Assembly (NCBI RefSeq): GCF_021401135.1
Contig: NZ_JACBFO010000002.1
Coordinates: forward strand, 682,001 to 746,000
Source: Azonexus sp. R2A61
Lineage (GTDB): Bacteria; Pseudomonadota; Gammaproteobacteria; Burkholderiales; Rhodocyclaceae
Reading direction: 5' to 3'
Length of the DNA stretch: 64,000 nt
The translations under genes were made by a program, and so were the position numbers. Below are positions 1 through 64,000 of the stretch, in pieces (position 1 is the stretch's first letter; the number at the start of each line of letters is the position of its first letter). The notes below the pieces were generated by a model. The model saw nothing but the letters and a program-made list of their open reading frames with translations. It had not been told where the DNA came from and made no database searches.

Positions 1-10
1 GTCAACAAGT

Positions 11-45
11 TACGTATAATTTAATCCATCGCAGTTGATCGGAGA
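11..45 (+). promoter_or_regulatory. Putative promoter and ribosome binding site of the GntR gene
   Basis: A TATAAT hexamer lies at 15-20 and a GGAGA Shine-Dalgarno sequence at 41-45, eight bases before the GTG at 54. The matching -35 would fall at or before the window edge, so the promoter is only partly visible. The AT-rich stretch around 11-30 could also hold the operator of the regulator itself. This is inference from position. Confidence 0.35.
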
Positions 46-53
46 CTTTTGTC

Positions 54-734
54 GTGAACAGCCCCGCCACTACCCGCCAGTCGGAACGACTGGGCGAACA
101 GATCGAAGAACGCATCGTCACCGGCTTTTACCCGCCGGGCACGCGGCTCGACGAACAGGAACTGGCCAACGCCTTCGGCGTGTCCCGGACGCCGGTACGC
201 GAAGCGCTGATCCAGTTGTCGTCGGCCGGATTGATCGAGATTCGGCCGCGGCGCGGCGCAACGGTTCCCGAGATCGGTGCCGATCGCGTCTGCGAAATGT
301 TCGAAGTGATGGCCGAACTGGAATCGATGTGCGGTCGTCTGGCCGCCCGGCGCATCACGCCGGCCGAGCAGATGGCGCTGATCGAGGCACACATGGCCTG
401 CCGCTCGGCGCGCGACGCCAACGCACCGGATACCTACTATCAGTTGAACGAGGTATTCCACCTGCGCATCTACGAGGCTTCGCACAACACCTTCCTGCTC
501 GAACAGACCTCGGCGCTGCATCGCCGCCTGCGCCCCTACCGCCGCCTGCAGTTACGGGTGCGCAACCGGATGAGCAATTCCTTCGACGAGCATCAGGCGA
601 TCGTCGACGCGATCGGCAAGGGCGACAGCGACCTGGCGGCAGCCCTGCTGCGCTCGCACGTGATGGTCCAGGGCGAGCGCTTCACCGACCTGGTGGCGAC
701 GATGAAGGACCTGGCGGCAGCAAAAACGGAATAA
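54..734 (+). CDS. GntR family transcriptional regulator, FadR/FCD type
   Basis: 226 aa, GTG start, chosen because GGAGA sits eight bases upstream. The N-terminal winged helix (about residues 10-75, with LDEQELANAFGVSRTPVREA) is the classic GntR helix-turn-helix. The C-terminal all-helical half (about 85-215) is an FCD ligand-binding domain with the usual acidic and histidine residues (for example NEVFHLRIYEASHN), which in this family often bind a metal and an organic acid. It is a cytoplasmic DNA-binding regulator. The gene faces the two-component genes tail to tail, with a palindromic terminator between, so its target cannot be read from context; it may lie left of the window. The ligand is unknown. 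Confidence 0.9.
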   Translation: MNSPATTRQSERLGEQIEERIVTGFYPPGTRLDEQELANAFGVSRTPVREALIQLSSAGLIEIRPRRGATVPEIGADRVCEMFEVMAELESMCGRLAARRITPAEQMALIEAHMACRSARDANAPDTYYQLNEVFHLRIYEASHNTFLLEQTSALHRRLRPYRRLQLRVRNRMSNSFDEHQAIVDAIGKGDSDLAAALLRSHVMVQGERFTDLVATMKDLAAAKTE

Positions 735-775
735 TGTCGTTTGCTGCGGTCGACCGCAGCAAACGACCGTTTTTC
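722..775. terminator. Bidirectional palindromic terminator with TGCGGTCGACCGCA core
   Basis: A perfect 32-bp palindrome at 736-767 is centred on TGCGGTCGACCGCA (745-758). Outer arms AAAAACGG (722-729) and CCGTTTTT (768-775) extend the stem and supply a T-run in either direction. It separates the convergent GntR gene and the GGDEF/EAL gene. One of three perfect hairpins in the window that share this core. Confidence 0.8.
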
Positions 776-2831
776 AGGCGGCGAAGAAAACCCCGGCATC
801 GGCCGCCGGTACCGGCCTGCCCAACAGATAGCCTTGCAGGATGTCGCAACCGTGGCCCACCAGGAAGGCCTTCTGTTCCTCGGTTTCGACCCCCTCCGCC
901 ACCACCTGCAGGCCCAGACTGTGGGCCAGGCTGATCGCCGCGGCACAGATCACCTCGTCGTTGTGGTCGCGGCCGATGTCATTGACGAAGGACTTGTCCA
1001 GTTTCAGGGTATGGACCGGCATCTTCTTCAAATAGGCCAGCGATGAATAGCCAGTGCCGAAATCATCGATGGCCAGGTGCACGCCCATGATCCGCAGGGC
1101 ATTCAGCTGACCGATACAGGCATCGGGATCGCGCATGGCGACCGACTCGGTGACCTCCAGCTCGATATATTGACCGGCCAGCCCATGGCGTTCGATCGTG
1201 GCATGGACGTCCGACAGCAGCGCGGCGGAGCGCAACTGGTAGGCCGACAGGTTGATCGCCACCGATACCATCGCGCCATGTTCGGCATGCCAGGCCTTCA
1301 ACTGCTTGCAAGCCGCCTCGATGACCCACTGTCCGATCGGCCCGATCATGCCGTTTTCCTCGGCGACCGGAATGAACTCGTTCGGCGGCACCATGCCGAG
1401 TGCCGGATGACGCCAGCGGATCAGCGCTTCGAAACCGAGCAGCGCCAGGGTATTGGCATCGAACTTGGGCTGGTAATACAGCTCGAATTGCCCGAAATCC
1501 AGGGCATTGCGCATCTCGCGCTCAAGTTGCAGACGCTGCAGTGCCGCCTGATTCATCTCGCTGGTGAAGAACTGGAAGTTGTTCCGGCCTTCGGCCTTGG
1601 CGTGATACATGGCGATATCGGCATTGCGCATCAACATGCCGCCGTCCATCCCGTCTTCGGGATAAATGGCGACACCGATACTCGGCGTGCTGCTCAGTTC
1701 ATTGCCTTCATACAGATAAGGCGTGTCGTTCAGGCTGCTCAGTATTTTGCTGGCGACCCGGGTCACCGCCTGAACGGTATCGACGCCGTTGAGCACGACC
1801 ACGAACTCGTCGCCCCCCCAGCGGGCCACCTGATCGCTGTCCCTGACATTCGCGCTCAGGCGTTGCGCCACTTCGACCAGCAAGGCGTCGCCCGCATCGT
1901 GGCCCAGCGTGTCATTGATGACCTTGAAGCGGTCCATGTCGATGAACAGTACCGCCATTTTTTCCCGCAGCCGACGCGACTGGGCCATCGCCTGCTCGAT
2001 CCCCTCCATCAGACTGAAGCGGTTGAGCAAACCGGTCAGACTGTCGTGACGCGCCAGGCGGTGAATATGCTCTTCCGCCACCTTGCGCTCGGTCACGTCG
2101 GTGAAGCTGGCGATATGGAAATCGATGTCCTGATAGTCGTTGCGCACGACCGAGATCGATAGGTATTTCGGATAGATCCGGCCATCCTTGTCGCGATCCC
2201 ACAATTCGCCCTGCCAGAACCCCTCCTCCTTGATCGCCGACCACATCCTGCGGTAGACCTCGGGGTCGGTACGCCCGGCCGACAGGAACTTGGGATCGCG
2301 CCCGCGGACTTCGTCCAGTTCGTAACCGGTCAATTTGCTGAACGCCTTGTTGATTTCGACGATGCAGTTGTTCTTGTCGGTGATCATGATGGCTTCACCG
2401 CTCGACTCGAACACGTGCGCCGCCAGACGGAGCTGGCTTTCGGCCCGTTTGCGCTGCAACAGATTGCGCACCCGCACCTTCAGCACGCTGCTGACCACCG
2501 GCTTGGTCAGGTAATCGTCCGCCCCCAGTTCGAGGCCGGCCAGCTGCGTCTGCTCGGAGGTATCGGCGCTGACGAAGATCACGGCGATATCGCGGGTTTC
2601 CTGCCTGTCGCGCAACTGGCGCATGACATCGATTCCGCTCATCCCCGGCATCATCACATCGAGCAGGATCAGGTCGGGCGCCTCCTGAGCGATCGACTTG
2701 AGCGCCGCCTCGCCGCTGGTTGCCGTCTTCAGCCGGTACAGGTCTTTCAGCGCCGACACCAGAAGATGCAGGTTGGCCGGTATGTCGTCGACAAGCAGCA
2801 GCGTCGCCTTGTTGTCATTCAGATGGTTCAT
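774..2831 (-). CDS. Response regulator with REC, PAS, GGDEF and EAL domains (c-di-GMP turnover)
   Basis: 685 aa starting at ATG 2831, preceded by AAGGAG; a longer upstream reading would only overlap the kinase gene. REC domain (about 8-125, phospho-acceptor in LLDVMMPGMSG), PAS domain (about 140-255), GGDEF (about 265-425) with an intact RWGGDEF motif, then EAL (about 440-680) with EALIRW, a DDFGTGYSSL loop and KLDKSFV. Both catalytic domains keep their signature residues, so diguanylate cyclase and phosphodiesterase activity are both possible. The start is four bases from the end of the hybrid kinase gene, so the pair is almost certainly one operon and one phosphorelay. Cytoplasmic. Confidence 0.92.
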   Translation of the reverse strand: MNHLNDNKATLLLVDDIPANLHLLVSALKDLYRLKTATSGEAALKSIAQEAPDLILLDVMMPGMSGIDVMRQLRDRQETRDIAVIFVSADTSEQTQLAGLELGADDYLTKPVVSSVLKVRVRNLLQRKRAESQLRLAAHVFESSGEAIMITDKNNCIVEINKAFSKLTGYELDEVRGRDPKFLSAGRTDPEVYRRMWSAIKEEGFWQGELWDRDKDGRIYPKYLSISVVRNDYQDIDFHIASFTDVTERKVAEEHIHRLARHDSLTGLLNRFSLMEGIEQAMAQSRRLREKMAVLFIDMDRFKVINDTLGHDAGDALLVEVAQRLSANVRDSDQVARWGGDEFVVVLNGVDTVQAVTRVASKILSSLNDTPYLYEGNELSSTPSIGVAIYPEDGMDGGMLMRNADIAMYHAKAEGRNNFQFFTSEMNQAALQRLQLEREMRNALDFGQFELYYQPKFDANTLALLGFEALIRWRHPALGMVPPNEFIPVAEENGMIGPIGQWVIEAACKQLKAWHAEHGAMVSVAINLSAYQLRSAALLSDVHATIERHGLAGQYIELEVTESVAMRDPDACIGQLNALRIMGVHLAIDDFGTGYSSLAYLKKMPVHTLKLDKSFVNDIGRDHNDEVICAAAISLAHSLGLQVVAEGVETEEQKAFLVGHGCDILQGYLLGRPVPAADAGVFFAA

Positions 2832-2835
2832 GCCT

Positions 2836-5631
2836 TCATGCTCCTTCGTTGATCGCCACACCGGCGTCGCGCAGCACCGCCAGTGCACCGGCATGATCGA
2901 ATGCGTCGATGCACTGGACCAGGCGCCCGGCCAACGCATCGGCAGGATGTACCCGACAGTACGCCTGCAACTCGTTCATCACATCGTCCGGGATCACTTC
3001 GCCGGCCGCCAGATAGGGCGCGAGAGCCGCCAGCAGGTCGGCCAGCGAACGGGCCGGAATGACCTCGCCGGCACTGCCTTGATTGGCGCCCTGAATCAGG
3101 CTGCAGGACAGTTCGCCCAGGGTCTGGTCGAACGCCAGCCAGAAGGCGCTCAGCGCCGCCTCGCCGGGAATCTGCTCCGCCTTCAGCGCCCCTTCGAGCA
3201 ACAGCGCCGGCATGACCAGGCGCTGAACGCCCATGTTGCTGAACACACCGCGCAGGGAATGCAGCGCCATGGCCGCTTCGGCACAGCGTTTGCGGGCGAG
3301 CAACGCGGTGAAGTCGTCCTTGAAGCGGGCATAGGTCGACACGGTGTTTTCCACCAGACGACGAGCCAGACTACGATTGCCGTCGAGGCGCTGCACGAAG
3401 TCCTCGAACAGGAAAGCGCCGTCGGCCGCCGCGATGCTCCGCGCGCGCTCGACGCTTTCCGTGCCGTCGGCCTTGTCGAGCACACGCGCAAAACAGGCGG
3501 CGACCTCGGTCGGCATGACCGGCTTGGCAATGAAATCCACCATGCCCGCCTCGCGGCAACGCCGACGGTCCTCTTCAAGCACCGCCGCCGACATCGCCAC
3601 CATCGGCGGACAGGCCGCGCCCAGCCGCTTGCGCAACTGACGGGCCGCCGACAGGCCGTCGAGAACCGGCATGTGCAGATCGAGCACGATCACGTCGAAA
3701 GACTCCTGCTGCGCCCGATCGACTGCCTGCTGACCGTTATCGACCACGACGATCGTTGCCCCCAGGCGTTCGATGAAGGCAACGGCGATCTCCTGATTGA
3801 CCTCCTGATCCTCGGCCAGCAGGACATGAATGCCGCTGAAACGTCGGGCAGCGATCTGCCCGCTCGGCTTCTCGGACTCGCGCAATGACGGCGCAGCTTG
3901 CAGGACGTCGACACGCCCCACCCGGACGGTAAAGCAGAACGTCGAGCCGATCCCGAAGCGCGATGTCGCGGAAATCTCGCCGCCCATCAACGCCACCAGA
4001 TCGTGGCAGATGGCCAGGCCCAGGCCAGTTCCGCCGTATTTCCGGGTCACCGAACTGTCGGCCTGGACGAAGGGTTTGAAAAGCTGCGCGGACTGGGCCG
4101 GCGTCATGCCGATCCCGGTATCGTTGATGCGGAACTGCAGCACGAAATCGTCGGCCGTCTCGGCCAGCTTGCTCACCTCGACCTGGATGCTCCCTTCCTC
4201 GGTGAATTTCAGCGCATTGCCCAGCAGGTTGTGCAGGACTTGCGACAGACGCATCGGGTCGCCAAGCACCTGTGCCGGCACATCGGGGGCTATCGTCAGC
4301 CCCAGCGCCAAGCCCTTTTTTTCGATTTCGGCCGCGAACAAATCGAATCCCTGGCGCAACACCTCGCCAAGCTCGAACGAAATCTGCTCGACCTCCATGC
4401 GCCCCGCCTCGATCTTCGAATAATCGAGAATGTCGTTGAGCAGACGAAGCATGGCCCTGGACGACGCCGAGACCTTGCGCAGATACTTTTCCTGGGTCGG
4501 GGCCAGTTCGCTTTCCAGCACCAGTTCGGTCATGCCGATGATGGCGTTCATCGGCGTACGGATTTCATGGCTCATGTTGGCCAGAAAATCCGATTTGGCC
4601 TGATTGGCCAGTTCGGCCTCGTGCTTGGCCTGCCGCAAGGCTTCCTCGGCCAGCTTGGCCTTGGTGATGTTGCGGGCGATCTTGGATGCGCCGATGATCT
4701 TGCCGGATTCATCGAGAATCGGCGAAACGCTGACCGAGACGTGGATGTGCTCGCCATTCTTGCGCACCCGGACCGTCTCGAAATGTTCGATACGCCCGCC
4801 GTCGCGGATACGCGCCTGGATTTCCGGCTCCTCATGCAGCCGCTCGGGCGGGATCAGCATGGTGATCGATTGGCCAATCGCTTCCTGGGCGGTATAGCCG
4901 AATACCTGCTCCGCCCCCAGGTTCCAGCTGGTGATCGTGCCGTCCAGCGCCTTCGACACGATGGCGTCTTCCGAGGTATCGACGATGGCGGCAATGTGCC
5001 GGGTCTTCAGGCTGTTGCGGATCTGGAAGATCAGCATGCCGATCACGGCGATACTGAACAGCGCAAAGCCGATCGATATCAGCGCCGCCTGCCGGGTGGT
5101 AGCCAGCGCCTCGGCGGACGCCGCCTGGCCCATCGCCACATTGAACTTGATGTGCTTTTCCAGTTTCGCCTGCGTCGCCAGGCCGGCCGGCAAGGTGTTC
5201 ATCAAGGCCGTTTTCGCCTCGTCACGCCTCCCGGCATCAACCAGTTCAACGATCCCCCGCTGCGAAGCGAGGTAATCCTCGACCATCTGGCGCTCGTCCT
5301 CGAAATAACGGCGATCCTCGTCGTTGCTGATGTGCGCCTCGTACTGAGTCAGAAACCAGTCGATGTCCTGCCGGGCTCGCTCAATCGATTTGTCGATTTC
5401 AACGACCGCGGCCTCATCGGTGTTGATCACGCTGCGATAAATCCGCAAACGCAGTTTCAGGAAACTGCTCAGCACGCCGTTGAGCGCGTCCAGGCTGGGC
5501 ACGGTATCGCGATTGGCATAGTTGGCCATGTCGTAGACCCGGTTCATGTAGAACAGATTGCCGCCGGCGATCAGGACCAGCGCCAGCACGACGACCGACA
5601 TCAGGCCCAGCAGATGTCTAGGAATATTCAT
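2836..5631 (-). CDS. Hybrid sensor histidine kinase with REC and Hpt domains
   Basis: 931 aa from ATG 5631, chosen for the strong GGAGGGG just upstream. Two membrane segments (about 8-28 and 190-212) enclose a periplasmic helical sensor region. Then come a PAS domain (about 222-345), HisKA with MSHEIRTPMNAIIGM, HATPase_c with NDTGIGMT and GTGLGL motifs, a REC domain (VLLAEDQEVNQE, DVIVLDLHMPVLDG) and a C-terminal Hpt with ALHSLRGVFSNMGV. The layout H-D-H plus the REC-GGDEF-EAL gene four bases downstream gives a complete His-Asp-His-Asp relay that ends in c-di-GMP control. The stimulus is unknown. Confidence 0.93.
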   Translation of the reverse strand: MNIPRHLLGLMSVVVLALVLIAGGNLFYMNRVYDMANYANRDTVPSLDALNGVLSSFLKLRLRIYRSVINTDEAAVVEIDKSIERARQDIDWFLTQYEAHISNDEDRRYFEDERQMVEDYLASQRGIVELVDAGRRDEAKTALMNTLPAGLATQAKLEKHIKFNVAMGQAASAEALATTRQAALISIGFALFSIAVIGMLIFQIRNSLKTRHIAAIVDTSEDAIVSKALDGTITSWNLGAEQVFGYTAQEAIGQSITMLIPPERLHEEPEIQARIRDGGRIEHFETVRVRKNGEHIHVSVSVSPILDESGKIIGASKIARNITKAKLAEEALRQAKHEAELANQAKSDFLANMSHEIRTPMNAIIGMTELVLESELAPTQEKYLRKVSASSRAMLRLLNDILDYSKIEAGRMEVEQISFELGEVLRQGFDLFAAEIEKKGLALGLTIAPDVPAQVLGDPMRLSQVLHNLLGNALKFTEEGSIQVEVSKLAETADDFVLQFRINDTGIGMTPAQSAQLFKPFVQADSSVTRKYGGTGLGLAICHDLVALMGGEISATSRFGIGSTFCFTVRVGRVDVLQAAPSLRESEKPSGQIAARRFSGIHVLLAEDQEVNQEIAVAFIERLGATIVVVDNGQQAVDRAQQESFDVIVLDLHMPVLDGLSAARQLRKRLGAACPPMVAMSAAVLEEDRRRCREAGMVDFIAKPVMPTEVAACFARVLDKADGTESVERARSIAAADGAFLFEDFVQRLDGNRSLARRLVENTVSTYARFKDDFTALLARKRCAEAAMALHSLRGVFSNMGVQRLVMPALLLEGALKAEQIPGEAALSAFWLAFDQTLGELSCSLIQGANQGSAGEVIPARSLADLLAALAPYLAAGEVIPDDVMNELQAYCRVHPADALAGRLVQCIDAFDHAGALAVLRDAGVAINEGA

Positions 5632-5959
5632 GGCCCCTCCGGAAGGACACACCACAAACCAATCCCGATGTAATTGCACTCACTGTAGAAAAATTTTTAC
5701 CTGTCATCAATGCGGGCAACTATAAAACAAAATAACAAAAACGCAAAATACTTTAAATATGAAATTCTAGCTTCAAAAAAACGGCGCACCGCACACCCGG
5801 TCGACATGGACAAGGCAGTCCGGCGAGGCGTTTTTTCGGACGAACGCGAACGCCCGCCGATGGGCGGGCACTGCACAAGGGGGCCGATCAGCGACCGGAA
5901 AAGGGAATGCGCCGCCGCGTCAGCGGAATGGCGCCGGGAGGACGGCGGCGGCCGGCGTT
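5632..5959. other. Intergenic region, no gene seen
   Basis: About 330 bases between two minus-strand genes. The right side of the kinase start (about 5690-5775) is notably AT-rich and should hold the kinase-gene promoter, read leftward. The remainder is GC-rich with only short spurious frames. No RNA gene or clear terminator was recognised. Confidence 0.5.
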
Positions 5960-7204
5960 TCAGCCGTAGAACGCGTAGGCGATGAAGATCGCGGCGACCA
6001 ACCCGACCGCATCGGCGATCAGGCCGCCGGCCAGCGCATAGCGGGTGCGGGTGATGTTCACGCTGCCGAAGTAGACAGCCAGCACGTAGAAGGTGGTTTC
6101 GGTGGAACCCTGGATGATCGCCGCCAGCCGGCCCTGGAAGGAATCGACGCCGTAGGTCGTCATCACGTCGACCATCAGGCCGCGCGCGCCGGAACCGGAC
6201 AGCGTCTTCATCAAGCCGACCGGCAAGGCCGGCACGAAGGCGTCGTCGAGGCCGAGCGCCAGCACGCCGGCGCGGATGCCGCCGATCAGATAATCCATGC
6301 AACCGGTGGTGCGAAACACCGAAATGGCCACCAGCATGGCAATCAGGTAAGGCACGATCTGGATCGCCACACCGAAGCCTTCCTTGGCGCCGTCGACGAA
6401 GCTTTCATAAACGTCGATGCGCCGCCAGGCAGCAACGCCGACGAACAGTGCGATCAGCGAGACGATGACGGCGCTGCCGAGAAAACCGATGGTGTGGGCC
6501 ATCTGCTCGGGCGGCATGCCGCGCAGCCAGAGGTAGAGTCCTGCGGTCAACGCCGCGAAACCGGCAAAAAAGCCGAGCACCGGCCGGCAGAACAGGTTGA
6601 TGCGCTGCCACCAGGCGACGGCAACCAGCCCGGCACAGAACGACACGAAGGTGCCGAGCAGCGTCGGCAGGAAGATGTCGGCCGCGTTGAAATTCGTCAG
6701 CCCCTGCTGGATCGCCAGACTCTGCCGGATGGCGATGACCGAGGTCGGAATCAGCGTGATGCCGGCTGTGTTGAGCACCAGGAACATGATCATCGGATTG
6801 CTGGCGACGTCCTGGCGCGGATTGATTTCCTGCAGCTCGCGCATCGCCTTGAGGCCGAGCGGCGTCGCCGCATTGTCGAGGCCCAGCAGGTTGGCGGAAA
6901 AATTCATCACGATGCTGCCGCCGGCCGGGTGGCCGGGCGGAATGTCGGGAAAGATGCGCCGGAAGAACGGCGCCACCAGCCGGCCGAAGACGGCGATCAA
7001 GCCGCCCCGCTCGCCGATCTTCATGATCCCCAGCCACAGGCTCATGATGCCGACCAGGCCGAGCGCGATGTCGAAGCCGGTTTTCGCGGTATCGAACAGG
7101 CCGCTCAGCACGCGCCCGAAGACCTCGAGATCGCCCTGCAGCGCCTGGCCGACGGCGGCGGCAAAGCCGATCAGTATGAAACCCACCCAGATTCGATTCA
7201 GCAC
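5960..7204 (-). CDS. Fused SpmA/SpmB-like nucleoside-recognition (GATE) membrane protein
   Basis: 414 aa, about nine hydrophobic segments. The N-terminal half resembles spore maturation protein A (a VMNFSANLLGLDNAATPLG stretch, around residues 100-120) and the C-terminal half resembles SpmB (GSTETTFYVLAVYFG near 370), so it is the single-chain fusion common in non-sporulating Proteobacteria. These proteins share the 'gate' fold of nucleoside transporters, but their substrate is not established. ATG start at 7204. It stands alone: the next minus-strand gene ends 55 bases upstream. The family call is firm; function is unknown. Confidence 0.85.
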   Translation of the reverse strand: MLNRIWVGFILIGFAAAVGQALQGDLEVFGRVLSGLFDTAKTGFDIALGLVGIMSLWLGIMKIGERGGLIAVFGRLVAPFFRRIFPDIPPGHPAGGSIVMNFSANLLGLDNAATPLGLKAMRELQEINPRQDVASNPMIMFLVLNTAGITLIPTSVIAIRQSLAIQQGLTNFNAADIFLPTLLGTFVSFCAGLVAVAWWQRINLFCRPVLGFFAGFAALTAGLYLWLRGMPPEQMAHTIGFLGSAVIVSLIALFVGVAAWRRIDVYESFVDGAKEGFGVAIQIVPYLIAMLVAISVFRTTGCMDYLIGGIRAGVLALGLDDAFVPALPVGLMKTLSGSGARGLMVDVMTTYGVDSFQGRLAAIIQGSTETTFYVLAVYFGSVNITRTRYALAGGLIADAVGLVAAIFIAYAFYG

Positions 7205-7258
7205 CCTGCGCCCCGCCCGTGTTTTGGCCGGCAGTTTACGCCATGGCCGTACCCGGCG

Positions 7259-7960
7259 TCATGCCGGCAACTGCCAGGCGGCCGCCCGGCGCACAGACTC
7301 GGCACGCGGCAACTGCACCAGCACCGGCCGCGCCGCCGCGTCGAGCCAGGCGCAGACGTCCTGCACGGCCAGCGGATCGCCCGCCGTGCAACCAGCCGTC
7401 GGCACGCCCGGCGCCTCGTGCACATGCAGGAAGATGCACGAACCGGCACCGGCGATCCCGGCCGGGTTGTGGGCAATCACCGCGCCGATCGCGTAGCGCC
7501 CGTCGCTGCGCCGCATTTCTTCGGCCGACACCCAGTCGACCGCAACATCGCGGCGATCGACGAGCCGGTTGTAATGGCGCGAGGCCGGATCGTCCACACA
7601 CCTCAGATCGCCCGTCGCGCAACGGTAAGGCAAGCGCAGCGACTGCGCGACGGCACTGTCCGGCCCGGCCTCGCCGAACAGCCCGGTCAGCGCGAAGAGA
7701 CCGGCCGGCGCCCGCCCATCGCCCTCGGTTTTATGCGGATTTCCGTCGTCGACCGCAGCATGCAGGCCGATTCCCCAGGCCAGCCCGGCCCGCCCCAGAC
7801 TGACGGCAACCGGCTCGCCGCAGGCCTGCCAGGGCGCCGCTGCGGTCGACCGGGAGAAACGCTGAAGCATGCCGCCCGTCGACGACCAGTCGTCGGCCAG
7901 GACGCACAGCAATTGGCGGGAATTCGTCAGCGGCAAGGCAGGCTCCAACGCCGGATTCAC
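7259..7960 (-). CDS. Exported or cytoplasmic L,D-transpeptidase-like (YkuD/YafK-type) protein
   Basis: About 233 aa if the GTG at 7960 is used (MNPALEPALPLTNSRQLL). The upstream reading to 8347 is not protein-like and overlaps the sigma-factor gene. The C-terminal half carries the L,D-transpeptidase core, with HNPAG, then IFLHVHEAPG and the catalytic cysteine in VPTAGCTAG. This cysteine motif matches the branch annotated as L,D-peptidoglycan transpeptidase-like rather than the classic SHGCVRL form. No convincing signal peptide is visible from this start, and the Shine-Dalgarno is weak, so the N-terminus is uncertain. Two copies of the recurrent TGCGGTCGAC motif fall inside the gene. Confidence 0.75.
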   Translation of the reverse strand: MNPALEPALPLTNSRQLLCVLADDWSSTGGMLQRFSRSTAAAPWQACGEPVAVSLGRAGLAWGIGLHAAVDDGNPHKTEGDGRAPAGLFALTGLFGEAGPDSAVAQSLRLPYRCATGDLRCVDDPASRHYNRLVDRRDVAVDWVSAEEMRRSDGRYAIGAVIAHNPAGIAGAGSCIFLHVHEAPGVPTAGCTAGDPLAVQDVCAWLDAAARPVLVQLPRAESVRRAAAWQLPA

Positions 7961-8066
7961 CCGGCCTGTTTGAAAACGCGCAGTGTAGCCGGGCGCGGCG
8001 ACTGCTTGCGGTCGACCTGCCGGTTTCCGGAAAAACGACCTTGACCAGAGGCCTTTCGGCCGACAA

Positions 8067-8085
8067 AATAAGAACCATTCTTGAT
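8067..8085. promoter_or_regulatory. Possible Fur-like operator upstream of the FecI-type sigma gene
   Basis: An inverted repeat AAGAA-CCA-TTCTT at 8070-8082 sits about 60 bases before the sigma-factor start. Iron-responsive fecI-type genes are usually Fur-controlled. Against the 19-bp Fur consensus I count only about half the positions matching, so this is a suggestion only. Confidence 0.25.
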
Positions 8086-8141
8086 TGCCAGCCAAGCCAG
8101 CCACCGTCGCACGGCCCAGCCAGCCTCCCGGAGAAGCCCGC

Positions 8142-8669
8142 TTGAGCTCTGTCACCCGAGATTCCGATCCGCTCGTCGACCTGTACGCCGGCCACCACGG
8201 CTGGCTGGTCGGCTGGCTGCGCCGCAAGCTCGGCTGCCCGGACCGGGCCGCCGACATCGCCCAAGACACCTTCCTGCGCATCCTGCTGTCGCGTGATGCA
8301 CTGTTCGCCATGCGCGAACCGCGCGCCTTCCTGACCACCACCGCCAACCGCCTGCTGATCGACCAGACCCGGCGGCAGGCCGTCGAACAGGCCTACCTGG
8401 CCGAACTGATGCAGGCCGGCGAGCAACAGGCCGGTGCGCCGTCGCCGGAAGAGCTGCTGATCGCCGCGCAAGCGCTCGGCCAGATCGCCGTTGCCCTGGA
8501 AAAAGTTTCGACCAAGGCGGCCGAAGCCTTCCTGCTGCATTATCTCGACGGTCTCGGCCACGCCGAGATTGCCGAGCGACAAGGCGTCAGCACGCGGATG
8601 GTGCGCAAATACCTGGTCCAGTGCCTGCTGCATTGCGCCGACCTGCTGCCGGCACGGCACGGATCATGA
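8142..8669 (+). CDS. ECF sigma factor, FecI type
   Basis: 175 aa from the TTG at 8142, preferred over an upstream TTG (8085) because CGGAGAAG ends seven bases before it. Sigma region 2 (about 10-80, with DLYAGHHGWLVGWLRRKL and DIAQDTFLRIL) and region 4 (about 115-165, ending in a helix-turn-helix with HAEIAERQGVSTRMVRKYL) are clear. It belongs to the group that directs RNA polymerase to TonB-receptor genes after a cell-surface signal. It overlaps the FecR gene in an ATGA junction, so it is the first gene of a signalling cassette controlling the receptor at 9819. Confidence 0.93.
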   Translation: MSSVTRDSDPLVDLYAGHHGWLVGWLRRKLGCPDRAADIAQDTFLRILLSRDALFAMREPRAFLTTTANRLLIDQTRRQAVEQAYLAELMQAGEQQAGAPSPEELLIAAQALGQIAVALEKVSTKAAEAFLLHYLDGLGHAEIAERQGVSTRMVRKYLVQCLLHCADLLPARHGS

Positions 8670-9664
8670 ACGACCGCCTGCAGGCCGTACCGGAAGATCT
8701 GGTCGAACAGGCGGCCGAATGGCTCGTCCGCCAGGGGGTCGACGATCCGGCCGAGGCCCGGGCGGCGGCCGATGCCTTCGCCGCCTGGAAAGCTGCCGAC
8801 CCGCGCCACGCCGCGGCTGCCGCCCGGCTGGAAAACGTGATCGACGGCCTGCGCGAAATCCGCCAGAGCAGTACGCAAAGCAGTGCCCGCAAGGCCTTGC
8901 GGCTATCGCAGCGGCCCCGCTGGTCGGCCGGCGCCCGCGCCCTCAGCATCCTGCTGATCATTGCCGCCGGCCTGTTCCCGGCCGTCTGGATCAGCGGCAC
9001 GCAACCGACCCACCTGATGGCCGACCTGCGTACGCTACGCGGCGAATGGACCGCCCGGACGCTCGACGACGGCAGCCGGCTGGCCTTGAGCGGCGGTACT
9101 GCGGTCAACCTCGAATTCACCCCGGAAAAGCGCATCGTCCGGCTGCTCGACGGCGAGATCATGGTCGACGTCGCCCCCGACGCGAACCGGCCGTTCGTCG
9201 TCGAAACCGAATACGGCACGATCCGCGCGCTGGGCACCCGCTTCCTGGTCACCGCGATCGACGGCGCGACCCGCCTGAGCATGCTGGAATCGCGCGTCGA
9301 GGTCCGCACCGCACCGGATGCCCCGCCGCGCCTGCTGCGCGCCGGCGAAAGCCTGACCTTCGGCCCGAACCGCGAGGAATCGCCGGAAGCGGTCGACAGC
9401 AGCCTGCTCGATACCGCCTGGAACGCCCGTCAGATGGTGGTTCGCGACCGGCCGCTCGGCGAAGTGCTGGACGAGATCGCCCGCCACCGTAGCGGCTATC
9501 TGCGCTACGACCGCAAGGCGCTGGCCGGCATCCACGTGTCCGCCGTGCTGCCGCTCGACGATACGGATCGCGCCTTGCAGTTGCTGCTCAACAGTTTCCC
9601 CGAGCTACACATCCGCCGGATCACCCCCTACCTGGTGATGGTCGGCCGCGCGGAAAAACCCTGA
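8666..9664 (+). CDS. FecR family anti-sigma/signal-relay protein
   Basis: 332 aa from ATG 8666, whose A overlaps the sigma stop codon (ATGA). The N-terminal cytoplasmic DUF4880-like part (about 1-65, with EAAEWLVRQG-type residues and FAAWKAADPRH) binds the sigma factor. One membrane segment follows (about 92-112, ALSILLIIAAGLFPAVWI). The periplasmic FecR domain (about 130-230, with LDDGSRLALSGGTAVNLEF) follows, then a C-terminal STN-like domain (about 255-330, RPLGEVLDEIARHRSGYLRYD region). In the Fec/Fox paradigm this protein passes the signal from the loaded TonB-dependent receptor to the sigma factor. Confidence 0.93.
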   Translation: MNDRLQAVPEDLVEQAAEWLVRQGVDDPAEARAAADAFAAWKAADPRHAAAAARLENVIDGLREIRQSSTQSSARKALRLSQRPRWSAGARALSILLIIAAGLFPAVWISGTQPTHLMADLRTLRGEWTARTLDDGSRLALSGGTAVNLEFTPEKRIVRLLDGEIMVDVAPDANRPFVVETEYGTIRALGTRFLVTAIDGATRLSMLESRVEVRTAPDAPPRLLRAGESLTFGPNREESPEAVDSSLLDTAWNARQMVVRDRPLGEVLDEIARHRSGYLRYDRKALAGIHVSAVLPLDDTDRALQLLLNSFPELHIRRITPYLVMVGRAEKP

Positions 9665-9818
9665 CTTTTTTGTTTCCCGGTTCCGCTTGACGCCGCTCGT
9701 GCGTCAACCAGGCAAGACGATGCCGGGCAGCCACGCCGAACCCCACGACCTGCGCCAGCCAGTTCCCTGATTCGTCGGTATCGCGAGCGATCGCCAACCC
9801 CGATGGAGCCTGCCGAAC

Positions 9819-12662
9819 ATGAAATCCCCGAACACCCGCCCCGCCCGCCAGCGAAAACCGCTGGCCCTGATCCTGCCGCTGGCCCTGGCCAGCCAGTTGG
9901 CCATCGTCCAGCCCGCCGCCGCCCAGGCAGCCACCCGCCACTACCAGATTCCGGCCGGACCGCTCGACGCCACGCTCAACCGCTTCGCGCTGCTGGCCGG
10001 CGTTTCGCTGGTGATCGACGCCGAGAAGCTGAAAGGCCTGAACAGCAACGGCCTGAAAGGCAATCACGACGTCGACAGCGGTTTCCGGACGCTGCTGCAC
10101 AACACCGGATTCGGCGTTGCCCGGACGGCGTCGGGGTACATCCTGGTCGAATTGCCGAAGTCGGGGACAGACACCGGACAGCGCATGCCAGGCCATCATG
10201 GCGAAACCTCGCTGGCACCGGTGCTCGTCGTCGAGCAGCGCGAATGGCAGGGCACCACCCTCGTCGACCGCCACACGATCGAGGCCATGCCGGCCGGCAA
10301 CGGCGACATCACCAGTCTGCTGAAGATTCATCCGAGCGTGCAGTTCGACAACCTGCAGCTAAGCAGCAAGACACCGGGCGAAATCTCGCCGGCCAACATC
10401 AGCATCAACGGCGCCAAGTTCTACCAGAACGCCTTTCTGATCGATGGCCTCAACATGAACAACGATATCGATCCGGCGCAAAGCAATCCGAACCTGGCCG
10501 CCGATGTGCCCGGCAAGAGCCAGGGCCTGGCGCTCGATACCGACCTCCTGGAAAGCATCGCCGTCTATGACAGCAACGTGCCCGCCGCTTACGGACGATT
10601 CAACGGCGGCGTGATCGAAGCGATCACGCGCAAACCGAGCAAGGAACTACACGGCAAGTTGTCTTACCAGACCTCGCGTTCCTCGTGGACCCGCTACAAG
10701 ATCGACGAAACGCAGCGCGAATCGTTTGAAAACTCGGCCAACTACGACGAGCAACCCAATTTCACCAAAACCGTCATCCGCGCCACGCTGGAAGGCCATC
10801 TGACCGAGGACTTCGGCTTGATGGCCAATTTCAGCCAGAAGCGCTCGACGATGCCGACCAGCTTCTACTCGTCCAACAACGTTGGCACGATGGGAATGGA
10901 AAAACGCGATCAGGAACGCCAGATCGACAACTATTTCATCAAGGCCTTCTGGCGCCCGATCCGTCGGCTCGACATCGAATCCAGCCTGACCTACGCGCCG
11001 GAAAACAACACCTACTGGCGGGGCAATACGGCCAATTCGACCTTCGAAACCCAGTCCGGCGGGACCCAGTTCAACCTGAAAGCGCGTTGGGACGGCGATC
11101 TGGCCAAGGTCGAGCAAAACCTGGCCTACGGTCGGCTGCACCAGTCGCGCGATTCGGATTACGACGACTGGTACACCTGGCGCAAATCCACCACCAAGAA
11201 CTGGGGCGTCGGCAATTCCACCGGCGCCAACAGCCTGGAGGGCGGCTACGGCGACGTCGAGCAAGCGCAGAACACCTGGCAATACCGCCTGAACGCCGAC
11301 TGGCGCCCGTTCGAGGCGCTCGGCACCCGGCATCGGCTGCAAAGCGGCCTGGAAATCTCCCAGCAATATGTGCGCTACGCGAGACTTACCGAAAACAGCA
11401 CCTATGTCATCCCGGCGTCGACCAACACCTGCACCAACAGCAGCGGCATCACCGACGACATCACCTGCTCGATCGGCCAGACGAACAACGGTTGGCCCGG
11501 CCAGTATTTCACGCAACGCACCCGCTTCACCACCGGTGAATTCGATTTCACCACGACCCAGTGGGCGCTCTGGCTGCAGGACGAAATCAGCGTCGGCAGA
11601 TTCAACCTTCGCCCCGGTGTACGCGTCGATAACGACGACTACATGAACAAGACGACGCTGGCACCGCGCTTTGCGGCGCAGTACGACATTTTCGGCGATT
11701 ACCGTACGGTACTGAGCGCCGGCGCCAACCGCTACTACGGGCGCAACATTACCAGCTGGCGCCTGCAGGAAGGACGTAACCGGCTGCGCTACAACACCGA
11801 ACGGCGGCCCACGCTGGATGACGACTGGACCGTCGGCACCCAGGCCACCAATCTGGTCAAGTTCAGCGAGCTGGAGGTTCCCTACGACGACGAGTTGATG
11901 CTTGGATTGAGCCAGCGCTGGCGCGGACTGAAGTTCGACCTGAAGTACGTCAACCGCAAGGGTCGCGACCAGATTCTCGAAGTCAGCGGTACCAGCATCG
12001 GACAACCATCGACCGATCCGACCCTGTCCAACAGCTATACGACTTACACCAACGGCGGCCGCAGCGAGACCGACATCGTCACCCTGACCGTAACCCCGCT
12101 GCAGGACCTGCGCTGGCTGGGCACTTACACGACCGGACTGCTGGCCCTCGACTGGCGCGACAGCAAGCAGAACGCGCCCAACTATCTTTACGACAGCACG
12201 GAAAGCGAGGCCTACGTCCGCAATCCATGGATTCAATACGACGGTCAGATCATCCGCTACGCCGACCGTCCGGCCAACAACTACAGCCGCCCGTGGACCT
12301 TGCGCCTGTCGACGATCACCAAGATTCCGGCCTGGCACCTGACCTGGACCAACTTCCTGCGCTATCGGGCAGCCTTCTCGAAGATGGCGCAAACGGTTTC
12401 CGCCAGCACCTCGACGGTCTATCACGATGGACAGCAGGTCGCCATCTGGGAGAAGCGCACCTTCAATCGCAGCCTGACCTGGGACATCCGCCTCGGCTGG
12501 GAACTGCCGATCGCCAACAGTCACGCCTTCTTCGTCAACGTCGACGTGTTCAACGTGCTCGACAAGGCCACCGTCGCCGACAGCACCACGGCCACCAGCA
12601 CCGGCGTACCGATTTATGAAGTCGGCCGGCAGTTCTGGCTGGAGGTCGGTTACCGCTTCTGA
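9819..12662 (+). CDS. TonB-dependent outer-membrane receptor with STN signalling domain
   Basis: 947 aa. Signal peptide (about 1-35), then an STN domain (about 45-95, with IPAGPLDATLNRFALLAGV) that contacts FecR-type proteins. The plug domain (about 125-260) holds INGAKFYQNAFLIDGLNMNN and YDSNVPAAYGRFNGGVIEA. A 22-strand-type barrel ends in the usual terminal Phe (VGYRF). It is an energy-dependent importer that also signals through the FecI/FecR pair directly upstream. The barrel does not resemble any siderophore or B12 receptor I can name. The peroxidase and M16 peptidase downstream argue for a peptide, protein or metal-complex substrate that is processed after entry. The Shine-Dalgarno (GGAG) is rather distant from the ATG. 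Confidence 0.93.
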   Translation: MKSPNTRPARQRKPLALILPLALASQLAIVQPAAAQAATRHYQIPAGPLDATLNRFALLAGVSLVIDAEKLKGLNSNGLKGNHDVDSGFRTLLHNTGFGVARTASGYILVELPKSGTDTGQRMPGHHGETSLAPVLVVEQREWQGTTLVDRHTIEAMPAGNGDITSLLKIHPSVQFDNLQLSSKTPGEISPANISINGAKFYQNAFLIDGLNMNNDIDPAQSNPNLAADVPGKSQGLALDTDLLESIAVYDSNVPAAYGRFNGGVIEAITRKPSKELHGKLSYQTSRSSWTRYKIDETQRESFENSANYDEQPNFTKTVIRATLEGHLTEDFGLMANFSQKRSTMPTSFYSSNNVGTMGMEKRDQERQIDNYFIKAFWRPIRRLDIESSLTYAPENNTYWRGNTANSTFETQSGGTQFNLKARWDGDLAKVEQNLAYGRLHQSRDSDYDDWYTWRKSTTKNWGVGNSTGANSLEGGYGDVEQAQNTWQYRLNADWRPFEALGTRHRLQSGLEISQQYVRYARLTENSTYVIPASTNTCTNSSGITDDITCSIGQTNNGWPGQYFTQRTRFTTGEFDFTTTQWALWLQDEISVGRFNLRPGVRVDNDDYMNKTTLAPRFAAQYDIFGDYRTVLSAGANRYYGRNITSWRLQEGRNRLRYNTERRPTLDDDWTVGTQATNLVKFSELEVPYDDELMLGLSQRWRGLKFDLKYVNRKGRDQILEVSGTSIGQPSTDPTLSNSYTTYTNGGRSETDIVTLTVTPLQDLRWLGTYTTGLLALDWRDSKQNAPNYLYDSTESEAYVRNPWIQYDGQIIRYADRPANNYSRPWTLRLSTITKIPAWHLTWTNFLRYRAAFSKMAQTVSASTSTVYHDGQQVAIWEKRTFNRSLTWDIRLGWELPIANSHAFFVNVDVFNVLDKATVADSTTATSTGVPIYEVGRQFWLEVGYRF

Positions 12663-12710
12663 TCCCCGCAACCCGCAACGGACGCCGGCCAAGCGGCGTC
12701 CTTTCAAACC

Positions 12711-13811
12711 ATGATGAACCCCCTGACCCTGCTTTTCCTGCTCACCCTGCCCCTGCTCTCCCATGCGGACGAGCGCTGCGGTCAACGCCTTGCCGAAGGC
12801 AAAAACGACCCCGTCTGTCTGCGCGACAGTTACCGCCAGCCGATCGCGCAATGGCCCAGGCCACAGGTCGAAGGCCAGGTCGCCTGGCAGGAAATGGCGC
12901 CGGCCAGGCCGGTCGATCTGCCGGCCAGTCTGCCCTATCCGCTGCTCAAGCTCGGCATCCGGCTGTTCTTCGACCCGGCCCTGTCCGCCTCCGGCAAGAT
13001 CGCCTGCGCCTCCTGCCACCGGCCGGAACATGCCTACGCCGACACGCTGCCGGTGACGCCGGGCCATCAGGGACGCATGGGGCGGCGCAACGCGCCGGCG
13101 CTGATCGGCGTGCGCGACGTGCACGAACTGTTCTGGGACGGCCGGGCGGGAAGCCTGGAGCAACAGGCGCTCGGCCCGCTGGCCGACCCGGCGGAAATGG
13201 CCACCGACCTCGCCGCCCTGCCCGCCCGGCTGGCCGCCATTCCCGGCTACGCGGCCGAATTCGCGGCCGCCTGGGGCGACGCCGAAATCACGCTGGCCCG
13301 CATCCAGGCCACGCTGGCCGCCTACCAGCGCACGCTGACGCCGGAAAGAACCGCCTTCGACGCCTTTCTCGAAGGCGATACCGCGGCACTCGACGACCAA
13401 CAATTGCTCGGCCTGCACCTGTTCCGCACCAAGGCCCGCTGCATGACCTGCCACAGCGGCCCGGCGCTCAGCGACAACCAGTTCCACAACCTCGGGCTGA
13501 CCTATTTCGGGCGCCGCAAGTACGAGGACCTGGGCCGTTACGAAGTGACCGGCAAGCACGAGGATGTCGGCAAGTTCAAGACGCCGACTCTGCGCAACGT
13601 GGCGCGTAGCGGCCCGTGGATGCACAACGGCCTGTTCCCGTCGCTGCGCGGCATTCTCAACGCCTACAACGCCGGCATGTTCCGGCCGAAACCGGCGAAT
13701 GCCGCCCAGGCCGCCGATCCCCGCTTTCCGGTCAGTTCGCCGTTGCTCAAGCCGCTCGACCTGAGCGCCGATGAAATCGCGGCGCTCGAAGCCTTCCTGA
13801 AGACCCTGTAA
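12711..13811 (+). CDS. Di-haem cytochrome c peroxidase / MauG family protein
   Basis: 366 aa with a signal peptide (about 1-19, LLFLLTLPLLSHA). Two haem c motifs are visible: CASCH at residues 99-103 and CMTCH at 244-248, the spacing typical of bacterial CcpA/MauG proteins. It acts in the periplasm, either reducing peroxide with electrons from cytochrome c or, like MauG and MbnH, oxidising a protein or peptide. It begins 48 bases after the receptor and ends three bases before the M16 peptidase start, so the three are one operon. That context favours a dedicated substrate-modifying role over general peroxide defence, but this is inference. Confidence 0.92.
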   Translation: MMNPLTLLFLLTLPLLSHADERCGQRLAEGKNDPVCLRDSYRQPIAQWPRPQVEGQVAWQEMAPARPVDLPASLPYPLLKLGIRLFFDPALSASGKIACASCHRPEHAYADTLPVTPGHQGRMGRRNAPALIGVRDVHELFWDGRAGSLEQQALGPLADPAEMATDLAALPARLAAIPGYAAEFAAAWGDAEITLARIQATLAAYQRTLTPERTAFDAFLEGDTAALDDQQLLGLHLFRTKARCMTCHSGPALSDNQFHNLGLTYFGRRKYEDLGRYEVTGKHEDVGKFKTPTLRNVARSGPWMHNGLFPSLRGILNAYNAGMFRPKPANAAQAADPRFPVSSPLLKPLDLSADEIAALEAFLKTL

Positions 13812-13814
13812 GCC

Positions 13815-16526
13815 ATGTTCGCATTCCGATCCGGCCGGCGGCTGGCCGCCGTCCTCATCCCGCTCGCGCTGAGCGCGCCGCTCGCCGTCGCCGCCCCTGT
13901 CCTCGACGGCGAGGCCGGCGGCTTCTCGTCGTACCGCCTGGACAATGGCTTCCGCATCATCCTGGTCCCCTTTCCCGAGGCGGCGACCGCCCGCGTCGAA
14001 CTGCTGGTCCGCAGCGGCAGCAAGCGCGAAGGCTACGGCGAAACCGGCATGGCCCACCTGCTCGAACACATGCTGTTCAAGCAGGCCGGCACGCAAGGCG
14101 ACCTCAAGCAGGCCTTGACTGCGCTGGGTGCCCGCTGGAACGGCACGACCAACGCCGACCGCACCAACTACTTCTCGACCATCGTCGGCGAACCCGACAA
14201 AGTCGACGCGCTGATCCGCATCGAGGCCGACCGTTTCATCCGGCCCGCCTTCACCGCCGCCGACCTGGCCCGCGAGATGAGCGTCGTGCGCAACGAACTC
14301 GAGCGCAAGGACAACGATCCGGCGAGCCTGGCGCGGCGCGCCCTGCTGCGCCAGAGCTTCTTCTGGCACGGCTACGGACGGCCGACCATCGGCGCCCGCA
14401 GCGACATCGAGCAAGCCCCCTTCGCAGCACTGCAGGCCTTTCATCGCCGCCATTACCGGCCGGACAACGCCGCCCTGATCGTCTCCGGCAAGTTCGACGC
14501 GGATCGCGTGCTGGCCTTGTCCGGTCAACTGTTCGGCAAGGCCAAAAACCCGCCGACGCCGGCGCTCGCCGACCGGACGCGCGACGAGCCGGCGCACGGC
14601 CCGCAGCGCAGCGAAATCCATCGCGACAGCGGACAGAGCATGGCCCTCGTCGGCTGGCGCCTGCCCGGCATGAGCGACCGGCAGACCGTGCTGCTGACAC
14701 TGGGCAGCCGGGCCTTGTGCACCGACAGTTGGGGCCGCCTGCGCAAAACCCTGGTCGATGAACGCCAACTGGCGCTCGGCGCCGCCTGCGGCATCCAGAC
14801 GCAAACCGACTACAGCCTGCTGATCGCCAGCGCCGGCGCCGGTCCTGACGGCGACCCGGCAGCCCTGGCCGACGCGCTGGCCGAGACTGTCGACGGCTTC
14901 GCCCGGCGCGGACTGAGCGCCGAACAACTGGCCCGCGCCCGCCGGGCCGAACTCGACGCCTACGCCCGCCGCGGCGAATCCCACGAAGCGCTGGCCGGCC
15001 AGTTGTCGGATGCCGAAACCGCCGGCGACTGGCGGCTGTATTTCCGCGCCCGCGACATCGTCGCCACGGCGACGCTCGACGAGGTCAACGCCGCGCTCGT
15101 CCGCTGGCTGGCCGACACCTACCGTAACGAGGTCCTGCTGCGCAACCTGTCGCCGCGCCGCGTCGAGGCGCCGGCCCCGGCGGCCGCCCCGGCCGAATTG
15201 CTGGCCGGCGGACAATGGCCGCCGCTGGCCCGCGAAGCCGATCCACTGCCGGCTTCGTTCGCCGAACTGGCCGCGCAAAGCGTCGCCGTCGACCTCGGCG
15301 ATCCGTCGGCCAGTGCCCTGCTGCTGCCGGGACGGCGGCGCGGCGGCCGGGCCTGGCTGCTGCTGGCCAACGACTACGGCAACCCGGACACGCTGCGCGG
15401 GCGCGGCGCCGCCTGTTCGCTGGCCGGCGCACTGCTCGCCCAGGGCTCGCCGGAACGGGACCGCAACCGCCTGGCCGCCGCCCTCGAAACGCTGCAGGCG
15501 AAAACCTCGTTCGGACTCGGACAGCTGCGGATCGAAGCGCCGGAGGCCAACCTGGCGGCGGCGCTCGATCTGCTGCTGGCGGTGCGCCGCGCCCCGGCGC
15601 TACCGGAGAAGGAATTCGTCCGCCTGCGTGCCGCCGCCCTCGCCGAGCTGGAAGCCACCCGTCGCCATCCCGGACAACTGGCCGCCAATGCGGCCGCGTT
15701 GCGTTTCGACAACTACCCGGCCGATCACCCGGCGCGCCCGCGCCCGCTGGCCGAACGGATCGCCGAATTGCATGCCGTGACTTACGCCGACGTGCGTCGC
15801 TGCGTCGCCGATTTTGGCGGCCGTTCGCGTATCCGCCTGGCCGTCGTCGGCAACTTCGACGAAGACGCCGTGCGCGGCTTCTGGCGGCAGATCGCCACGC
15901 TGCCGGCGGCGCCGCACGCCTACCGGCGGATCGATCCGCCGGCCGCGCCGGACCGCGTCGATGGCAGCCCGATCGTTGTCGCGCTGCCGGCCAAACCGAA
16001 CGCCGACGTGTTCGGCATCGCGCAGTTGCCGCTGCGCCTGACCGACGCCGATTACCCGGCCCTGATGCTGGCCGTCCGCCTGCTTGGCGGCGACAACGAC
16101 AGCCGCATCCGCCAGCGCCTGCGCGAGCGCGAAGGGTTGGCCTACAGCGCCGGCGCGTCGCTCAGCGCCAGCCCCTTCGTCGCCCGCGGCACATTGTCGA
16201 TCTCGGCCAGCGCCGCCAGCCCGCAGGCCGAGCGGGCGCGCGAACTGCTGCGCGAGGAACTGGCCCGGGCCCTGGCCGACGGCTTTTCCGAAGCGGAAGT
16301 CGCGCGCGCCAAGGCCGCCTGGAAAAACGGCCGCCAACTGGCGTTGACCGCAGAATCGACGATTGCCGGCCATTTGCTGCAAGCCCAGCGCAGCGGTCTC
16401 GATGCCCGTTGGGAAGCCGGGCTGGAACATCTCGTCGACGAACTCGACGCGGCTGCGGTCAACGCCGCGCTGCGCAAATTTCTGGCGCCGGCGACTGTCG
16501 TCTGGGGCATTGGCAAGGGCGAGTGA
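13815..16526 (+). CDS. Periplasmic M16 family (pitrilysin/PqqL-like) zinc metallopeptidase
   Basis: 903 aa with a signal peptide (about 1-26). The zinc site is intact: HLLEH at residues 81-85 and the third ligand Glu161 (VRNELERKD), exactly 76 residues after His85. The chain contains two M16-type halves; the second (from about 490) lacks the HxxEH motif, as is normal. M16 enzymes cleave short unfolded peptides in a closed chamber. Enzymes beside TonB receptors (FusC with FusA, PqqL with YddB) degrade imported iron proteins in the periplasm, and the same arrangement is seen here. It starts three bases after the peroxidase gene. Confidence 0.93.
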   Translation: MFAFRSGRRLAAVLIPLALSAPLAVAAPVLDGEAGGFSSYRLDNGFRIILVPFPEAATARVELLVRSGSKREGYGETGMAHLLEHMLFKQAGTQGDLKQALTALGARWNGTTNADRTNYFSTIVGEPDKVDALIRIEADRFIRPAFTAADLAREMSVVRNELERKDNDPASLARRALLRQSFFWHGYGRPTIGARSDIEQAPFAALQAFHRRHYRPDNAALIVSGKFDADRVLALSGQLFGKAKNPPTPALADRTRDEPAHGPQRSEIHRDSGQSMALVGWRLPGMSDRQTVLLTLGSRALCTDSWGRLRKTLVDERQLALGAACGIQTQTDYSLLIASAGAGPDGDPAALADALAETVDGFARRGLSAEQLARARRAELDAYARRGESHEALAGQLSDAETAGDWRLYFRARDIVATATLDEVNAALVRWLADTYRNEVLLRNLSPRRVEAPAPAAAPAELLAGGQWPPLAREADPLPASFAELAAQSVAVDLGDPSASALLLPGRRRGGRAWLLLANDYGNPDTLRGRGAACSLAGALLAQGSPERDRNRLAAALETLQAKTSFGLGQLRIEAPEANLAAALDLLLAVRRAPALPEKEFVRLRAAALAELEATRRHPGQLAANAAALRFDNYPADHPARPRPLAERIAELHAVTYADVRRCVADFGGRSRIRLAVVGNFDEDAVRGFWRQIATLPAAPHAYRRIDPPAAPDRVDGSPIVVALPAKPNADVFGIAQLPLRLTDADYPALMLAVRLLGGDNDSRIRQRLREREGLAYSAGASLSASPFVARGTLSISASAASPQAERARELLREELARALADGFSEAEVARAKAAWKNGRQLALTAESTIAGHLLQAQRSGLDARWEAGLEHLVDELDAAAVNAALRKFLAPATVVWGIGKGE

Positions 16527-16541
16527 CGGCATTTTTCCGGC

Positions 16542-16565
16542 AATCCTGCGGTCGACCGCAGGATT
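16542..16565. terminator. Palindromic hairpin with TGCGGTCGACCGCA core
   Basis: A perfect 24-bp palindrome centred on TGCGGTCGACCGCA (16547-16560), with ATTTTTCC on both sides (around 16531 and 16571). It follows the M16 peptidase stop codon by 15 bases and probably ends that operon. Confidence 0.7.
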
Positions 16566-16597
16566 CAGCCATTTTTCCACGGTGCGCCGCCGCGATG

Positions 16598-16630
16598 AAA
16601 AAACCGCCCGACCGGGCAGGTCGGGCGGTT
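16598..16630 (-). terminator. Rho-independent terminator of katG
   Basis: A 12-bp stem, AACCGCCCGACC (16602-16613) pairing with GGTCGGGCGGTT (16619-16630), with a five-base loop. Read on the minus strand it is followed by a run of six T residues. It lies just beyond the katG stop codon. Confidence 0.85.
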
Positions 16631-16653
16631 CGTCGTGACAACCGGCCGCAGGT

Positions 16654-18888
<2,235 letters not shown>

Positions 18889-18960
18889 TCAAGATAGCAA
18901 AGAAGCCCGAAAATCTCGTGAAATCATTCCCAATACGGGAGATTGAGGATCGCTATCGCG

Positions 18961-19845
18961 CTACATTCCCCCGGCGACCAGTTCGGCGAAGCGGCGGGCC
19001 AGTGGCGTCGGTTCGAGGGGCAGCAACAGCGCACTGCCGGCGCGGGCATCGGCATCGCGCAGGGCCCGCCAGACGACGCCATGTGCCGCCAGCGATTTCA
19101 TCCGCTCGGGCACGACGGTGATGCCGTGCCCGGCAGCGACCAGTTCGAGCTGGCTGGTCTTGCGCGAGATCACCCGGGCCTGCGTCGGCACGAAACCGCG
19201 GCTCAGGCAAAGATCGGTGACCCGGCGGGCCAGGCCGCCGCGCTCGCGATGCACCGCCGATACGAAAAATTCGTCCCGCAGGTCGTCGACCGCAAGAAAG
19301 TCGCGAGCGGCCAGCCGATGGCCGTCGGGCAGCGCCACCCATAGCGGCTCGTCGGGCAAGGCGGCGAGTCGCACGGCGGGATCGCGGCGCAGCAAGGGCA
19401 GCCGAACGACGCCCAGATCGGCGCGTCCGGCGGCGACTTCCGTCACCTGGATTTCCGATGCGACGCGATCGAGATCGATGCGCGCACCTGGGCTGGCGTC
19501 GAGAAAGCGGGCGATGAACGGCAACAGGCTGCTCGCCGGAAATGAACTGGAATGCAGCAAGCGGAGCACGCCGCCCTCGCCGCGCGCCAGTTGGGCGCTT
19601 TCCTCGGCGGCGGTGGCCAACTCGCGCTGAATCCCCGAGACACGTTCGCGGTACAACTCGCCGGCCGGCGTCAGCCGGGCACCGCGGGCTTCGCGGACGA
19701 ACAGCGTGAAGCCGAGTTCGGCCTCCAGTTGCGCCACCTGCCGGCTCAGTGCCGGCTGCGCGACGAACAGTGCGGCGGCGGCCTGGGTGAAGCCGCCCAG
19801 ATCGGCGACGGCCAGGAAATAACGGATTTGTTTCAGCGTAGCCAT
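18961..19845 (-). CDS. LysR family transcriptional regulator
   Basis: 294 aa from the ATG at 19845 (MATLKQIRYFLAVADLGGF). Winged helix-turn-helix at about 1-60 (TQAAAALFVAQPALSRQVAQLE), then the two-lobed effector domain (about 90-290). It is divergent from the TSUP exporter gene, with 92 bases between starts, the usual position for a LysR regulator and its target. It lacks the redox cysteines expected of OxyR in a recognisable arrangement, so I do not assign it to katG despite proximity. The effector is unknown. Confidence 0.9.
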   Translation of the reverse strand: MATLKQIRYFLAVADLGGFTQAAAALFVAQPALSRQVAQLEAELGFTLFVREARGARLTPAGELYRERVSGIQRELATAAEESAQLARGEGGVLRLLHSSSFPASSLLPFIARFLDASPGARIDLDRVASEIQVTEVAAGRADLGVVRLPLLRRDPAVRLAALPDEPLWVALPDGHRLAARDFLAVDDLRDEFFVSAVHRERGGLARRVTDLCLSRGFVPTQARVISRKTSQLELVAAGHGITVVPERMKSLAAHGVVWRALRDADARAGSALLLPLEPTPLARRFAELVAGGM

Positions 19846-19937
19846 GCCATCCCAGCATCGATTAGCGACGAATTTGATATTTGTTTTATACCTTGCGCGT
19901 TCGCAGAATCCAAGCATCGCTTTCCCGGAAACGCCTC
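19846..19937. promoter_or_regulatory. Divergent promoter region between LysR and TSUP genes
   Basis: The 92-base gap contains an AT-rich segment (about 19865-19900, with TTTGATATTTGTTTTATACC) unlike the GC-rich surroundings. LysR proteins usually bind such shared divergent regions. No single operator can be fixed by eye. Confidence 0.4.
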
Positions 19938-20702
19938 ATGAACGATCTGCTGTTCACCCTCTCTCCCCTCGAACATCCGCTGCGCTTTGCGCTGGCCTTC
20001 GCCACCCTGGTGCTCGCCTACGGCGTGTTCACACTGGTCGGCTTCGGCTCGGGGCTGATCGCCGGCGCGCCGCTGGCGCTGGTGATGCCGGTGGCGCGGG
20101 TCATTCCCTTGCTGGCGGTACTCGATTTCGCCGGTTCGGCGACGCGCGGCTGGCAGCATCGGCAACGCGTCGCCTGGTCGGCTTTCCGCCGGCTGCTGCC
20201 GGGCATGCTGGCCGGCCAGGCGCTCGGCGTGCTGCTCCTGGCCCGGCTGCCGTTACGCGCGACGGCGCTGACGCTCGGCTTGTTCGTCGTCTGGCAGGGG
20301 CTGCGCGGCTTGCTCAAGCGGCACGAGCCGGCCGCTCGACCGGCCGGACCGGCACTGCTGCACGGATTGATCGGCGGCATATTCGGCGGCTTGTTCGGCA
20401 GCGGCGGCTTCGTCTACGCCGCCTGGCTGGAACGCAGCCTGCCGTCGCGCGAGGCATTTCGCGCCACGCAGGCGGTGATCGTCGCCCTGTCCACCGGCTG
20501 GCGCATCGTGCTGTGCGCCGGACTCGGCCTGCTCGACGGCGCCCTGCTGCTGACTGCACTGGCCTGCGTGCCGGCCATGCTGATCGGCGTCAAGGGCGGC
20601 CAGCGCATCGATCTGCGGCTCAGCCGCGAGCGCCTGTTCCTGCTGCTCAACGGCCTGCTGGTGGCCAGCGGCGGCGGCCTGCTGCTGCGCCACCTGGCCT
20701 GA
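19938..20702 (+). CDS. TSUP/TauE-SafE family membrane exporter
   Basis: 254 aa from the ATG at 19938. Seven to eight hydrophobic segments, with the duplicated TSUP pattern (GFGSGLIAGAPLALVMP near the start, GLIGGIFGGLFGSGGFVYAAWL in the middle). Family members move sulfite, sulfoacetate or other small anions across the inner membrane. The partner LysR gene is divergent. It ends one base before the convergent response-regulator stop. Substrate cannot be told from sequence. Confidence 0.85.
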   Translation: MNDLLFTLSPLEHPLRFALAFATLVLAYGVFTLVGFGSGLIAGAPLALVMPVARVIPLLAVLDFAGSATRGWQHRQRVAWSAFRRLLPGMLAGQALGVLLLARLPLRATALTLGLFVVWQGLRGLLKRHEPAARPAGPALLHGLIGGIFGGLFGSGGFVYAAWLERSLPSREAFRATQAVIVALSTGWRIVLCAGLGLLDGALLLTALACVPAMLIGVKGGQRIDLRLSRERLFLLLNGLLVASGGGLLLRHLA

Positions 20703-20703
20703 A

Positions 20704-22024
<1,321 letters not shown>

Positions 22025-22032
<8 letters not shown>

Positions 22033-22387
22033 GGCGCACCACCTTGGCGTAGCTCGGCCGGTCCAGTTCGACGGTCTCGACGCTCAGTTGCAATTCCGTG
22101 CCGGACGGCGCGTCGACCGCAGCATTGAGCGCCATCAGCACCAGATCGGACAACATCCGCCGTTCCTCGGACGAGCGCCCCGAGAGCAGACCGATCCGGA
22201 CGTGGATGAAGGCGCGCGCCTTGTCCTCCAGCCCGATGCGGAAATGCGGCGCGGCATAGGCCCGGCTCTTGACGTCGGCCTCGTCGAACAGCCCGCTCTT
22301 CAGCGCGGCGTAATTGACGGCGGTCAGCCAGGCCGCCGGGTCGGCGCCGGCGAGGTTGTCGGTATATTCAAGCGTCAGGTGCGGCAT
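22025..22387 (-). CDS. 5-carboxymethyl-2-hydroxymuconate delta-isomerase family protein
   Basis: 120 aa from ATG 22387 (MPHLTLEYTDNL). The N-terminal Pro after Met is the catalytic base in this tautomerase-fold family (CHMI/HpaF), and the PHLTLEYTDN opening is characteristic. CHMI isomerises a ring-fission product of homoprotocatechuate. No other homoprotocatechuate gene is nearby. The gene overlaps the kinase gene by 20 bases and the regulator by eight, so it sits inside a two-component operon. That is an unusual place for a catabolic enzyme and may mean a different substrate. Confidence 0.85.
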
Positions 22388-24188
22388 GATCGTCTCCGGC
22401 GGTCGGCAGGTCGATGCTGAACACGGCGCCGCCGTCCGGCGCATTATGCGCGCCCAGGGTGCCGCCGTAGCTCTCGACAATGGTCCGCGAGATGGCGAGC
22501 CCGAGGCCCAGCCCCTCGCCGACCGGTTTGGTGGTGTAGAAGGCTTCGAACAGGTGGCCGAGCGCCTCGTCGGCCAGCCCCGGTCCGTGATCGCGGACCT
22601 GCAGCACGACGCGCCCGTCGCTGCGACGCGCAGCGATGTCCAGGCGCGGCGCCGGAAAACCGTGCATCGCGTCGAGACCGTTGCGCAGCAGGTTGACCAG
22701 CACCTGTTCCAGGCGCCCGGCCTCGGCGGTCACCGCCAGCCCGGGTTCGAGATCGCCGACGACGATGCGCGCGTCGAGTTCGCGACGGCGCGGTTCGACG
22801 ATGGTCAGCGCGTGCTCGACCGCGGCGGCCACCGGCACCGGCCCCGGCGTCGGCGCCTCCTTGCGGGCGAAGGCCTTGAGCTGGCGAACGATACGCCCGG
22901 CGCGGGCGACCAGTTCGCTGATCGTCTGCAGGTTTTCGACCGCTTCGGCCTGTCGACCGCGCTCGAGCAGCGCCCGGGCGTTGTCGGCAAAGGTCTGCAG
23001 CGCGGCCAGCGGCTGGTTCAGTTCGTGGCTGATGCCGGCCGACATCTGGCCCAGCGTCGCCAGCTTGCCGGCCTGGACGGCGGCATCGCGCGTTTCGCGC
23101 AGGATCGCTTCGGTGCGTTCGAGGTCGGCGATCTTGTCGGTCAGGTCGGCGGTGCGTTCGGCGATGCGCTGTTCCAGCTCGTCGTAGACCCGACGCAATT
23201 CCTCGCGCCGCCGGGCCCGATGGCGGACATGGGCGGCCAGCCCGAGCAGGAAAGCGGTGGCAAAACCGGCAGCGTTGCCGGCTGCCAGGGCGGTTGCGCG
23301 CAATTCGGTGGTGTCGCGCAACTGCACCACCTGCCAGCCGAGGGAACCGACCGGCCGGCGCTGGATCAGGCGCTCGCGCACCGTCTCGCCGGCCAGTGCG
23401 AAGCGCAGCGGATAAGCCGCTTCGCTCGGCAACGGCCGGTCGGCCAGCAGGGGAATCCGTTGGCCGCCGTACTGTCGCGTCTGCGCGTTGCGTTCGGCCG
23501 CCACGGCATCGAGCGGCGCCAGCGTGCGGTAGCGCAGGCGGCGTTCGGCGGCCAGGAAGACGACGCCGTCGGCATCGGCCAGCAACATGTCGCCGCTGCC
23601 GGCCAGCGCCTGTTCGATGCTGTCCAGGCTGACCTTGAGCACGACGACGCCGAGCACCCGGCCGCCGTCGCGCACCGGGCCGGCGATGAAGTAGCCGGGC
23701 TCGCCGGTAGTCACGCCGACGCCGTAGAAACGGCCCAATCCGCCGTCCAGCGCGTCGCGGAAATACGGCCGGAAAGCGTAGCTGTGCCCGACGAAACCGC
23801 GCGGCAGGCGCCAGTTGCTGGCGGCCAGCGTGACGCCGTCGGCGCCGATCAGGTAGGCGACGGAAACCGCCGCCCCCTGTTGCGCTGCTTCCAGATAGGC
23901 GTTGGCGGCGGCAACCCGACGACCATCGTCGGGATGCCACAGCAGGTCGAGCAGCGACGGATGCAGGGCGAGCAGCCCGGGCAGCGCCTCGTGGCGGGCC
24001 AGCGTTGCCTCCAGCGACAGGGCGAAACCGTCCAGCCGCTGCGCCGCCAGCCCGCGCTCGTGATCGAGCGCGATGCCGAAGGCGATGCGGTAGGCCAGCC
24101 AGCCGGCGAACAGGCACAGCCCGGTGGCGGCGCCGACCAGGACGAACGCATGACGCGCCAGCGACAGGATGCGGTTGAACGGAATCAC
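22368..24188 (-). CDS. DctB-like sensor histidine kinase
   Basis: 606 aa. Membrane segments at about 12-32 and 300-322 bracket a periplasmic double-Cache sensor (FRPYFRDALDGGLGRFYGVG and GYFIAGPV motifs as in C4-dicarboxylate sensors). A coiled-coil linker is followed by HisKA (GQMSAGISHELNQPLAALQTFADNA) and HATPase_c (NLLRNGLDAM, DHGPGL, GEGLGLGLAIS). It is the partner of the sigma-54 regulator at 20704. DctB-type kinases usually sense dicarboxylates or related organic acids. Here no dctA/dctPQM transporter is adjacent; the nearest transporter is the NitT/TauT-type ABC system 32 bases upstream. Confidence 0.92.
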   Translation of the reverse strand: MIPFNRILSLARHAFVLVGAATGLCLFAGWLAYRIAFGIALDHERGLAAQRLDGFALSLEATLARHEALPGLLALHPSLLDLLWHPDDGRRVAAANAYLEAAQQGAAVSVAYLIGADGVTLAASNWRLPRGFVGHSYAFRPYFRDALDGGLGRFYGVGVTTGEPGYFIAGPVRDGGRVLGVVVLKVSLDSIEQALAGSGDMLLADADGVVFLAAERRLRYRTLAPLDAVAAERNAQTRQYGGQRIPLLADRPLPSEAAYPLRFALAGETVRERLIQRRPVGSLGWQVVQLRDTTELRATALAAGNAAGFATAFLLGLAAHVRHRARRREELRRVYDELEQRIAERTADLTDKIADLERTEAILRETRDAAVQAGKLATLGQMSAGISHELNQPLAALQTFADNARALLERGRQAEAVENLQTISELVARAGRIVRQLKAFARKEAPTPGPVPVAAAVEHALTIVEPRRRELDARIVVGDLEPGLAVTAEAGRLEQVLVNLLRNGLDAMHGFPAPRLDIAARRSDGRVVLQVRDHGPGLADEALGHLFEAFYTTKPVGEGLGLGLAISRTIVESYGGTLGAHNAPDGGAVFSIDLPTAGDDHAAPDA

Positions 24189-24219
24189 GCCGCCATCCTA
24201 CCGATTTTGCCGGTTTTTC

Positions 24220-25014
24220 TCAGTCGACCGCAGCCAGCTTCAGTTCGGCATCGGCATGGCGTTGCTGCTCTTCCATGACCAGCCGGCCGAGCTCGCGTTT
24301 GAGGTCGTTGAAATCGGCCGACGACGGATCGCGCGGCCGCGGCATGTCCACCTTCTGGTCGCGCTTGACCGTACCCGGCCGGTAGGTCATGACGATGATC
24401 CGGTCGGCCAGGTAGATCGATTCCTCGATCGAGTGGGTGACGAACAGGATGGTCTTGCCGAGCTTTTCCCAGATGCGCAGCAGTTCGTCTTGCAGGTTGC
24501 GCCGGGTCAGCGCATCGAGCGCGCCGAACGGCTCGTCCATCAGCATGATCGGCGAGTCGAGGGCCAGCACGCGGGCGATCGCCACCCGCTGGCGCATGCC
24601 GCCGGACAGATCCTTCGGGAAGCGGTCGCGGAAATCCTTCAGGTGCAGCAGGTCGAGCAGCTGGTTCACCGTCAGGTCGATCTCGGCCTTGTCCTTTTTC
24701 TGGATCTCCAGGCCGAAAGCGATGTTCTGCGCCACCGTCATCCACGGAAACAGCGCGTACTCCTGGAACACCATGCCGCGATCCGGACCGGGCGCCAGGA
24801 TGGTCTTGCGCTCAATCAGGATCTCGCCGGCCGATGGCGGCTGGAAACCGGCCACCGCGTTGAGCAGCGTGGACTTGCCGCAACCCGAGGGGCCGAGCAG
24901 ACAGACGAATTCACCCGGCTGGATGCCGAGGTTGATGTCCTTGAGGGCGACCACGTCGCCGCCCGGCGTCTTGAACACCTTGTGGACGTTGTTGATCAGG
25001 ATGGGGCTGCTCAT
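24220..25014 (-). CDS. ABC transporter ATP-binding protein, nitrate/sulfonate/taurine type
   Basis: 264 aa. Walker A LGPSGCGKST, signature LSGGMRQRVAIARVLAL, Walker B IMLMDEPFGALD and the switch His in LFVTHSIEESIYLADR. It is the cytoplasmic ATPase of a NitT/TauT-type importer, with the permease one base upstream and the binding protein next. The recurrent GTCGACCGCA motif overlaps the 3' end. Substrate class is shared with nitrate, taurine, aliphatic sulfonate and pyrimidine-precursor importers and cannot be narrowed here. Confidence 0.93.
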   Translation of the reverse strand: MSSPILINNVHKVFKTPGGDVVALKDINLGIQPGEFVCLLGPSGCGKSTLLNAVAGFQPPSAGEILIERKTILAPGPDRGMVFQEYALFPWMTVAQNIAFGLEIQKKDKAEIDLTVNQLLDLLHLKDFRDRFPKDLSGGMRQRVAIARVLALDSPIMLMDEPFGALDALTRRNLQDELLRIWEKLGKTILFVTHSIEESIYLADRIIVMTYRPGTVKRDQKVDMPRPRDPSSADFNDLKRELGRLVMEEQQRHADAELKLAAVD

Positions 25015-25015
25015 G

Positions 25016-25828
25016 TCAGTGCTCCAGGCCGCGGTGCCAGCGCAGCAGGTGGTTGTTCAGGCGGCTGACCGCGGTGTCGATGGCCAGGCCGAGCAGGCCG
25101 ATGGTGATCATGCCGGCGATGATCTTGTCGGACCACATGAATTCGCGCGCTTCGAGGATTCTGAAGCCGAGACCGTCGTTGACCGCAATCATTTCGGAAA
25201 CGATCACCACGATGAAGGCGGTACCGATGCCGATCCGCACGCCGGCCAGGATGTACGGCGTGGCGGCCGGCAGCATGACGCGGGTGAACATCGACCAGGC
25301 GCCGACCCCGAGGTTCTTCGCCGCACGGATGTAGATGCCGTCCACCTGCCGCACGCCGGCGATGGTGTTCATCAGCACCGGGAAGAAGGCGCCGATGGCG
25401 ATCAGGAAGAAGGATGGCGGATTGCCCAGGCCGAACCACAGGATCGCCAGCGGAATGTAGGCGATCGGCGGAATCGGCCGCAGGATCTGGACCAGCGGGT
25501 TGAACAGCGTGTACATGCGGGCGTTGGCCCCCATCAGCAAGCCGAGCGGCAGGGCCAGCCCGGCGCCGATCAGGAAGCCGACCACCACGCGATACAGGCT
25601 GGACCAGGTATCGTGCGGCAGTTCGCCCGACAGCGCCCAGGCCAGCCAGGACTGGCCGGCCTCCTGCGGCTGGGCCGGCAGCAGGTAATGCCACCATTTG
25701 ATCGCCACCGCCGAGGGCGCCGGCAAGACCACTTCCGAGAACAGGCCGGCCCGCGAACAGGCCTCCCAGACGATCAGCACCAGCACCGGTACCAGCGTGC
25801 CCTGCGCGAAGGATTGCAGTTTCTTCAT
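25016..25828 (-). CDS. ABC transporter permease, NitT/TauT type
   Basis: 270 aa with about six membrane segments and the BPD_transp_1 EAA-type loop (MNTIAGVRQVDGIYIRAAKNLG). N-terminal segment at about 10-30. It forms the inner-membrane channel for the importer with the ATPase (one base downstream) and the binding protein (seven bases upstream). Normal length for the SsuC/TauC/NrtB group. Confidence 0.92.
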   Translation of the reverse strand: MKKLQSFAQGTLVPVLVLIVWEACSRAGLFSEVVLPAPSAVAIKWWHYLLPAQPQEAGQSWLAWALSGELPHDTWSSLYRVVVGFLIGAGLALPLGLLMGANARMYTLFNPLVQILRPIPPIAYIPLAILWFGLGNPPSFFLIAIGAFFPVLMNTIAGVRQVDGIYIRAAKNLGVGAWSMFTRVMLPAATPYILAGVRIGIGTAFIVVIVSEMIAVNDGLGFRILEAREFMWSDKIIAGMITIGLLGLAIDTAVSRLNNHLLRWHRGLEH

Positions 25829-25835
25829 GCCGGCC

Positions 25836-26810
25836 TCACTTGACCTTCAGATCGGCCTTGGCCTTCTGCAGCAGATCGAGCTTGACCCACTCGGCCGCCT
25901 TCGGCGGCTTGGCCATGCGACCGACGCCGTACTTGTTCATGTACTCGGTGGAGATGTCGATGTGTTCGGGCGACACGTCGTAGGTGTAGTCGGCATTGTC
26001 CATCGCATCGCGGAAATCCTGCGACGAAATCTGCCCCTTGAACATCTGCTCGCGCACGTACTTCTCGGCCAGCGCCATGTCCTTGTTGAACAGCGCCGTA
26101 CTCTCGACGAAGCACTTCATCAGCCGTTGCGCGACGTCCTTCTTCTCGTTGTACATCTTCTCGGTCATCACCAAGAGGCGCACCGGCTCGCCCATCCGGG
26201 TGTTGTACGGCTTCATGATCTCGACGCCGAACTTCTTGTTGATCGCCTGCGAGGATTGCGGCTCGGACTGGCACATCGCATCGATCTGCTTGGCGGCCAG
26301 CGCCTGGTTCAGGTCGGCAAAGGCCAGGAAGACGATCTGCACGTCCTTGCCCGGCTTGTCGGACCAGGTCAGCCCGGCCTGTTCGAGCTCGGCATAGAGC
26401 AGCAGTTCGTGGGCGCCGCCGCGGGTGACGCCGACCTTCTTGCCCTTCAGGCCCTGGATGTCCTTGATGCCGGTATCGATGCCGGCGACCAGCCGGGCGC
26501 CGCCCTTGGCGAAGCCGGCCACGGTGTAGATCGGCACGCCGTTGGCACGGCCCGAGATGGCGCCGTCGGAAGCCAGCGCGGCGATGTCGATCTCGCCGGC
26601 GACGATCGCCGGCATGATGTCCGGGCCCTTCGGGAACATGCGTTCCTCGACCTTCAGGTTGTACTTGCCGCAGTATTCCTTCATGTAGGAGACAGCGCCG
26701 TAGTGCGCAAACTTCAGGTTGCCGAGGCGGACGACGTCCGGCGTCTGGGCGACGGCGGCGGTCGAACAGATGGCCAGCGCGGCCAGCGAAAGACGGATGA
26801 TCTGTTTCAT
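25836..26810 (-). CDS. ABC transporter substrate-binding protein, NitT/TauT type
   Basis: 324 aa from ATG 26810, preceded by GGAGGAGTC. Signal peptide at about 1-22 (LSLAALAICSTAAVA). The mature protein has the NMT1/SsuA-like two-domain pattern (GPDIMPAIVAGEIDIAAL; LKGKKVGVTRGGAHELLL). First gene of the three-gene importer operon. It probably binds a small organic acid or sulfonate in the periplasm; the identity of the ligand is not readable. Confidence 0.9.
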   Translation of the reverse strand: MKQIIRLSLAALAICSTAAVAQTPDVVRLGNLKFAHYGAVSYMKEYCGKYNLKVEERMFPKGPDIMPAIVAGEIDIAALASDGAISGRANGVPIYTVAGFAKGGARLVAGIDTGIKDIQGLKGKKVGVTRGGAHELLLYAELEQAGLTWSDKPGKDVQIVFLAFADLNQALAAKQIDAMCQSEPQSSQAINKKFGVEIMKPYNTRMGEPVRLLVMTEKMYNEKKDVAQRLMKCFVESTALFNKDMALAEKYVREQMFKGQISSQDFRDAMDNADYTYDVSPEHIDISTEYMNKYGVGRMAKPPKAAEWVKLDLLQKAKADLKVK

Positions 26811-27125
26811 GAATGACTCCTCCAGTTGTTGTCGCGGACCGCGAAGTGCGGCCTCGGCCAATGAATTGCAGGAGGCGTGCCATCCCGGACAAATCTCCAA
26901 ACCGTTGATTCAATTAACGAATAGTCGCGACACCGGCCACGACGCATGCGGCTTTCCGGAATCCGGCGGAACCCTCGTGCGAAAACCCGCACAGGGGTTC
27001 CATCGAAAAAGCGAAATATTTCTGCAAAAAAACGGAACTTATTACCGGAGAAACCGCCAAAGCGGCCGCCTGGACTGCGTCTACGCGCCGCCGGGCGAGC
27101 ATTTCAACCAACGGGGAACGGGTTC
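26811..27125. promoter_or_regulatory. Divergent intergenic region between the ABC importer and ccoN
   Basis: About 315 bases without a supported gene. It must carry promoters in both directions. TTGATTCAATTAAC at 26905-26918 matches one half of an FNR box (TTGAT-N4-ATCAA) but not the other, so control by FNR/Anr is only a possibility. An in-frame extension of ccoN through this region is not protein-like. Confidence 0.4.
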
Positions 27126-28547
27126 ATGGCACAAGCAACAACCTATAACGACAAGGTCGTCCGGCAATTCGCCGTGATGACCGTCATCTGGGGCATCGTC
27201 GGCATGCTGGTCGGCGTCGTCATCGCGGCACAGCTGGTCTGGCCGGAGTTGAACGTAGCGCCCTACTTCCATTTCGGACGACTGCGTCCGTTGCATACCA
27301 ACGCAGTGATCTTCGCTTTCGGCGGCTGTGCGCTGTTCGCCACGTCGTACTACGTCGTCCAGCGCACCTGTCATGCGCGCCTGTGGGGCGGCCCGCTGAT
27401 CCCACTGACCTTCTGGGGCTGGCAGCTGGTCATCGTGCTGGCGGCGATCACGCTGCCGCTGGGCATCACCACCAGCAAGGAATACGCTGAACTGGAATGG
27501 CCGATCGACCTGTTGATCGCGGTCGTCTGGGTCGCCTACGCGGTGGTCTTCTTCGGCACCATCGCCAAGCGCCAGGTCTCGCACATCTACGTCGCCAACT
27601 GGTTCTACGGCGCCTTCATCATCGCCGTCGCGCTGCTGCACATCGTCAACAGCATGGAAACGCCGGTATCGCTGACCAAGTCCTACTCGATGTACGCCGG
27701 CGCCCAGGATGCGATGGTGCAGTGGTGGTACGGCCACAACGCGGTCGGCTTCTTCCTGACCGCCGGCTTCCTCGGCATGATGTACTACTTCGTGCCCAAG
27801 CAGGCCGGCCGGCCGGTCTATTCGTACCGGCTGTCGATCGTGCACTTCTGGGCGCTGATCTTCACCTACATGTGGGCCGGCCCGCACCACCTGCACTACA
27901 CCGCGCTGCCGGACTGGACGCAATCGGTCGGCATGGTCTTCTCGGTGATCCTGCTGGCACCGTCGTGGGGCGGCATGATCAACGGCATCATGACCCTGTC
28001 GGGCGCCTGGCACAAACTGCGCACCGACCCGATCCTGAAGTTCCTGGTCACCTCGCTGTCGTTCTACGGCATGTCCACCTTCGAAGGTCCGATGATGGCG
28101 ATCAAGTCGGTCAACGCGCTGTCGCACTACACCGACTGGACCATCGGCCACGTCCACTCCGGCGCCCTCGGCTGGGTCGCGATGGTGTCGATCGGCTCGA
28201 TCTACTTCCTGTTGCCGCGCCTGTTCGGCCGCAAGGAAATGTACTCGCCGGAACTGGTCACCATCCACTTCTGGATGGCCACCATTGGCACCGTGCTGTA
28301 CATCGCCTCGATGTGGATTTCCGGCGTCATGCAGGGCCTGATGTGGCGTGCGATCAACGCCGACGGCTCGCTGGCCTATGCCTTCGTCGAAGGCGTCAAG
28401 GGCTCCTACCCGTTCTGGGCGGTGCGCTGGCTGGGCGGCGTGTTCTTCCTGTCCGGCATGATCCTGATGGCGTACAACATGTTCCGTACCATCGCCGTCG
28501 GCAAGACCGACGCGGTACCGGTGCTTGCGCCGGCCGGCCACCACTGA
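27126..28547 (+). CDS. ccoN: cbb3-type cytochrome c oxidase catalytic subunit CcoN
   Basis: 473 aa from ATG 27126, a normal CcoN length, with twelve hydrophobic segments. The low-spin haem ligand region ([20 protein letters not shown]) and the CuB region ([41 protein letters not shown]) are both intact, as is the HVHSGALGW haem-ligand helix. It is the haem-copper subunit that reduces oxygen at very low concentration. Unusually no ccoO or ccoP follows: only a ccoQ-like gene and then a superoxide dismutase. It therefore looks like an orphan CcoN isoform that would borrow CcoO and CcoP from a full operon elsewhere. Confidence 0.95.
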
Positions 28548-28555
28548 GGCGCCTC

Positions 28556-28735
28556 ATGGATTTCACGTTGATCGCCCAGATCCATACCGTCGCGGCCTTC
28601 TTCGGATTCCTGTCGATCTGCGCCTGGGCCTTCGGCCAGGCGCCGAAGCAGGCCTTCGCGGAAGCCGAGCAACTGCCTTTCACCGACCCGGAAGCCGAGG
28701 CGGAAAAGCGCAAGGCCCTGCTGCTCGGCCGCTGA
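28556..28735 (+). CDS. ccoQ: CcoQ/FixQ-like small membrane subunit
   Basis: 59 aa (MDFTLIAQIHTVAAFFGFLS...). One membrane helix (about 5-27) followed by a short charged tail with FTDPEAEAEKRK, the pattern of CcoQ (cytochrome oxidase subunit IV/FixQ), which stabilises the cbb3 complex. It begins eight bases after ccoN. This gene is short and easily missed. The DPE-type tail supports real coding. Confidence 0.85.
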   Translation: MDFTLIAQIHTVAAFFGFLSICAWAFGQAPKQAFAEAEQLPFTDPEAEAEKRKALLLGR

Positions 28736-28868
28736 ACCGTCACGTCGGGGTGGCCGCCGGGCCGCCTCGACACAACAGCCGCCGGACGGCATTCCATGGG
28801 TATAGAATTCCCGGACCCGGCACACCGCCGGGCTCGAACAAGATGAATTCACCAAAGGAGCCTCCGAC

Positions 28869-29576
<708 letters not shown>

Positions 29577-29598
29577 GGGACGCCAGCCACCGGGGCCG

Positions 29599-29622
29599 GG
29601 GCCGCGACATGCGGCCCTTTTT
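29599..29622 (+). terminator. Rho-independent terminator after the superoxide dismutase gene
   Basis: Stem GGGCCGC (29599-29605) with GCGGCCC (29611-29617), five-base loop, then TTTTTC. Lies 23 bases after the stop codon, just before the convergent LysR gene. Confidence 0.85.
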
Positions 29623-29626
29623 CATT

Positions 29627-30508
29627 TCAGCCGCCGAGGCGTGCCGCCAGATAGTCCATCAGCACGCGCACCCGGTGCGGCACCTGCCGGTTGCCCGGCA
29701 GCATCGCATAGATGCCCAGTTCCGGTTGGGCAAACTCGGCCAGCACCTCGACCAGTCTTCCATCGGCAAGATAGGCATCGACCAGGAAATCCGGGTGGCT
29801 GGTCACCCCCAGCCCGCGCGCGGCGGCATCGAGCAGCACGTCGCCGTTGTTGGCGGTCAGCCGGCTGTGCACGTGTACGGCCTGCGACTGGCCGGCCACG
29901 TCGAACAGCAGTGTCGCCGGCCCGGACAGCGTGTAACCCAGGTATTCATGGTGCGTCAGATCGGCCGGCTTCTGCGGTCGACCGTGGCGGGCGAGATATT
30001 CCGGCGCCGCCACCACTTTCAGCCGAGCCGCCCCCAGCCTGCGTGCGACGTCGCCCGGCGCCAGCTGACGGGTGATGCGCAGCGACAGGTCGATACCTTC
30101 CTCGATCAGGTTCTGCCGGCGATCGCTGTAATCCATGTCGAGCGCGACCTCCGGGTAATCGCGGGCGAAATCGAGCAACAGCGGCGCCGCCCGTTTCAGG
30201 CCGAAGCTGAGCGGCAGGCTGATGCGGATGTTGCCGCGCGGCGTCTGCCGTTCGGCGGCGATATCGGTCTCGGCCGCCTCGACCAGGTTGAGGATGACCC
30301 GGCATTTTTCCAGATAGCCGGTACCGGCCGAGGTCAGCGTCAGCCGGCGCGTCGAACGCGCCATCAACTGGCAGCCGAGGTGCTGCTCCAGCGCGGCGAC
30401 CTGCCGCGTCACCACCGAGCGGGCGACGCCCATCTGCTGGGCGACGGCGGAAAAACTACCGAGTTCGGCAACACGCACGAAGATGCGCATGGCGTCCAGT
30501 CTGTCCAT
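29627..30508 (-). CDS. LysR family transcriptional regulator
   Basis: 293 aa from ATG 30508 (MDRLDAMRIFVRVAELGSF). Helix-turn-helix at about 1-60 (SAVAQQMGVARSVVTRQVAALE), then effector domain with the SGPATLLF-type dimer region. It belongs to the CrgA/PA-type group of LysR proteins with the 'MDRLDAM' opening. It is divergent from the dioxygenase/cytochrome b561/YceI genes, so those are its likely targets. Many close relatives sit next to such dioxygenase or quinone-related genes. Confidence 0.9.
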   Translation of the reverse strand: MDRLDAMRIFVRVAELGSFSAVAQQMGVARSVVTRQVAALEQHLGCQLMARSTRRLTLTSAGTGYLEKCRVILNLVEAAETDIAAERQTPRGNIRISLPLSFGLKRAAPLLLDFARDYPEVALDMDYSDRRQNLIEEGIDLSLRITRQLAPGDVARRLGAARLKVVAAPEYLARHGRPQKPADLTHHEYLGYTLSGPATLLFDVAGQSQAVHVHSRLTANNGDVLLDAAARGLGVTSHPDFLVDAYLADGRLVEVLAEFAQPELGIYAMLPGNRQVPHRVRVLMDYLAARLGG

Positions 30509-30613
30509 ATTGTTGTCATTAAAGCAACAGTAATTTGCATATTGTGACCTATTTCGCAGCAATCAAAGCACTTAAAGTACGTCCAACGCAATAACGCCAA
30601 CCCGGCCATCATC

Positions 30614-31405
30614 ATGAACCTGCTGCCCAGCCTCTTCGTTCCGCACGGTGCCCCGACCTTCTCGCTACGCCCCGGCGCTGCCGGCGCCGCGCTGCGCCGC
30701 GAAGCCGACAGCCTGCCGCGACCGCGTGCCGTGATCATCGCCAGCCCGCACTGGGACAGCGCCGTCCCCACCGTCGGCAGCGCCCGCCAGCTGGAAACCA
30801 TCCACGACTTCTGGGGCTTCCCGGACGAGTTGTACGCCATCCGCTACCCGGCGACCGGCTGCCCGGAGGCCGCCGCCGAAGTCATCGCCGCGATCAGCGC
30901 CGCCGGTCTGCCGGTCGCGCGCGACGAGCAGCGCGGCCTCGATCACGGTGCCTGGGTGCCGCTGCGCCTGATGTATCCCGACGCCGATGTGCCGGTCGTA
31001 CCGATTTCGGTCGCCAGCCGCGGTGGACCGCAGCTGGCCTGGGACATCGGTCGCGCGCTGGCCCCGCTGCGCGAACGCGGCTTTTTGATCGTCGGCTCCG
31101 GCAGCATCACGCACAACCTGCGCGACTTTCAGCAGGCCTGGCGCAACGGCGGCCAGACACCGGACTACATCCGCGTCTTTGCCGACTGGCTGAACGACCG
31201 GGCGCTGGCCGGCGACCACGCGGCACTGCTCGACTACCGCCGGCAGGCGCCGCACGCCGCCCAGGCCCATCCCAGCGAGGAACACCTGCTGCCCTTCCAC
31301 TTCGCGCTCGGCGCCGGCGGCGAAAACGCCCGCGCCGTCCGCTTCCACGCCGGCATCGACGACTACGTGATCGCGATGGACGGTTACCGCTTTTTACCGC
31401 AATGA
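30614..31405 (+). CDS. ygiD: 4,5-DOPA-extradiol-dioxygenase-like protein (LigB superfamily)
   Basis: 263 aa. Opens with LPSLFVPHGAPTFSLRPG, typical of YgiD/DODA; the metal-binding His in VPHGAP, the SPHWDS motif, RGLDHGAWVPL and a SGSITHNL motif are all present. Family enzymes open catechol rings with a non-haem metal; the bacterial substrate is generally unknown. First gene of a plus-strand run that continues with cytochrome b561 (overlapping in ATGA) and two YceI genes, divergent from a LysR gene. Confidence 0.9.
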   Translation: MNLLPSLFVPHGAPTFSLRPGAAGAALRREADSLPRPRAVIIASPHWDSAVPTVGSARQLETIHDFWGFPDELYAIRYPATGCPEAAAEVIAAISAAGLPVARDEQRGLDHGAWVPLRLMYPDADVPVVPISVASRGGPQLAWDIGRALAPLRERGFLIVGSGSITHNLRDFQQAWRNGGQTPDYIRVFADWLNDRALAGDHAALLDYRRQAPHAAQAHPSEEHLLPFHFALGAGGENARAVRFHAGIDDYVIAMDGYRFLPQ

Positions 31406-31416
31406 GGAGGTCGACC

Positions 31417-31953
31417 GTGACCGCGTCCTACACGACAACCGCCAAGGGCCTGCACTGGATCATGGCCGTCCTGCTGATCGGCCTGCTGGCCCTCGGCTTC
31501 ACCATGCACGACCTGCCGCTATCGCCGCAGAAGCTGCAGCTGTACTCGTACCACAAGTGGGCCGGCGTCAGCGTCTTCCTGCTGGTGCTGTTCCGGCTGG
31601 CCTGGCGTGCCGGGCATCCGCCGCCGCCGTTGCCGGACAGCATGGCGAAGCCGCTGCAGTTCGCCGCCCACGCCGGTCACGCGCTGCTCTACCTGCTGAT
31701 GCTGGCGATTCCGCTGAGCGGCTGGCTGATGAGTTCGGCCAAGGGCTTCCAGACCGTCTGGTTCGGCGTGCTGCCGATCCCCGACCTGATCGGCAAGGAC
31801 AAGGAGACCGGCGACCTGCTGGCAAACGTACACCTCGCGCTGAACCTGCTGTTCGTCGCCGTCCTGGCCGGCCATGTCGGCGCCGCGCTGAAGCACCACT
31901 TCATCGACAAGGACGACATCCTGCGCCGGATGCTGCCGCAACGCCGCCGCTGA
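31417..31953 (+). CDS. Cytochrome b561 family protein
   Basis: 178 aa from GTG 31417, chosen because GAGGAGG lies six bases upstream; an ATG at 31402 overlapping the previous stop is the alternative. Four membrane helices with haem-binding His residues (KGLHWIMAVLL, YSYHKWAGVSVF, AAHAGHALLYLLM, NVHLALNLLFVAVLAGHVGAALKHHF). It moves electrons between the quinol pool and a periplasmic partner. Its position next to YceI genes is a very common pairing; the YceI proteins probably bind a quinone-like lipid used with the b561. Confidence 0.92.
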   Translation: MTASYTTTAKGLHWIMAVLLIGLLALGFTMHDLPLSPQKLQLYSYHKWAGVSVFLLVLFRLAWRAGHPPPPLPDSMAKPLQFAAHAGHALLYLLMLAIPLSGWLMSSAKGFQTVWFGVLPIPDLIGKDKETGDLLANVHLALNLLFVAVLAGHVGAALKHHFIDKDDILRRMLPQRRR

Positions 31954-31981
31954 AACCGCCCCAACCCCAAGGAGAAAAATC

Positions 31982-32551
31982 ATGAAAAAACAACTTTTCG
32001 TCGCGTTGACCGCAAGCCTGGCCGGCCTGGCCTTCACCGCCCCCGCCCAAGCCGTCGACTATGCGACGGTGCAGCCGGCACAGAGCAACATCGCCTTCAG
32101 CTATCAGCAGATGGGCGTCAAGATGGACGGCCGCTTCCGCAAATTCAGCGCGCAACTGGCCTTCGACCCGGCCCGCCCGGCCAGCGCCAGCGCCGCCTTC
32201 GACGTCGATCTGGCCAGCATCGACACCGGCGGCGCCGAATCCGACCAGGAAGTCGCCGGCAAGGCCTGGTTCGACAGCAAGAACTTCCCGACCGCACGTT
32301 TCGTGTCCACCGGCGTCAAACCGCTCGGCGGCAACCGCTACGAAGTCGCCGGCAAACTGAGCATCAAAGGTCGCACGCAGGACATCGTCGTGCCGGCCAC
32401 CTTCACCGCACAAGGCAAGGTCGGCAGTTTCGACGGCGCCTTCACCCTCCGCCGCGGCGATTTCGCCATCGGCGAAGGCGCCTGGGCCAAGTTCGACATC
32501 GTCGCCAACGACGTCCAGGTCAAGTTCCACATCGTTGCAGCACAGAAGTAA
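31982..32551 (+). CDS. YceI family periplasmic lipid/isoprenoid-binding protein (copy 1)
   Basis: 189 aa with a signal peptide (about 1-22, ending AQA). A single YceI lipocalin-like beta barrel: SNIAFSYQQMGVKMDGRF, DVDLASIDTGGAESDQEV, and the kinked SIKGRTQDIVVPATF segment. YceI proteins hold polyisoprenoid quinones. Preceded by AAGGAG. It is clearly related to the next gene but diverged. Confidence 0.92.
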   Translation: MKKQLFVALTASLAGLAFTAPAQAVDYATVQPAQSNIAFSYQQMGVKMDGRFRKFSAQLAFDPARPASASAAFDVDLASIDTGGAESDQEVAGKAWFDSKNFPTARFVSTGVKPLGGNRYEVAGKLSIKGRTQDIVVPATFTAQGKVGSFDGAFTLRRGDFAIGEGAWAKFDIVANDVQVKFHIVAAQK

Positions 32552-32575
32552 CCCCCACCCTCAAGGAGAAACCTC

Positions 32576-33145
32576 ATGAAAAAATCCATCGCCCTGATCG
32601 CCCTCGCCGCTGCTTTCGCCGCCCCGGCCTTCGCCGCCCCGGAAACCTACGTGCTCGACAGCACGCACAGCTTCCCGCGCTTCTCGTACAGCCACTTCGG
32701 CTATTCGACGCAGCTCTCGCGCTTCGACAAGACCACCGGCACCGTCGTCTTCGACAAGGCCGCCAAGACCGGCGCGGTCGACGTGGTCATCGACACGAAA
32801 TCGGTCAACACCGGCTACCCGACCTTCAACGAGCACATCCAGGGCGAGGATTTCCTCGACACCGCCAAGTACCCCACCGCCACCTTCAAGTCCACCAAGG
32901 TGATCTTCGAAGGCGACAAGCCGGCCAAGGTCGAAGGCAACCTGACGCTGAAGGGCGTCACCAAGCCGGTCGTCCTCACCGTCACCTCCTTCCAGGCCAT
33001 GCCGCACCCGATGATGAAGAAGGATGCGATCGGCGCCAACGCCTACACCATCGTCAAGCGCTCGGAATTCAACGCCGGCAAGTACGCGCCCTACGTCGGC
33101 GACGAAGTGCGCATCGACATCGCGCTGGAAGCGATCAAGCAGTAA
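32576..33145 (+). CDS. YceI family periplasmic lipid/isoprenoid-binding protein (copy 2)
   Basis: 189 aa with a signal peptide (about 1-19, AFAAPAFAAP). Complete YceI barrel with DSTHSFPRFSYSHFGYS, VVIDTKSVNTGYPTFNEH, GNLTLKGVTKPVVLTV and a C-terminal SEFNAGKYAPYVGDEV. It follows copy 1 by 24 bases, so it is part of the b561 operon. Its last 114 bases, including the stop codon, are repeated almost exactly about 9.5 kb downstream (42489-42604), a duplication that frames the kdp block. Confidence 0.93.
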   Translation: MKKSIALIALAAAFAAPAFAAPETYVLDSTHSFPRFSYSHFGYSTQLSRFDKTTGTVVFDKAAKTGAVDVVIDTKSVNTGYPTFNEHIQGEDFLDTAKYPTATFKSTKVIFEGDKPAKVEGNLTLKGVTKPVVLTVTSFQAMPHPMMKKDAIGANAYTIVKRSEFNAGKYAPYVGDEVRIDIALEAIKQ

Positions 33146-33147
33146 GC
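33032..33147 (+). repeat. Left copy of 116-bp direct repeat (3' end of yceI)
   Basis: This is the intact-gene copy. It matches 42489-42604 over 116 bases with three mismatches, at constant offset 9457. It covers the last 37 codons, the stop and two bases more. See the paired entry. Confidence 0.9.
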
Positions 33148-33166
33148 CCCGGCGAGCGGCCCGCTA

Positions 33167-33214
33167 CGAAAAACGGGGTTTCTTGCGGTCGACCGCAAGA
33201 AACCCCGTTTTTCG
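33167..33214. terminator. 48-bp perfect palindromic terminator with TGCGGTCGACCGCA core
   Basis: A perfect 48-bp inverted repeat whose centre (33184-33197) is TGCGGTCGACCGCA and whose outer arms end in CGAAAAACGGGG/CCCCGTTTTTCG. T-runs are available in both directions, so it should terminate both the YceI operon and the convergent kdpDE operon. Confidence 0.9.
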
Positions 33215-33257
33215 ATTCTTCAGCCGGCCGCAATGGCGGCAAGGAACCCGGCCGTGA

Positions 33258-33989
33258 CTAGGAATTTCGCCGCTCGCCGGTGATCAAGCGCAGTCCAACG
33301 CCCGGTTCGGTCAGCAGGAAACGTGGTGCCGACGCGTCATCGCCGAGCTTGTAGCGCAGTTTGCCAACCAGCACCCGCAGGTAGTGGGTGTCCCCTTCAT
33401 GGATCGGCCCCCACATTTCGCGCAGTATCTGAGTCTGCGTCACCAGCCTTCCGGGCTGCCGGGCCAACAGGGCGAGCAGCGAAAACTCCTTGCGACTCAG
33501 CACGACAACTTCTCCGTCGAGCCTCACCTGGTGTTCGACAAAATCGATGCGCAAGGAGCCGTCGTCGTACACAGGATTACCTCCGCCCGACACCGGCATC
33601 GCCCGCAAGAGCGCGCGAATGCGCGCCATCAGTTCCTCCACGCCGAACGGCTTGGTCACGTAATCGTTGGCCCCGGCGTCGAGCAGGGCAACCTTCTCCT
33701 CCTCGCCCGAACGGACAGTCAGCACGATGACGGGCACCTTCGACCATTGCCGCAATTCCTTGAGTACCTCCCGACCGTCCATGTCGGGTAGGCCGAGATC
33801 GAGGATAAGCAGATCCGCCCCCCGACTGGCCAGCAGCGTCAGGCCTTCCTGGCCCGTCCCCGCCAGCAACGTGGCATAGCCCTGCGAACGCAGGCTGATA
33901 TCGACGAATTTGCGGATTTGCGCTTCGTCGTCGACGATGAGAATCTGCGCCGCTGACGCGGCGGCCCCCTTGTCGCCGGATTGCATCAT
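33258..33989 (-). CDS. kdpE: KdpE response regulator (OmpR family)
   Basis: 243 aa. REC domain (about 15-130, ILIVDDEAQIRKFVDISLR; phospho-acceptor in LLILDLGLPDMDG) and a winged-helix DNA-binding domain (about 140-235, HQVRLDGEVVVLSRKEFSLL, HYLRVLVGKLRYKLGDD). It activates kdp transcription when phosphorylated by KdpD in low potassium or osmotic stress. It begins 20 bases after kdpD and is the last gene of the operon, ending at the palindromic terminator. Confidence 0.96.
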   Translation of the reverse strand: MMQSGDKGAAASAAQILIVDDEAQIRKFVDISLRSQGYATLLAGTGQEGLTLLASRGADLLILDLGLPDMDGREVLKELRQWSKVPVIVLTVRSGEEEKVALLDAGANDYVTKPFGVEELMARIRALLRAMPVSGGGNPVYDDGSLRIDFVEHQVRLDGEVVVLSRKEFSLLALLARQPGRLVTQTQILREMWGPIHEGDTHYLRVLVGKLRYKLGDDASAPRFLLTEPGVGLRLITGERRNS

Positions 33990-34008
33990 GAACGGTCTCC
34001 CAAATCGG

Positions 34009-36702
34009 CTAGGCGCTCCAGGGCAATGTCAGACAGATGGTGGTTCCCCGGCCGTCCGGGCCGGAAAACGCTGCGACGCTCCCCATGTGAGCGCCCACGA
34101 TACCCTGAACGATGGTCAATCCCAAGCCGGTCCCCTGGCGCCCCCGGTCGCCCCGCTCGACACTGTAGAACATATCGAAGATGCGCCGCCGCTCGTCCTC
34201 CGGAATCCCCGGTCCACGGTCCGAAACGCGAATTTCCAATCGATCGTCCTCCAACCGCCGGGCTTGCACGCGGATGGATTCGCCCGGCGGCGAAAACTTC
34301 GCCGCGTTTTCCATCACGTTGAACAGGGCTTGTTCGATCAGCGCCGGATGAACGTGGATTGGCGACAGATCCATCGGAATATCGTGCTCAATCCTGACCC
34401 CCGGCTCATAGCGTTGCAGGCGTCGGGATGCCGAGCCGACCAGTTCGTCCACGCCGATCCAGTCGCGCGTCAGGGTCAGGCCCTGCTGGCCGAGCCGCGT
34501 CATATCAAGCAGGTTCTGGATATAGCGATCAAGACGCTCCCCCTCGACGCGAATGGTGTCGAGCAGGCTATGCCGGTCATCCGCTTTCATGTCATTGCCG
34601 TAGCTCGCCAGGCTGTCGGCCGCACCAATCATCGACGACAGCGGCGAACGAAGGTCGTGCGACACCGAGGAAAGCAGCGCGGAACGAAGCCGTTCGGTCT
34701 CCCCGGTGACGCGTGCCGCTTCCAGCTCCGATACCAGGCGCGTCCGCAAGGCCGCCTGGCCGATATCTTCGACCATGCTTTCGGCCAGCCGTCGCTGCTC
34801 GAAGGAAAGACGCCCCATCTCCGGCGCAAAGCGCAAGCCGACCACTCCCAGGGTGTCCTTATCAGAAGCAACGGGCAGGAACCACCACTGCGTATTACCC
34901 AGCGTGTCCGTGTAGCGGCCGCTCACCTGGCCGTGGCGCTCGGTCCAGTCGGCCGCTGCCAGATCCTTCTCGCTCAAGTGTCCGGCGGCCGTGACCGGCC
35001 CGGACTCGCCGCCAATCCTTATCCAGGCCTCAGCCCGCAAGGTTTTTTGCAGCACGGCGGAGCCGGCGGCGACGACCTGCCCCAAATCGGCCGCCTTGGC
35101 CAGGCGGCGCCCCAGGCTCTGCATCGCCGTGGCATGGGTATTTGCCGTACGCAACGCCACCACTTGCATGCGCAAACGCGAAGCCAGGCGCCCAGCGATC
35201 AGCGCCGCTGCGAGGAACAACAGTACGGTCGCCACACCGCGATGAGCGCTGATGAAGAAGGTGTAGCGCGGTTCGATGAAGAAAAAATCATAGGACAGGA
35301 AACACAAGCCGGCGGTAATCACCGCTGCAACCATGCGCGTCCGCGAAGCGACCAGCATGACAGCCACCAGGAATACCATCGACAGGTCCTGCAGACCCAA
35401 AACGCGCTCGGCCAGCGCCGCCATGCCGGTAGCGCCGAGGCTGGCCAGCGGGATGAGCAGCGGCTCCCGCCGGGTCAGGCTCTCGCCGGCGATGTCCGGC
35501 AAGCGCAGGCCGCGTTGCCTAGCCTGGGGCGTACTGACAATGGTCAGTTCATAGCGGCTGCCACGTTGCAGCAACTGCTGCGTCAAACTGCGGTTGAAAA
35601 TGCGGGCGACCGGCCGATCGTGCGTGCGACCAATCACGAGCGACTTCGCGCCACGCGCCGCGGCGGCGTCGAGCAGGGCCTGGGCGATGTCGGTATTGTG
35701 CAGGACCTCGGTTTCACCGCCGAGGTTGCGCGCCAGCGCAAACGCCCGATCCATTTCCATCTGGCGCTGCTGCTCCGCCCGTTCGCGCCGACCCGAGCGC
35801 CCGATAGCGTTATCCGCACCGTCAACTGACAGGGCCGCCCCCGCCGAGCGGCCGGTATCCACCGTCACCACCGACCACGGTGCGCCGCGCCGCTCGGCGA
35901 TCCGCGCACCGGCCCGTACCAGGTATTCCGATTGGCCCAGCCCGTCGATCGCGATCAGCACATGGCGCTGGATGGAAATTCCCTCCAGGCCACGCGCTGC
36001 CCGTTTCTCGCGCAGATCGGTATCGACGTGCTCGGCCACCGTCTGCATTGCCAACTCCCGCAAGGCGGTGAGATTCGACGGCGAGAAAAAGGCCTGCAGC
36101 GCCTGGGCAGCCTGTTCCGGCAAATACACCTTGCCCTGGTTCAGCCGTTCGATCAGCTCGGGCGCCGGCAGGTCGACCAGTCGGATGTCGCGCAGGCGCT
36201 CGAACACGGCGTCGGGTACGGTTTCGCTGACGCGTATACCGGTGATCTGATAGACGACGTCGTTGACACTTTCCAGGTGCTGGATATTGACCGTGGTGTA
36301 GACGTCCACACCGGCATCGAGCAATTCTTCCACATCCTGCCAGCGACGTTCGTGACGGCTCCCGGGGACATTGCGGTGCGCCAGTTCGTCAACCAGGGCG
36401 ATTGCCGGACGCCGCGTCAACAAGCCGTCGAGGTCCATTTCCTCCAGTTGCCGCCCCCGGTATTCCACCTTCTTGCGCGGCAGCAACGGCAATCCGTCGG
36501 CCATGGCCAGCGTTTCGCTGCGCCCATGCGTTTCAACGATGCCAATGACGACGTCCACATCCTGGCGCTGCAGTTCGCGCGCCCGTGCCAACATGGCGTA
36601 GGTCTTGCCGACGCCCGGCGCCGCGCCGAGAAACACGGTCAGCCGACCGGCAGCCTGGCGCTTAAGTTCGCCCATCAGGGCATCGGCCCGTTCAGTTCCC
36701 AT
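34009..36702 (-). CDS. kdpD: KdpD potassium-responsive sensor histidine kinase
   Basis: 897 aa from ATG 36702, matching normal KdpD length. N-terminal KdpD domain with Walker A GAAPGVGKTYAML and VDELAHRNVPGSRHERRWQDVEELL-type residues, then a Usp-like domain, four membrane helices (about 400-495, DUF4118), a GAF-like region, HisKA (SSVSHDLRSPLSSMIGAA) and HATPase_c (DRGPGIPEDE, GTGLGLTIVQG). It senses potassium status and phosphorylates KdpE. In E. coli the nitrogen PTS protein EIIA-Ntr binds KdpD; an EIIA-Ntr paralogue is encoded in this same operon. The start overlaps the preceding small zinc-ribbon gene by 11 bases. Confidence 0.96.
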   Translation of the reverse strand: MGTERADALMGELKRQAAGRLTVFLGAAPGVGKTYAMLARARELQRQDVDVVIGIVETHGRSETLAMADGLPLLPRKKVEYRGRQLEEMDLDGLLTRRPAIALVDELAHRNVPGSRHERRWQDVEELLDAGVDVYTTVNIQHLESVNDVVYQITGIRVSETVPDAVFERLRDIRLVDLPAPELIERLNQGKVYLPEQAAQALQAFFSPSNLTALRELAMQTVAEHVDTDLREKRAARGLEGISIQRHVLIAIDGLGQSEYLVRAGARIAERRGAPWSVVTVDTGRSAGAALSVDGADNAIGRSGRRERAEQQRQMEMDRAFALARNLGGETEVLHNTDIAQALLDAAAARGAKSLVIGRTHDRPVARIFNRSLTQQLLQRGSRYELTIVSTPQARQRGLRLPDIAGESLTRREPLLIPLASLGATGMAALAERVLGLQDLSMVFLVAVMLVASRTRMVAAVITAGLCFLSYDFFFIEPRYTFFISAHRGVATVLLFLAAALIAGRLASRLRMQVVALRTANTHATAMQSLGRRLAKAADLGQVVAAGSAVLQKTLRAEAWIRIGGESGPVTAAGHLSEKDLAAADWTERHGQVSGRYTDTLGNTQWWFLPVASDKDTLGVVGLRFAPEMGRLSFEQRRLAESMVEDIGQAALRTRLVSELEAARVTGETERLRSALLSSVSHDLRSPLSSMIGAADSLASYGNDMKADDRHSLLDTIRVEGERLDRYIQNLLDMTRLGQQGLTLTRDWIGVDELVGSASRRLQRYEPGVRIEHDIPMDLSPIHVHPALIEQALFNVMENAAKFSPPGESIRVQARRLEDDRLEIRVSDRGPGIPEDERRRIFDMFYSVERGDRGRQGTGLGLTIVQGIVGAHMGSVAAFSGPDGRGTTICLTLPWSA

Positions 36703-36979
36703 GCTGCATTTCCCATTCCCGGCCTTGCGCCGCGTTGTCAGATCGGTCATCCAATATCTGCGCCTTCCCGGCGACTCCCGCGTTCGCCGCATTGCCCGAC
36801 GACGGCACGACAAGCCGGCGGAGGGCGGCGATCTCGGCCAGCACCCGCTGGCGAACCATTCCAGGGAAAATCGTCTTGCAGCGGGGCGAACAAGTCAATT
36901 GCCGGCCGTAAGCCAACCGGTCCAATACAGGATGGACATCATGCAACGTCCCGCACACGGGGCAATGGTGAACCGACAT
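36692..36979 (-). CDS. Small putative zinc-ribbon protein in the kdp operon
   Basis: 95 aa. Four cysteines in two pairs, HHCPVCGTLH near the start and LTCSPRCKTIF at about 29-38, look like a zinc ribbon; the remaining sequence is mostly helical and unremarkable. It overlaps the kdpD start by 11 bases and begins seven bases after the neighbouring small gene, so it is cotranscribed. I do not recognise the family. The Shine-Dalgarno is weak, and the high GC makes short open frames common, but the tight fit in the operon favours a real gene. Confidence 0.6.
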   Translation of the reverse strand: MSVHHCPVCGTLHDVHPVLDRLAYGRQLTCSPRCKTIFPGMVRQRVLAEIAALRRLVVPSSGNAANAGVAGKAQILDDRSDNAAQGREWEMQHGN

Positions 36980-36986
36980 CGACGTC

Positions 36987-37289
36987 TCAAAGCACGCGCG
37001 TCGCGTAACGCACCAGGTCGGCCGCTTCCTTGCCGGTCTCCGCCGCGACGACGAAAGCCTCGCCGCCCGGCACGTTGCCCAGGGTCAAAGCAAGATCAAT
37101 CGCGTTCTTGCCGCTAGCCACCACCCGCGTGTGGCCGACCGCGTAATCGGCAAGGATGATCCTGATGGCGGCGATGCCCATCGAACTGCCGGGCAGCAAA
37201 AACACCGCGATATTGCCGCTGCCCTCGCGGGCTGCGACTTCGAGTACCTCATCCCGGGAAGCAATACCGATGCATAGGGATGGATTCAT
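36987..37289 (-). CDS. Unrecognised 100-aa protein in the kdp operon
   Basis: Exactly 100 aa (MNPSLCIGIASRDEVLEVA...), with GAGGTG before the ATG at 37289. The pattern alternates beta strands and helices (NIAVFLLPG, GIAAIRIILADYA, TRVVASGKNAIDLALTL, EAFVVAAETGKEAADLV), like a small alpha/beta domain, with no membrane segment. It lies 19 bases after the EIIA-Ntr-like gene and before the zinc-ribbon gene, so it belongs to the kdp operon. I cannot assign a family; a cytoplasmic regulatory partner is one possibility. Confidence 0.65.
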   Translation of the reverse strand: MNPSLCIGIASRDEVLEVAAREGSGNIAVFLLPGSSMGIAAIRIILADYAVGHTRVVASGKNAIDLALTLGNVPGGEAFVVAAETGKEAADLVRYATRVL

Positions 37290-37308
37290 GGTTTCACCTC
37301 GTGATCGA

Positions 37309-37785
37309 TCAGCGTGACAGGCAGACATCGGGCACCACCGCCCGCCGGAAATGCGTGGCAACCAGTTCCGAGGTGTCGCAACGATGCAGCATCTCCCTGA
37401 ATGGGCGATCGGCGAAGCGGGAGACCATCTCGGCCAGGGCCTCCAGGTGTTCCTGGGTCGTCGGATGAGGAACCAGCAGTACCACGATGTCGACGACCGG
37501 CCGACGGTCCGGCGCGTCGAAGGCGAGCGGCACACGCGGCCGGGCGTAGAAAACCCGAATCCGGTCCAGCGTTCGTACCTGCGCATGCGGGATCGCGACG
37601 CCGTCGCCCAATCCGGTCGAACCCAGTTGCTCTCGCCTCAGCAGAGCCGAAGCCACGCTTTCCGTCGACGGACCGCCACCGCGTTCGACATGCCGGCCGA
37701 TGACTTCGAACAATTGGCACCGATTTTCGACCGGCAGATCGAGCAGCACATCGCCAGCCTGCAGATGAACGGCCGGCACATTCAT
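37309..37785 (-). CDS. PTS EIIA-Ntr (PtsN-like) protein in the kdp operon
   Basis: 158 aa. The PTS EIIA type-2 domain is complete, with the phospho-accepting His67 in GVAIPHAQV, and later VLLVPHPTTQEHLEALAEM. It overlaps the kdpC stop codon in an ATGA junction, so it is translationally coupled to the transporter genes. In E. coli unphosphorylated EIIA-Ntr binds KdpD and stimulates the kinase, and also acts on Trk. A paralogue inside the kdp operon suggests a dedicated local link of this kind. The housekeeping ptsN is normally near rpoN, so this is probably a second copy. Confidence 0.88.
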   Translation of the reverse strand: MNVPAVHLQAGDVLLDLPVENRCQLFEVIGRHVERGGGPSTESVASALLRREQLGSTGLGDGVAIPHAQVRTLDRIRVFYARPRVPLAFDAPDRRPVVDIVVLLVPHPTTQEHLEALAEMVSRFADRPFREMLHRCDTSELVATHFRRAVVPDVCLSR

Positions 37786-38438
37786 CGCGACGTCTTCCCG
37801 GCCGGGCCGGCGGCACTCGCCGCATCCAGCGCCAGATTCAGTTCGAGCACGTTCACGCGCGGCTGACCCAGCCAGCCGAGTTGCCGGCCCTCCGTGTGCC
37901 TGGCGACCAGTTCGGCGACGACAGCGCTCGGCAAACCGCGTGCCTGTGCCACGCGATCGACCTGGATCGCCGCCGCCGACGGGCTGACGTGGGGATCGAT
38001 GCCACCGCCGGACTGTGTCAGCAAATCGCCTGGCACTGCTGCCGGCGCAATACCGGCGTGCTGCGCAATCGCCTTCCGGGCCTCGTCGATGCGAGCGCTC
38101 AAATCCGGGTTGGTCCTCGACTGGTTGCTGCCGGCCAGGGCCATCGGATCGAAATTCGCCGCCGACGGCCGCGACAGGAAATAACGTGAGTCGGAAAACG
38201 GCTGCGCGACCAAGGTCGACCCCAGAACCCTACCGTCGCGCCCGACCAGGCTGCCGTTGGCCTGCTCGGGAAAAAGTGCCTGCCCCAGACCGACGCCGGT
38301 CAGCGAATAGAGCAGGCCGAAACCGATCAGCGAAACGCCGGCCAACCCGAGGGAGCCGCGCAACAGGCCGCGATCGGAGACGCCCGGTGGAACGGAGTTT
38401 TCCCGATTACAGGAAGAAATGGCATTGGAAATTGACAT
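37782..38438 (-). CDS. kdpC: KdpC, potassium-transporting ATPase subunit C
   Basis: 218 aa, slightly longer than the usual 190 because of an N-terminal extension. One membrane helix (about 25-50, LLRGSLGLAGVSLIGFGLLYSL). The soluble part has the typical KdpC elements: SLVGRDGRVLGSTLVAQPF, YFLSRPSAA, SNQSRTNPDL, SGGGIDPHVSPSAAAIQVDR. It helps ATP binding in the KdpFABC complex. It begins ten bases after kdpB. Confidence 0.95.
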   Translation of the reverse strand: MSISNAISSCNRENSVPPGVSDRGLLRGSLGLAGVSLIGFGLLYSLTGVGLGQALFPEQANGSLVGRDGRVLGSTLVAQPFSDSRYFLSRPSAANFDPMALAGSNQSRTNPDLSARIDEARKAIAQHAGIAPAAVPGDLLTQSGGGIDPHVSPSAAAIQVDRVAQARGLPSAVVAELVARHTEGRQLGWLGQPRVNVLELNLALDAASAAGPAGKTSR

Positions 38439-38448
38439 GATCGTATTC

Positions 38449-40488
38449 TCAGAGGGAGAACGTCGCGGAGATCACGACGTCGATCGCCTTGATGGCGAGG
38501 AAGGGCAGCACGACGCCGCCGACGCCGTAGATAAGCATGTTGTTGCGCAATAGTTGCGTCGCGCTCGACGGCTTGAAACGGACGCCGCGCAGCGCCAGCG
38601 GGATAAGTAGCGGAATGATGACTGCGTTGAAGATCAGCGCCGACAGCACGGCACTGGCCGGGCTGCTCAACTGCATCACATTGAGCGCGGCCATCTGCGG
38701 GATCGCCGCTGCGAACAGCGCCGGCAGGATAGCGAAGTACTTCGACACATCGTTGGCCAGCGAGAAGGTGGTCAGCGCGCCGCGCGTGATCAGTTGCTGC
38801 TTGCCGATCTCGACCACGGCGAGCAATTTGGCCGGATCGCTGTCGAGATCGACCATGTTGCCGGCCTCCTTGGCCGCCTGAGTACCCGAGTTCATGGCCA
38901 AGCCAACGTCGGCCTGGGCTAGCGCGGGCGCGTCGTTGGTACCGTCGCCAACCATAGCAACCAATCGGCCGGCGCTCTGCTCGGCACGGATGCGCGCCAG
39001 CTTATCTTCCGGGCGCGCCTCGGCGATGTAATCGTCGACACCTGCCTCAGCAGCGATGTTGGCGGCAGTCAGTGGGTTGTCGCCGGTGATCATCACGGTT
39101 TTCACCCCCATCTCGCGCAGGCGGGCGAAGCGCTCCTTGATGCCGTGCTTGATCACATCGGACAGTTCGATGACGCCCAGCACATGGTGGCCGTCGCTGA
39201 CCACCAGCGGCGTCGCCCCCTTGCGTGCCACGTCGGCGACCCGGGCCTCGATTTCGGCCGGAACAGCACCGCCCTGGGCCTGCACGTGCCTCACGATGGC
39301 ATCCAGCGCGCCCTTGCGGATGATCCGTTCGTCGGGCAGATCGACCCCCGACATGCGCGATTGCGCGGAGAAAGGCACGAAATGCGCGCCCTCCGGGTCG
39401 ACCAGCTTCTCGTCCTTGCCGCGGGCCAACCGGACGATGGATTTGCCTTCCGGGGTCGGGTCGGCCAGAGAAGCCAGCAGCGCGGCCTGGCGCAGTTGCG
39501 CGGCATCGACGCCGGCCAAGGCATGAAAAGCAGTCGCCTGGCGGTCGCCGTGGGTGATCGTGCCGGTCTTGTCGAGCAGCAGCACGTCCACGTCGCCCGC
39601 CACTTCGACCGCCTTGCCGGATTTAGCCAGCACGTTGGCACGCAGTGCCCGATTCATGCCAGCAATGCCGATCGCCGGCAGCAGCCCGCCGATGGTGGTC
39701 GGGATCAAGCAGACGAGCAAAGCCACCAGAAGCACGACATCGACCTTGACGCCGACGAAGGCCGCGATGAAAGGCAAGGTCAGCACGACAATCAAAAACG
39801 TCAACGTCATAACACCCAGCAGGATACCGAGCGCAATTTCGTTGGGCGTCTTCTGGCGATTAGAACCTTCGACCAGCGCAATCATGCGATCGAGAAAGCT
39901 GTTGCCAGGTTCGGCCGTGACCCTCAGGACGATGCGGTCCGACAGCACCTTGGTACCGCCGATCACGCCGGAACGGTCGGTACCGGCCTCACGTAGGACC
40001 GGCGCCGATTCGCCGGTCACCGCCGCCTCGTTAATGGTAGCCAGGCCCTCGACGATCTCACCATCGGCAGGTACCAGTTGACCAGCCTCGACTACAACGA
40101 GATCGCCGGGCCGTAATTCAGCGGCTGCGACCATCTGCTCGCCGCCCGTTTTGTCCAGACGGCGGGCCATCAGATCCTTGCGCGCCCGGCGCAGCGAAGC
40201 CGCCTGACCGCGGCCGCGGGATTCGGCGATCGCCTCGGCGAAATTGCCGAACAGCACGGTAATCAGCAGGATTGCCGTGACCGACCAGCCGAAGGCGGGC
40301 CCTGCCCAACCGGCCAGCGTCGCGACGGCGGTGACCAGGGTGCCGAACCAGACCACGGCCATGACCGGATTCTTGACGATGTGCAGCGGCGACAGCTTGA
40401 CGCAGGCGTTGATCAGCGCTGCGCCCAGGCCATGTCCTTCCAGCTGCGAAGTACGGCCGGCGGGTTCGGTGATAGAGAGATGACTCAT
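38449..40488 (-). CDS. kdpB: KdpB, potassium-transporting P-type ATPase
   Basis: 679 aa from ATG 40488, preceded by GAGGAAAA. P-type ATPase motifs are intact: the phosphorylated Asp306 in DKTGTITHG, the TGES loop ([10 protein letters not shown]), KGA in the nucleotide-binding domain, and the [18 protein letters not shown] hinge. Seven membrane segments. It powers high-affinity potassium uptake through KdpA. Eleven bases separate it from kdpA. Confidence 0.97.
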
Positions 40489-40498
40489 GATGTTTTCC

Positions 40499-42208
40499 TC
40501 AACGCGCAAGCAGGCTCAGATGTTCGGCTATCGGGCCGAGCACCAGGACAGGCATGAACTGGAGCAAGGTCAGGATGACGATCACCGCGATCAGCGTCAG
40601 CGCGAAAGTTGGCGTCTCGATCTGCAGACTGCCAGCGCTTTCCGGCGCCTGGCGCTTGCGGGCCAGCATGGCGGCGATTGCCAGCGGAACGATCAGTGCC
40701 GGATAGCGGCCGGCGATCAGCAGGACGGTCGCCGAGACGTTCCACCACACGGTGGCATCGCCCAGCCCTTCGAAACCGGAACCGTTGTTGGCAAAGGCCG
40801 AGGCGTATTCGTAGAAGACCTGGCTGATCGCATGGAAGCCGGGGTTGGAATTTCCGGCAAGTTCGGGAACGGACAGCGTGACAGCGGTCAGGCTGAGCAA
40901 GGCGAGCGGCTGCAGCAGCACCAGCACGGCGAGCAATTTCACTTCGGGCGCTTCGATCTTGCGCCCGAACAATTCCGGCGTGCGCCCGGTCATCAGACCG
41001 GCCAGGAAGACACCGAGCAGGAGGTAGGTCAGGAATTGCTGCAGGCCGCAGCCGATACCGCCCCAGATCGCGTTGATCAGCATGTCGGAAATCGTCACTA
41101 GGCCGGTCAACGGCGCCAGCGAATCGTGCATGGCGTTGACCGAACCATTCGAGGTCTGCGTCGTCAAGGCCGCCCATAGTGCCGACGGCGCGGCGCCGAA
41201 GCGTACTTCCTTGCCTTCCATCAACGCGCTGTCCTGCGCGGTCGAAGAATAAGCTTCGGACCAGACCGCCAGCCCTGCCGAAATAACCGACATGGTCAGC
41301 ATCGTGCTGAACACCAGCGCGCCAAACCTGCGGCGTCCGGTAAGGCTGCCGACCATGAACACCACCGCGACGGGAACCAGCACGATAGCCAGGGTTTCCA
41401 ACAAATTCGACAATGGCGTGGGATTCTCGAGCGGTACCGAGCTGTTCGGGCCATACCAACCACCGCCATTGGTCCCCAGTTGCTTGATCGCCACCATCGG
41501 GGACACCGGGCCGAGCGGTATCTTCTGCTCTTTCAATTCCACCGTCGCATCAAGCGGTTCCACCACAGGACCGCCAGCCAATGTGGCCGGTACCCCCTGG
41601 CTGGTCAGCAGGAGCGACCAGACCAGGCACAAGGGCAGCATGAAGCGTAGCGTCGGACGGATCACGTCGGCCCAGTAGTTGCCGACGTCTACCGGCACCC
41701 GATCCATGCCGTCGACCAAGCGCTCCTGGACGTTACGACCGCCGAACAGGCCGCGCAAGGTTGCTACGACAACGGCCAGCCCCATCATTGGGGTGATCAC
41801 CTGCAGGCCGACAATTCCCATCATGTGCGCCAGATAGGAAATCTGCGCCTGGCCGGAATAATGCTGCTGGTTGGTATTGGTTACGAACGAGACGGCAGTG
41901 TGCAGAGCCAGATCCCAGCTCATATTCGGTGCACCATTGGGATTGAGCGGCAGCCAGCCCTGAGTCATCAACAATATCCACACGATGCCGAATAGCACCA
42001 GATTGCTGAGCAGGAAAGCAGCAGCGTAACCGCGCCAGCTCATACCGCAGGCCGGATTAGTGCCAAGCAGGGCGTAAAGCGGGCGCTCCAGCCACAGGAA
42101 GACACGATCGCCAGGCATCGACGCACCGCGCATCAGCGTGGCCAGGTAGCGACCGAGCGGCCAGCCAAGGCCGATAGCCAGTGAGAATACGAGAAGAAAT
42201 TCTGTCAC
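40499..42208 (-). CDS. kdpA: KdpA, potassium-transporting ATPase channel subunit
   Basis: 569 aa from a GTG at 42208, supported by a strong GGAAGGAGGT eight bases upstream. About ten membrane segments. Selectivity-filter loops are visible ([48 protein letters not shown]), the four-fold pattern of the superfamily of K+ transporters. First structural gene of kdpABC. No KdpF-like hydrophobic peptide can be found upstream. Confidence 0.97.
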
Positions 42209-42480
42209 GACCGACCTCCTTCCCGCACAAGTCGGGGCAGGTAAAGGCGATCCAGCGTATTTGGTGCTAGCCCGTAGAAAGCCGTTGACACGGGCTTCCC
42301 GGTCGATTGAGTGAAGTTAAGAGGCATGATCCCGTTTCGCGAACAAATGGCGAAATAGCCATGCCGAAGTATTTCGCGAAGCCCCGTAAACTCTCTATTC
42401 TCGAACCGGCATCACGCGTTAATTCTGCGTAAATCTCAAGTCGGTCGTGCGATCGGACGGATCCCACGCCCTATAACCCA
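42209..42480 (-). promoter_or_regulatory. kdpA upstream region with inverted repeats
   Basis: The 272-base region upstream of kdpA should contain the kdp promoter. TTTCGC (42335-42340) and GCGAAA (42350-42355) form an inverted repeat, and TTTCGCGAA recurs near 42371. These may be operator sites for KdpE or another regulator, but they do not match the E. coli KdpE site. A 40-codon frame (42205-42327, minus) overlaps the kdpA GTG in a GTGA junction and is not KdpF-like. Confidence 0.4.
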
Positions 42481-42488
42481 GTGCTAAC

Positions 42489-42604
42489 GGCGCCAACGCC
42501 TACACCGTCGTCAAACGCTCGGAATTCAATGCCGGCAAGTACGCGCCCTACGTCGGCGACGAAGTGCGCATCGACATCGCGCTGGAAGCGATCAAGCAGT
42601 AAGC
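42489..42604 (+). pseudogene. 3' fragment of a yceI gene (right copy of direct repeat)
   Basis: A 116-base near-copy of the end of the intact yceI at 32576-33145, with three mismatches. It encodes the last 37 residues (GANAYTVVKRSEFNAGKYAP...) and the stop but has no start, promoter or upstream coding part. The bases immediately before it are unrelated to yceI. Together with the left copy it brackets the 9.3-kb kdp block, indicating insertion of the block, or deletion of an intervening yceI copy. Confidence 0.88.
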
Positions 42605-42700
42605 AGCGCACACGCTCCGCGTCAGGACTCGTAAGCCTGACGACGCGGAGTTGGCTGGATGGGCGATGGATGTATCAGTACATCTCATCCATGCAAACGT

Positions 42701-42732
42701 AACGGCCGGAGCTTGCTCCGGCCGTTTTCGTT
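42701..42732 (+). terminator. Rho-independent terminator
   Basis: Stem AACGGCCGGAG (42701-42711) with CTCCGGCCGTT (42716-42726), loop CTTG, followed by TTCGTT. It lies about 100 bases after the yceI fragment. A further hairpin precedes it: CTCCGCGTC near 42614 with GACGCGGAG near 42642. Confidence 0.7.
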
Positions 42733-42935
42733 GCGGCATTCACTTCTTCAAAAACCGGGAGTAAGGCAAGGTCTTGAACCAACCCTGAGCGGTAGTTGGC
42801 TGCTTATGAAAGCGGATGCTCAACGTAGAAAATCAACGGATTTCGGCTTTTTGCGCAGGCCGAACGACTGCCGGGTTGGGCATCGCGGATACGCAATGCA
42901 GTGCAAACGCTTAGGGAAAACCGCCACCTGAGGTA
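42733..42935. other. Intergenic region, no gene recognised
   Basis: Together with 42605-42732 this is about 330 bases between the yceI fragment and a hypothetical gene. Base composition is lower in GC than the flanks. Only short frames without recognisable products are present. It may be remnant sequence from the rearrangement beside the yceI fragment. Confidence 0.4.
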
Positions 42936-43259
42936 TTAGTGCCATTTGCCGAAGTAGGACACACAACGGCCAAGTTGATAACCCATGTACTGAAGCACGC
43001 TTACTTGCTGCATGCGGGCACGACACATGCAGAAGATTGCCAAAGCGTTAACCGACGACATAGCTGATACGAGCGATAACGTAAGTTGAGTATCGGGAGT
43101 TACATCAATTAGCAATGGAAGAACAAGCCACCAAGGAAAACAGCCGATTAGCCACCAAATACCCATGATCCAGCCGCGCGAGTCGCTGTGGCTTGGATAT
43201 GAGAAAGCCCACAGGAGTGCCAAGGATGCAAGACCTACATAGAGCCAAAATTTAGTCAT
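42936..43259 (-). CDS. Hypothetical small membrane protein
   Basis: 107 aa from the ATG at 43259 (MTKFWLYVGLASLALLWAF), preceded by GGGGAG. Three hydrophobic segments (about 4-20, 30-50 with WIMGIWWLIGCFPWWLVLPLL, and 60-80), and a C-terminal cysteine-containing tail. No family is recognised. Base composition is clearly lower in GC than in the kdp and hvf genes on either side, which suggests recent transfer. Its neighbour is the AlbA/Schlafen-type gene, on the same strand and 110 bases upstream. Confidence 0.55.
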   Translation of the reverse strand: MTKFWLYVGLASLALLWAFSYPSHSDSRGWIMGIWWLIGCFPWWLVLPLLIDVTPDTQLTLSLVSAMSSVNALAIFCMCRARMQQVSVLQYMGYQLGRCVSYFGKWH

Positions 43260-43368
43260 AACTCCCCGTGCGTGTAACTGACTGCAAAGGTGGGCAACGA
43301 CGAAAGTAACCGGACAGGCAAAAAGCACAGCTTTTTGCCTGTCCGGTTGACCGCCGGGTTAGCCCCGG

Positions 43369-44754
43369 TCATTTTGGAAGAAGCCGCCATGCCGCCTTGT
43401 TGCCTTTCAGTTCAGGAATCATCTCAATGAGACCGGCCTCTTTCAATTTGTAGAATTCGGACTTCACCGCGTTCTCGCTCTTGATTCCCGTTATGTCGCG
43501 AGCCTGCCTATTCGTGATCGTGCCTTGCTTGTTCAGGAACTCCATGATCGCCTCCTGAGGTGTAGCAAGAGGGGTATGAGGGATGACGACGCGAACATAG
43601 TTGCCTTCATCCACGATCTCTGGGCTGCGTAAGCGCCATTCCTTCATTTTTTGGAATGCAGTGTTCAAGCCTTCGCCGATGTCCTTGTTGGGTGGGGACT
43701 TGTACCGGGAGAGCATCCCAACGATGCGTGGATTCCGCGCATAGCGGACATCGAGAATGTTCTCCTTGGTTACAAACGCTGGCAGGCGGCCGGGGCTTAG
43801 GACTTCAATTCGATTGTCGAAAATTAGAACCTGAACGTCATCTGACATCGAGTAATCGCGATGGATGATGGCATTCACGACAATCTCCCAAAGTGTTTCG
43901 GGGGGGTACGCCATTGCCTTTGGTCCATCGGTCGTCCAGACGTTGATCGCCGACATGATCGCTGTGACTCGCTCTACCGTCTTGTGTATCACTCCATAAA
44001 GCGATCCCTCAACCGACTCTATTGGGCCGAGGTGGTCGCGTTCAGGGTCTTCTTCCTTTGTTTCGTACCGAATGATGCGAACGGAGCATTTCTTTGGCAT
44101 CAGACTCGCTGGCTCTGTCGAAAAGAGCAGTACTCCAGCGACCTTTGGCTTAAAGGACTTGCGATCTATCAGATTCTTATTCAAAGCAAGTTCGAGGGGG
44201 TCTGTAGTAGGGGAATAGCCAGCCAGAAACTCACTCAAACGAGGGGAATCAACAACGTCTTCCGCCATCGCATTGTCGAGTGAATAGTCCTCGTAGGAAA
44301 CAGCCCCCTTTGCAAACGAAAGAGCCGTTATGCGCGATGGATCACTCACTGGGAGAGACTGTGCTCCTTTGCGTTCATAAACGGTGCCATCGGATGTCTT
44401 GTGGACTGCTTGACTCTTCTCAATCTGGATTCGCAGGACGTATCCGTGCTTCCCTTCCGCCTTGAGCAAAGCCAAGTCCATCGGCAAGGCTGGCTGGATT
44501 TCCGTAAGCGCCTGTATGTGCTGGTTGTAATCTTCAATATTCGGCGCACCAGTCCACCGTTTTGCGGGATCGGGTTCATCCTTCTCGTCGGCGACGCCTA
44601 CATAGGCTTCACCTCCATCTGCATTGGCAAAGGCCACCGCGATCTTCTGTAGCTTGGCGCCCTTAATCGCCGCCGCTTTTCTGTCAAAGAAGTGATCTTC
44701 CTGCTTTGTTGAGAGCAGCAAAGCGTCGGCGGCAGTTATGGTCTTAGTTTCCAT
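43369..44754 (-). CDS. Schlafen AlbA_2 domain and ATPase-like (HATPase_c_4) protein
   Basis: 461 aa. N-terminal AlbA_2/Schlafen domain (about 8-130): KQEDHFFDRKAAAIKGAKLQK, AFANADGGEAYVGV and VYERKGAQSLP are characteristic. A GHKL-like ATPase region, seen in 'RecG-like' regulators (HATPase_c_4), covers about 290-400 (ETLWEIVVNAIIHRDYS; EVLSPGRLP; RNPRIVGML). A C-terminal winged helix follows (about 405-455, LNKQGTITNRQARDITGI). Such proteins occur in accessory regions and are suspected regulators, RNA-binding factors or defence proteins; here the role is unknown. Lower GC and codon use unlike the flanks suggest transfer. Confidence 0.85.
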   Translation of the reverse strand: METKTITAADALLLSTKQEDHFFDRKAAAIKGAKLQKIAVAFANADGGEAYVGVADEKDEPDPAKRWTGAPNIEDYNQHIQALTEIQPALPMDLALLKAEGKHGYVLRIQIEKSQAVHKTSDGTVYERKGAQSLPVSDPSRITALSFAKGAVSYEDYSLDNAMAEDVVDSPRLSEFLAGYSPTTDPLELALNKNLIDRKSFKPKVAGVLLFSTEPASLMPKKCSVRIIRYETKEEDPERDHLGPIESVEGSLYGVIHKTVERVTAIMSAINVWTTDGPKAMAYPPETLWEIVVNAIIHRDYSMSDDVQVLIFDNRIEVLSPGRLPAFVTKENILDVRYARNPRIVGMLSRYKSPPNKDIGEGLNTAFQKMKEWRLRSPEIVDEGNYVRVVIPHTPLATPQEAIMEFLNKQGTITNRQARDITGIKSENAVKSEFYKLKEAGLIEMIPELKGNKAAWRLLPK

Positions 44755-45123
44755 TCAGCATGCTCCGATTGAAGGGGCTAACTAGTAGTAGACGACAGAA
44801 GTGTCCAATAAGCTGGGCCTCTGTCCGATAAGCTGGAATACGCGACAGGCCGAAGTCCTTGCCTGCTGGGCTTTTTCAGAAAAATGGATTTTATGCAGCA
44901 TGTAGGCGGGAGGCTGAAACCGGTCAGCTTGCCATTGTACTGATGTCATTCATGCAAGGGACATCTCGTCGAGCGTCTGCTTTGCAGAATTTTTTGCACA
45001 GCAGCCGTTGGCCGATAGCCGCCCTGGCGTGGCCAAAACCCCGCATTCGATCAGGCGAATCGGTTTGCAAACAAGCTCGGGAAGCCTGCCCCATGTATTC
45101 CCAGTCAGGGGGAATCAAAGGGA
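44755..45123. other. Intergenic region with a short tandem motif, no gene supported
   Basis: About 370 bases between the AlbA gene start and the end of the anti-sigma gene. It includes the paired TGTCCRATAAGCTGG motif described separately and a T-rich stretch near 44870-44990. Open frames here do not look like proteins. It likely holds the promoter of the AlbA gene and the end of the sigma operon. Confidence 0.45.
44802..44836 (+). repeat. Two direct copies of TGTCCRATAAGCTGG
   Basis: TGTCCAATAAGCTGG at 44802-44816 and TGTCCGATAAGCTGG at 44822-44836, 20 bases apart. Spaced short repeats like these occur at ends of some insertion sequences (for example IS21-like termini) and may be an old element boundary next to the accessory patch. 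No transposase remnant was seen. Confidence 0.5.
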
Positions 45124-45339
45124 TCAGCGGGCTTTGCCGCTTTCCTCGTCGCCCGCCGCCTCGTCCGGCTTGCCGGGAAATGCCCGGCAGGCGGCGCGCA
45201 GGAAATCCATCTGCCGGCGGTAGGCGCGGCAGCCGCGACAGGTCATCAGATGCAGGCGCAGGCTCAGGTGCTCGCCGGATTCCAGTTCGCGGTCCTGCGC
45301 TTCGGACATCAGGCGGGTCGCTTCGCGGCATTTCAGCAT
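45124..45339 (-). CDS. Zinc-finger (zf-HC2) anti-sigma factor
   Basis: 71 aa. A single zf-HC2 domain: [19 protein letters not shown] and then HLMTCRGCRAYRRQMDFLR supply the Cys/His/Cys/Cys zinc site. There is no membrane segment, so it is a small soluble anti-sigma. It overlaps the end of the ECF sigma gene (45333) by seven bases and should be translated with it, holding that sigma factor inactive until a signal (metal or redox) is sensed. Confidence 0.9.
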   Translation of the reverse strand: MLKCREATRLMSEAQDRELESGEHLSLRLHLMTCRGCRAYRRQMDFLRAACRAFPGKPDEAAGDEESGKAR

Positions 45340-45926
45340 GGTCTTTCTCCCGGAGCGAACCAGCTCGTTTCCAGGCAGCGGCGCAGGCCGTTGCGGGCGC
45401 GGTGCAGGATCACGTTGCAGTTGCTGACGCTCAGGCCAAGCTCGTTGCAGACTTCAGCCGTCTCGAATTCGAGGAATTCGCGCATCATGAACACGCGGGC
45501 GGTGTTTTCCGGCAAATGGTTGAGGCAGATTTCGAAGACATCCCAGAAGCGGCTTTCGCGCAGGGTTTCCGCCGGATCGCCCCAGCCGTGCGGCCGGCTG
45601 TCCGGGCGCCAGTGGGCGTTGGCCTTGAACAGCGATTCGAAGGCGGCGTCGAGCGCCATCTCGTCGTCGGCGATGGCCGATACGTTGACGGTGCGCGTCC
45701 GCTGCCGGATCAGGTCCACGATCTTGTTGCGCAGGATCGCGAACACCCAGGTCTTCAATGCCGAACGCCCGGCAAAACGGCGCTCGCCGTCGAACGCGGC
45801 GAGCATCGCTTCCTGCACCGCATCCTCGGCCGCCGCCGCGTCGCGCAGTTGCAATTGGGCGAAGCGCAGCATGTCGCGGCGCAATTCGCCGACGCAGGCC
45901 TCGTCGATCAGCAGGTTTTCGGACAT
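45333..45926 (-). CDS. ECF RNA polymerase sigma factor of the Hvf-like operon
   Basis: 197 aa. Region 2 (about 12-90, [47 protein letters not shown]) and region 4 (about 135-190, [36 protein letters not shown]) are intact. The gene overlaps DoxX upstream (45908-45926) and the zinc-finger gene downstream. This is the pattern of the SigF-type sigma plus small anti-sigma found with DUF692/DUF2063/peptide operons, so it likely drives its own operon in response to copper or related stress. Confidence 0.92.
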
Positions 45927-46438
45927 CGTTGGGTGGGCTCCCGCTCGGTGGGCTGACAGCGCCGGCGCAAGCAGGCGTCGACCGACAGCTTACCGGGGCC
46001 GAGCAGGATCAGGGGCAACAACATGCCGAGGAAGATCACCGGCAGCTTGAAATTGCCGTAGCCGTGGTCGGTGAAGCCGTAGCCCATCATCAGTTCGGCA
46101 AAGGTCTGCCATTCGCCCGGCCAATGCACGGCGGCGATGGCGACGACGGTCAGCACGCCCAGCGACACGGAAAAGAAGCGCGTGCCGAAGCCGATCAGCA
46201 GCGCGACGCCGCCAGCCAGTTCGAACCAGGTCGCCATCTGCCAGCTGACGGCCGGTGGCAGCAGGTTGAACGGGAAGGGAAAGGCGTCCTGGATGTCGGC
46301 AAACCAGTTGTCGCCGTGCAGTTTTTCCAGGCCGGATTCGAAGAAATCCCAGGCCAGCAGCAGGCGCAGGCTGAGCAGGCCGAGCCATTCGCCGGCCCCG
46401 TCGAGGCGGCGCAGGGTGCCGAAGATGAAGGTTTTCAT
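45908..46438 (-). CDS. DoxX family membrane protein
   Basis: 176 aa from the ATG at 46438. Four hydrophobic helices and the DoxX look ([48 protein letters not shown]). Members are inner-membrane proteins of uncertain function, often redox-related and frequently encoded in bufferin/Hvf-type operons. It overlaps both neighbours: four bases with the HvfC-like gene and 19 with the sigma gene. A longer reading to 47044 would lie inside the HvfC gene and is not protein-like. Confidence 0.9.
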
Positions 46439-47175
46439 GGGGTTGTCCCGAGCAGGATGCCCTGCTCGCGCAGGTCGTTCAGTGTCGCTGCGCCGAAGCC
46501 CAGCCAGGCGCCCGGATCGGGCTGGCCGGCAGCGGTGGCCAGCGCCAACAAGGCATCGCGCCCGCAAGTCGGCGCGGCGCGCAGGTGGTCGAGAAGGTCT
46601 GCGGTCAACGCGCTGATTTCGCAAAAAAGCACGGTGTCTTCGGCATCGCGATAGACCGCCAGATGCGTCGGCTGCGGCCGGCGCGGTCGCCAGTCCGGCC
46701 CGATCCGGTGCACCGGCCAGGCGCAGGCCTGCGTCAGCAGCGCCGGATTGACGACCACCGGCTGCGTCATCAGATCGCCGGCCGGATCGTGCGGCGGCGG
46801 GGCGACGTCCATCACGTCCACCGCCAGTTCGGCCCATTCGTAACGCGCCAGTTCCGGTAGCCAGCGCGGCAAGCTGCGGTCGACGGCGATTTCCGACAAA
46901 AAAGCGGCGAACTCGCCGGGAATCTCGCGGAACCACGGCGTTTGCAGCGGATGGCGGCGCAGGAAGGCGCGACACAGGCGGCGCCAGCGCAATTCGCCGA
47001 GCAACGCGCGGCAGACCGGAAAACAGGCATCGACGAAGCCGCACAGGTTGTTGAACACCAGTTCGGCATAGACGCCGGCCCGCCGTGCCGGCAAACTGGC
47101 CGGCCGGGCGACGCGGCGCGGATCGCGCAGATGCGCGCCGAAAGCCCGCTGAAAATCCTGGAAGGCGGCGCGCAT
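46435..47175 (-). CDS. hvfC: HvfC-like DUF2063 protein (partner of the DUF692 enzyme)
   Basis: 246 aa. Opens with [19 protein letters not shown], and contains [29 protein letters not shown] and [19 protein letters not shown], typical of the DUF2063/HvfC N-terminal domain that recognises the peptide leader. It forms a complex with the DUF692 enzyme, as MbnC does with MbnB. The ATG overlaps the HvfB-like stop codon. Homology by motif is firm; the biochemical role is transferred from H. influenzae HvfC. Confidence 0.9.
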
Positions 47176-48020
47176 CAGGCAGCCCGCCTTTCGCGCGCGG
47201 CGTTGCGTTGCAGCCGGGCGATGGTGTCGACTTCTGCGGTCAACCGCGCGAAATCGGCAAAATCGAAATCGCGTTCGAGGCAGGTCGGCACGTCCGGCCC
47301 GATCGTCGCGTAGGTTTCGGCAAGCAGTTGCCAGACCGGGTCGATCACGTCGGCGCCGTGGGTGTCGATCAACAGGCCGTCCGGCTCGACGTAATGGCCG
47401 GCAACGTGGATGTAGCAGGTGCGGTCGAGCGGCAGCGCATGCAGGAAATCGCTGGCATCGAAGCCGAAGTTGCGGCTGTTCACGTAAATGTTGTTGACGT
47501 CGAGGTGCAGCAGGCAATCGGCCTCGGCAACGACGGCGGCAATGAATTCGGCCTCGCTCATCTCGGCGCCCGGCGGCGCGATGTAGGTCGAGGCGTTTTC
47601 GATGCCGATGCGCCGGCCGAGCAGGTCCTGCGCCTGACGGATGCGCGCGGCGGTCCAGTTCACCGCCTCGGCGGTCTGCGGAATCGGCAGCAGTTCGTAC
47701 AGTTGATGGTCGTCGGCGCACCAGGACAGATGTTCGGTGTACAGCGTCATGCCGTGCTCGTCCATGAAGCGGCGGATGCGTTTCAGCAGGTCGACGTCGA
47801 GCGGCGCCGGGCCGCCGAGCGACAGCGACAGGCCGTGGCAGACGAAAGGATGGCGCTCGGTGAAGGCGCGCAGCCGGCGGGCCGAGGCGCCGCCCATGCC
47901 GGCCCAGTTCTCCGGCGCGAGTTCGAAGAATTCGATGGCGGCGGGCACGCCGGCGGTCAGTTCGCCGAGCAGTTCGCGGCGAAAGCCGAGACCGGCGCCT
48001 TGCGGATGACGAGGATGCAT
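47175..48020 (-). CDS. hvfB: HvfB-like DUF692 multinuclear iron oxidase
   Basis: 281 aa from ATG 48020. TIM-barrel DUF692 enzyme: [79 protein letters not shown] and DTHGADV supply the histidines and acids for the multi-iron site. Related MbnB and HvfB convert cysteine in a peptide to oxazolone/thioamide groups that bind copper. Here it sits directly between the CG-repeat peptide gene and its partner gene, so its substrate is almost certainly that peptide. Confidence 0.93.
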
Positions 48021-48081
48021 GCGGTTCTCCCGGCAGCGGGCGGCGACACGGGACAGCCCGCGCCGCCCGCCGCTTGCACAT

Positions 48082-48402
48082 TTATTTTTTGGCGCCGCAG
48101 CCGGCATCCTTCTTCTTGTCGGCGCCGCAGCTGCCGTCTGCCTTCTTGTCCGCTTTCTTGTCGGCACCGCACTTGGCTTCGCCGCACTTGCCGTCGCGCT
48201 TTTTCTCGGCCGCCTTCTTGTCGGCGCCGCACTTGGCCTCGCCGCATTTGCCATCGGCTTTCTTGTCGGCCTGCGCCAGCTGGTAGCCGGCAGTCAGCGG
48301 CTTGACCGCGAACGGGTTGTCGGCGGCCTGGGCCAGCGGGGCGAACGCGGCGGCGGCGACGGCGGAACCGATGGCCAGGGAAACGATTTGACGGGTCTTC
48401 AT
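48082..48402 (-). CDS. hvfA: HvfA-like Cys-rich RiPP precursor (bufferin-like peptide)
   Basis: 106 aa with a signal peptide (about 1-26, ending LAQAAD). The mature part is a low-complexity repeat with two DGKCGEAKCGADKK units, then DGSCGADKKK and AGCGAKK, six cysteines all in CG pairs and rich in Lys/Ala/Asp. H. influenzae HvfA has EGKCG repeats whose cysteines are turned to copper-binding groups by HvfBC; this peptide closely resembles that design. It begins the operon and is followed after 61 bases by the DUF692 gene. Probably a periplasmic copper-buffering peptide. Confidence 0.88.
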   Translation of the reverse strand: MKTRQIVSLAIGSAVAAAAFAPLAQAADNPFAVKPLTAGYQLAQADKKADGKCGEAKCGADKKAAEKKRDGKCGEAKCGADKKADKKADGSCGADKKKDAGCGAKK

Positions 48403-48435
48403 GGTTTTTTCTCCGTAAGGATGATCAAGGGGCGA

Positions 48436-48489
48436 ACGTCCGGGCCGGACGTCCGCAAGCTTGGTCGGCGGCAGCGCCGATTTCTTACA
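48436..48489 (-). promoter_or_regulatory. Possible ECF promoter and operator hairpin of the Hvf-like operon
   Basis: On the minus strand, TGTAAG (48484-48489) is followed after 16 bases by CGACC (48463-48467), resembling an ECF TGTAAC-N16-CGTC promoter. A palindrome ACGTCCG-GGC-CGGACGT (48436-48452) follows, in the likely 5' leader. It fits auto-regulation by the sigma factor in the operon. Recognised by eye only. Confidence 0.35.
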
Positions 48490-48523
48490 GGTAACGGAAA
48501 AAAAACCGGAAAACCGGCCGCTG

Positions 48524-49198
48524 TCAGCCGGCGATGCGCTCGCGCAGCCAGGCGCCCACGGCGCGGAATTCGCTGATGCTGACCGAATGGTCGATCGGGA
48601 ATTCGCGCCAGGTCAGCGGATGTTCGTGGGCCAGCAGCCAGTCGCGGGCTTGCTGGCCGAGCGCCGGCGCCACCACGTCGTCGGCCGTGCCGTGGGCGAC
48701 GAAGCAAGGCAAGGACGCGTTCTCCAGCCGCCGCTCGCCGTCGACCAGGTCGAAATCGGGAATATAGGTCGACAGCGCGATCACGCCACCCAGGCGCTGC
48801 GGATGCGTCAGCGCCGTTGTGTAGGCGACGGCGCCGCCCTGGGAAAAACCGGCCAGAAAGACGTGTTCCGGCGGGATGCCGCGCTCGCCCTCGCGCGCGA
48901 TCAGCTGCCGTACCGCGTCGCACGAGGCGCGCAGGCCGTCGACGTCGATCACCCGGCGATCGCGGTGCATCGCCAGGATGTCGTACCAGGCCGGCATCCG
49001 CCAGCCGCCGTTGCAGGTGACGGCGATTTCCGGGGCATTCGGAAAAACGAAGCGGACGCCGGGCGTCGCGGCCAGGCCGAGCGCCGGTACCGCCGGCGCG
49101 AAATCGGCCCCGTCGGCGCCCAGGCCGTGCAGCCAGATGACGGCATGGCTCGCGGCCTGACCATGGTCGATTTCAAGGGTGGGCAACAGCGCGGACAC
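48524..49198 (-). CDS. Carboxylesterase / acyl-protein-thioesterase-like alpha/beta hydrolase
   Basis: 224 aa. VIWLHGLGADGADFAP forms the oxyanion region, and the triad is Ser in LAGFSQGGAV, Asp in VAHGTADDVV and His in FPIDHSVS. Length and motifs match the EstB/carboxylesterase group of about 220 aa, acting on short acyl esters. No signal peptide. It stands alone between the Hvf-like operon and a divergent TerC gene. Confidence 0.92.
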   Translation of the reverse strand: MSALLPTLEIDHGQAASHAVIWLHGLGADGADFAPAVPALGLAATPGVRFVFPNAPEIAVTCNGGWRMPAWYDILAMHRDRRVIDVDGLRASCDAVRQLIAREGERGIPPEHVFLAGFSQGGAVAYTTALTHPQRLGGVIALSTYIPDFDLVDGERRLENASLPCFVAHGTADDVVAPALGQQARDWLLAHEHPLTWREFPIDHSVSISEFRAVGAWLRERIAG

Positions 49199-49395
49199 GG
49201 TTTTTCTCCGAAAGGACGAAGGCGTCTTTTACCGCAAGCCGGGGGTGGCGCGCCAGTCGCCGAGCGGACTTCCGCTTTTCCCGAAATTTCCCCTCGGCTT
49301 TTCCGATGCCCGGTGCATTGACCGCACCGACAGCCGCCCACTATCGTCCACCCCGTTCGTCCCGGCCATCGCCGGGCATCGCATTGGAGCCTGGA

Positions 49396-50355
49396 TTGGA
49401 AACCGTCGGTAATTTCGGCCTGTGGGCCAGCTTCTTCGCAGTCGTGCTGGTCATGCTGGCCATCGACCTGTTCGCCGTCGGCGGCGGCCGGCAACATCGC
49501 GTGTCGGTCCGCGAGGCCGGCACCTGGACGGTGATCTGGATCACCGTCTCGGCACTGTTCGCCGCCGGCCTGTGGTTCTACCTGGAGCAGACCGCCGGCC
49601 GCGCAGTGGCCGACCGGAAAGTGCTCGAATTCGTCACCGGCTACCTGATCGAGAAATCGCTGGCAGTCGACAACCTGTTCGTCTGGCTGATGCTGTTCAA
49701 CTTCTTCGCCATCCCGATGGAACTGCAGAAACGCGTGCTGATCTTCGGCGTGCTCGGCGCCATCGTGTTGCGCACCGTGATGATCTTCGCCGGCGTCTGG
49801 CTGGTCGCCCAGTTCCACTGGCTGCTCTACGTGTTCGGCGCCTTCCTGCTGATCACCGGGATCAAGATGTGGTGGTTCGCCGATCAGGAACCGGATCTCG
49901 ACAACAATCCGCTGCTGCGCTGGCTGCGCCGGCACATGAAGGTCACCGAGCAGTTGCACGGCGAGCGCTTCTCGGTCGTCCGCCAGGAAGGCGGCAAGCT
50001 GGTGCGCTACGTCACGCCGCTGTTCCTGGTGCTGGTGCTGGTCGAGTTCTCCGACATCATCTTCGCCGTCGATTCGATCCCGGCCATCTTCGCCATCACC
50101 ACCGATCCGTTCATCGTGCTGACTTCGAACATCTTCGCCATCCTCGGCCTGCGCGCCATGTACTTCCTGCTGGCCGACATGGCCGACCGCTTCGCGCTGC
50201 TCAAGTACGGCCTCTCGCTGGTGCTCATCTTCATCGGCGCCAAGATGCTGCTGCTCGATATCTACAAGATTCCGGTGCTGTTCTCGCTCGGCGTCGTTGC
50301 GGCGATCATCGCCACCTCGGTGATCCTGTCGCTGCGCCAGACGCGGCAGCGCTGA
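49396..50355 (+). CDS. TerC family membrane protein (Alx-like)
   Basis: 319 aa from the TTG at 49396 (METVGNFGLWASFFAVVLVML), supported by GGAG six bases upstream and by alignment with Alx-type starts; an ATG at 49306 would add 30 non-conserved residues. About nine membrane segments, with the acidic metal-site motifs EKSLAVDNLFVWLM and VEFSDIIFAVDSIPAIF. TerC/Alx proteins handle manganese and metal efflux or metallate secreted proteins. No yybP-ykoY riboswitch could be recognised upstream. A hairpin follows the gene (50365-50389). Confidence 0.92.
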   Translation: METVGNFGLWASFFAVVLVMLAIDLFAVGGGRQHRVSVREAGTWTVIWITVSALFAAGLWFYLEQTAGRAVADRKVLEFVTGYLIEKSLAVDNLFVWLMLFNFFAIPMELQKRVLIFGVLGAIVLRTVMIFAGVWLVAQFHWLLYVFGAFLLITGIKMWWFADQEPDLDNNPLLRWLRRHMKVTEQLHGERFSVVRQEGGKLVRYVTPLFLVLVLVEFSDIIFAVDSIPAIFAITTDPFIVLTSNIFAILGLRAMYFLLADMADRFALLKYGLSLVLIFIGAKMLLLDIYKIPVLFSLGVVAAIIATSVILSLRQTRQR

Positions 50356-50364
50356 CCGTCCCCC

Positions 50365-50389
50365 GGCCGCGTCCGCAACGGACGCGGCC
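50365..50389 (+). terminator. GC-rich hairpin after the TerC gene
   Basis: Perfect stem GGCCGCGTCCG (50365-50375) with CGGACGCGGCC (50379-50389), loop CAA. There is no T-run after it, so it may be a weak terminator or an mRNA-stabilising hairpin. Confidence 0.5.
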
Positions 50390-50484
50390 CGCCCTGCGCA
50401 CAGGGCTACGCAATTCATCGTATTCCGGGTCTGTCTTGACCTCCGTAAGCTGGCGCTGCACTGCACAAATTGCGGACGGAAACG

Positions 50485-52077
50485 ATGAAAAAACCCCTTC
50501 TCCCTGCCCTGCTTCCCTTCCTGCTCTGGCTGACCAGCCTGAGCGCCCTGGCCGCGCCCGATCCGGCGCTGGTCCGTCAGCTGGCGGCTGACGACAACGC
50601 CGACAAAATCGCTGCCATCCAGCAGTTGACCGCAGCCGCCGAGCCCGGCACGGCCAGGCTGCTGCAGGCAATGGCCGACGACAGCCTGTTCGTTGCCGGC
50701 GACCGGCTGTTCATCTTCGACGGCGAGCACGGCTTCGACGCGGTCAGCGGCAGCGCCGCCGACCTGCCGGAAGGCGCCGATTCGGTCACGGTCAACAACC
50801 GTCTGCGCGGTGAATTGAGCAACGCCCTGGCCGCGCTCAAGCTGTTCGACGCCGACCGCAACGCCCGCCTGAACGCCACCCGCGAACTGCAGAGCAATGT
50901 CGGGCCGGAACTGGCCGACGTGCTGGGCAAGGCCCGCGCTCAGGAACAGGACGCCGAAATCAAGCTCCTGCTCGATCTGGCCTATGCCCAGGCGACGCTG
51001 CAGGACAGCGACCCGGCGGTGCGGCTGGCCGCCGTACAGACGCTGGCCGACGCTCCGACGCCGGCCATCCGCAGCCTGCTTCTGCCGCTGACCGAGGCGT
51101 CGGCGGAAAGCGACGACAAGGTCCGCGCTGCCGCGGTCGACGCGATCAAGCACATCGAACGCAGCCTGGCCTGGGGCGACACGCTGGCCGGCATCTTCTC
51201 CGGCCTGTCGCTCGGTTCCATCCTGCTGCTGGCGGCGCTCGGCCTGGCCATCACCTACGGCGTCATGGGCATCATCAACATGGCCCACGGCGAACTGCTG
51301 ATGATCGGCGCCTACTCGGCCTACGCCGTCCAGAGCCTGTTCCGCGCCTGGGCACCGGACTACGTCGACTGGTACCTGCCGGCGGCGATCCCGGTCGCCT
51401 TCTTCGCCGCCGCACTGGTCGGCGTGGTGATGGAACGCACGGTGATCCGCTGGCTGTACGGACGCACGCTGGAAACCCTGCTCGCCACCTGGGGCCTGTC
51501 GCTGATCCTGATCCAGGCGGCGCGCGTGCTGTTCGGCGCGCAGAACGTCGAGGTCGCCAACCCGAGCTGGATGTCCGGCGGCGTCGAACTGCTGCCCAAC
51601 CTGATCCTGCCGTGGAACCGCGTGATCATCATCGGCTTCGCGCTGTTCGTGCTGTTCCTGGTCTGGGTGCTGATGAACAAGACGCGGCTCGGCATGTTCG
51701 TCCGCGCCGTCACGCAGAACCGCGCCATGGCCGGCTGCGTCGGCGTGCCGACGGCGCGCATCGACACCATGGCCTTCGCCCTCGGCGCCGGCATCGCCGG
51801 CCTTGGCGGCGTGGCGCTGTCGCAGATCTCCAACGTCGGCCCGGACATGGGCCAGGGCTACATCGTCGATTCCTTCATGGTCGTCGTCGTCGGCGGCGTC
51901 GGGCAACTGGCCGGCGCGGTCTGGGCGGCGCTCGGCCTCGGCATCTTCTCCAAGCTGCTCGAAGGCTGGGCCGGCGCGGTGATCGCCAAGATCATGATCC
52001 TCGTCGCCATCATCGTTTTTATCCAGAAGCGTCCGCAGGGCATTTTCGCCCTCAAGGGCCGCTTTGCCGACCAGTAA
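50485..52077 (+). CDS. urtB: UrtB, urea ABC transporter permease
   Basis: 530 aa from the ATG at 50485. A signal-like N-terminus and a helical periplasmic extension (about 20-230, HEAT-like repeats such as LAADDNADKIAAIQQLTAA) precede the LivH-like permease (about 240-525), with the membrane region GLAITYGVMGIINMAHGELLMIGAYSA. This extended form is typical of UrtB in Proteobacteria. With urtC, urtD and urtE it forms the membrane and ATPase parts of a urea importer. The binding protein gene urtA, normally first, is not upstream; TerC is there instead. Confidence 0.94.
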   Translation: MKKPLLPALLPFLLWLTSLSALAAPDPALVRQLAADDNADKIAAIQQLTAAAEPGTARLLQAMADDSLFVAGDRLFIFDGEHGFDAVSGSAADLPEGADSVTVNNRLRGELSNALAALKLFDADRNARLNATRELQSNVGPELADVLGKARAQEQDAEIKLLLDLAYAQATLQDSDPAVRLAAVQTLADAPTPAIRSLLLPLTEASAESDDKVRAAAVDAIKHIERSLAWGDTLAGIFSGLSLGSILLLAALGLAITYGVMGIINMAHGELLMIGAYSAYAVQSLFRAWAPDYVDWYLPAAIPVAFFAAALVGVVMERTVIRWLYGRTLETLLATWGLSLILIQAARVLFGAQNVEVANPSWMSGGVELLPNLILPWNRVIIIGFALFVLFLVWVLMNKTRLGMFVRAVTQNRAMAGCVGVPTARIDTMAFALGAGIAGLGGVALSQISNVGPDMGQGYIVDSFMVVVVGGVGQLAGAVWAALGLGIFSKLLEGWAGAVIAKIMILVAIIVFIQKRPQGIFALKGRFADQ

Positions 52078-52087
52078 GGAGCGACGC

Positions 52088-53235
52088 ATGTCTGCCACTT
52101 CTTCCGCGTTTCCCCTGCCCGCTTCCGGCCGCGTGCCGCTGACCCTGCGCGTCTTCGCCGCGCTCGACCGCAAGGCCTGGATCGCGCTCGCCGTCTTCCT
52201 TGCCCTGGCGCTGGTCGTCGTTCCCGTGCTGCACCTGACGGTGCCCGAGAGCAGCACCTTTCACGTCTCGGCCTACGCGATCACGCTGATTGGCAAGATC
52301 ATGTGCTACGCGCTGGTCGCCGTCGCCATGGACCTGATCTGGGGCTACGGCGGCATCCTGTCGCTCGGCCACGGGCTGTTCTTCGCGCTCGGCGGCTACG
52401 CCTTCGGTATGTACCTGATGCGCCAGATCGGCCGCGACGGCAGCTACGGCGCCGACCTGCCCGACTTCATGGTCTTCCTCGACTGGAAGGAACTACCGTG
52501 GTTCTGGCTGGGCAGCGACCACTTCGGCTGGGCGGCCTTGCTGGCGCTCGCCGTGCCGGCCGTCGTCGCTTTCGTCTTCGGTTACTTCGCCTTCCGTTCG
52601 CGGATCAAGGGCGTCTATTTCTCGATCATCACCCAGGCGCTGACCTACGCCGCCATGTTGCTGTTCTTCCGCAATGAAACCGGCTTCGGCGGCAACAACG
52701 GTTTCACCGACTTCAAGCGCATCCTCGGCCACGGCATCACCTCGCCGGAAATGCGGCTGGTGCTGTTCGGCCTGACCGCGCTGACGCTGGCCGCGACGCT
52801 GGTGTTCGCCGCCTGGCTGGTCAAATCCAAGTTCGGCCGGGTGTTGACCGCAATCCGCGATGCCGAGAGCCGGGTCATGTTCATCGGCTACAACCCGCTC
52901 TGGTACAAGCTGACCATCTGGGTGATCTCGGCCGTGCTGTGCGGCATCGCCGGCGCGCTCTACGTACCGCAGGTCGGCATCATCAACCCGAGCGAAATGA
53001 GCCCGGCGAATTCAATCGAAATCGCCATCTGGGTGGCGGTCGGCGGGCGCGGCACGCTGATCGGGCCGGTCATCGGCGCCTTCGTGGTCAACCTCGCCAA
53101 GAGCTGGTTTACCGTCAGCTTCCCCGAATACTGGCTGTTCTTCCTCGGCCTGCTGTTCATTGTCGTCACGCTGATGCTGCCGCAAGGCCTGGTCGGCCTG
53201 TGGAAAAAGATCATCGCCCGCAAAGGAGCCGCCGC

Positions 53236-53239
<4 letters not shown>
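52088..53239 (+). CDS. urtC: UrtC, urea ABC transporter permease
   Basis: 383 aa from the ATG at 52088, preceded by AAGGAG. LivM-like permease with about ten segments; ALVAVAMDLIWGYGGILSLGHGLFFALGGYAFGMYL is the family signature region. Ends in the GTG/ATG-coupled junction with urtD (ATGA at 53236-53239). Forms the channel with UrtB. Confidence 0.95.
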
Positions 53240-54066
<827 letters not shown>

Positions 54067-54680
54067 GCTGCTGTATTCCGCGCCTGACGCGCGGGCGTAC
54101 TTTCTTTTGCTTCGCCAAAAGAAAGTAGCCAAAGAAAAGGCGACCCCCAGGTCGGCGCCGGGCGGCGCCCGGTCCCTTGCGCTACTCGGCAGTCCGGGCG
54201 GCTGGCTAAACTCGCCGCTACGCGGCTCGGACAACGCCAGCCGACTGCCCCCGGACCGCCTGCGTTGCTCAGCGCCTCTCAGGGGGACCCCAAAACCGGC
54301 GGTTTACGAAAGTTTGCGGTCGACACCCCTTTTTGCCAAAAAACCAATCGCTGCGATCGGTGTCCTGGGCCCCTTGGGAGGCGCCGAGCAACGCAGGGTA
54401 GTCGGGGGCCTTCGGCTGGCGTTGTCTGAGGCCCGCAGGGCCGAGTTTAGCCAGCCGCCCGACTGCCCGAGTCGCGCAGGGAACCCCGCGCAGCGGGGCG
54501 CCGACCTAGGGTGTCCTTTTTCTTTGGCTACTTTCTTTTTGGACAAGCAAAAAGAAAGTACGCCCGCCGGTCAACGGCGGAACCCAGCGGTTCAGCAACG
54601 ACAAACGCCCGCCCGTCCGTCAGGCGCGGAACACAGCGGTTCAGCAACACAACATCGCCCAATAACCAGGAGCCCGGAAC
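54067..54680. repeat. Large imperfect inverted repeat between urtD and urtE
   Basis: No gene is supported in these 614 bases. A left arm (about 54090-54300) with GTACTTTCTTTTGC, AAAGAAAGTAGCCAAAGAA and GTCGGCGCC is repeated in reverse complement by the right arm (about 54360-54575), giving a palindrome of roughly 480 bases. Shared stretches include GGCGGCTGGCTAAACTCG and GACAACGCCAGCCGA. The right end carries a second copy of the terminal GCGGAACMCAGCGGTTCAGC module (near 54573 and 54626). This type of repeat is found between genes in several Proteobacteria; its origin (MITE-like, self-mobile) is inferred. Confidence 0.85.
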
Positions 54681-55373
54681 ATGCTCAAAGTCGATAACCT
54701 CCACCAAGCCTATGGCGGCTCCCACATCCTCCGTGGCCTCAGTTTCGAGCTGCAGAAAGGCGAAGTCACCACGCTGCTCGGCCGCAACGGCGTCGGCAAG
54801 ACCACCTTGCTCAAATCGCTGATGGGCCTGGTCAAGACCAAGGAAGGCAGCGTCACTTTCGACGGCAAGACGATCACCCACCTGCCGCCGCACGAGCGCG
54901 TCAGGGCCGGCATCGGCTACGTGCCGCAGGGACGCGAGATCTTCCCGCGCCTGACCGTCGAGGAAAACCTGCTGATGGGCCTGGCGACCCAGCCGGGCAG
55001 CACGAAGATTCCCGAACGCATCTTCGCGATGTTCCCGGTCCTCAAGCAGATGATGCACCGCCGCGGCGGCGACCTCTCCGGCGGCCAGCAGCAGCAACTG
55101 GCCATCGGCCGCGCGCTGGCGATGGGGCCGTCGCTGCTGATCCTCGACGAACCGACCGAAGGCATCCAGCCGTCGATCATCAAGGACATCGAGCGCGCCA
55201 TCCGGATGCTCGCCGAAACCGGCGAAATGGCCATCCTGCTGGTCGAGCAGTACTACGACTTCGCCGAGTCGCTGGCCGACCAGTATCTGCTGATGGAGCG
55301 CGGCGAGTTCATCATGCGCGGGCGCGGTGAAACCATGCCGCAGGACGGCGTGCGCGAAGCGCTGGCGGTCTAG
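54681..55373 (+). CDS. urtE: UrtE, urea ABC transporter ATP-binding protein
   Basis: 230 aa with the ATG at 54681, preceded by CAGGAG. Walker A LGRNGVGKTTLLKSLMG, signature LSGGQQQQLAIGRALA, Walker B LLILDEPTEGIQPS, LivF type. It pairs with UrtD to power UrtBC. Separated from urtD by the inverted-repeat region, so its transcription may be weaker or partly independent. Confidence 0.95.
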   Translation: MLKVDNLHQAYGGSHILRGLSFELQKGEVTTLLGRNGVGKTTLLKSLMGLVKTKEGSVTFDGKTITHLPPHERVRAGIGYVPQGREIFPRLTVEENLLMGLATQPGSTKIPERIFAMFPVLKQMMHRRGGDLSGGQQQQLAIGRALAMGPSLLILDEPTEGIQPSIIKDIERAIRMLAETGEMAILLVEQYYDFAESLADQYLLMERGEFIMRGRGETMPQDGVREALAV

Positions 55374-55395
55374 CGAACAGGCCTCCTGGCAGTGC

Positions 55396-55444
55396 GTCGA
55401 CCGCAAATCTGCGCGAAAACGGTGCGCAGACTTTTGCGGTCGAC
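55396..55444. terminator. Hairpin after urtE built from two inverted GTCGACCGCA motifs
   Basis: GTCGACCGCAAATCTGCGC (55396-55414) pairs with GCGCAGACTTTTGCGGTCGAC (55424-55444), with a nine-base loop and a two-base bulge. It lies 23 bases after the urtE stop. The two ends are inverted copies of the window-wide YTGCGGTCRAC motif. Confidence 0.65.
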
Positions 55445-55536
55445 AGCGGAATCCCCCGTATTTCCGTGCTGCCGACCCCGGGCGCGCTTATTGCTAATCA
55501 GAAGAAATAATTCGTTGTTTATCTGAGGGGAATGGC

Positions 55537-56523
55537 ATGGCCGCGACGTGTTCCTGGGAATCGATCGACGTACATCTGCTGCGCGTGCTGCATGCACTGC
55601 TCACCGAATGCAGCGTGTCCAATGCCGCCCGCCGGCTCAACCAGTCGCAGCCGGCGGTCAGTACCGCGCTGCGCCGCCTGCGCGACATCACCGGCGACCA
55701 GCTGCTGGTCCGCAGCCGCAACGGCATGACGCCGACCGAACGCGGCCAGTCGCTGCTCGAGCCGGTCAAGATCGCGCTGGCGCAGATCGAGGCCATCGGT
55801 CTGCAGCAGGTCCGCTTCGACCCGATGAAGTCGAAGCGCGTGTTCAACATCGCCACGCCGGATTACCTGAACGCCCTGTTGATCGGCAACATCGTCGCCC
55901 ACCTGCGCCAGCACGCGCCGCATTCGCAGGTCGTGCTGCATTCCTTCGGACCGGATTTCGACTATTCGAAGGCGCTCGAATCGGGCGAACTGGACATCGT
56001 CATCGGCAACTGGCCGCAACCGCCCGAGCATCTGCGTCTGGCGCCGCTGTTCGAGGACGACGTGGTCTGCCTGATGCGCAAGGCGCACCCGCTGGCCGGC
56101 CACCGGCTGACCCAGGACGATTACCTGAACGCCGAACATCTGGTGCCGACGCCCTATGCCGTCGGCCAGCGCGGCGTCATCGACATGCAACTGGCGCGCG
56201 ACCGGATCAAGCGCAACGTCGTCGCCAGCGTCCCCTATTTCAACCTGGTGCCCTATGTGCTGCAGCAGGCCGACCTGATCTTCTCGGCACCGCGCATCTT
56301 CGCCGAACACTGCTGCACGCTGGGCGACCTGTGCTATGCCGAATCGCCGCTCGATTTCCCGAAGATGCGCTTCTACCTGCTGTGGCACGACCGCGCGCAC
56401 CATTCCGAGGAATGCCGCTGGTTCCGCGAGCAGATCATCGATGTCGTCAAGCATCGCGTCGATGCCAAGCGCGACACCGCGCCGCCGGCGACGGTCGCAG
56501 CCCGCGCCCGCCTGCGGGCCTGA
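55537..56523 (+). CDS. LysR family transcriptional regulator
   Basis: 328 aa, ATG with GAGGGG eight bases upstream. Helix-turn-helix at about 10-70 (LTECSVSNAARRLNQSQPAVSTALRRL), then a long effector domain (about 100-310). This NodD/PA-like subtype has IDVHLLRVLHALL at the start. It lies between the urea transporter and the urate-catabolism genes, both purine-nitrogen functions, so it is a good candidate regulator of one of them. No operator was recognised. Followed by a terminator. Confidence 0.9.
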   Translation: MAATCSWESIDVHLLRVLHALLTECSVSNAARRLNQSQPAVSTALRRLRDITGDQLLVRSRNGMTPTERGQSLLEPVKIALAQIEAIGLQQVRFDPMKSKRVFNIATPDYLNALLIGNIVAHLRQHAPHSQVVLHSFGPDFDYSKALESGELDIVIGNWPQPPEHLRLAPLFEDDVVCLMRKAHPLAGHRLTQDDYLNAEHLVPTPYAVGQRGVIDMQLARDRIKRNVVASVPYFNLVPYVLQQADLIFSAPRIFAEHCCTLGDLCYAESPLDFPKMRFYLLWHDRAHHSEECRWFREQIIDVVKHRVDAKRDTAPPATVAARARLRA

Positions 56524-56554
56524 ATCCTTTCCTGTCTGTCCTTGAGAGTCCTCG

Positions 56555-56583
56555 CGCCGGCCATCTGGCCGGCGTCTTTTTGC
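56555..56583 (+). terminator. Rho-independent terminator after the LysR gene
   Basis: Stem CGCCGGCCA (56555-56563) with TGGCCGGCG (56566-56574), two-base loop, then TCTTTTTG. Lies 32 bases after the stop codon. Confidence 0.85.
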
Positions 56584-56738
56584 CCGCGCAATGCCGCTGC
56601 GCCCCATCTCGCGCAGCATAGCCGGCCGACGAACCGGCCGCACACCGGAATCCCGGCCGGCAACTGTTATCCTGCCAGCCGATGCGAGGTCCCAACCTCC
56701 CGTCGTTTCGCTTCCTTTGCTGCAGGAACCCACCGTCG

Positions 56739-57659
56739 ATGTTTTTTCGCCCCAACCCGCGCCGGACGCTTGTCGCCGCGCTCCTCTGTCTGTTCTCGCA
56801 CCTCTGCTTCGCGCAACAACTCGCACTGAGTTTCGATGACGGCTTCAATCCGGAAGCACACCCCGGGGCCAGACAGTGGAACGCCCAACTGCTGGCCACC
56901 CTCGAGGCACGAGGCATCCAGGCCGCACTCTTTCCTTCCCTGGCCCGACTGGGCAATGGCGCAGGCCTTGAACTGCTTGGCGCATGGGCACAGGCTGGAC
57001 ACATGATCGGCAACCATACCGCCAGCCATCGCAGCCTGGCCGCCCCGGAAGTCTCGCTGGACGGGTTCATTTCCGACGTCGAAACGGCGGACGAGGCCCT
57101 TCGGGGTCTGTCGACCTTTGTGCCGATGCTGCGTTTCCCTTACCTGAAGGAAGGCGACACGCTTGCCAAGCGCGACGGCATGCGGGCGTGGATGAAACGC
57201 CGCGGCTATCGCCCCGCACCGGTATCGATCGACGCCAGCGACTGGTACTACAACCGCGTTTATGCCGGACACCTGGCCGCCGGGGAAACCGGCAAGGCCG
57301 GACAGGTCAAGCAACGCTACATCGACCATCTGCTCGACCGCGCGGCCTATTACGACGGCCTTGCCCGCCGCGTTCTCGGCCGAAGTCCGACTCACGTCAT
57401 GCTGCTGCACACCAATCAACTCAACGCCGATGCCCTGGGCGACGTCATCGATGCGCTCAACGCGAAGGGGTGGCGGGTCGTCCCGGCGCGCAGCGCGTTC
57501 GCCGACCGCTTGTACGACAGTCCTCCCGACACGCTGCCAGCCGGGGAAAGCATCATCTGGGCGCAGGCCAGGGCGGCCGGGATTCCCTGTCTGCGCTATC
57601 CGGCGGAAGATGCCGTTTACGAGGCGCCGCGCTTGCGCGAAGCAGGCTTGATCCCGTGA
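56739..57659 (+). CDS. Exported polysaccharide deacetylase family protein
   Basis: 306 aa from ATG 56739 (AGGAA ten bases upstream; an in-frame ATG at 56682 is less likely). Signal peptide at about 1-26 (TLVAALLCLFSHLCFAQ). NodB-type carbohydrate esterase core: LSFDDGFNPEA holds the catalytic Asp, and IGNHTASHRSL the His-x3-His-like metal site. Family members deacetylate chitin, peptidoglycan or related sugars, in periplasm or outside. No polysaccharide genes are nearby, so the substrate is unknown. Confidence 0.88.
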   Translation: MFFRPNPRRTLVAALLCLFSHLCFAQQLALSFDDGFNPEAHPGARQWNAQLLATLEARGIQAALFPSLARLGNGAGLELLGAWAQAGHMIGNHTASHRSLAAPEVSLDGFISDVETADEALRGLSTFVPMLRFPYLKEGDTLAKRDGMRAWMKRRGYRPAPVSIDASDWYYNRVYAGHLAAGETGKAGQVKQRYIDHLLDRAAYYDGLARRVLGRSPTHVMLLHTNQLNADALGDVIDALNAKGWRVVPARSAFADRLYDSPPDTLPAGESIIWAQARAAGIPCLRYPAEDAVYEAPRLREAGLIP

Positions 57660-57735
57660 TCCCGCCTGCGCAATGCGGCACCTCGCGCCGGACGCCGGAA
57701 AATTCCGGACAGCCCGCCGGCTGCCCCCTTCCCGC

Positions 57736-58269
57736 CTAGCCGCCGAGCAGCGGATCGAGCCGCAGGTCGGCGATCCGCTGGATCTGCGCCAGCGCCTCGG
57801 CGAACTCCTGCGCCGACGTGGCCGCCAGGCGGCGACGCATCTGGCCGATGATGTCCTGCCGGCTCAAGCCCTTGACGGCGACGATGAACGGCCAGCCGAA
57901 AGTACGCCGGTAGGCATCGTTCAACTGGCGAATCTCGGCCAGCTCTTCCGGCGAACAGGCGTTCAGGCCGGCGCCGGCCTGTTCGCGGGCGGAATCCTCG
58001 GTCAGGTCGCCGCGCAGCGCCGCCTTGCTGGCCAGCTCCGGGTGCGCCAGGATCAGCGCGAGCAGTTCGTCGCGGCCGGCCTCGGCGATCACCGCCGCCA
58101 TCGCGGCGCGCAGCGCGGCGCGGTCGGCGAAGGGGCGGCGCGCCCAGACCCGCTGCATCACCCAGGGCGAATGCTCGAAGACGGCACCGACCTCGGCGAC
58201 GAAGGCGTCGCGATCAAGTTGGCTGAGGCGCTGGAGCGCGGTCGTACTTGCGGTCAACAGTCCGGGCAT
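57736..58269 (-). CDS. uraD: UraD, 2-oxo-4-hydroxy-4-carboxy-5-ureidoimidazoline decarboxylase
   Basis: 177 aa. All-helical OHCU decarboxylase. The catalytic residues are in the FEHSPWVMQRVWARRPF region near the N-terminus and FGWPFIVAVKGLSR in the C-terminal half. It converts OHCU to S-allantoin, the third step of urate breakdown. It is divergent from uraH-puuD with about 200 bases between, and all belong to the same pathway. Confidence 0.94.
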   Translation of the reverse strand: MPGLLTASTTALQRLSQLDRDAFVAEVGAVFEHSPWVMQRVWARRPFADRAALRAAMAAVIAEAGRDELLALILAHPELASKAALRGDLTEDSAREQAGAGLNACSPEELAEIRQLNDAYRRTFGWPFIVAVKGLSRQDIIGQMRRRLAATSAQEFAEALAQIQRIADLRLDPLLGG

Positions 58270-58477
58270 GGCAAAAACACCGTAATCATCGTCGGGCCAA
58301 GCTTACGGATTCCGGCCGGGGCCAGGCAAGCTGCCGGCCGATATAAGGAAGTTGCGCGCTTTCATATAGTCCCGGTCGACCGGCCCGACATCCGGAAAAT
58401 CCGATAGCCTTTATAAACCCCGCGCGCCCCCGCCCTTCCTATAATCGGCATATCGCCAATGTCTTCCGGGAAAGCCC

Positions 58478-58831
58478 ATGGGACGCCTCTCCACGCACGT
58501 ACTCGACACCGCCAGTGGCCGCCCCGCCGCCGGCATAGCCTACACGCTGGTCCGCATCGACGGCGACCGCCAGGTCGCGCTGGCGGCCGGCACGACCAAC
58601 GCCGACGGTCGCACTGACGCCCCGCTGTTGAGCGGTGCCGACCTGCGCGCGGGCATCTACGAACTGGTTTTCGAAGCCGCCGCCTATTTCCGCGCCGCCG
58701 GCGTCGAACTGCCCGAACCGCCCTTCCTCGACCGCATCACGCTGCGCTTCGGCGTCGCCGATCCAGAGGGCCACTACCACGTGCCGCTGCTGGTGTCGCC
58801 GTGGTCCTACTCGACCTACCGGGGCAGCTGA
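58478..58831 (+). CDS. uraH: UraH, 5-hydroxyisourate hydrolase (transthyretin-like)
   Basis: 117 aa. Transthyretin fold with the hydrolase motifs: [16 protein letters not shown] at the start (catalytic His), then ITLRFGV and the C-terminal [18 protein letters not shown], whose YRGS ending is diagnostic. It hydrolyses 5-hydroxyisourate to OHCU. It overlaps the puuD start by one base (TGATG), so the pair is translated together. Cytoplasmic; no signal peptide. Confidence 0.96.
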
Positions 58832-60030
58832 TGGATGCGCATTACCTGATCGAAGTCGGCTCGCTGCTGCTGCGCTGGCTGCACCTGATCGTCGGCATCG
58901 CCTGGATCGGCTCGTCCTTCTACTTCGTCTGGCTGGACAATACGCTGAAACCCCCGGTCGACCCCGCGCTGAAGGAAAAAGGCGTCGGCGGCGAGCTGTG
59001 GGCGGTGCATGGCGGTGGTTTCTACAATCCGCAGAAATACCTGGTGGCGCCCAAGAATCTGCCGGACGACCTGCACTGGTTCAAGTGGGAATCGTATTCG
59101 ACCTGGATCACCGGCTTCTTCCTGCTCGGCGTGTTGTACTACTCGCAGGCCGCGACCTACATGGTCGATCCGGCCAAGGCCGACCTGTCGCCCGGTGCCG
59201 CCATCGGTATCGGCCTGACCACGCTGATCGTCGGCTGGCTGGTGTACGACACGCTGTGCCGGGTGTTGATGCGGCGCAGCCTGCTGCTGTTCGCGGCGCT
59301 GTATTTCGTCTTTGTGGTTGCGGTGGCCTACCTGCTGAGCCACCTGCTGTCGGGCCGCGCGGCCTTCCTGCACGTCGGCGCGATGATCGCCACGACGATG
59401 AGCGCCAACGTCTTCTTCTGGATCATTCCCGGCCAGAAGACCACCGTCGCGGCGATGCAGCGCGGCGAGACGCCGGACCCGATCCACGGCCAGCGGGCCA
59501 AGCAGCGCAGCGTGCACAACAACTACCTGACGCTGCCGGTGCTGTTCTGCATGATCTCCAACCACTACGCCTTCACCTACAACCATCCGCAGGCCTGGCT
59601 GGTGCTGGCGCTGATCCTGCTCGCCGCGGTGCTGATCCGCCACTTCTTTAACCTGCGCCACAAGGGCGTTTTCGCGTGGCAGTACCCGGCCGTCGGCGGA
59701 CTCATTCTGGCTGGCGTCTTCGCCTGGCTGGCCCCCGCGCCGATTTCACGGTCGACCGGCGAAAATGGCCAAAATCCGGCGTTGACCGTGCAAGACATCC
59801 AGCCGGTGCTGGCCGCCCGCTGCACCGGCTGCCACTCGGCGACGCCGACGCTGATGCCGGCCGCGCCGGCCGGCGTGCTGCTCGACACGCCGGAACAGAT
59901 CCGCGCCAACGGCCCGCGCCTGCTGACCCAGACGGTTCAGTTGAAGGCCATGCCGCTCGGCAACGTCACGCAGATGACCGAGGCCGAACGGCAGAAGATC
60001 GCCGACTGGGCCGCCGGCGGTTATCGCTGA
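58831..60030 (+). CDS. puuD: PuuD, urate hydroxylase fused to a cytochrome c domain
   Basis: 399 aa from the ATG at 58831. About eight membrane segments (N-terminal DUF989 region, with HLIVGIAWIGSSFYFVWLDN and HNNYLTLPVLFCMISNHYAF), then a C-terminal c-type cytochrome with CTGCH at residues 331-335 and a later Met (MPLGNVTQMTE). PuuD oxidises urate to 5-hydroxyisourate and passes electrons to the respiratory chain, so peroxide is not formed, unlike with soluble uricase. It overlaps uraH, and the convergent gpt gene ends one base away. Confidence 0.95.
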   Translation: MDAHYLIEVGSLLLRWLHLIVGIAWIGSSFYFVWLDNTLKPPVDPALKEKGVGGELWAVHGGGFYNPQKYLVAPKNLPDDLHWFKWESYSTWITGFFLLGVLYYSQAATYMVDPAKADLSPGAAIGIGLTTLIVGWLVYDTLCRVLMRRSLLLFAALYFVFVVAVAYLLSHLLSGRAAFLHVGAMIATTMSANVFFWIIPGQKTTVAAMQRGETPDPIHGQRAKQRSVHNNYLTLPVLFCMISNHYAFTYNHPQAWLVLALILLAAVLIRHFFNLRHKGVFAWQYPAVGGLILAGVFAWLAPAPISRSTGENGQNPALTVQDIQPVLAARCTGCHSATPTLMPAAPAGVLLDTPEQIRANGPRLLTQTVQLKAMPLGNVTQMTEAERQKIADWAAGGYR

Positions 60031-60031
60031 A

Positions 60032-60553
60032 TCAGGACGAGGACGCGGCGCGATGTTTCTTGATCGGCGGCACGAACTGGTAGTCGATGTCCCAGGGGAA
60101 GTAGATCCACTTGTCCTGGGCAAACTGCTTGACGCACAGATCGACCACCTCGCGGCCCAGCGGCTTGGCGTAGAGCGTCGCGAAGTAGGCCTTGGGCAGC
60201 AGTTTGCGGATATAGCGGGCGGTGTTGCCGGTATCGACCAGGTCGTCGATCAGCAGATAGCCCTCGCCGTCGTGCTCGACGCCCTTGAGCAGTCGGACTT
60301 CCTTGCGCACGGTCGAGGCGCTGTCGTCGTCGGCGGCTTCGTAGCTCGACGCGCAGATGGTGTCGACCAGGCGGATTTCCAGCTCGCGGGCGACCAGCGC
60401 GGCCGGGATCAGGCCGCCACGGGCGATGGCGATGATGCCCTTGAACGGTCCCTTGTCGACCAACTGGTGGCACAAGAGGCGCGTGTCGCGGTGCAATTCC
60501 GGCCAGGAAATCACGATATCGTCACGGTAAGGGCTGGTAGGGGCGTTTTCCAT
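60032..60553 (-). CDS. gpt: Xanthine/guanine phosphoribosyltransferase
   Basis: 173 aa. PRT fold with the PRPP loop LLIDDLVDTGNTARYIR and the N-terminal ARGGLIPAALVARELEIR. The C-terminal YFPWDIDYQFVPP is typical of Gpt-like enzymes. It recycles xanthine/guanine to nucleotides. It is convergent with puuD and divergent from puuE, so it is embedded among purine-breakdown genes, a balance of salvage and degradation. Confidence 0.9.
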   Translation of the reverse strand: MENAPTSPYRDDIVISWPELHRDTRLLCHQLVDKGPFKGIIAIARGGLIPAALVARELEIRLVDTICASSYEAADDDSASTVRKEVRLLKGVEHDGEGYLLIDDLVDTGNTARYIRKLLPKAYFATLYAKPLGREVVDLCVKQFAQDKWIYFPWDIDYQFVPPIKKHRAASSS

Positions 60554-60603
60554 GGTGCAATCCCGAGGGTGAAGAATGGGCGGCAGTATAGAGGGAGCTT
60601 GAG

Positions 60604-61539
60604 TTGAGCCATATGTCTGGAAACGAATATCCGCGCGATCTGGCCGGTTATGGCCGTAACCCGCCGCACGCGCAATGGCCGGGCCAGGCCCGCATCGCCG
60701 TGCAGTTCGTGCTCAATTACGAGGAAGGCGGCGAGAACTGCGTGCTGCATGGCGACGCCGGTTCCGAGCAGTTCCTCTCCGAGATGTTCAACCCGGCCAG
60801 CTACCCGGACCGCCATCTGTCGATGGAGTCGATCTACGAGTACGGCTCGCGCGTCGGCGTCTGGCGCATCCTCCGCGAATTCGAGAAGCGCGGCCTGCCG
60901 CTGACCGTCTTCGGCGTCGGCATGGCGCTGCAGCGCTGCCCGGAGGTCACCGCCGCCTTCGTCGAGCTGGGCCACGAGATCGCCTGCCACGGCTGGCGCT
61001 GGATTCACTACCAGAACGTCGACGAGGCCACCGAGCGCGAGCACATGCGCCTGGCGCTCGACACCATCGAGAAAATGACCGGCACGCGCCCGCTCGGCTG
61101 GTACACCGGTCGCGATTCGCCGAACACGCGCCGGCTGGTCGCCGACGACGGTCGGCTGCTCTACGACAGCGACTACTACGGCGACGACCTGCCCTTCTGG
61201 ACCGAGGTCACGAAAAGCGACGGCACGACCGTGCCGCACCTGATCGTGCCCTACACGCTGGACACCAACGACATGCGCTTCTCGCTGCCGCAGGGTTTCA
61301 GCCACGCCGATCCCTTCTTCCAGTACCTGAAGGACAGCTTCGACGCGCTCTACGAAGAGGGCAAGGAATCGCCGAAGATGCTGTCCATCGGCATGCACTG
61401 CCGCCTGCTCGGCAGGCCCGGCCGCATCCGGGCGCTGCAGCGCTTTCTCGACCATCTCGAAAAACACGACCACGTCTGGGTCTGCCGCCGGCTGGACATC
61501 GCCCGCCACTGGCAGGCCACGCACCCGTTCAAGAAATAA
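60604..61539 (+). CDS. puuE: PuuE, allantoinase (polysaccharide-deacetylase-like)
   Basis: 311 aa from a TTG at 60604; GAGGGAG is six bases upstream of it and 15 from the in-frame ATG at 60613, so the TTG is favoured. PuuE-type sequence: NYPRDLAGYGRNPPHAQWPG-like opening, VQFVLNYEEGGE, ESIYEYGSRVGVWRIL, GHEIACHGWRWIHYQ and GWYTGRDSPNTRRL. It hydrolyses allantoin to allantoate without the metal-binding site of cyclic amidases. Followed nine bases later by the allantoicase gene. Confidence 0.95.
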   Translation: MSHMSGNEYPRDLAGYGRNPPHAQWPGQARIAVQFVLNYEEGGENCVLHGDAGSEQFLSEMFNPASYPDRHLSMESIYEYGSRVGVWRILREFEKRGLPLTVFGVGMALQRCPEVTAAFVELGHEIACHGWRWIHYQNVDEATEREHMRLALDTIEKMTGTRPLGWYTGRDSPNTRRLVADDGRLLYDSDYYGDDLPFWTEVTKSDGTTVPHLIVPYTLDTNDMRFSLPQGFSHADPFFQYLKDSFDALYEEGKESPKMLSIGMHCRLLGRPGRIRALQRFLDHLEKHDHVWVCRRLDIARHWQATHPFKK

Positions 61540-61548
61540 GGAATCCCC

Positions 61549-62580
61549 ATGAGCACTCCCGGCAACCCCATCGTCTCCGCCCCGGCCGACCTGCCCGACT
61601 GGGCCAAACGCTCGGTCAACCTGGCCGACGCCCGCATCGGCGCGCGCGCCATCGTCGCCAGCGACGAATTCTTCGCGCCGCTCGAACGCCTGCTCAACCC
61701 GGAGCCCGCCGTCTTCGTGCCCGGCAAGTACGACGCCAACGGCAAGTGGATGGACGGCTGGGAAACCCGCCGCAAGCGCACCACCGGCTACGACTGGAGT
61801 ATCGTCAAGCTCGGCCGGCGCGGCATCCTGCGCGGCTTCGACGTCGATACCAGCCACTTCACCGGCAACTTCGCGCCGGCCATCTCCATCGACGCCACCG
61901 ATTGCGAATCGGACGATCCGGCCGTGCTGGCCCAGGCCCGCTGGACGCGCATCCTGCCGTCCACGACCCTGTCGGGCAACAGCCACCACCTGCTGGAAAT
62001 CGACAGCATCGACACCTGGAGCCACCTGCGCCTGAACATCTACCCGGACGGCGGCGTCGCCCGCCTGCGCGCCTACGGCCAGCCGGTCGGCGTGTTCGAC
62101 GCCAACGATCCGGACCGCATCTACGACCTCGTCGCGCTGGAAAACGGCGGCCGCGCCGTGGCCTGGAACGACGCGCACTTCGGCTCGGCCTCCAACCTGA
62201 TCGCGCCGGGCCGCGGCATCAACATGGGCGACGGCTGGGAAACCCGCCGCCGCCGCGAGCCGGGCAACGACTGGTGCATCCTGCAACTGGGCGCGCCGGG
62301 CATCGTCGAGCGCGTCGAGATCGACACCGCGCACTTCAAGGGCAATTACCCCGACCGTTTCTCACTGCAGGCGGCGCGCATGGACGGCGGCACCGACCAG
62401 TCGGTGATCACCCAGAGCATGTTCTGGCCGGTGCTGCTCGGCGAGCAGAAGCTGTCGATGGACGCCATCCACAGCTTCGAGGGCCTGGCCGAACTCGGCC
62501 CGGTGACGCACGTGCGCCTGAACATCATCCCGGACGGCGGTGTCTCGCGGCTGCGCCTGTGGGGCAAGGTGGCCCGGTGA
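61549..62580 (+). CDS. alc: Allantoicase
   Basis: 343 aa. Two similar halves (about 20-180 and 190-340), each with a [18 protein letters not shown] motif, a KFTGNF-like '[14 protein letters not shown]' or '[14 protein letters not shown]' stretch, and a [16 protein letters not shown] or [15 protein letters not shown] segment. This internal duplication is characteristic. It splits allantoate to ureidoglycolate and urea. Overlaps allA in a GTGA junction. Confidence 0.96.
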
Positions 62581-63071
62581 AAATCCTCGTTCCGGCGCCG
62601 TTGACCGCAAGCGCCTTCGCGCCTTTCGGCCAGGTCATTGCGGTCGACGCCGCCAAAAGGCATTTTTCCATCAACGGCGGCAACACCGAGCGCTACCACG
62701 ACCTCGCCGAACTCGACCCCGGCCCGGACGGCAAGCTGATCGTCAGCATCTTCCGCGGTCAGCCGCGCACGCTGCCCTTCGCCGTCGAAATGATGGAACG
62801 CCATCCGCTCGCCTCGCAGGCCTTCATGCCGCTGGCCGACGAGCCGTACCTGGTCGTCGTTGCCAAACCGGGCCCTGCGCCCGGCCCGGACGATCTGGTG
62901 GCCTTCCTCGCGCAGCCGGGCCAGGGCGTCAATTACGCCGCCGGCGTGTGGCATCACCCGCTGCTCGCGCTCAACCGAATTTGCGATTTTCTGGTGGTCG
63001 ACCGCAGCGGTCCGGGCGACAACTGCGACGAGGTGAGCCTCTCGACGCCGGCCATGCTTCATTTGCCCTGA
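62577..63071 (+). CDS. allA: Ureidoglycolate lyase
   Basis: 164 aa from a GTG at 62577 that overlaps the allantoicase stop. AllA cupin-like fold with [11 protein letters not shown]-type opening, [28 protein letters not shown] and [16 protein letters not shown] (a metal-site His region). It releases glyoxylate and the second urea from ureidoglycolate, completing the urate pathway in this cluster. Two copies of the recurrent motif lie near its 5' end and one near its 3' end. Confidence 0.94.
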
Positions 63072-63172
63072 CGCCGGATGCGACGAAACGCGCAAATTCT
63101 CGCCATCGCATGCGCTTTCCCGTGGCCGATGAATTACCCTTCACCCTTTTACCGAAAGCACGCGAGGATCTC

Positions 63173-63805
63173 ATGCCGGTGATCGAAGTCCGCCACCCTC
63201 TGGTCAAACACAAGATCGGCCTGATGCGCGAAGGCGACATCAGCACCAAGAAATTCCGCGAACTGGCGGCAGAACTGGCCCGCCTGCTGACCTACGAGGC
63301 CTGCGCCGATTTCGAGCTGGAGAAGGTCGTCATCGAAGGCTGGGCCGGCCCGGTCGAGATCGACCAGATCAAGGGCAAGAAAGTCACCGTGGTGCCCATC
63401 CTGCGCGCCGGCATCGGCATGCTGGACGGCGTGCTCGACCTGATCCCCAACGCCAAGGTCAGCGTCGTCGGCATCGCCCGCAACCACGAGACGCTGATGC
63501 CGGAGCCCTATTTCGAGCGCTTCGTCGGCCAGTTGGACGAGCGGCTGGCGATGATCATCGACCCGATGCTGGCCACCGGCGGCTCGCTGGTCGCCACCGT
63601 GGACATGTTGAAGCGCAAGGGCTGCAAGCACATCAAGGCGCTGGTGCTGGTCGCCGCGCCGGAAGGCATCGCGGCGATGACGGCGGCCCACCCGGACGTC
63701 GAGGTCTACACCGCCGCCGTCGACAGCCATCTCAACGAACTCGGCTACATCATCCCGGGCCTCGGCGACGCCGGGGACAAAATCTTCGGAACCAAGGAAG
63801 CATGA
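63173..63805 (+). CDS. upp: Uracil phosphoribosyltransferase
   Basis: 210 aa from the ATG at 63173. Type [70 protein letters not shown] (PRPP loop) and a C-terminal [10 protein letters not shown] are all typical of Upp. It salvages uracil to UMP. Overlaps the following permease start (ATGA), so uptake and salvage are coupled. Confidence 0.97.
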
Positions 63806-64000
63806 CCACCACCACCGCCCCCACCTGGCGCACCGCCCTGTCCGGCGCGCAAATCCTCTTCGTCGCCTTCGGCGCCACCGTGCTGGTGCCGCTGCTGACC
63901 GGCCTCAACCCCAGTCTGGCGCTGCTCGGCGCGGGCGTCGGCACGCTGATCTTCCAGCTCTGCACGAAGCGCCAGGTGCCGATCTACCTCGGCTCCAGCT
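63802..64000 (+). CDS. uraA: Uracil permease, NCS2 family (5' part, cut by window edge)
   Basis: Only 66 codons are inside the window. It starts at ATG 63802, overlapping the upp stop. The beginning has the NCS2 pattern [45 protein letters not shown] and VPIYLGSS, matching UraA. It would import uracil by proton symport. The rest of the gene lies beyond the right edge. Confidence 0.85.

Follow-up and report, generated by a model that had tools for sequence, protein, structure and literature searches.

Why are a cell-surface signalling pair, a TonB-dependent receptor, a periplasmic di-haem enzyme and a metallopeptidase encoded side by side, and what would such a set of proteins take up? The question is raised by the cluster at positions 8142-16526 of a 64,000-nucleotide stretch of the Azonexus sp. 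R2A61 genome (hereafter the window), in which the genes for FecI and FecR are followed on the + strand by those for an STN-type TonB receptor, a di-haem enzyme and an M16 peptidase.

Composition and conservation of the gene cluster

The tight five-gene arrangement proposed in a preliminary description of this DNA was confirmed: all five genes were recovered by Pfam on the + strand, and the gaps along the cluster were short (-4, 154, 48 and 3 nt). The FecI-type ECF sigma factor (8142..8669, +, TTG start) matched Sigma70_r2 (8e-12) and Sigma70_r4_2 (3.4e-12) and was FecI-like in NCBIfam, under the equivalog cut-offs. Its gene overlaps by 4 nt that of the FecR-type membrane sensor/anti-sigma factor (8666..9664, +; FecR 1.3e-19, DUF4880 7.4e-6). 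These are followed by the TonB-dependent receptor with STN, plug and barrel (9819..12662, +), a periplasmic di-haem c enzyme of the CCP/MauG superfamily (12711..13811, +) and a single-chain M16 metallopeptidase (13815..16526, +; Peptidase_M16 1.4e-20, M16_C 1.4e-51).

The search for the same order in other genomes, which had been suggested as a check, covered 59 further genomes of the genus: 6 carry it intact, and in a seventh it is divided between two contigs. Counting the window's genome, the order was intact in seven genomes and split in an eighth, and several species of the one genus carry it. The conserved five-gene order exceeds chance. Peroxidase and peptidase, whose loss beside the receptor had been named as an argument against the system, were both conserved there within the genus, and the receptor was exchanged within an otherwise constant operon. 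Searches with the receptor found 2 of 369 genomes across the class and 8 of 398 across the phylum, the window's own included in both counts, and 8 plasmid records, each with less than 60% identity.

The surroundings of the operon were compared in stretches fetched from seven relatives (19 kb each; 6.4 kb for G028, whose FecI falls beyond the contig end). The next gene after the operon in the window encodes a KatG-like peroxidase (16654-18834, -; Pfam peroxidase 3.6e-73). It was rejected as a member of the system because no match to it was present in these stretches. Neither a FusB (TonB-like) nor a FusD (ABC) protein was found in a Pfam search covering the five genes, the LysR and TauE genes, and 5963-7204, 7262-8347 and 16657-18834. 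The neighbouring reading frame at 7262-8347 had no Pfam match, and no gene for a candidate substrate was evident inside the operon.

The receptor and the two periplasmic enzymes

The signalling pair and an STN-type receptor are encoded together, as had been described, with the STN match (8.4e-6, 25.9 bits) lying slightly under the Pfam cut-off of 28.4; the plug matched at 3.1e-6. In a phmmer search against PDB, the STN region was aligned to the signalling domains of FecA, HasR and FoxA, and residues 141-946 matched FusA (4zgv, 2.2e-104), followed by YddB (6ofr, 1e-86); for the 12 further PDB sequences listed, the matches were confined to residues 12-120. An AlphaFold model built from 10 sequences, of moderate quality (pLDDT 64.7), was ranked by Foldseek in agreement with the sequence search, with FusA (2.2e-54) and YddB (3.1e-49) as the top two and PfeA next (6.1e-25). 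By sequence and predicted structure, the receptor is assigned to the FusA/YddB protein-import family and not to the siderophore receptors; the clustering with siderophore receptors that the preliminary description had named as a refutation was found in neither search. To our knowledge, protein import has been demonstrated for few FusA relatives. An adjacent FecR gene accompanied 19 of 19 receptors that matched the N-terminal STN part and none of 8 receptors without this match, E. coli YddB among them.

The zinc site of the M16 peptidase, reported earlier as intact, was retained in all 8 operon copies (H81-x-x-E84-H85, with E161 76 residues on), and the N-terminus resembles a signal peptide by eye. 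The parallel drawn with FusA-FusC and YddB-PqqL was not supported for this protein. In a tree from whose set FusC of Pectobacterium was absent by name, a 100/100 split separated the operon M16s from PqqL and from four Fus-type M16s, and a topology that forced the operon and Fus-type proteins together was rejected (p-AU 0.009). The tree places the peptidase outside the PqqL/Fus-type branch, indicating that it was probably recruited separately. If so, this would count as convergent evidence for polypeptide delivery by FusA-like receptors, and an M16 of a different branch next to a receptor of the FusA family is consistent with selection for cargo cleavage.

The di-haem protein, described earlier as a MauG/CcpA-type enzyme, matched CCP_MauG (2.5e-48) and has two C-x2-C-H motifs. 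In a 9-row alignment, C99-x2-C102-H103, H119, W142, Q152, E162, C244-x2-C247-H248 and Y319 were invariant, H119 being the His 16 residues past the first haem His, as in the aligned CcpA. Y319 aligns with a Tyr of MbnH (6e1c), and this MauG-type Tyr was present in 19 of 19 receptor-linked di-haem homologues; both CcpA-like proteins of the genome are gapped in that column. By alignment, Tyr319 is the predicted sixth ligand of the high-potential haem. The roles of the MauG-type Tyr, Trp, Gln and Glu residues were taken from PMC7567364 and PMC10094543, the former stating that this Tyr tells MauG from CCP. The best PDB matches were classical peroxidases (1iqc, 2.7e-48), and the scores lay below the cut-offs of both MauG TIGR03791 (189.9 vs 443.85) and MbnH TIGR04039 (186.1 vs 362.85). 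An AlphaFold model from 9 sequences was poor (pLDDT 59.3) and was kept out of the fold search. With Tyr319, oxidation of the cargo comes into question in place of reduction or detoxification.

Known systems, the proposed uptake and its alternatives

The operon and the Fus system of Pectobacterium (FusA receptor, TonB-like FusB, M16 FusC and ABC protein FusD), which obtains iron from an imported protein, have in common a FusA-family receptor with an M16 peptidase; the operon differs in adding FecI/FecR, the STN domain and the di-haem enzyme, in that neither FusB nor FusD was found within or beside it, and in its M16 branch. YddB of E. coli is 29% identical to the receptor and its gene likewise adjoins an M16 gene, but that M16 is PqqL-type and no FecI/FecR or di-haem match was found in the 14 kb stretch. 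FecI, FecR and an STN domain are shared with FecIRA and other cell-surface signalling systems, and unlike in FecIRA the receptor barrel is from the protein-import family.

The statement that known parallels each cover only part of the locus had overlooked published clusters. Section 6 of PMC6793856 (Grinter 2019) describes FusA homologues paired either with a FusC peptidase or, where FusC is absent, with cytochrome c peroxidase. As in the latter clusters, the receptor here adjoins a di-haem enzyme; unlike in them, an M16 is also present. Eight Pseudomonadaceae genomes and G834 carry loci with FecI, FecR, receptor and di-haem enzyme that appear to be of that kind. The claim that all components stand together in one locus held, as di-haem enzyme and M16 both lie beside the FusA-family receptor. 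In stretches fetched outside the genus, none of 18 FusA-like receptor loci had both enzymes, only one or neither, and 11 had the di-haem enzyme without M16. Among the papers listed, by title and abstract opening, FecI/FecR, a FusA-like receptor, di-haem enzyme and M16 were not found together; the supplement of PMC6793856 may list such a locus unremarked. New here are the MauG-type tyrosine in a receptor-linked di-haem enzyme, the other-branch M16, receptor exchange in a constant operon and one promoter-like site per genome. Oxidant and peptidase, presented in earlier work as alternatives, occur in one operon, which speaks against the view that either merely takes the other's place.

The cargo metal is most likely iron, because 4 of 7 relatives have iron genes close to the operon. 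In G008, G031, G045 and G046, a FeoB-like gene and two bacterioferritins lie no more than about 7 kb away from it; three of these genomes also have a ferric-binding protein gene there, and G046 a flavodoxin and full-length FeoB. With the G008, G046 and G039 copies as queries (E 1e-15), these iron genes were not found around the window's operon, in G047, in G039, on the short contig of G028 and around the eight Pseudomonadaceae loci. A second FusA-like receptor of G039 lies among NosL copper-family genes.

Import of a metalloprotein, followed by its oxidation and cleavage, is the best model that the sequences suggest. The fuller account, in which cell-surface signalling controls a Fus-type operon for protein uptake and an iron-bearing protein is imported, oxidised and cleaved, has in our judgement an even chance of being correct. 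Gene content, receptor family, conserved order, Tyr, zinc site, the conserved promoter-like site and the iron genes close by in four relatives can be read from the sequences; signalling, a protein cargo, haem ligation, oxidation, cleavage and iron release are all steps that we infer. An external iron-bearing protein would bind the FusA-like receptor, whose STN domain would signal to FecR so that FecI is freed, and FecI would drive transcription of the receptor, di-haem and peptidase genes from a promoter of their own. Energised by TonB, the receptor would move the protein into the periplasm. There the di-haem enzyme, with its peroxide-activating Gln and Glu and its MauG-type Tyr, may oxidise either the cargo itself or the metal centre within it, the polypeptide would be degraded by the M16 peptidase, and the released iron would pass to general iron transporters. 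A bolder version is tentative: a MauG-type high-valent haem would oxidatively open the imported metalloprotein before or during M16 cutting, for example at an iron-sulphur centre or a nearby tryptophan, both tools being induced by the cargo and the operon serving as a chassis that accepts, by exchange, receptors for different cargo proteins. Such cargo sensing would provide a direct handle on the cargo of FusA-like receptors.

The di-haem enzyme could instead be merely protective, removing H2O2 against Fenton damage from M16-released iron and leaving the cargo untouched. This is possible but rather doubtful: its best PDB matches are classical peroxidases, the CcpA-like distal His position (H119) is kept and a KatG-like peroxidase gene adjoins the operon in the window, whereas the Tyr at the MauG/MbnH position that separates MauG from CCP (PMC7567364) is found in 19 of 19 receptor-linked homologues. 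The KatG-like gene is also unmatched beside the relatives' operons, and outside the genus 11 of 18 loci pair the di-haem enzyme with a FusA-like receptor but have no M16, which likewise counts against this reading. Tyrosine-ligated MauG-type enzymes are oxidants, which makes it unlikely that the enzyme reduces the imported protein until the cofactor drops out, with the M16 just clearing the apoprotein. Reduction is the published proposal for FusA homologues with cytochrome c peroxidase, but in section 6 of PMC6793856 it concerns clusters without FusC, and an M16 is present here.

Methanobactin loci hold FecI, FecR, an STN receptor and a MauG-like enzyme according to PMC3621798, and MbnI-MbnR-MbnT with MbnP/MbnH thus resembles the operon in signalling, receptor and a Tyr-bearing di-haem enzyme, though the operon has an M16 and no MbnP. 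Import of a copper peptide or protein, to which the copper-family surroundings of the second G039 receptor would also point, is nonetheless improbable and was rejected as the best explanation. In a search for methanobactin genes that covered MbnP, the genome's single MbnP gene (G000:C7:290404-291216) lay elsewhere, adjoining another di-haem gene. The di-haem score is far under both the MbnH cut-off (186 vs 363) and that of MauG, and the operon's neighbours include iron genes in 4 of 7 relatives. No operon gap is large enough for an MbnP-sized gene. The search for a small partner gene, also suggested earlier, yielded in the window's 154-nt gap just one + strand reading frame of at least 20 codons, which starts with TTG, runs to 27 codons and encodes no cysteine. 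The methanobactin parallel is left as an analogy. One further reading takes the receptor as an ordinary one for siderophores or ferric chelates, next to which two unrelated periplasmic enzymes lie by chance. In its favour, FecI, FecR and STN domains are typical of siderophore systems and the plug matches a general Pfam model. That reading is already disfavoured and very improbable, given a Foldseek E of 2e-54 to FusA vs 6e-25 to the best siderophore receptor and a gene order that seven genomes of the genus keep intact, and an eighth has split, although the receptor was exchanged.

Regulatory sites

A candidate FecI-dependent promoter, GTTCCGCTT-N13-CGTCAA (9680..9707, +), precedes the receptor gene and was invariant in 8 of 8 operon loci. 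Each of the 8 operon-bearing genomes has a single copy of the motif, which occurred in none of 52 same-genus genomes without the operon and in one of 40 more distant genomes (G089). The site may act as the FecI-dependent promoter, and a reporter placed behind it would reveal the inducing protein. A partly conserved leader follows (9708..9818, +), with blocks conserved between receptor types; Rfam gave no match across 7000-20000 at gathering thresholds.

Upstream of FecI, a weak Fur-box-like site (8064..8082, +) matched 12 of 19 positions of a Fur consensus (shuffle p 0.043, a single-sequence value uncorrected for the 13 sequences tested). Ahead of FecI in other loci, 9-11 of 19 positions matched in G008, G031, G045 and G046, 12 in L009, and 13-16 in G039 (15), L010, L012, L013, L014, L015 (16) and L017.

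Organization, conservation and family of the operon

The preliminary description of FecI, FecR, an STN receptor, a di-haem enzyme and an M16 peptidase encoded in tight order was borne out. The five-gene operon (8142-16526, + strand) encodes a FecI-type sigma factor, a FecR sensor, an STN TonB-dependent receptor, a periplasmic di-haem enzyme and a single-chain M16 peptidase. The FecI and FecR genes overlap by 4 nt, and the spacing is 154 nt between FecR and the receptor, 48 nt between the receptor and the di-haem gene, and 3 nt between the di-haem gene and M16. No small partner gene was evident, because the 154-nt gap offers just one + strand ORF of at least 20 codons, which is 27 codons long, begins with TTG and lacks cysteine. 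Convergent with the operon is a KatG-like gene (window 16654-18834) assigned to Pfam peroxidase, for which the flanking sequence examined at the relatives' operons gave no match.

The receptor was searched in 100 genomes including the window's own (threshold E 1e-60), which gave 8 matches overall and placed it in 7/59 other same-genus genomes. The complete gene order, which had been proposed as a feature to seek elsewhere, was intact in 6/59 other same-genus genomes (G008, G031, G039, G045, G046 and G047) and split in a seventh, G028, where the operon is on two contigs with the break inside the receptor; we infer that the two halves are one operon.

The receptor is a member of the protein-import family. 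Among solved structures, its best sequence matches were FusA (4zgv, 2.2e-104, residues 141-946) and YddB (6ofr, 1e-86), the E. coli protein being 29% identical to it; matches to the other 12 listed structure sequences were confined to residues 12-120, the signalling region. The receptor model, of moderate confidence (pLDDT 64.7), also ranked FusA (E 2.2e-54) and YddB (3.1e-49) far above PfeA (6.1e-25). The clustering with siderophore receptors that would have spoken against the preliminary description was thus found neither by sequence nor by model ranking. The five-gene combination is real and conserved, and is a variant of Fus-type protein import. No published account of FecI/FecR, a FusA-like receptor, a di-haem enzyme and an M16 together was found in the portion of the literature searched. 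The main text of PMC6793856, which reports FusA homologues accompanied by a cytochrome c peroxidase in clusters that lack FusC, nowhere uses the terms FecI, FecR, sigma factor or MauG.

Enzyme content of FusA-like receptor loci and origin of the operon genes

In the window's genus, the di-haem enzyme and M16 occurred together in 8/8 operon copies found. The out-of-genus set comprised 18 FusA-like receptor loci (eight from Pseudomonadaceae, Helicobacter L016, G834, G788, G668, G778, G640, G801, G819, G220 and E. coli YddB), with enzyme content analyzed by tblastn of 12-23 kb stretches. The di-haem enzyme alone was detected in 11/18, a PqqL/Fus-type M16 alone in 5/18, neither in 2/18 and both at one locus in 0/18. 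The eight Pseudomonadaceae loci (L009-L015, L017) carry FecI-FecR-receptor-di-haem without M16 in the stretch examined. Their mirror image, L079 in G788, combines a FecI-FecR pair and a FusA-like receptor with a Fus/PqqL-type M16, and tblastn of the stretch gave no di-haem match. A second FusA-like receptor in G039 (L043, G039:C1:993000-1008000) has FecI/FecR-like genes, a NosL-family gene 40 nt downstream and two further NosL genes upstream, with neither di-haem enzyme nor M16 beside it; it is possibly a copper-linked variant.

The eight operon receptors were of two types, I (G000, the window's own genome, G008, G031, G045, G046) and II (G028, G047, G039). A single clade of all eight was rejected (p-AU 2.8e-7) in a test set up after the first tree had already shown this split. 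The 8 same-genus di-haem rows and the 7 same-genus FecR rows each grouped apart from Pseudomonadaceae in a 100/100 clade, in trees that both include one long Pseudomonadaceae row, L015. The window's receptor showed 53-58% identity to 7/8 Pseudomonadaceae receptors, 49% to the eighth and 41% to the G047 and G039 receptors. Judging from these trees and identities, the receptor has evidently been exchanged within the operon.

The M16 tree (26 rows, ten of odd amino-acid make-up) contained one 100/100 split, E. coli PqqL and four Fus-type M16s versus the operon and stand-alone M16s, and forcing operon and Fus-type M16s together was rejected (p-AU 0.009). The Fus-type rows came from genomes with a FusA-like receptor, FusC itself being absent by name. 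The stand-alone rows, from the same genus and order, were selected because they matched the window's M16 best, and their stretches had no matches to the window's receptor. The operon M16 was probably acquired separately. Two same-genus stand-alone M16s, L044 (G039) and L045 (G044), were nested within the operon M16 clade and may be copies that left the operon or operon remnants.

Di-haem enzyme and proposed mechanism

The two CxxCH sites, W142, Q152 and E162 of the di-haem enzyme were invariant in a 9-row alignment; Q152 and E162 lie 10 and 20 residues past the bridging Trp W142, and the roles of Trp, Gln and Glu were assigned by analogy with the residue spacing in the Neisseria enzyme (PMC10094543). 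Tyr319, at a candidate position for haem ligation, aligns with a Tyr of MbnH, and Tyr is found there in 19/19 receptor-linked homologues. Elsewhere in the window's genome, an MbnH-like protein has Tyr in this column and two CcpA-like proteins are gapped, with an MGRxQLG stretch just past it whose Met we take to be the ligand. A separate MbnP gene and an MbnH-like di-haem gene lie at G000:C7:290404-291881 (L089, L060) of the same genome. In PMC7567364, the equivalent Tyr is described as conserved in all MauGs, with Met or His in CCPs. The CcpA-type His is retained (H119, 16 residues past the first haem His), the best PDB matches were classical peroxidases, and the score was far under the curated MauG and MbnH cut-offs. 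Because the Tyr is present but is accompanied by H119, peroxidase best matches and sub-cut-off scores, the enzyme is, by its sequence, a hybrid that is MauG-like in one feature and not a MauG.

The operon most likely encodes a cargo-switched iron-protein importer with di-haem oxidation and M16 cleavage. The cargo would be an iron protein that itself switches the importer on, the di-haem enzyme would oxidise it, and M16 would cleave it. The layout, conservation and families of the genes are established here, and the cargo, the signalling, the haem ligation and both enzymatic steps are inferred. The strongest rival, to be weighed with H119 and the peroxidase matches on one side and the Tyr on the other, is that the di-haem enzyme is merely a protective peroxidase.

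Regulation and neighbouring iron genes

A candidate FecI-dependent promoter, GTTCCGCTT-N13-CGTCAA (9680-9707), was invariant across the eight operon loci. In the 100 genomes searched, all 8 operon-bearing genomes had a single copy, as against 0/52 same-genus genomes lacking the operon and 1/40 other genomes with a match (reversed-pattern control, 1/100); since the motif was derived from the same loci, its single-copy state and absence elsewhere are the informative part. The leader that follows (9708-9818) had no Rfam match, and blocks such as AGCCAGTT are kept even between operons with receptors only ~41% identical. A FecR gene was adjacent in 19/19 receptors whose match extends into the STN region (starting no later than residue 27) and in 0/8 whose match begins no earlier than residue 106, a group that contains E. 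coli YddB. The window's genome also contains a large array of signalling receptors, with eight receptors with related STN domains and eight FecI-FecR pairs in ~42 kb (G000:C7:633124-674792, L086-L088). In G031, a second FecI-FecR-receptor set lies directly 3' of the operon (L038 12349-16311), and its receptor matches the window's in the STN region only.

A Fur-like site 5' of FecI scored 13-16/19 in 7/13 sequences, from several relatives, 12/19 (weak) in the window and 9-11 in G008, G031, G045 and G046. In four relatives (G008, G031, G045 and G046), no more than ~7 kb separates the operon from two bacterioferritin genes and a FeoB-like gene. A ferric-binding protein gene is near it in G008, G045 and G046, and flavodoxin and full-length FeoB genes in G046; family assignments were checked by Pfam/NCBIfam/PDB search for the G008 and G046 copies only. 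For the window, G047, G039, G028 (a short contig) and the Pseudomonadaceae loci, the surroundings of the operon yielded none of these genes. In the same four relatives, FecI lies 216-269 nt downstream of a FeoB-family gene on the same strand, so that co-transcription is possible.
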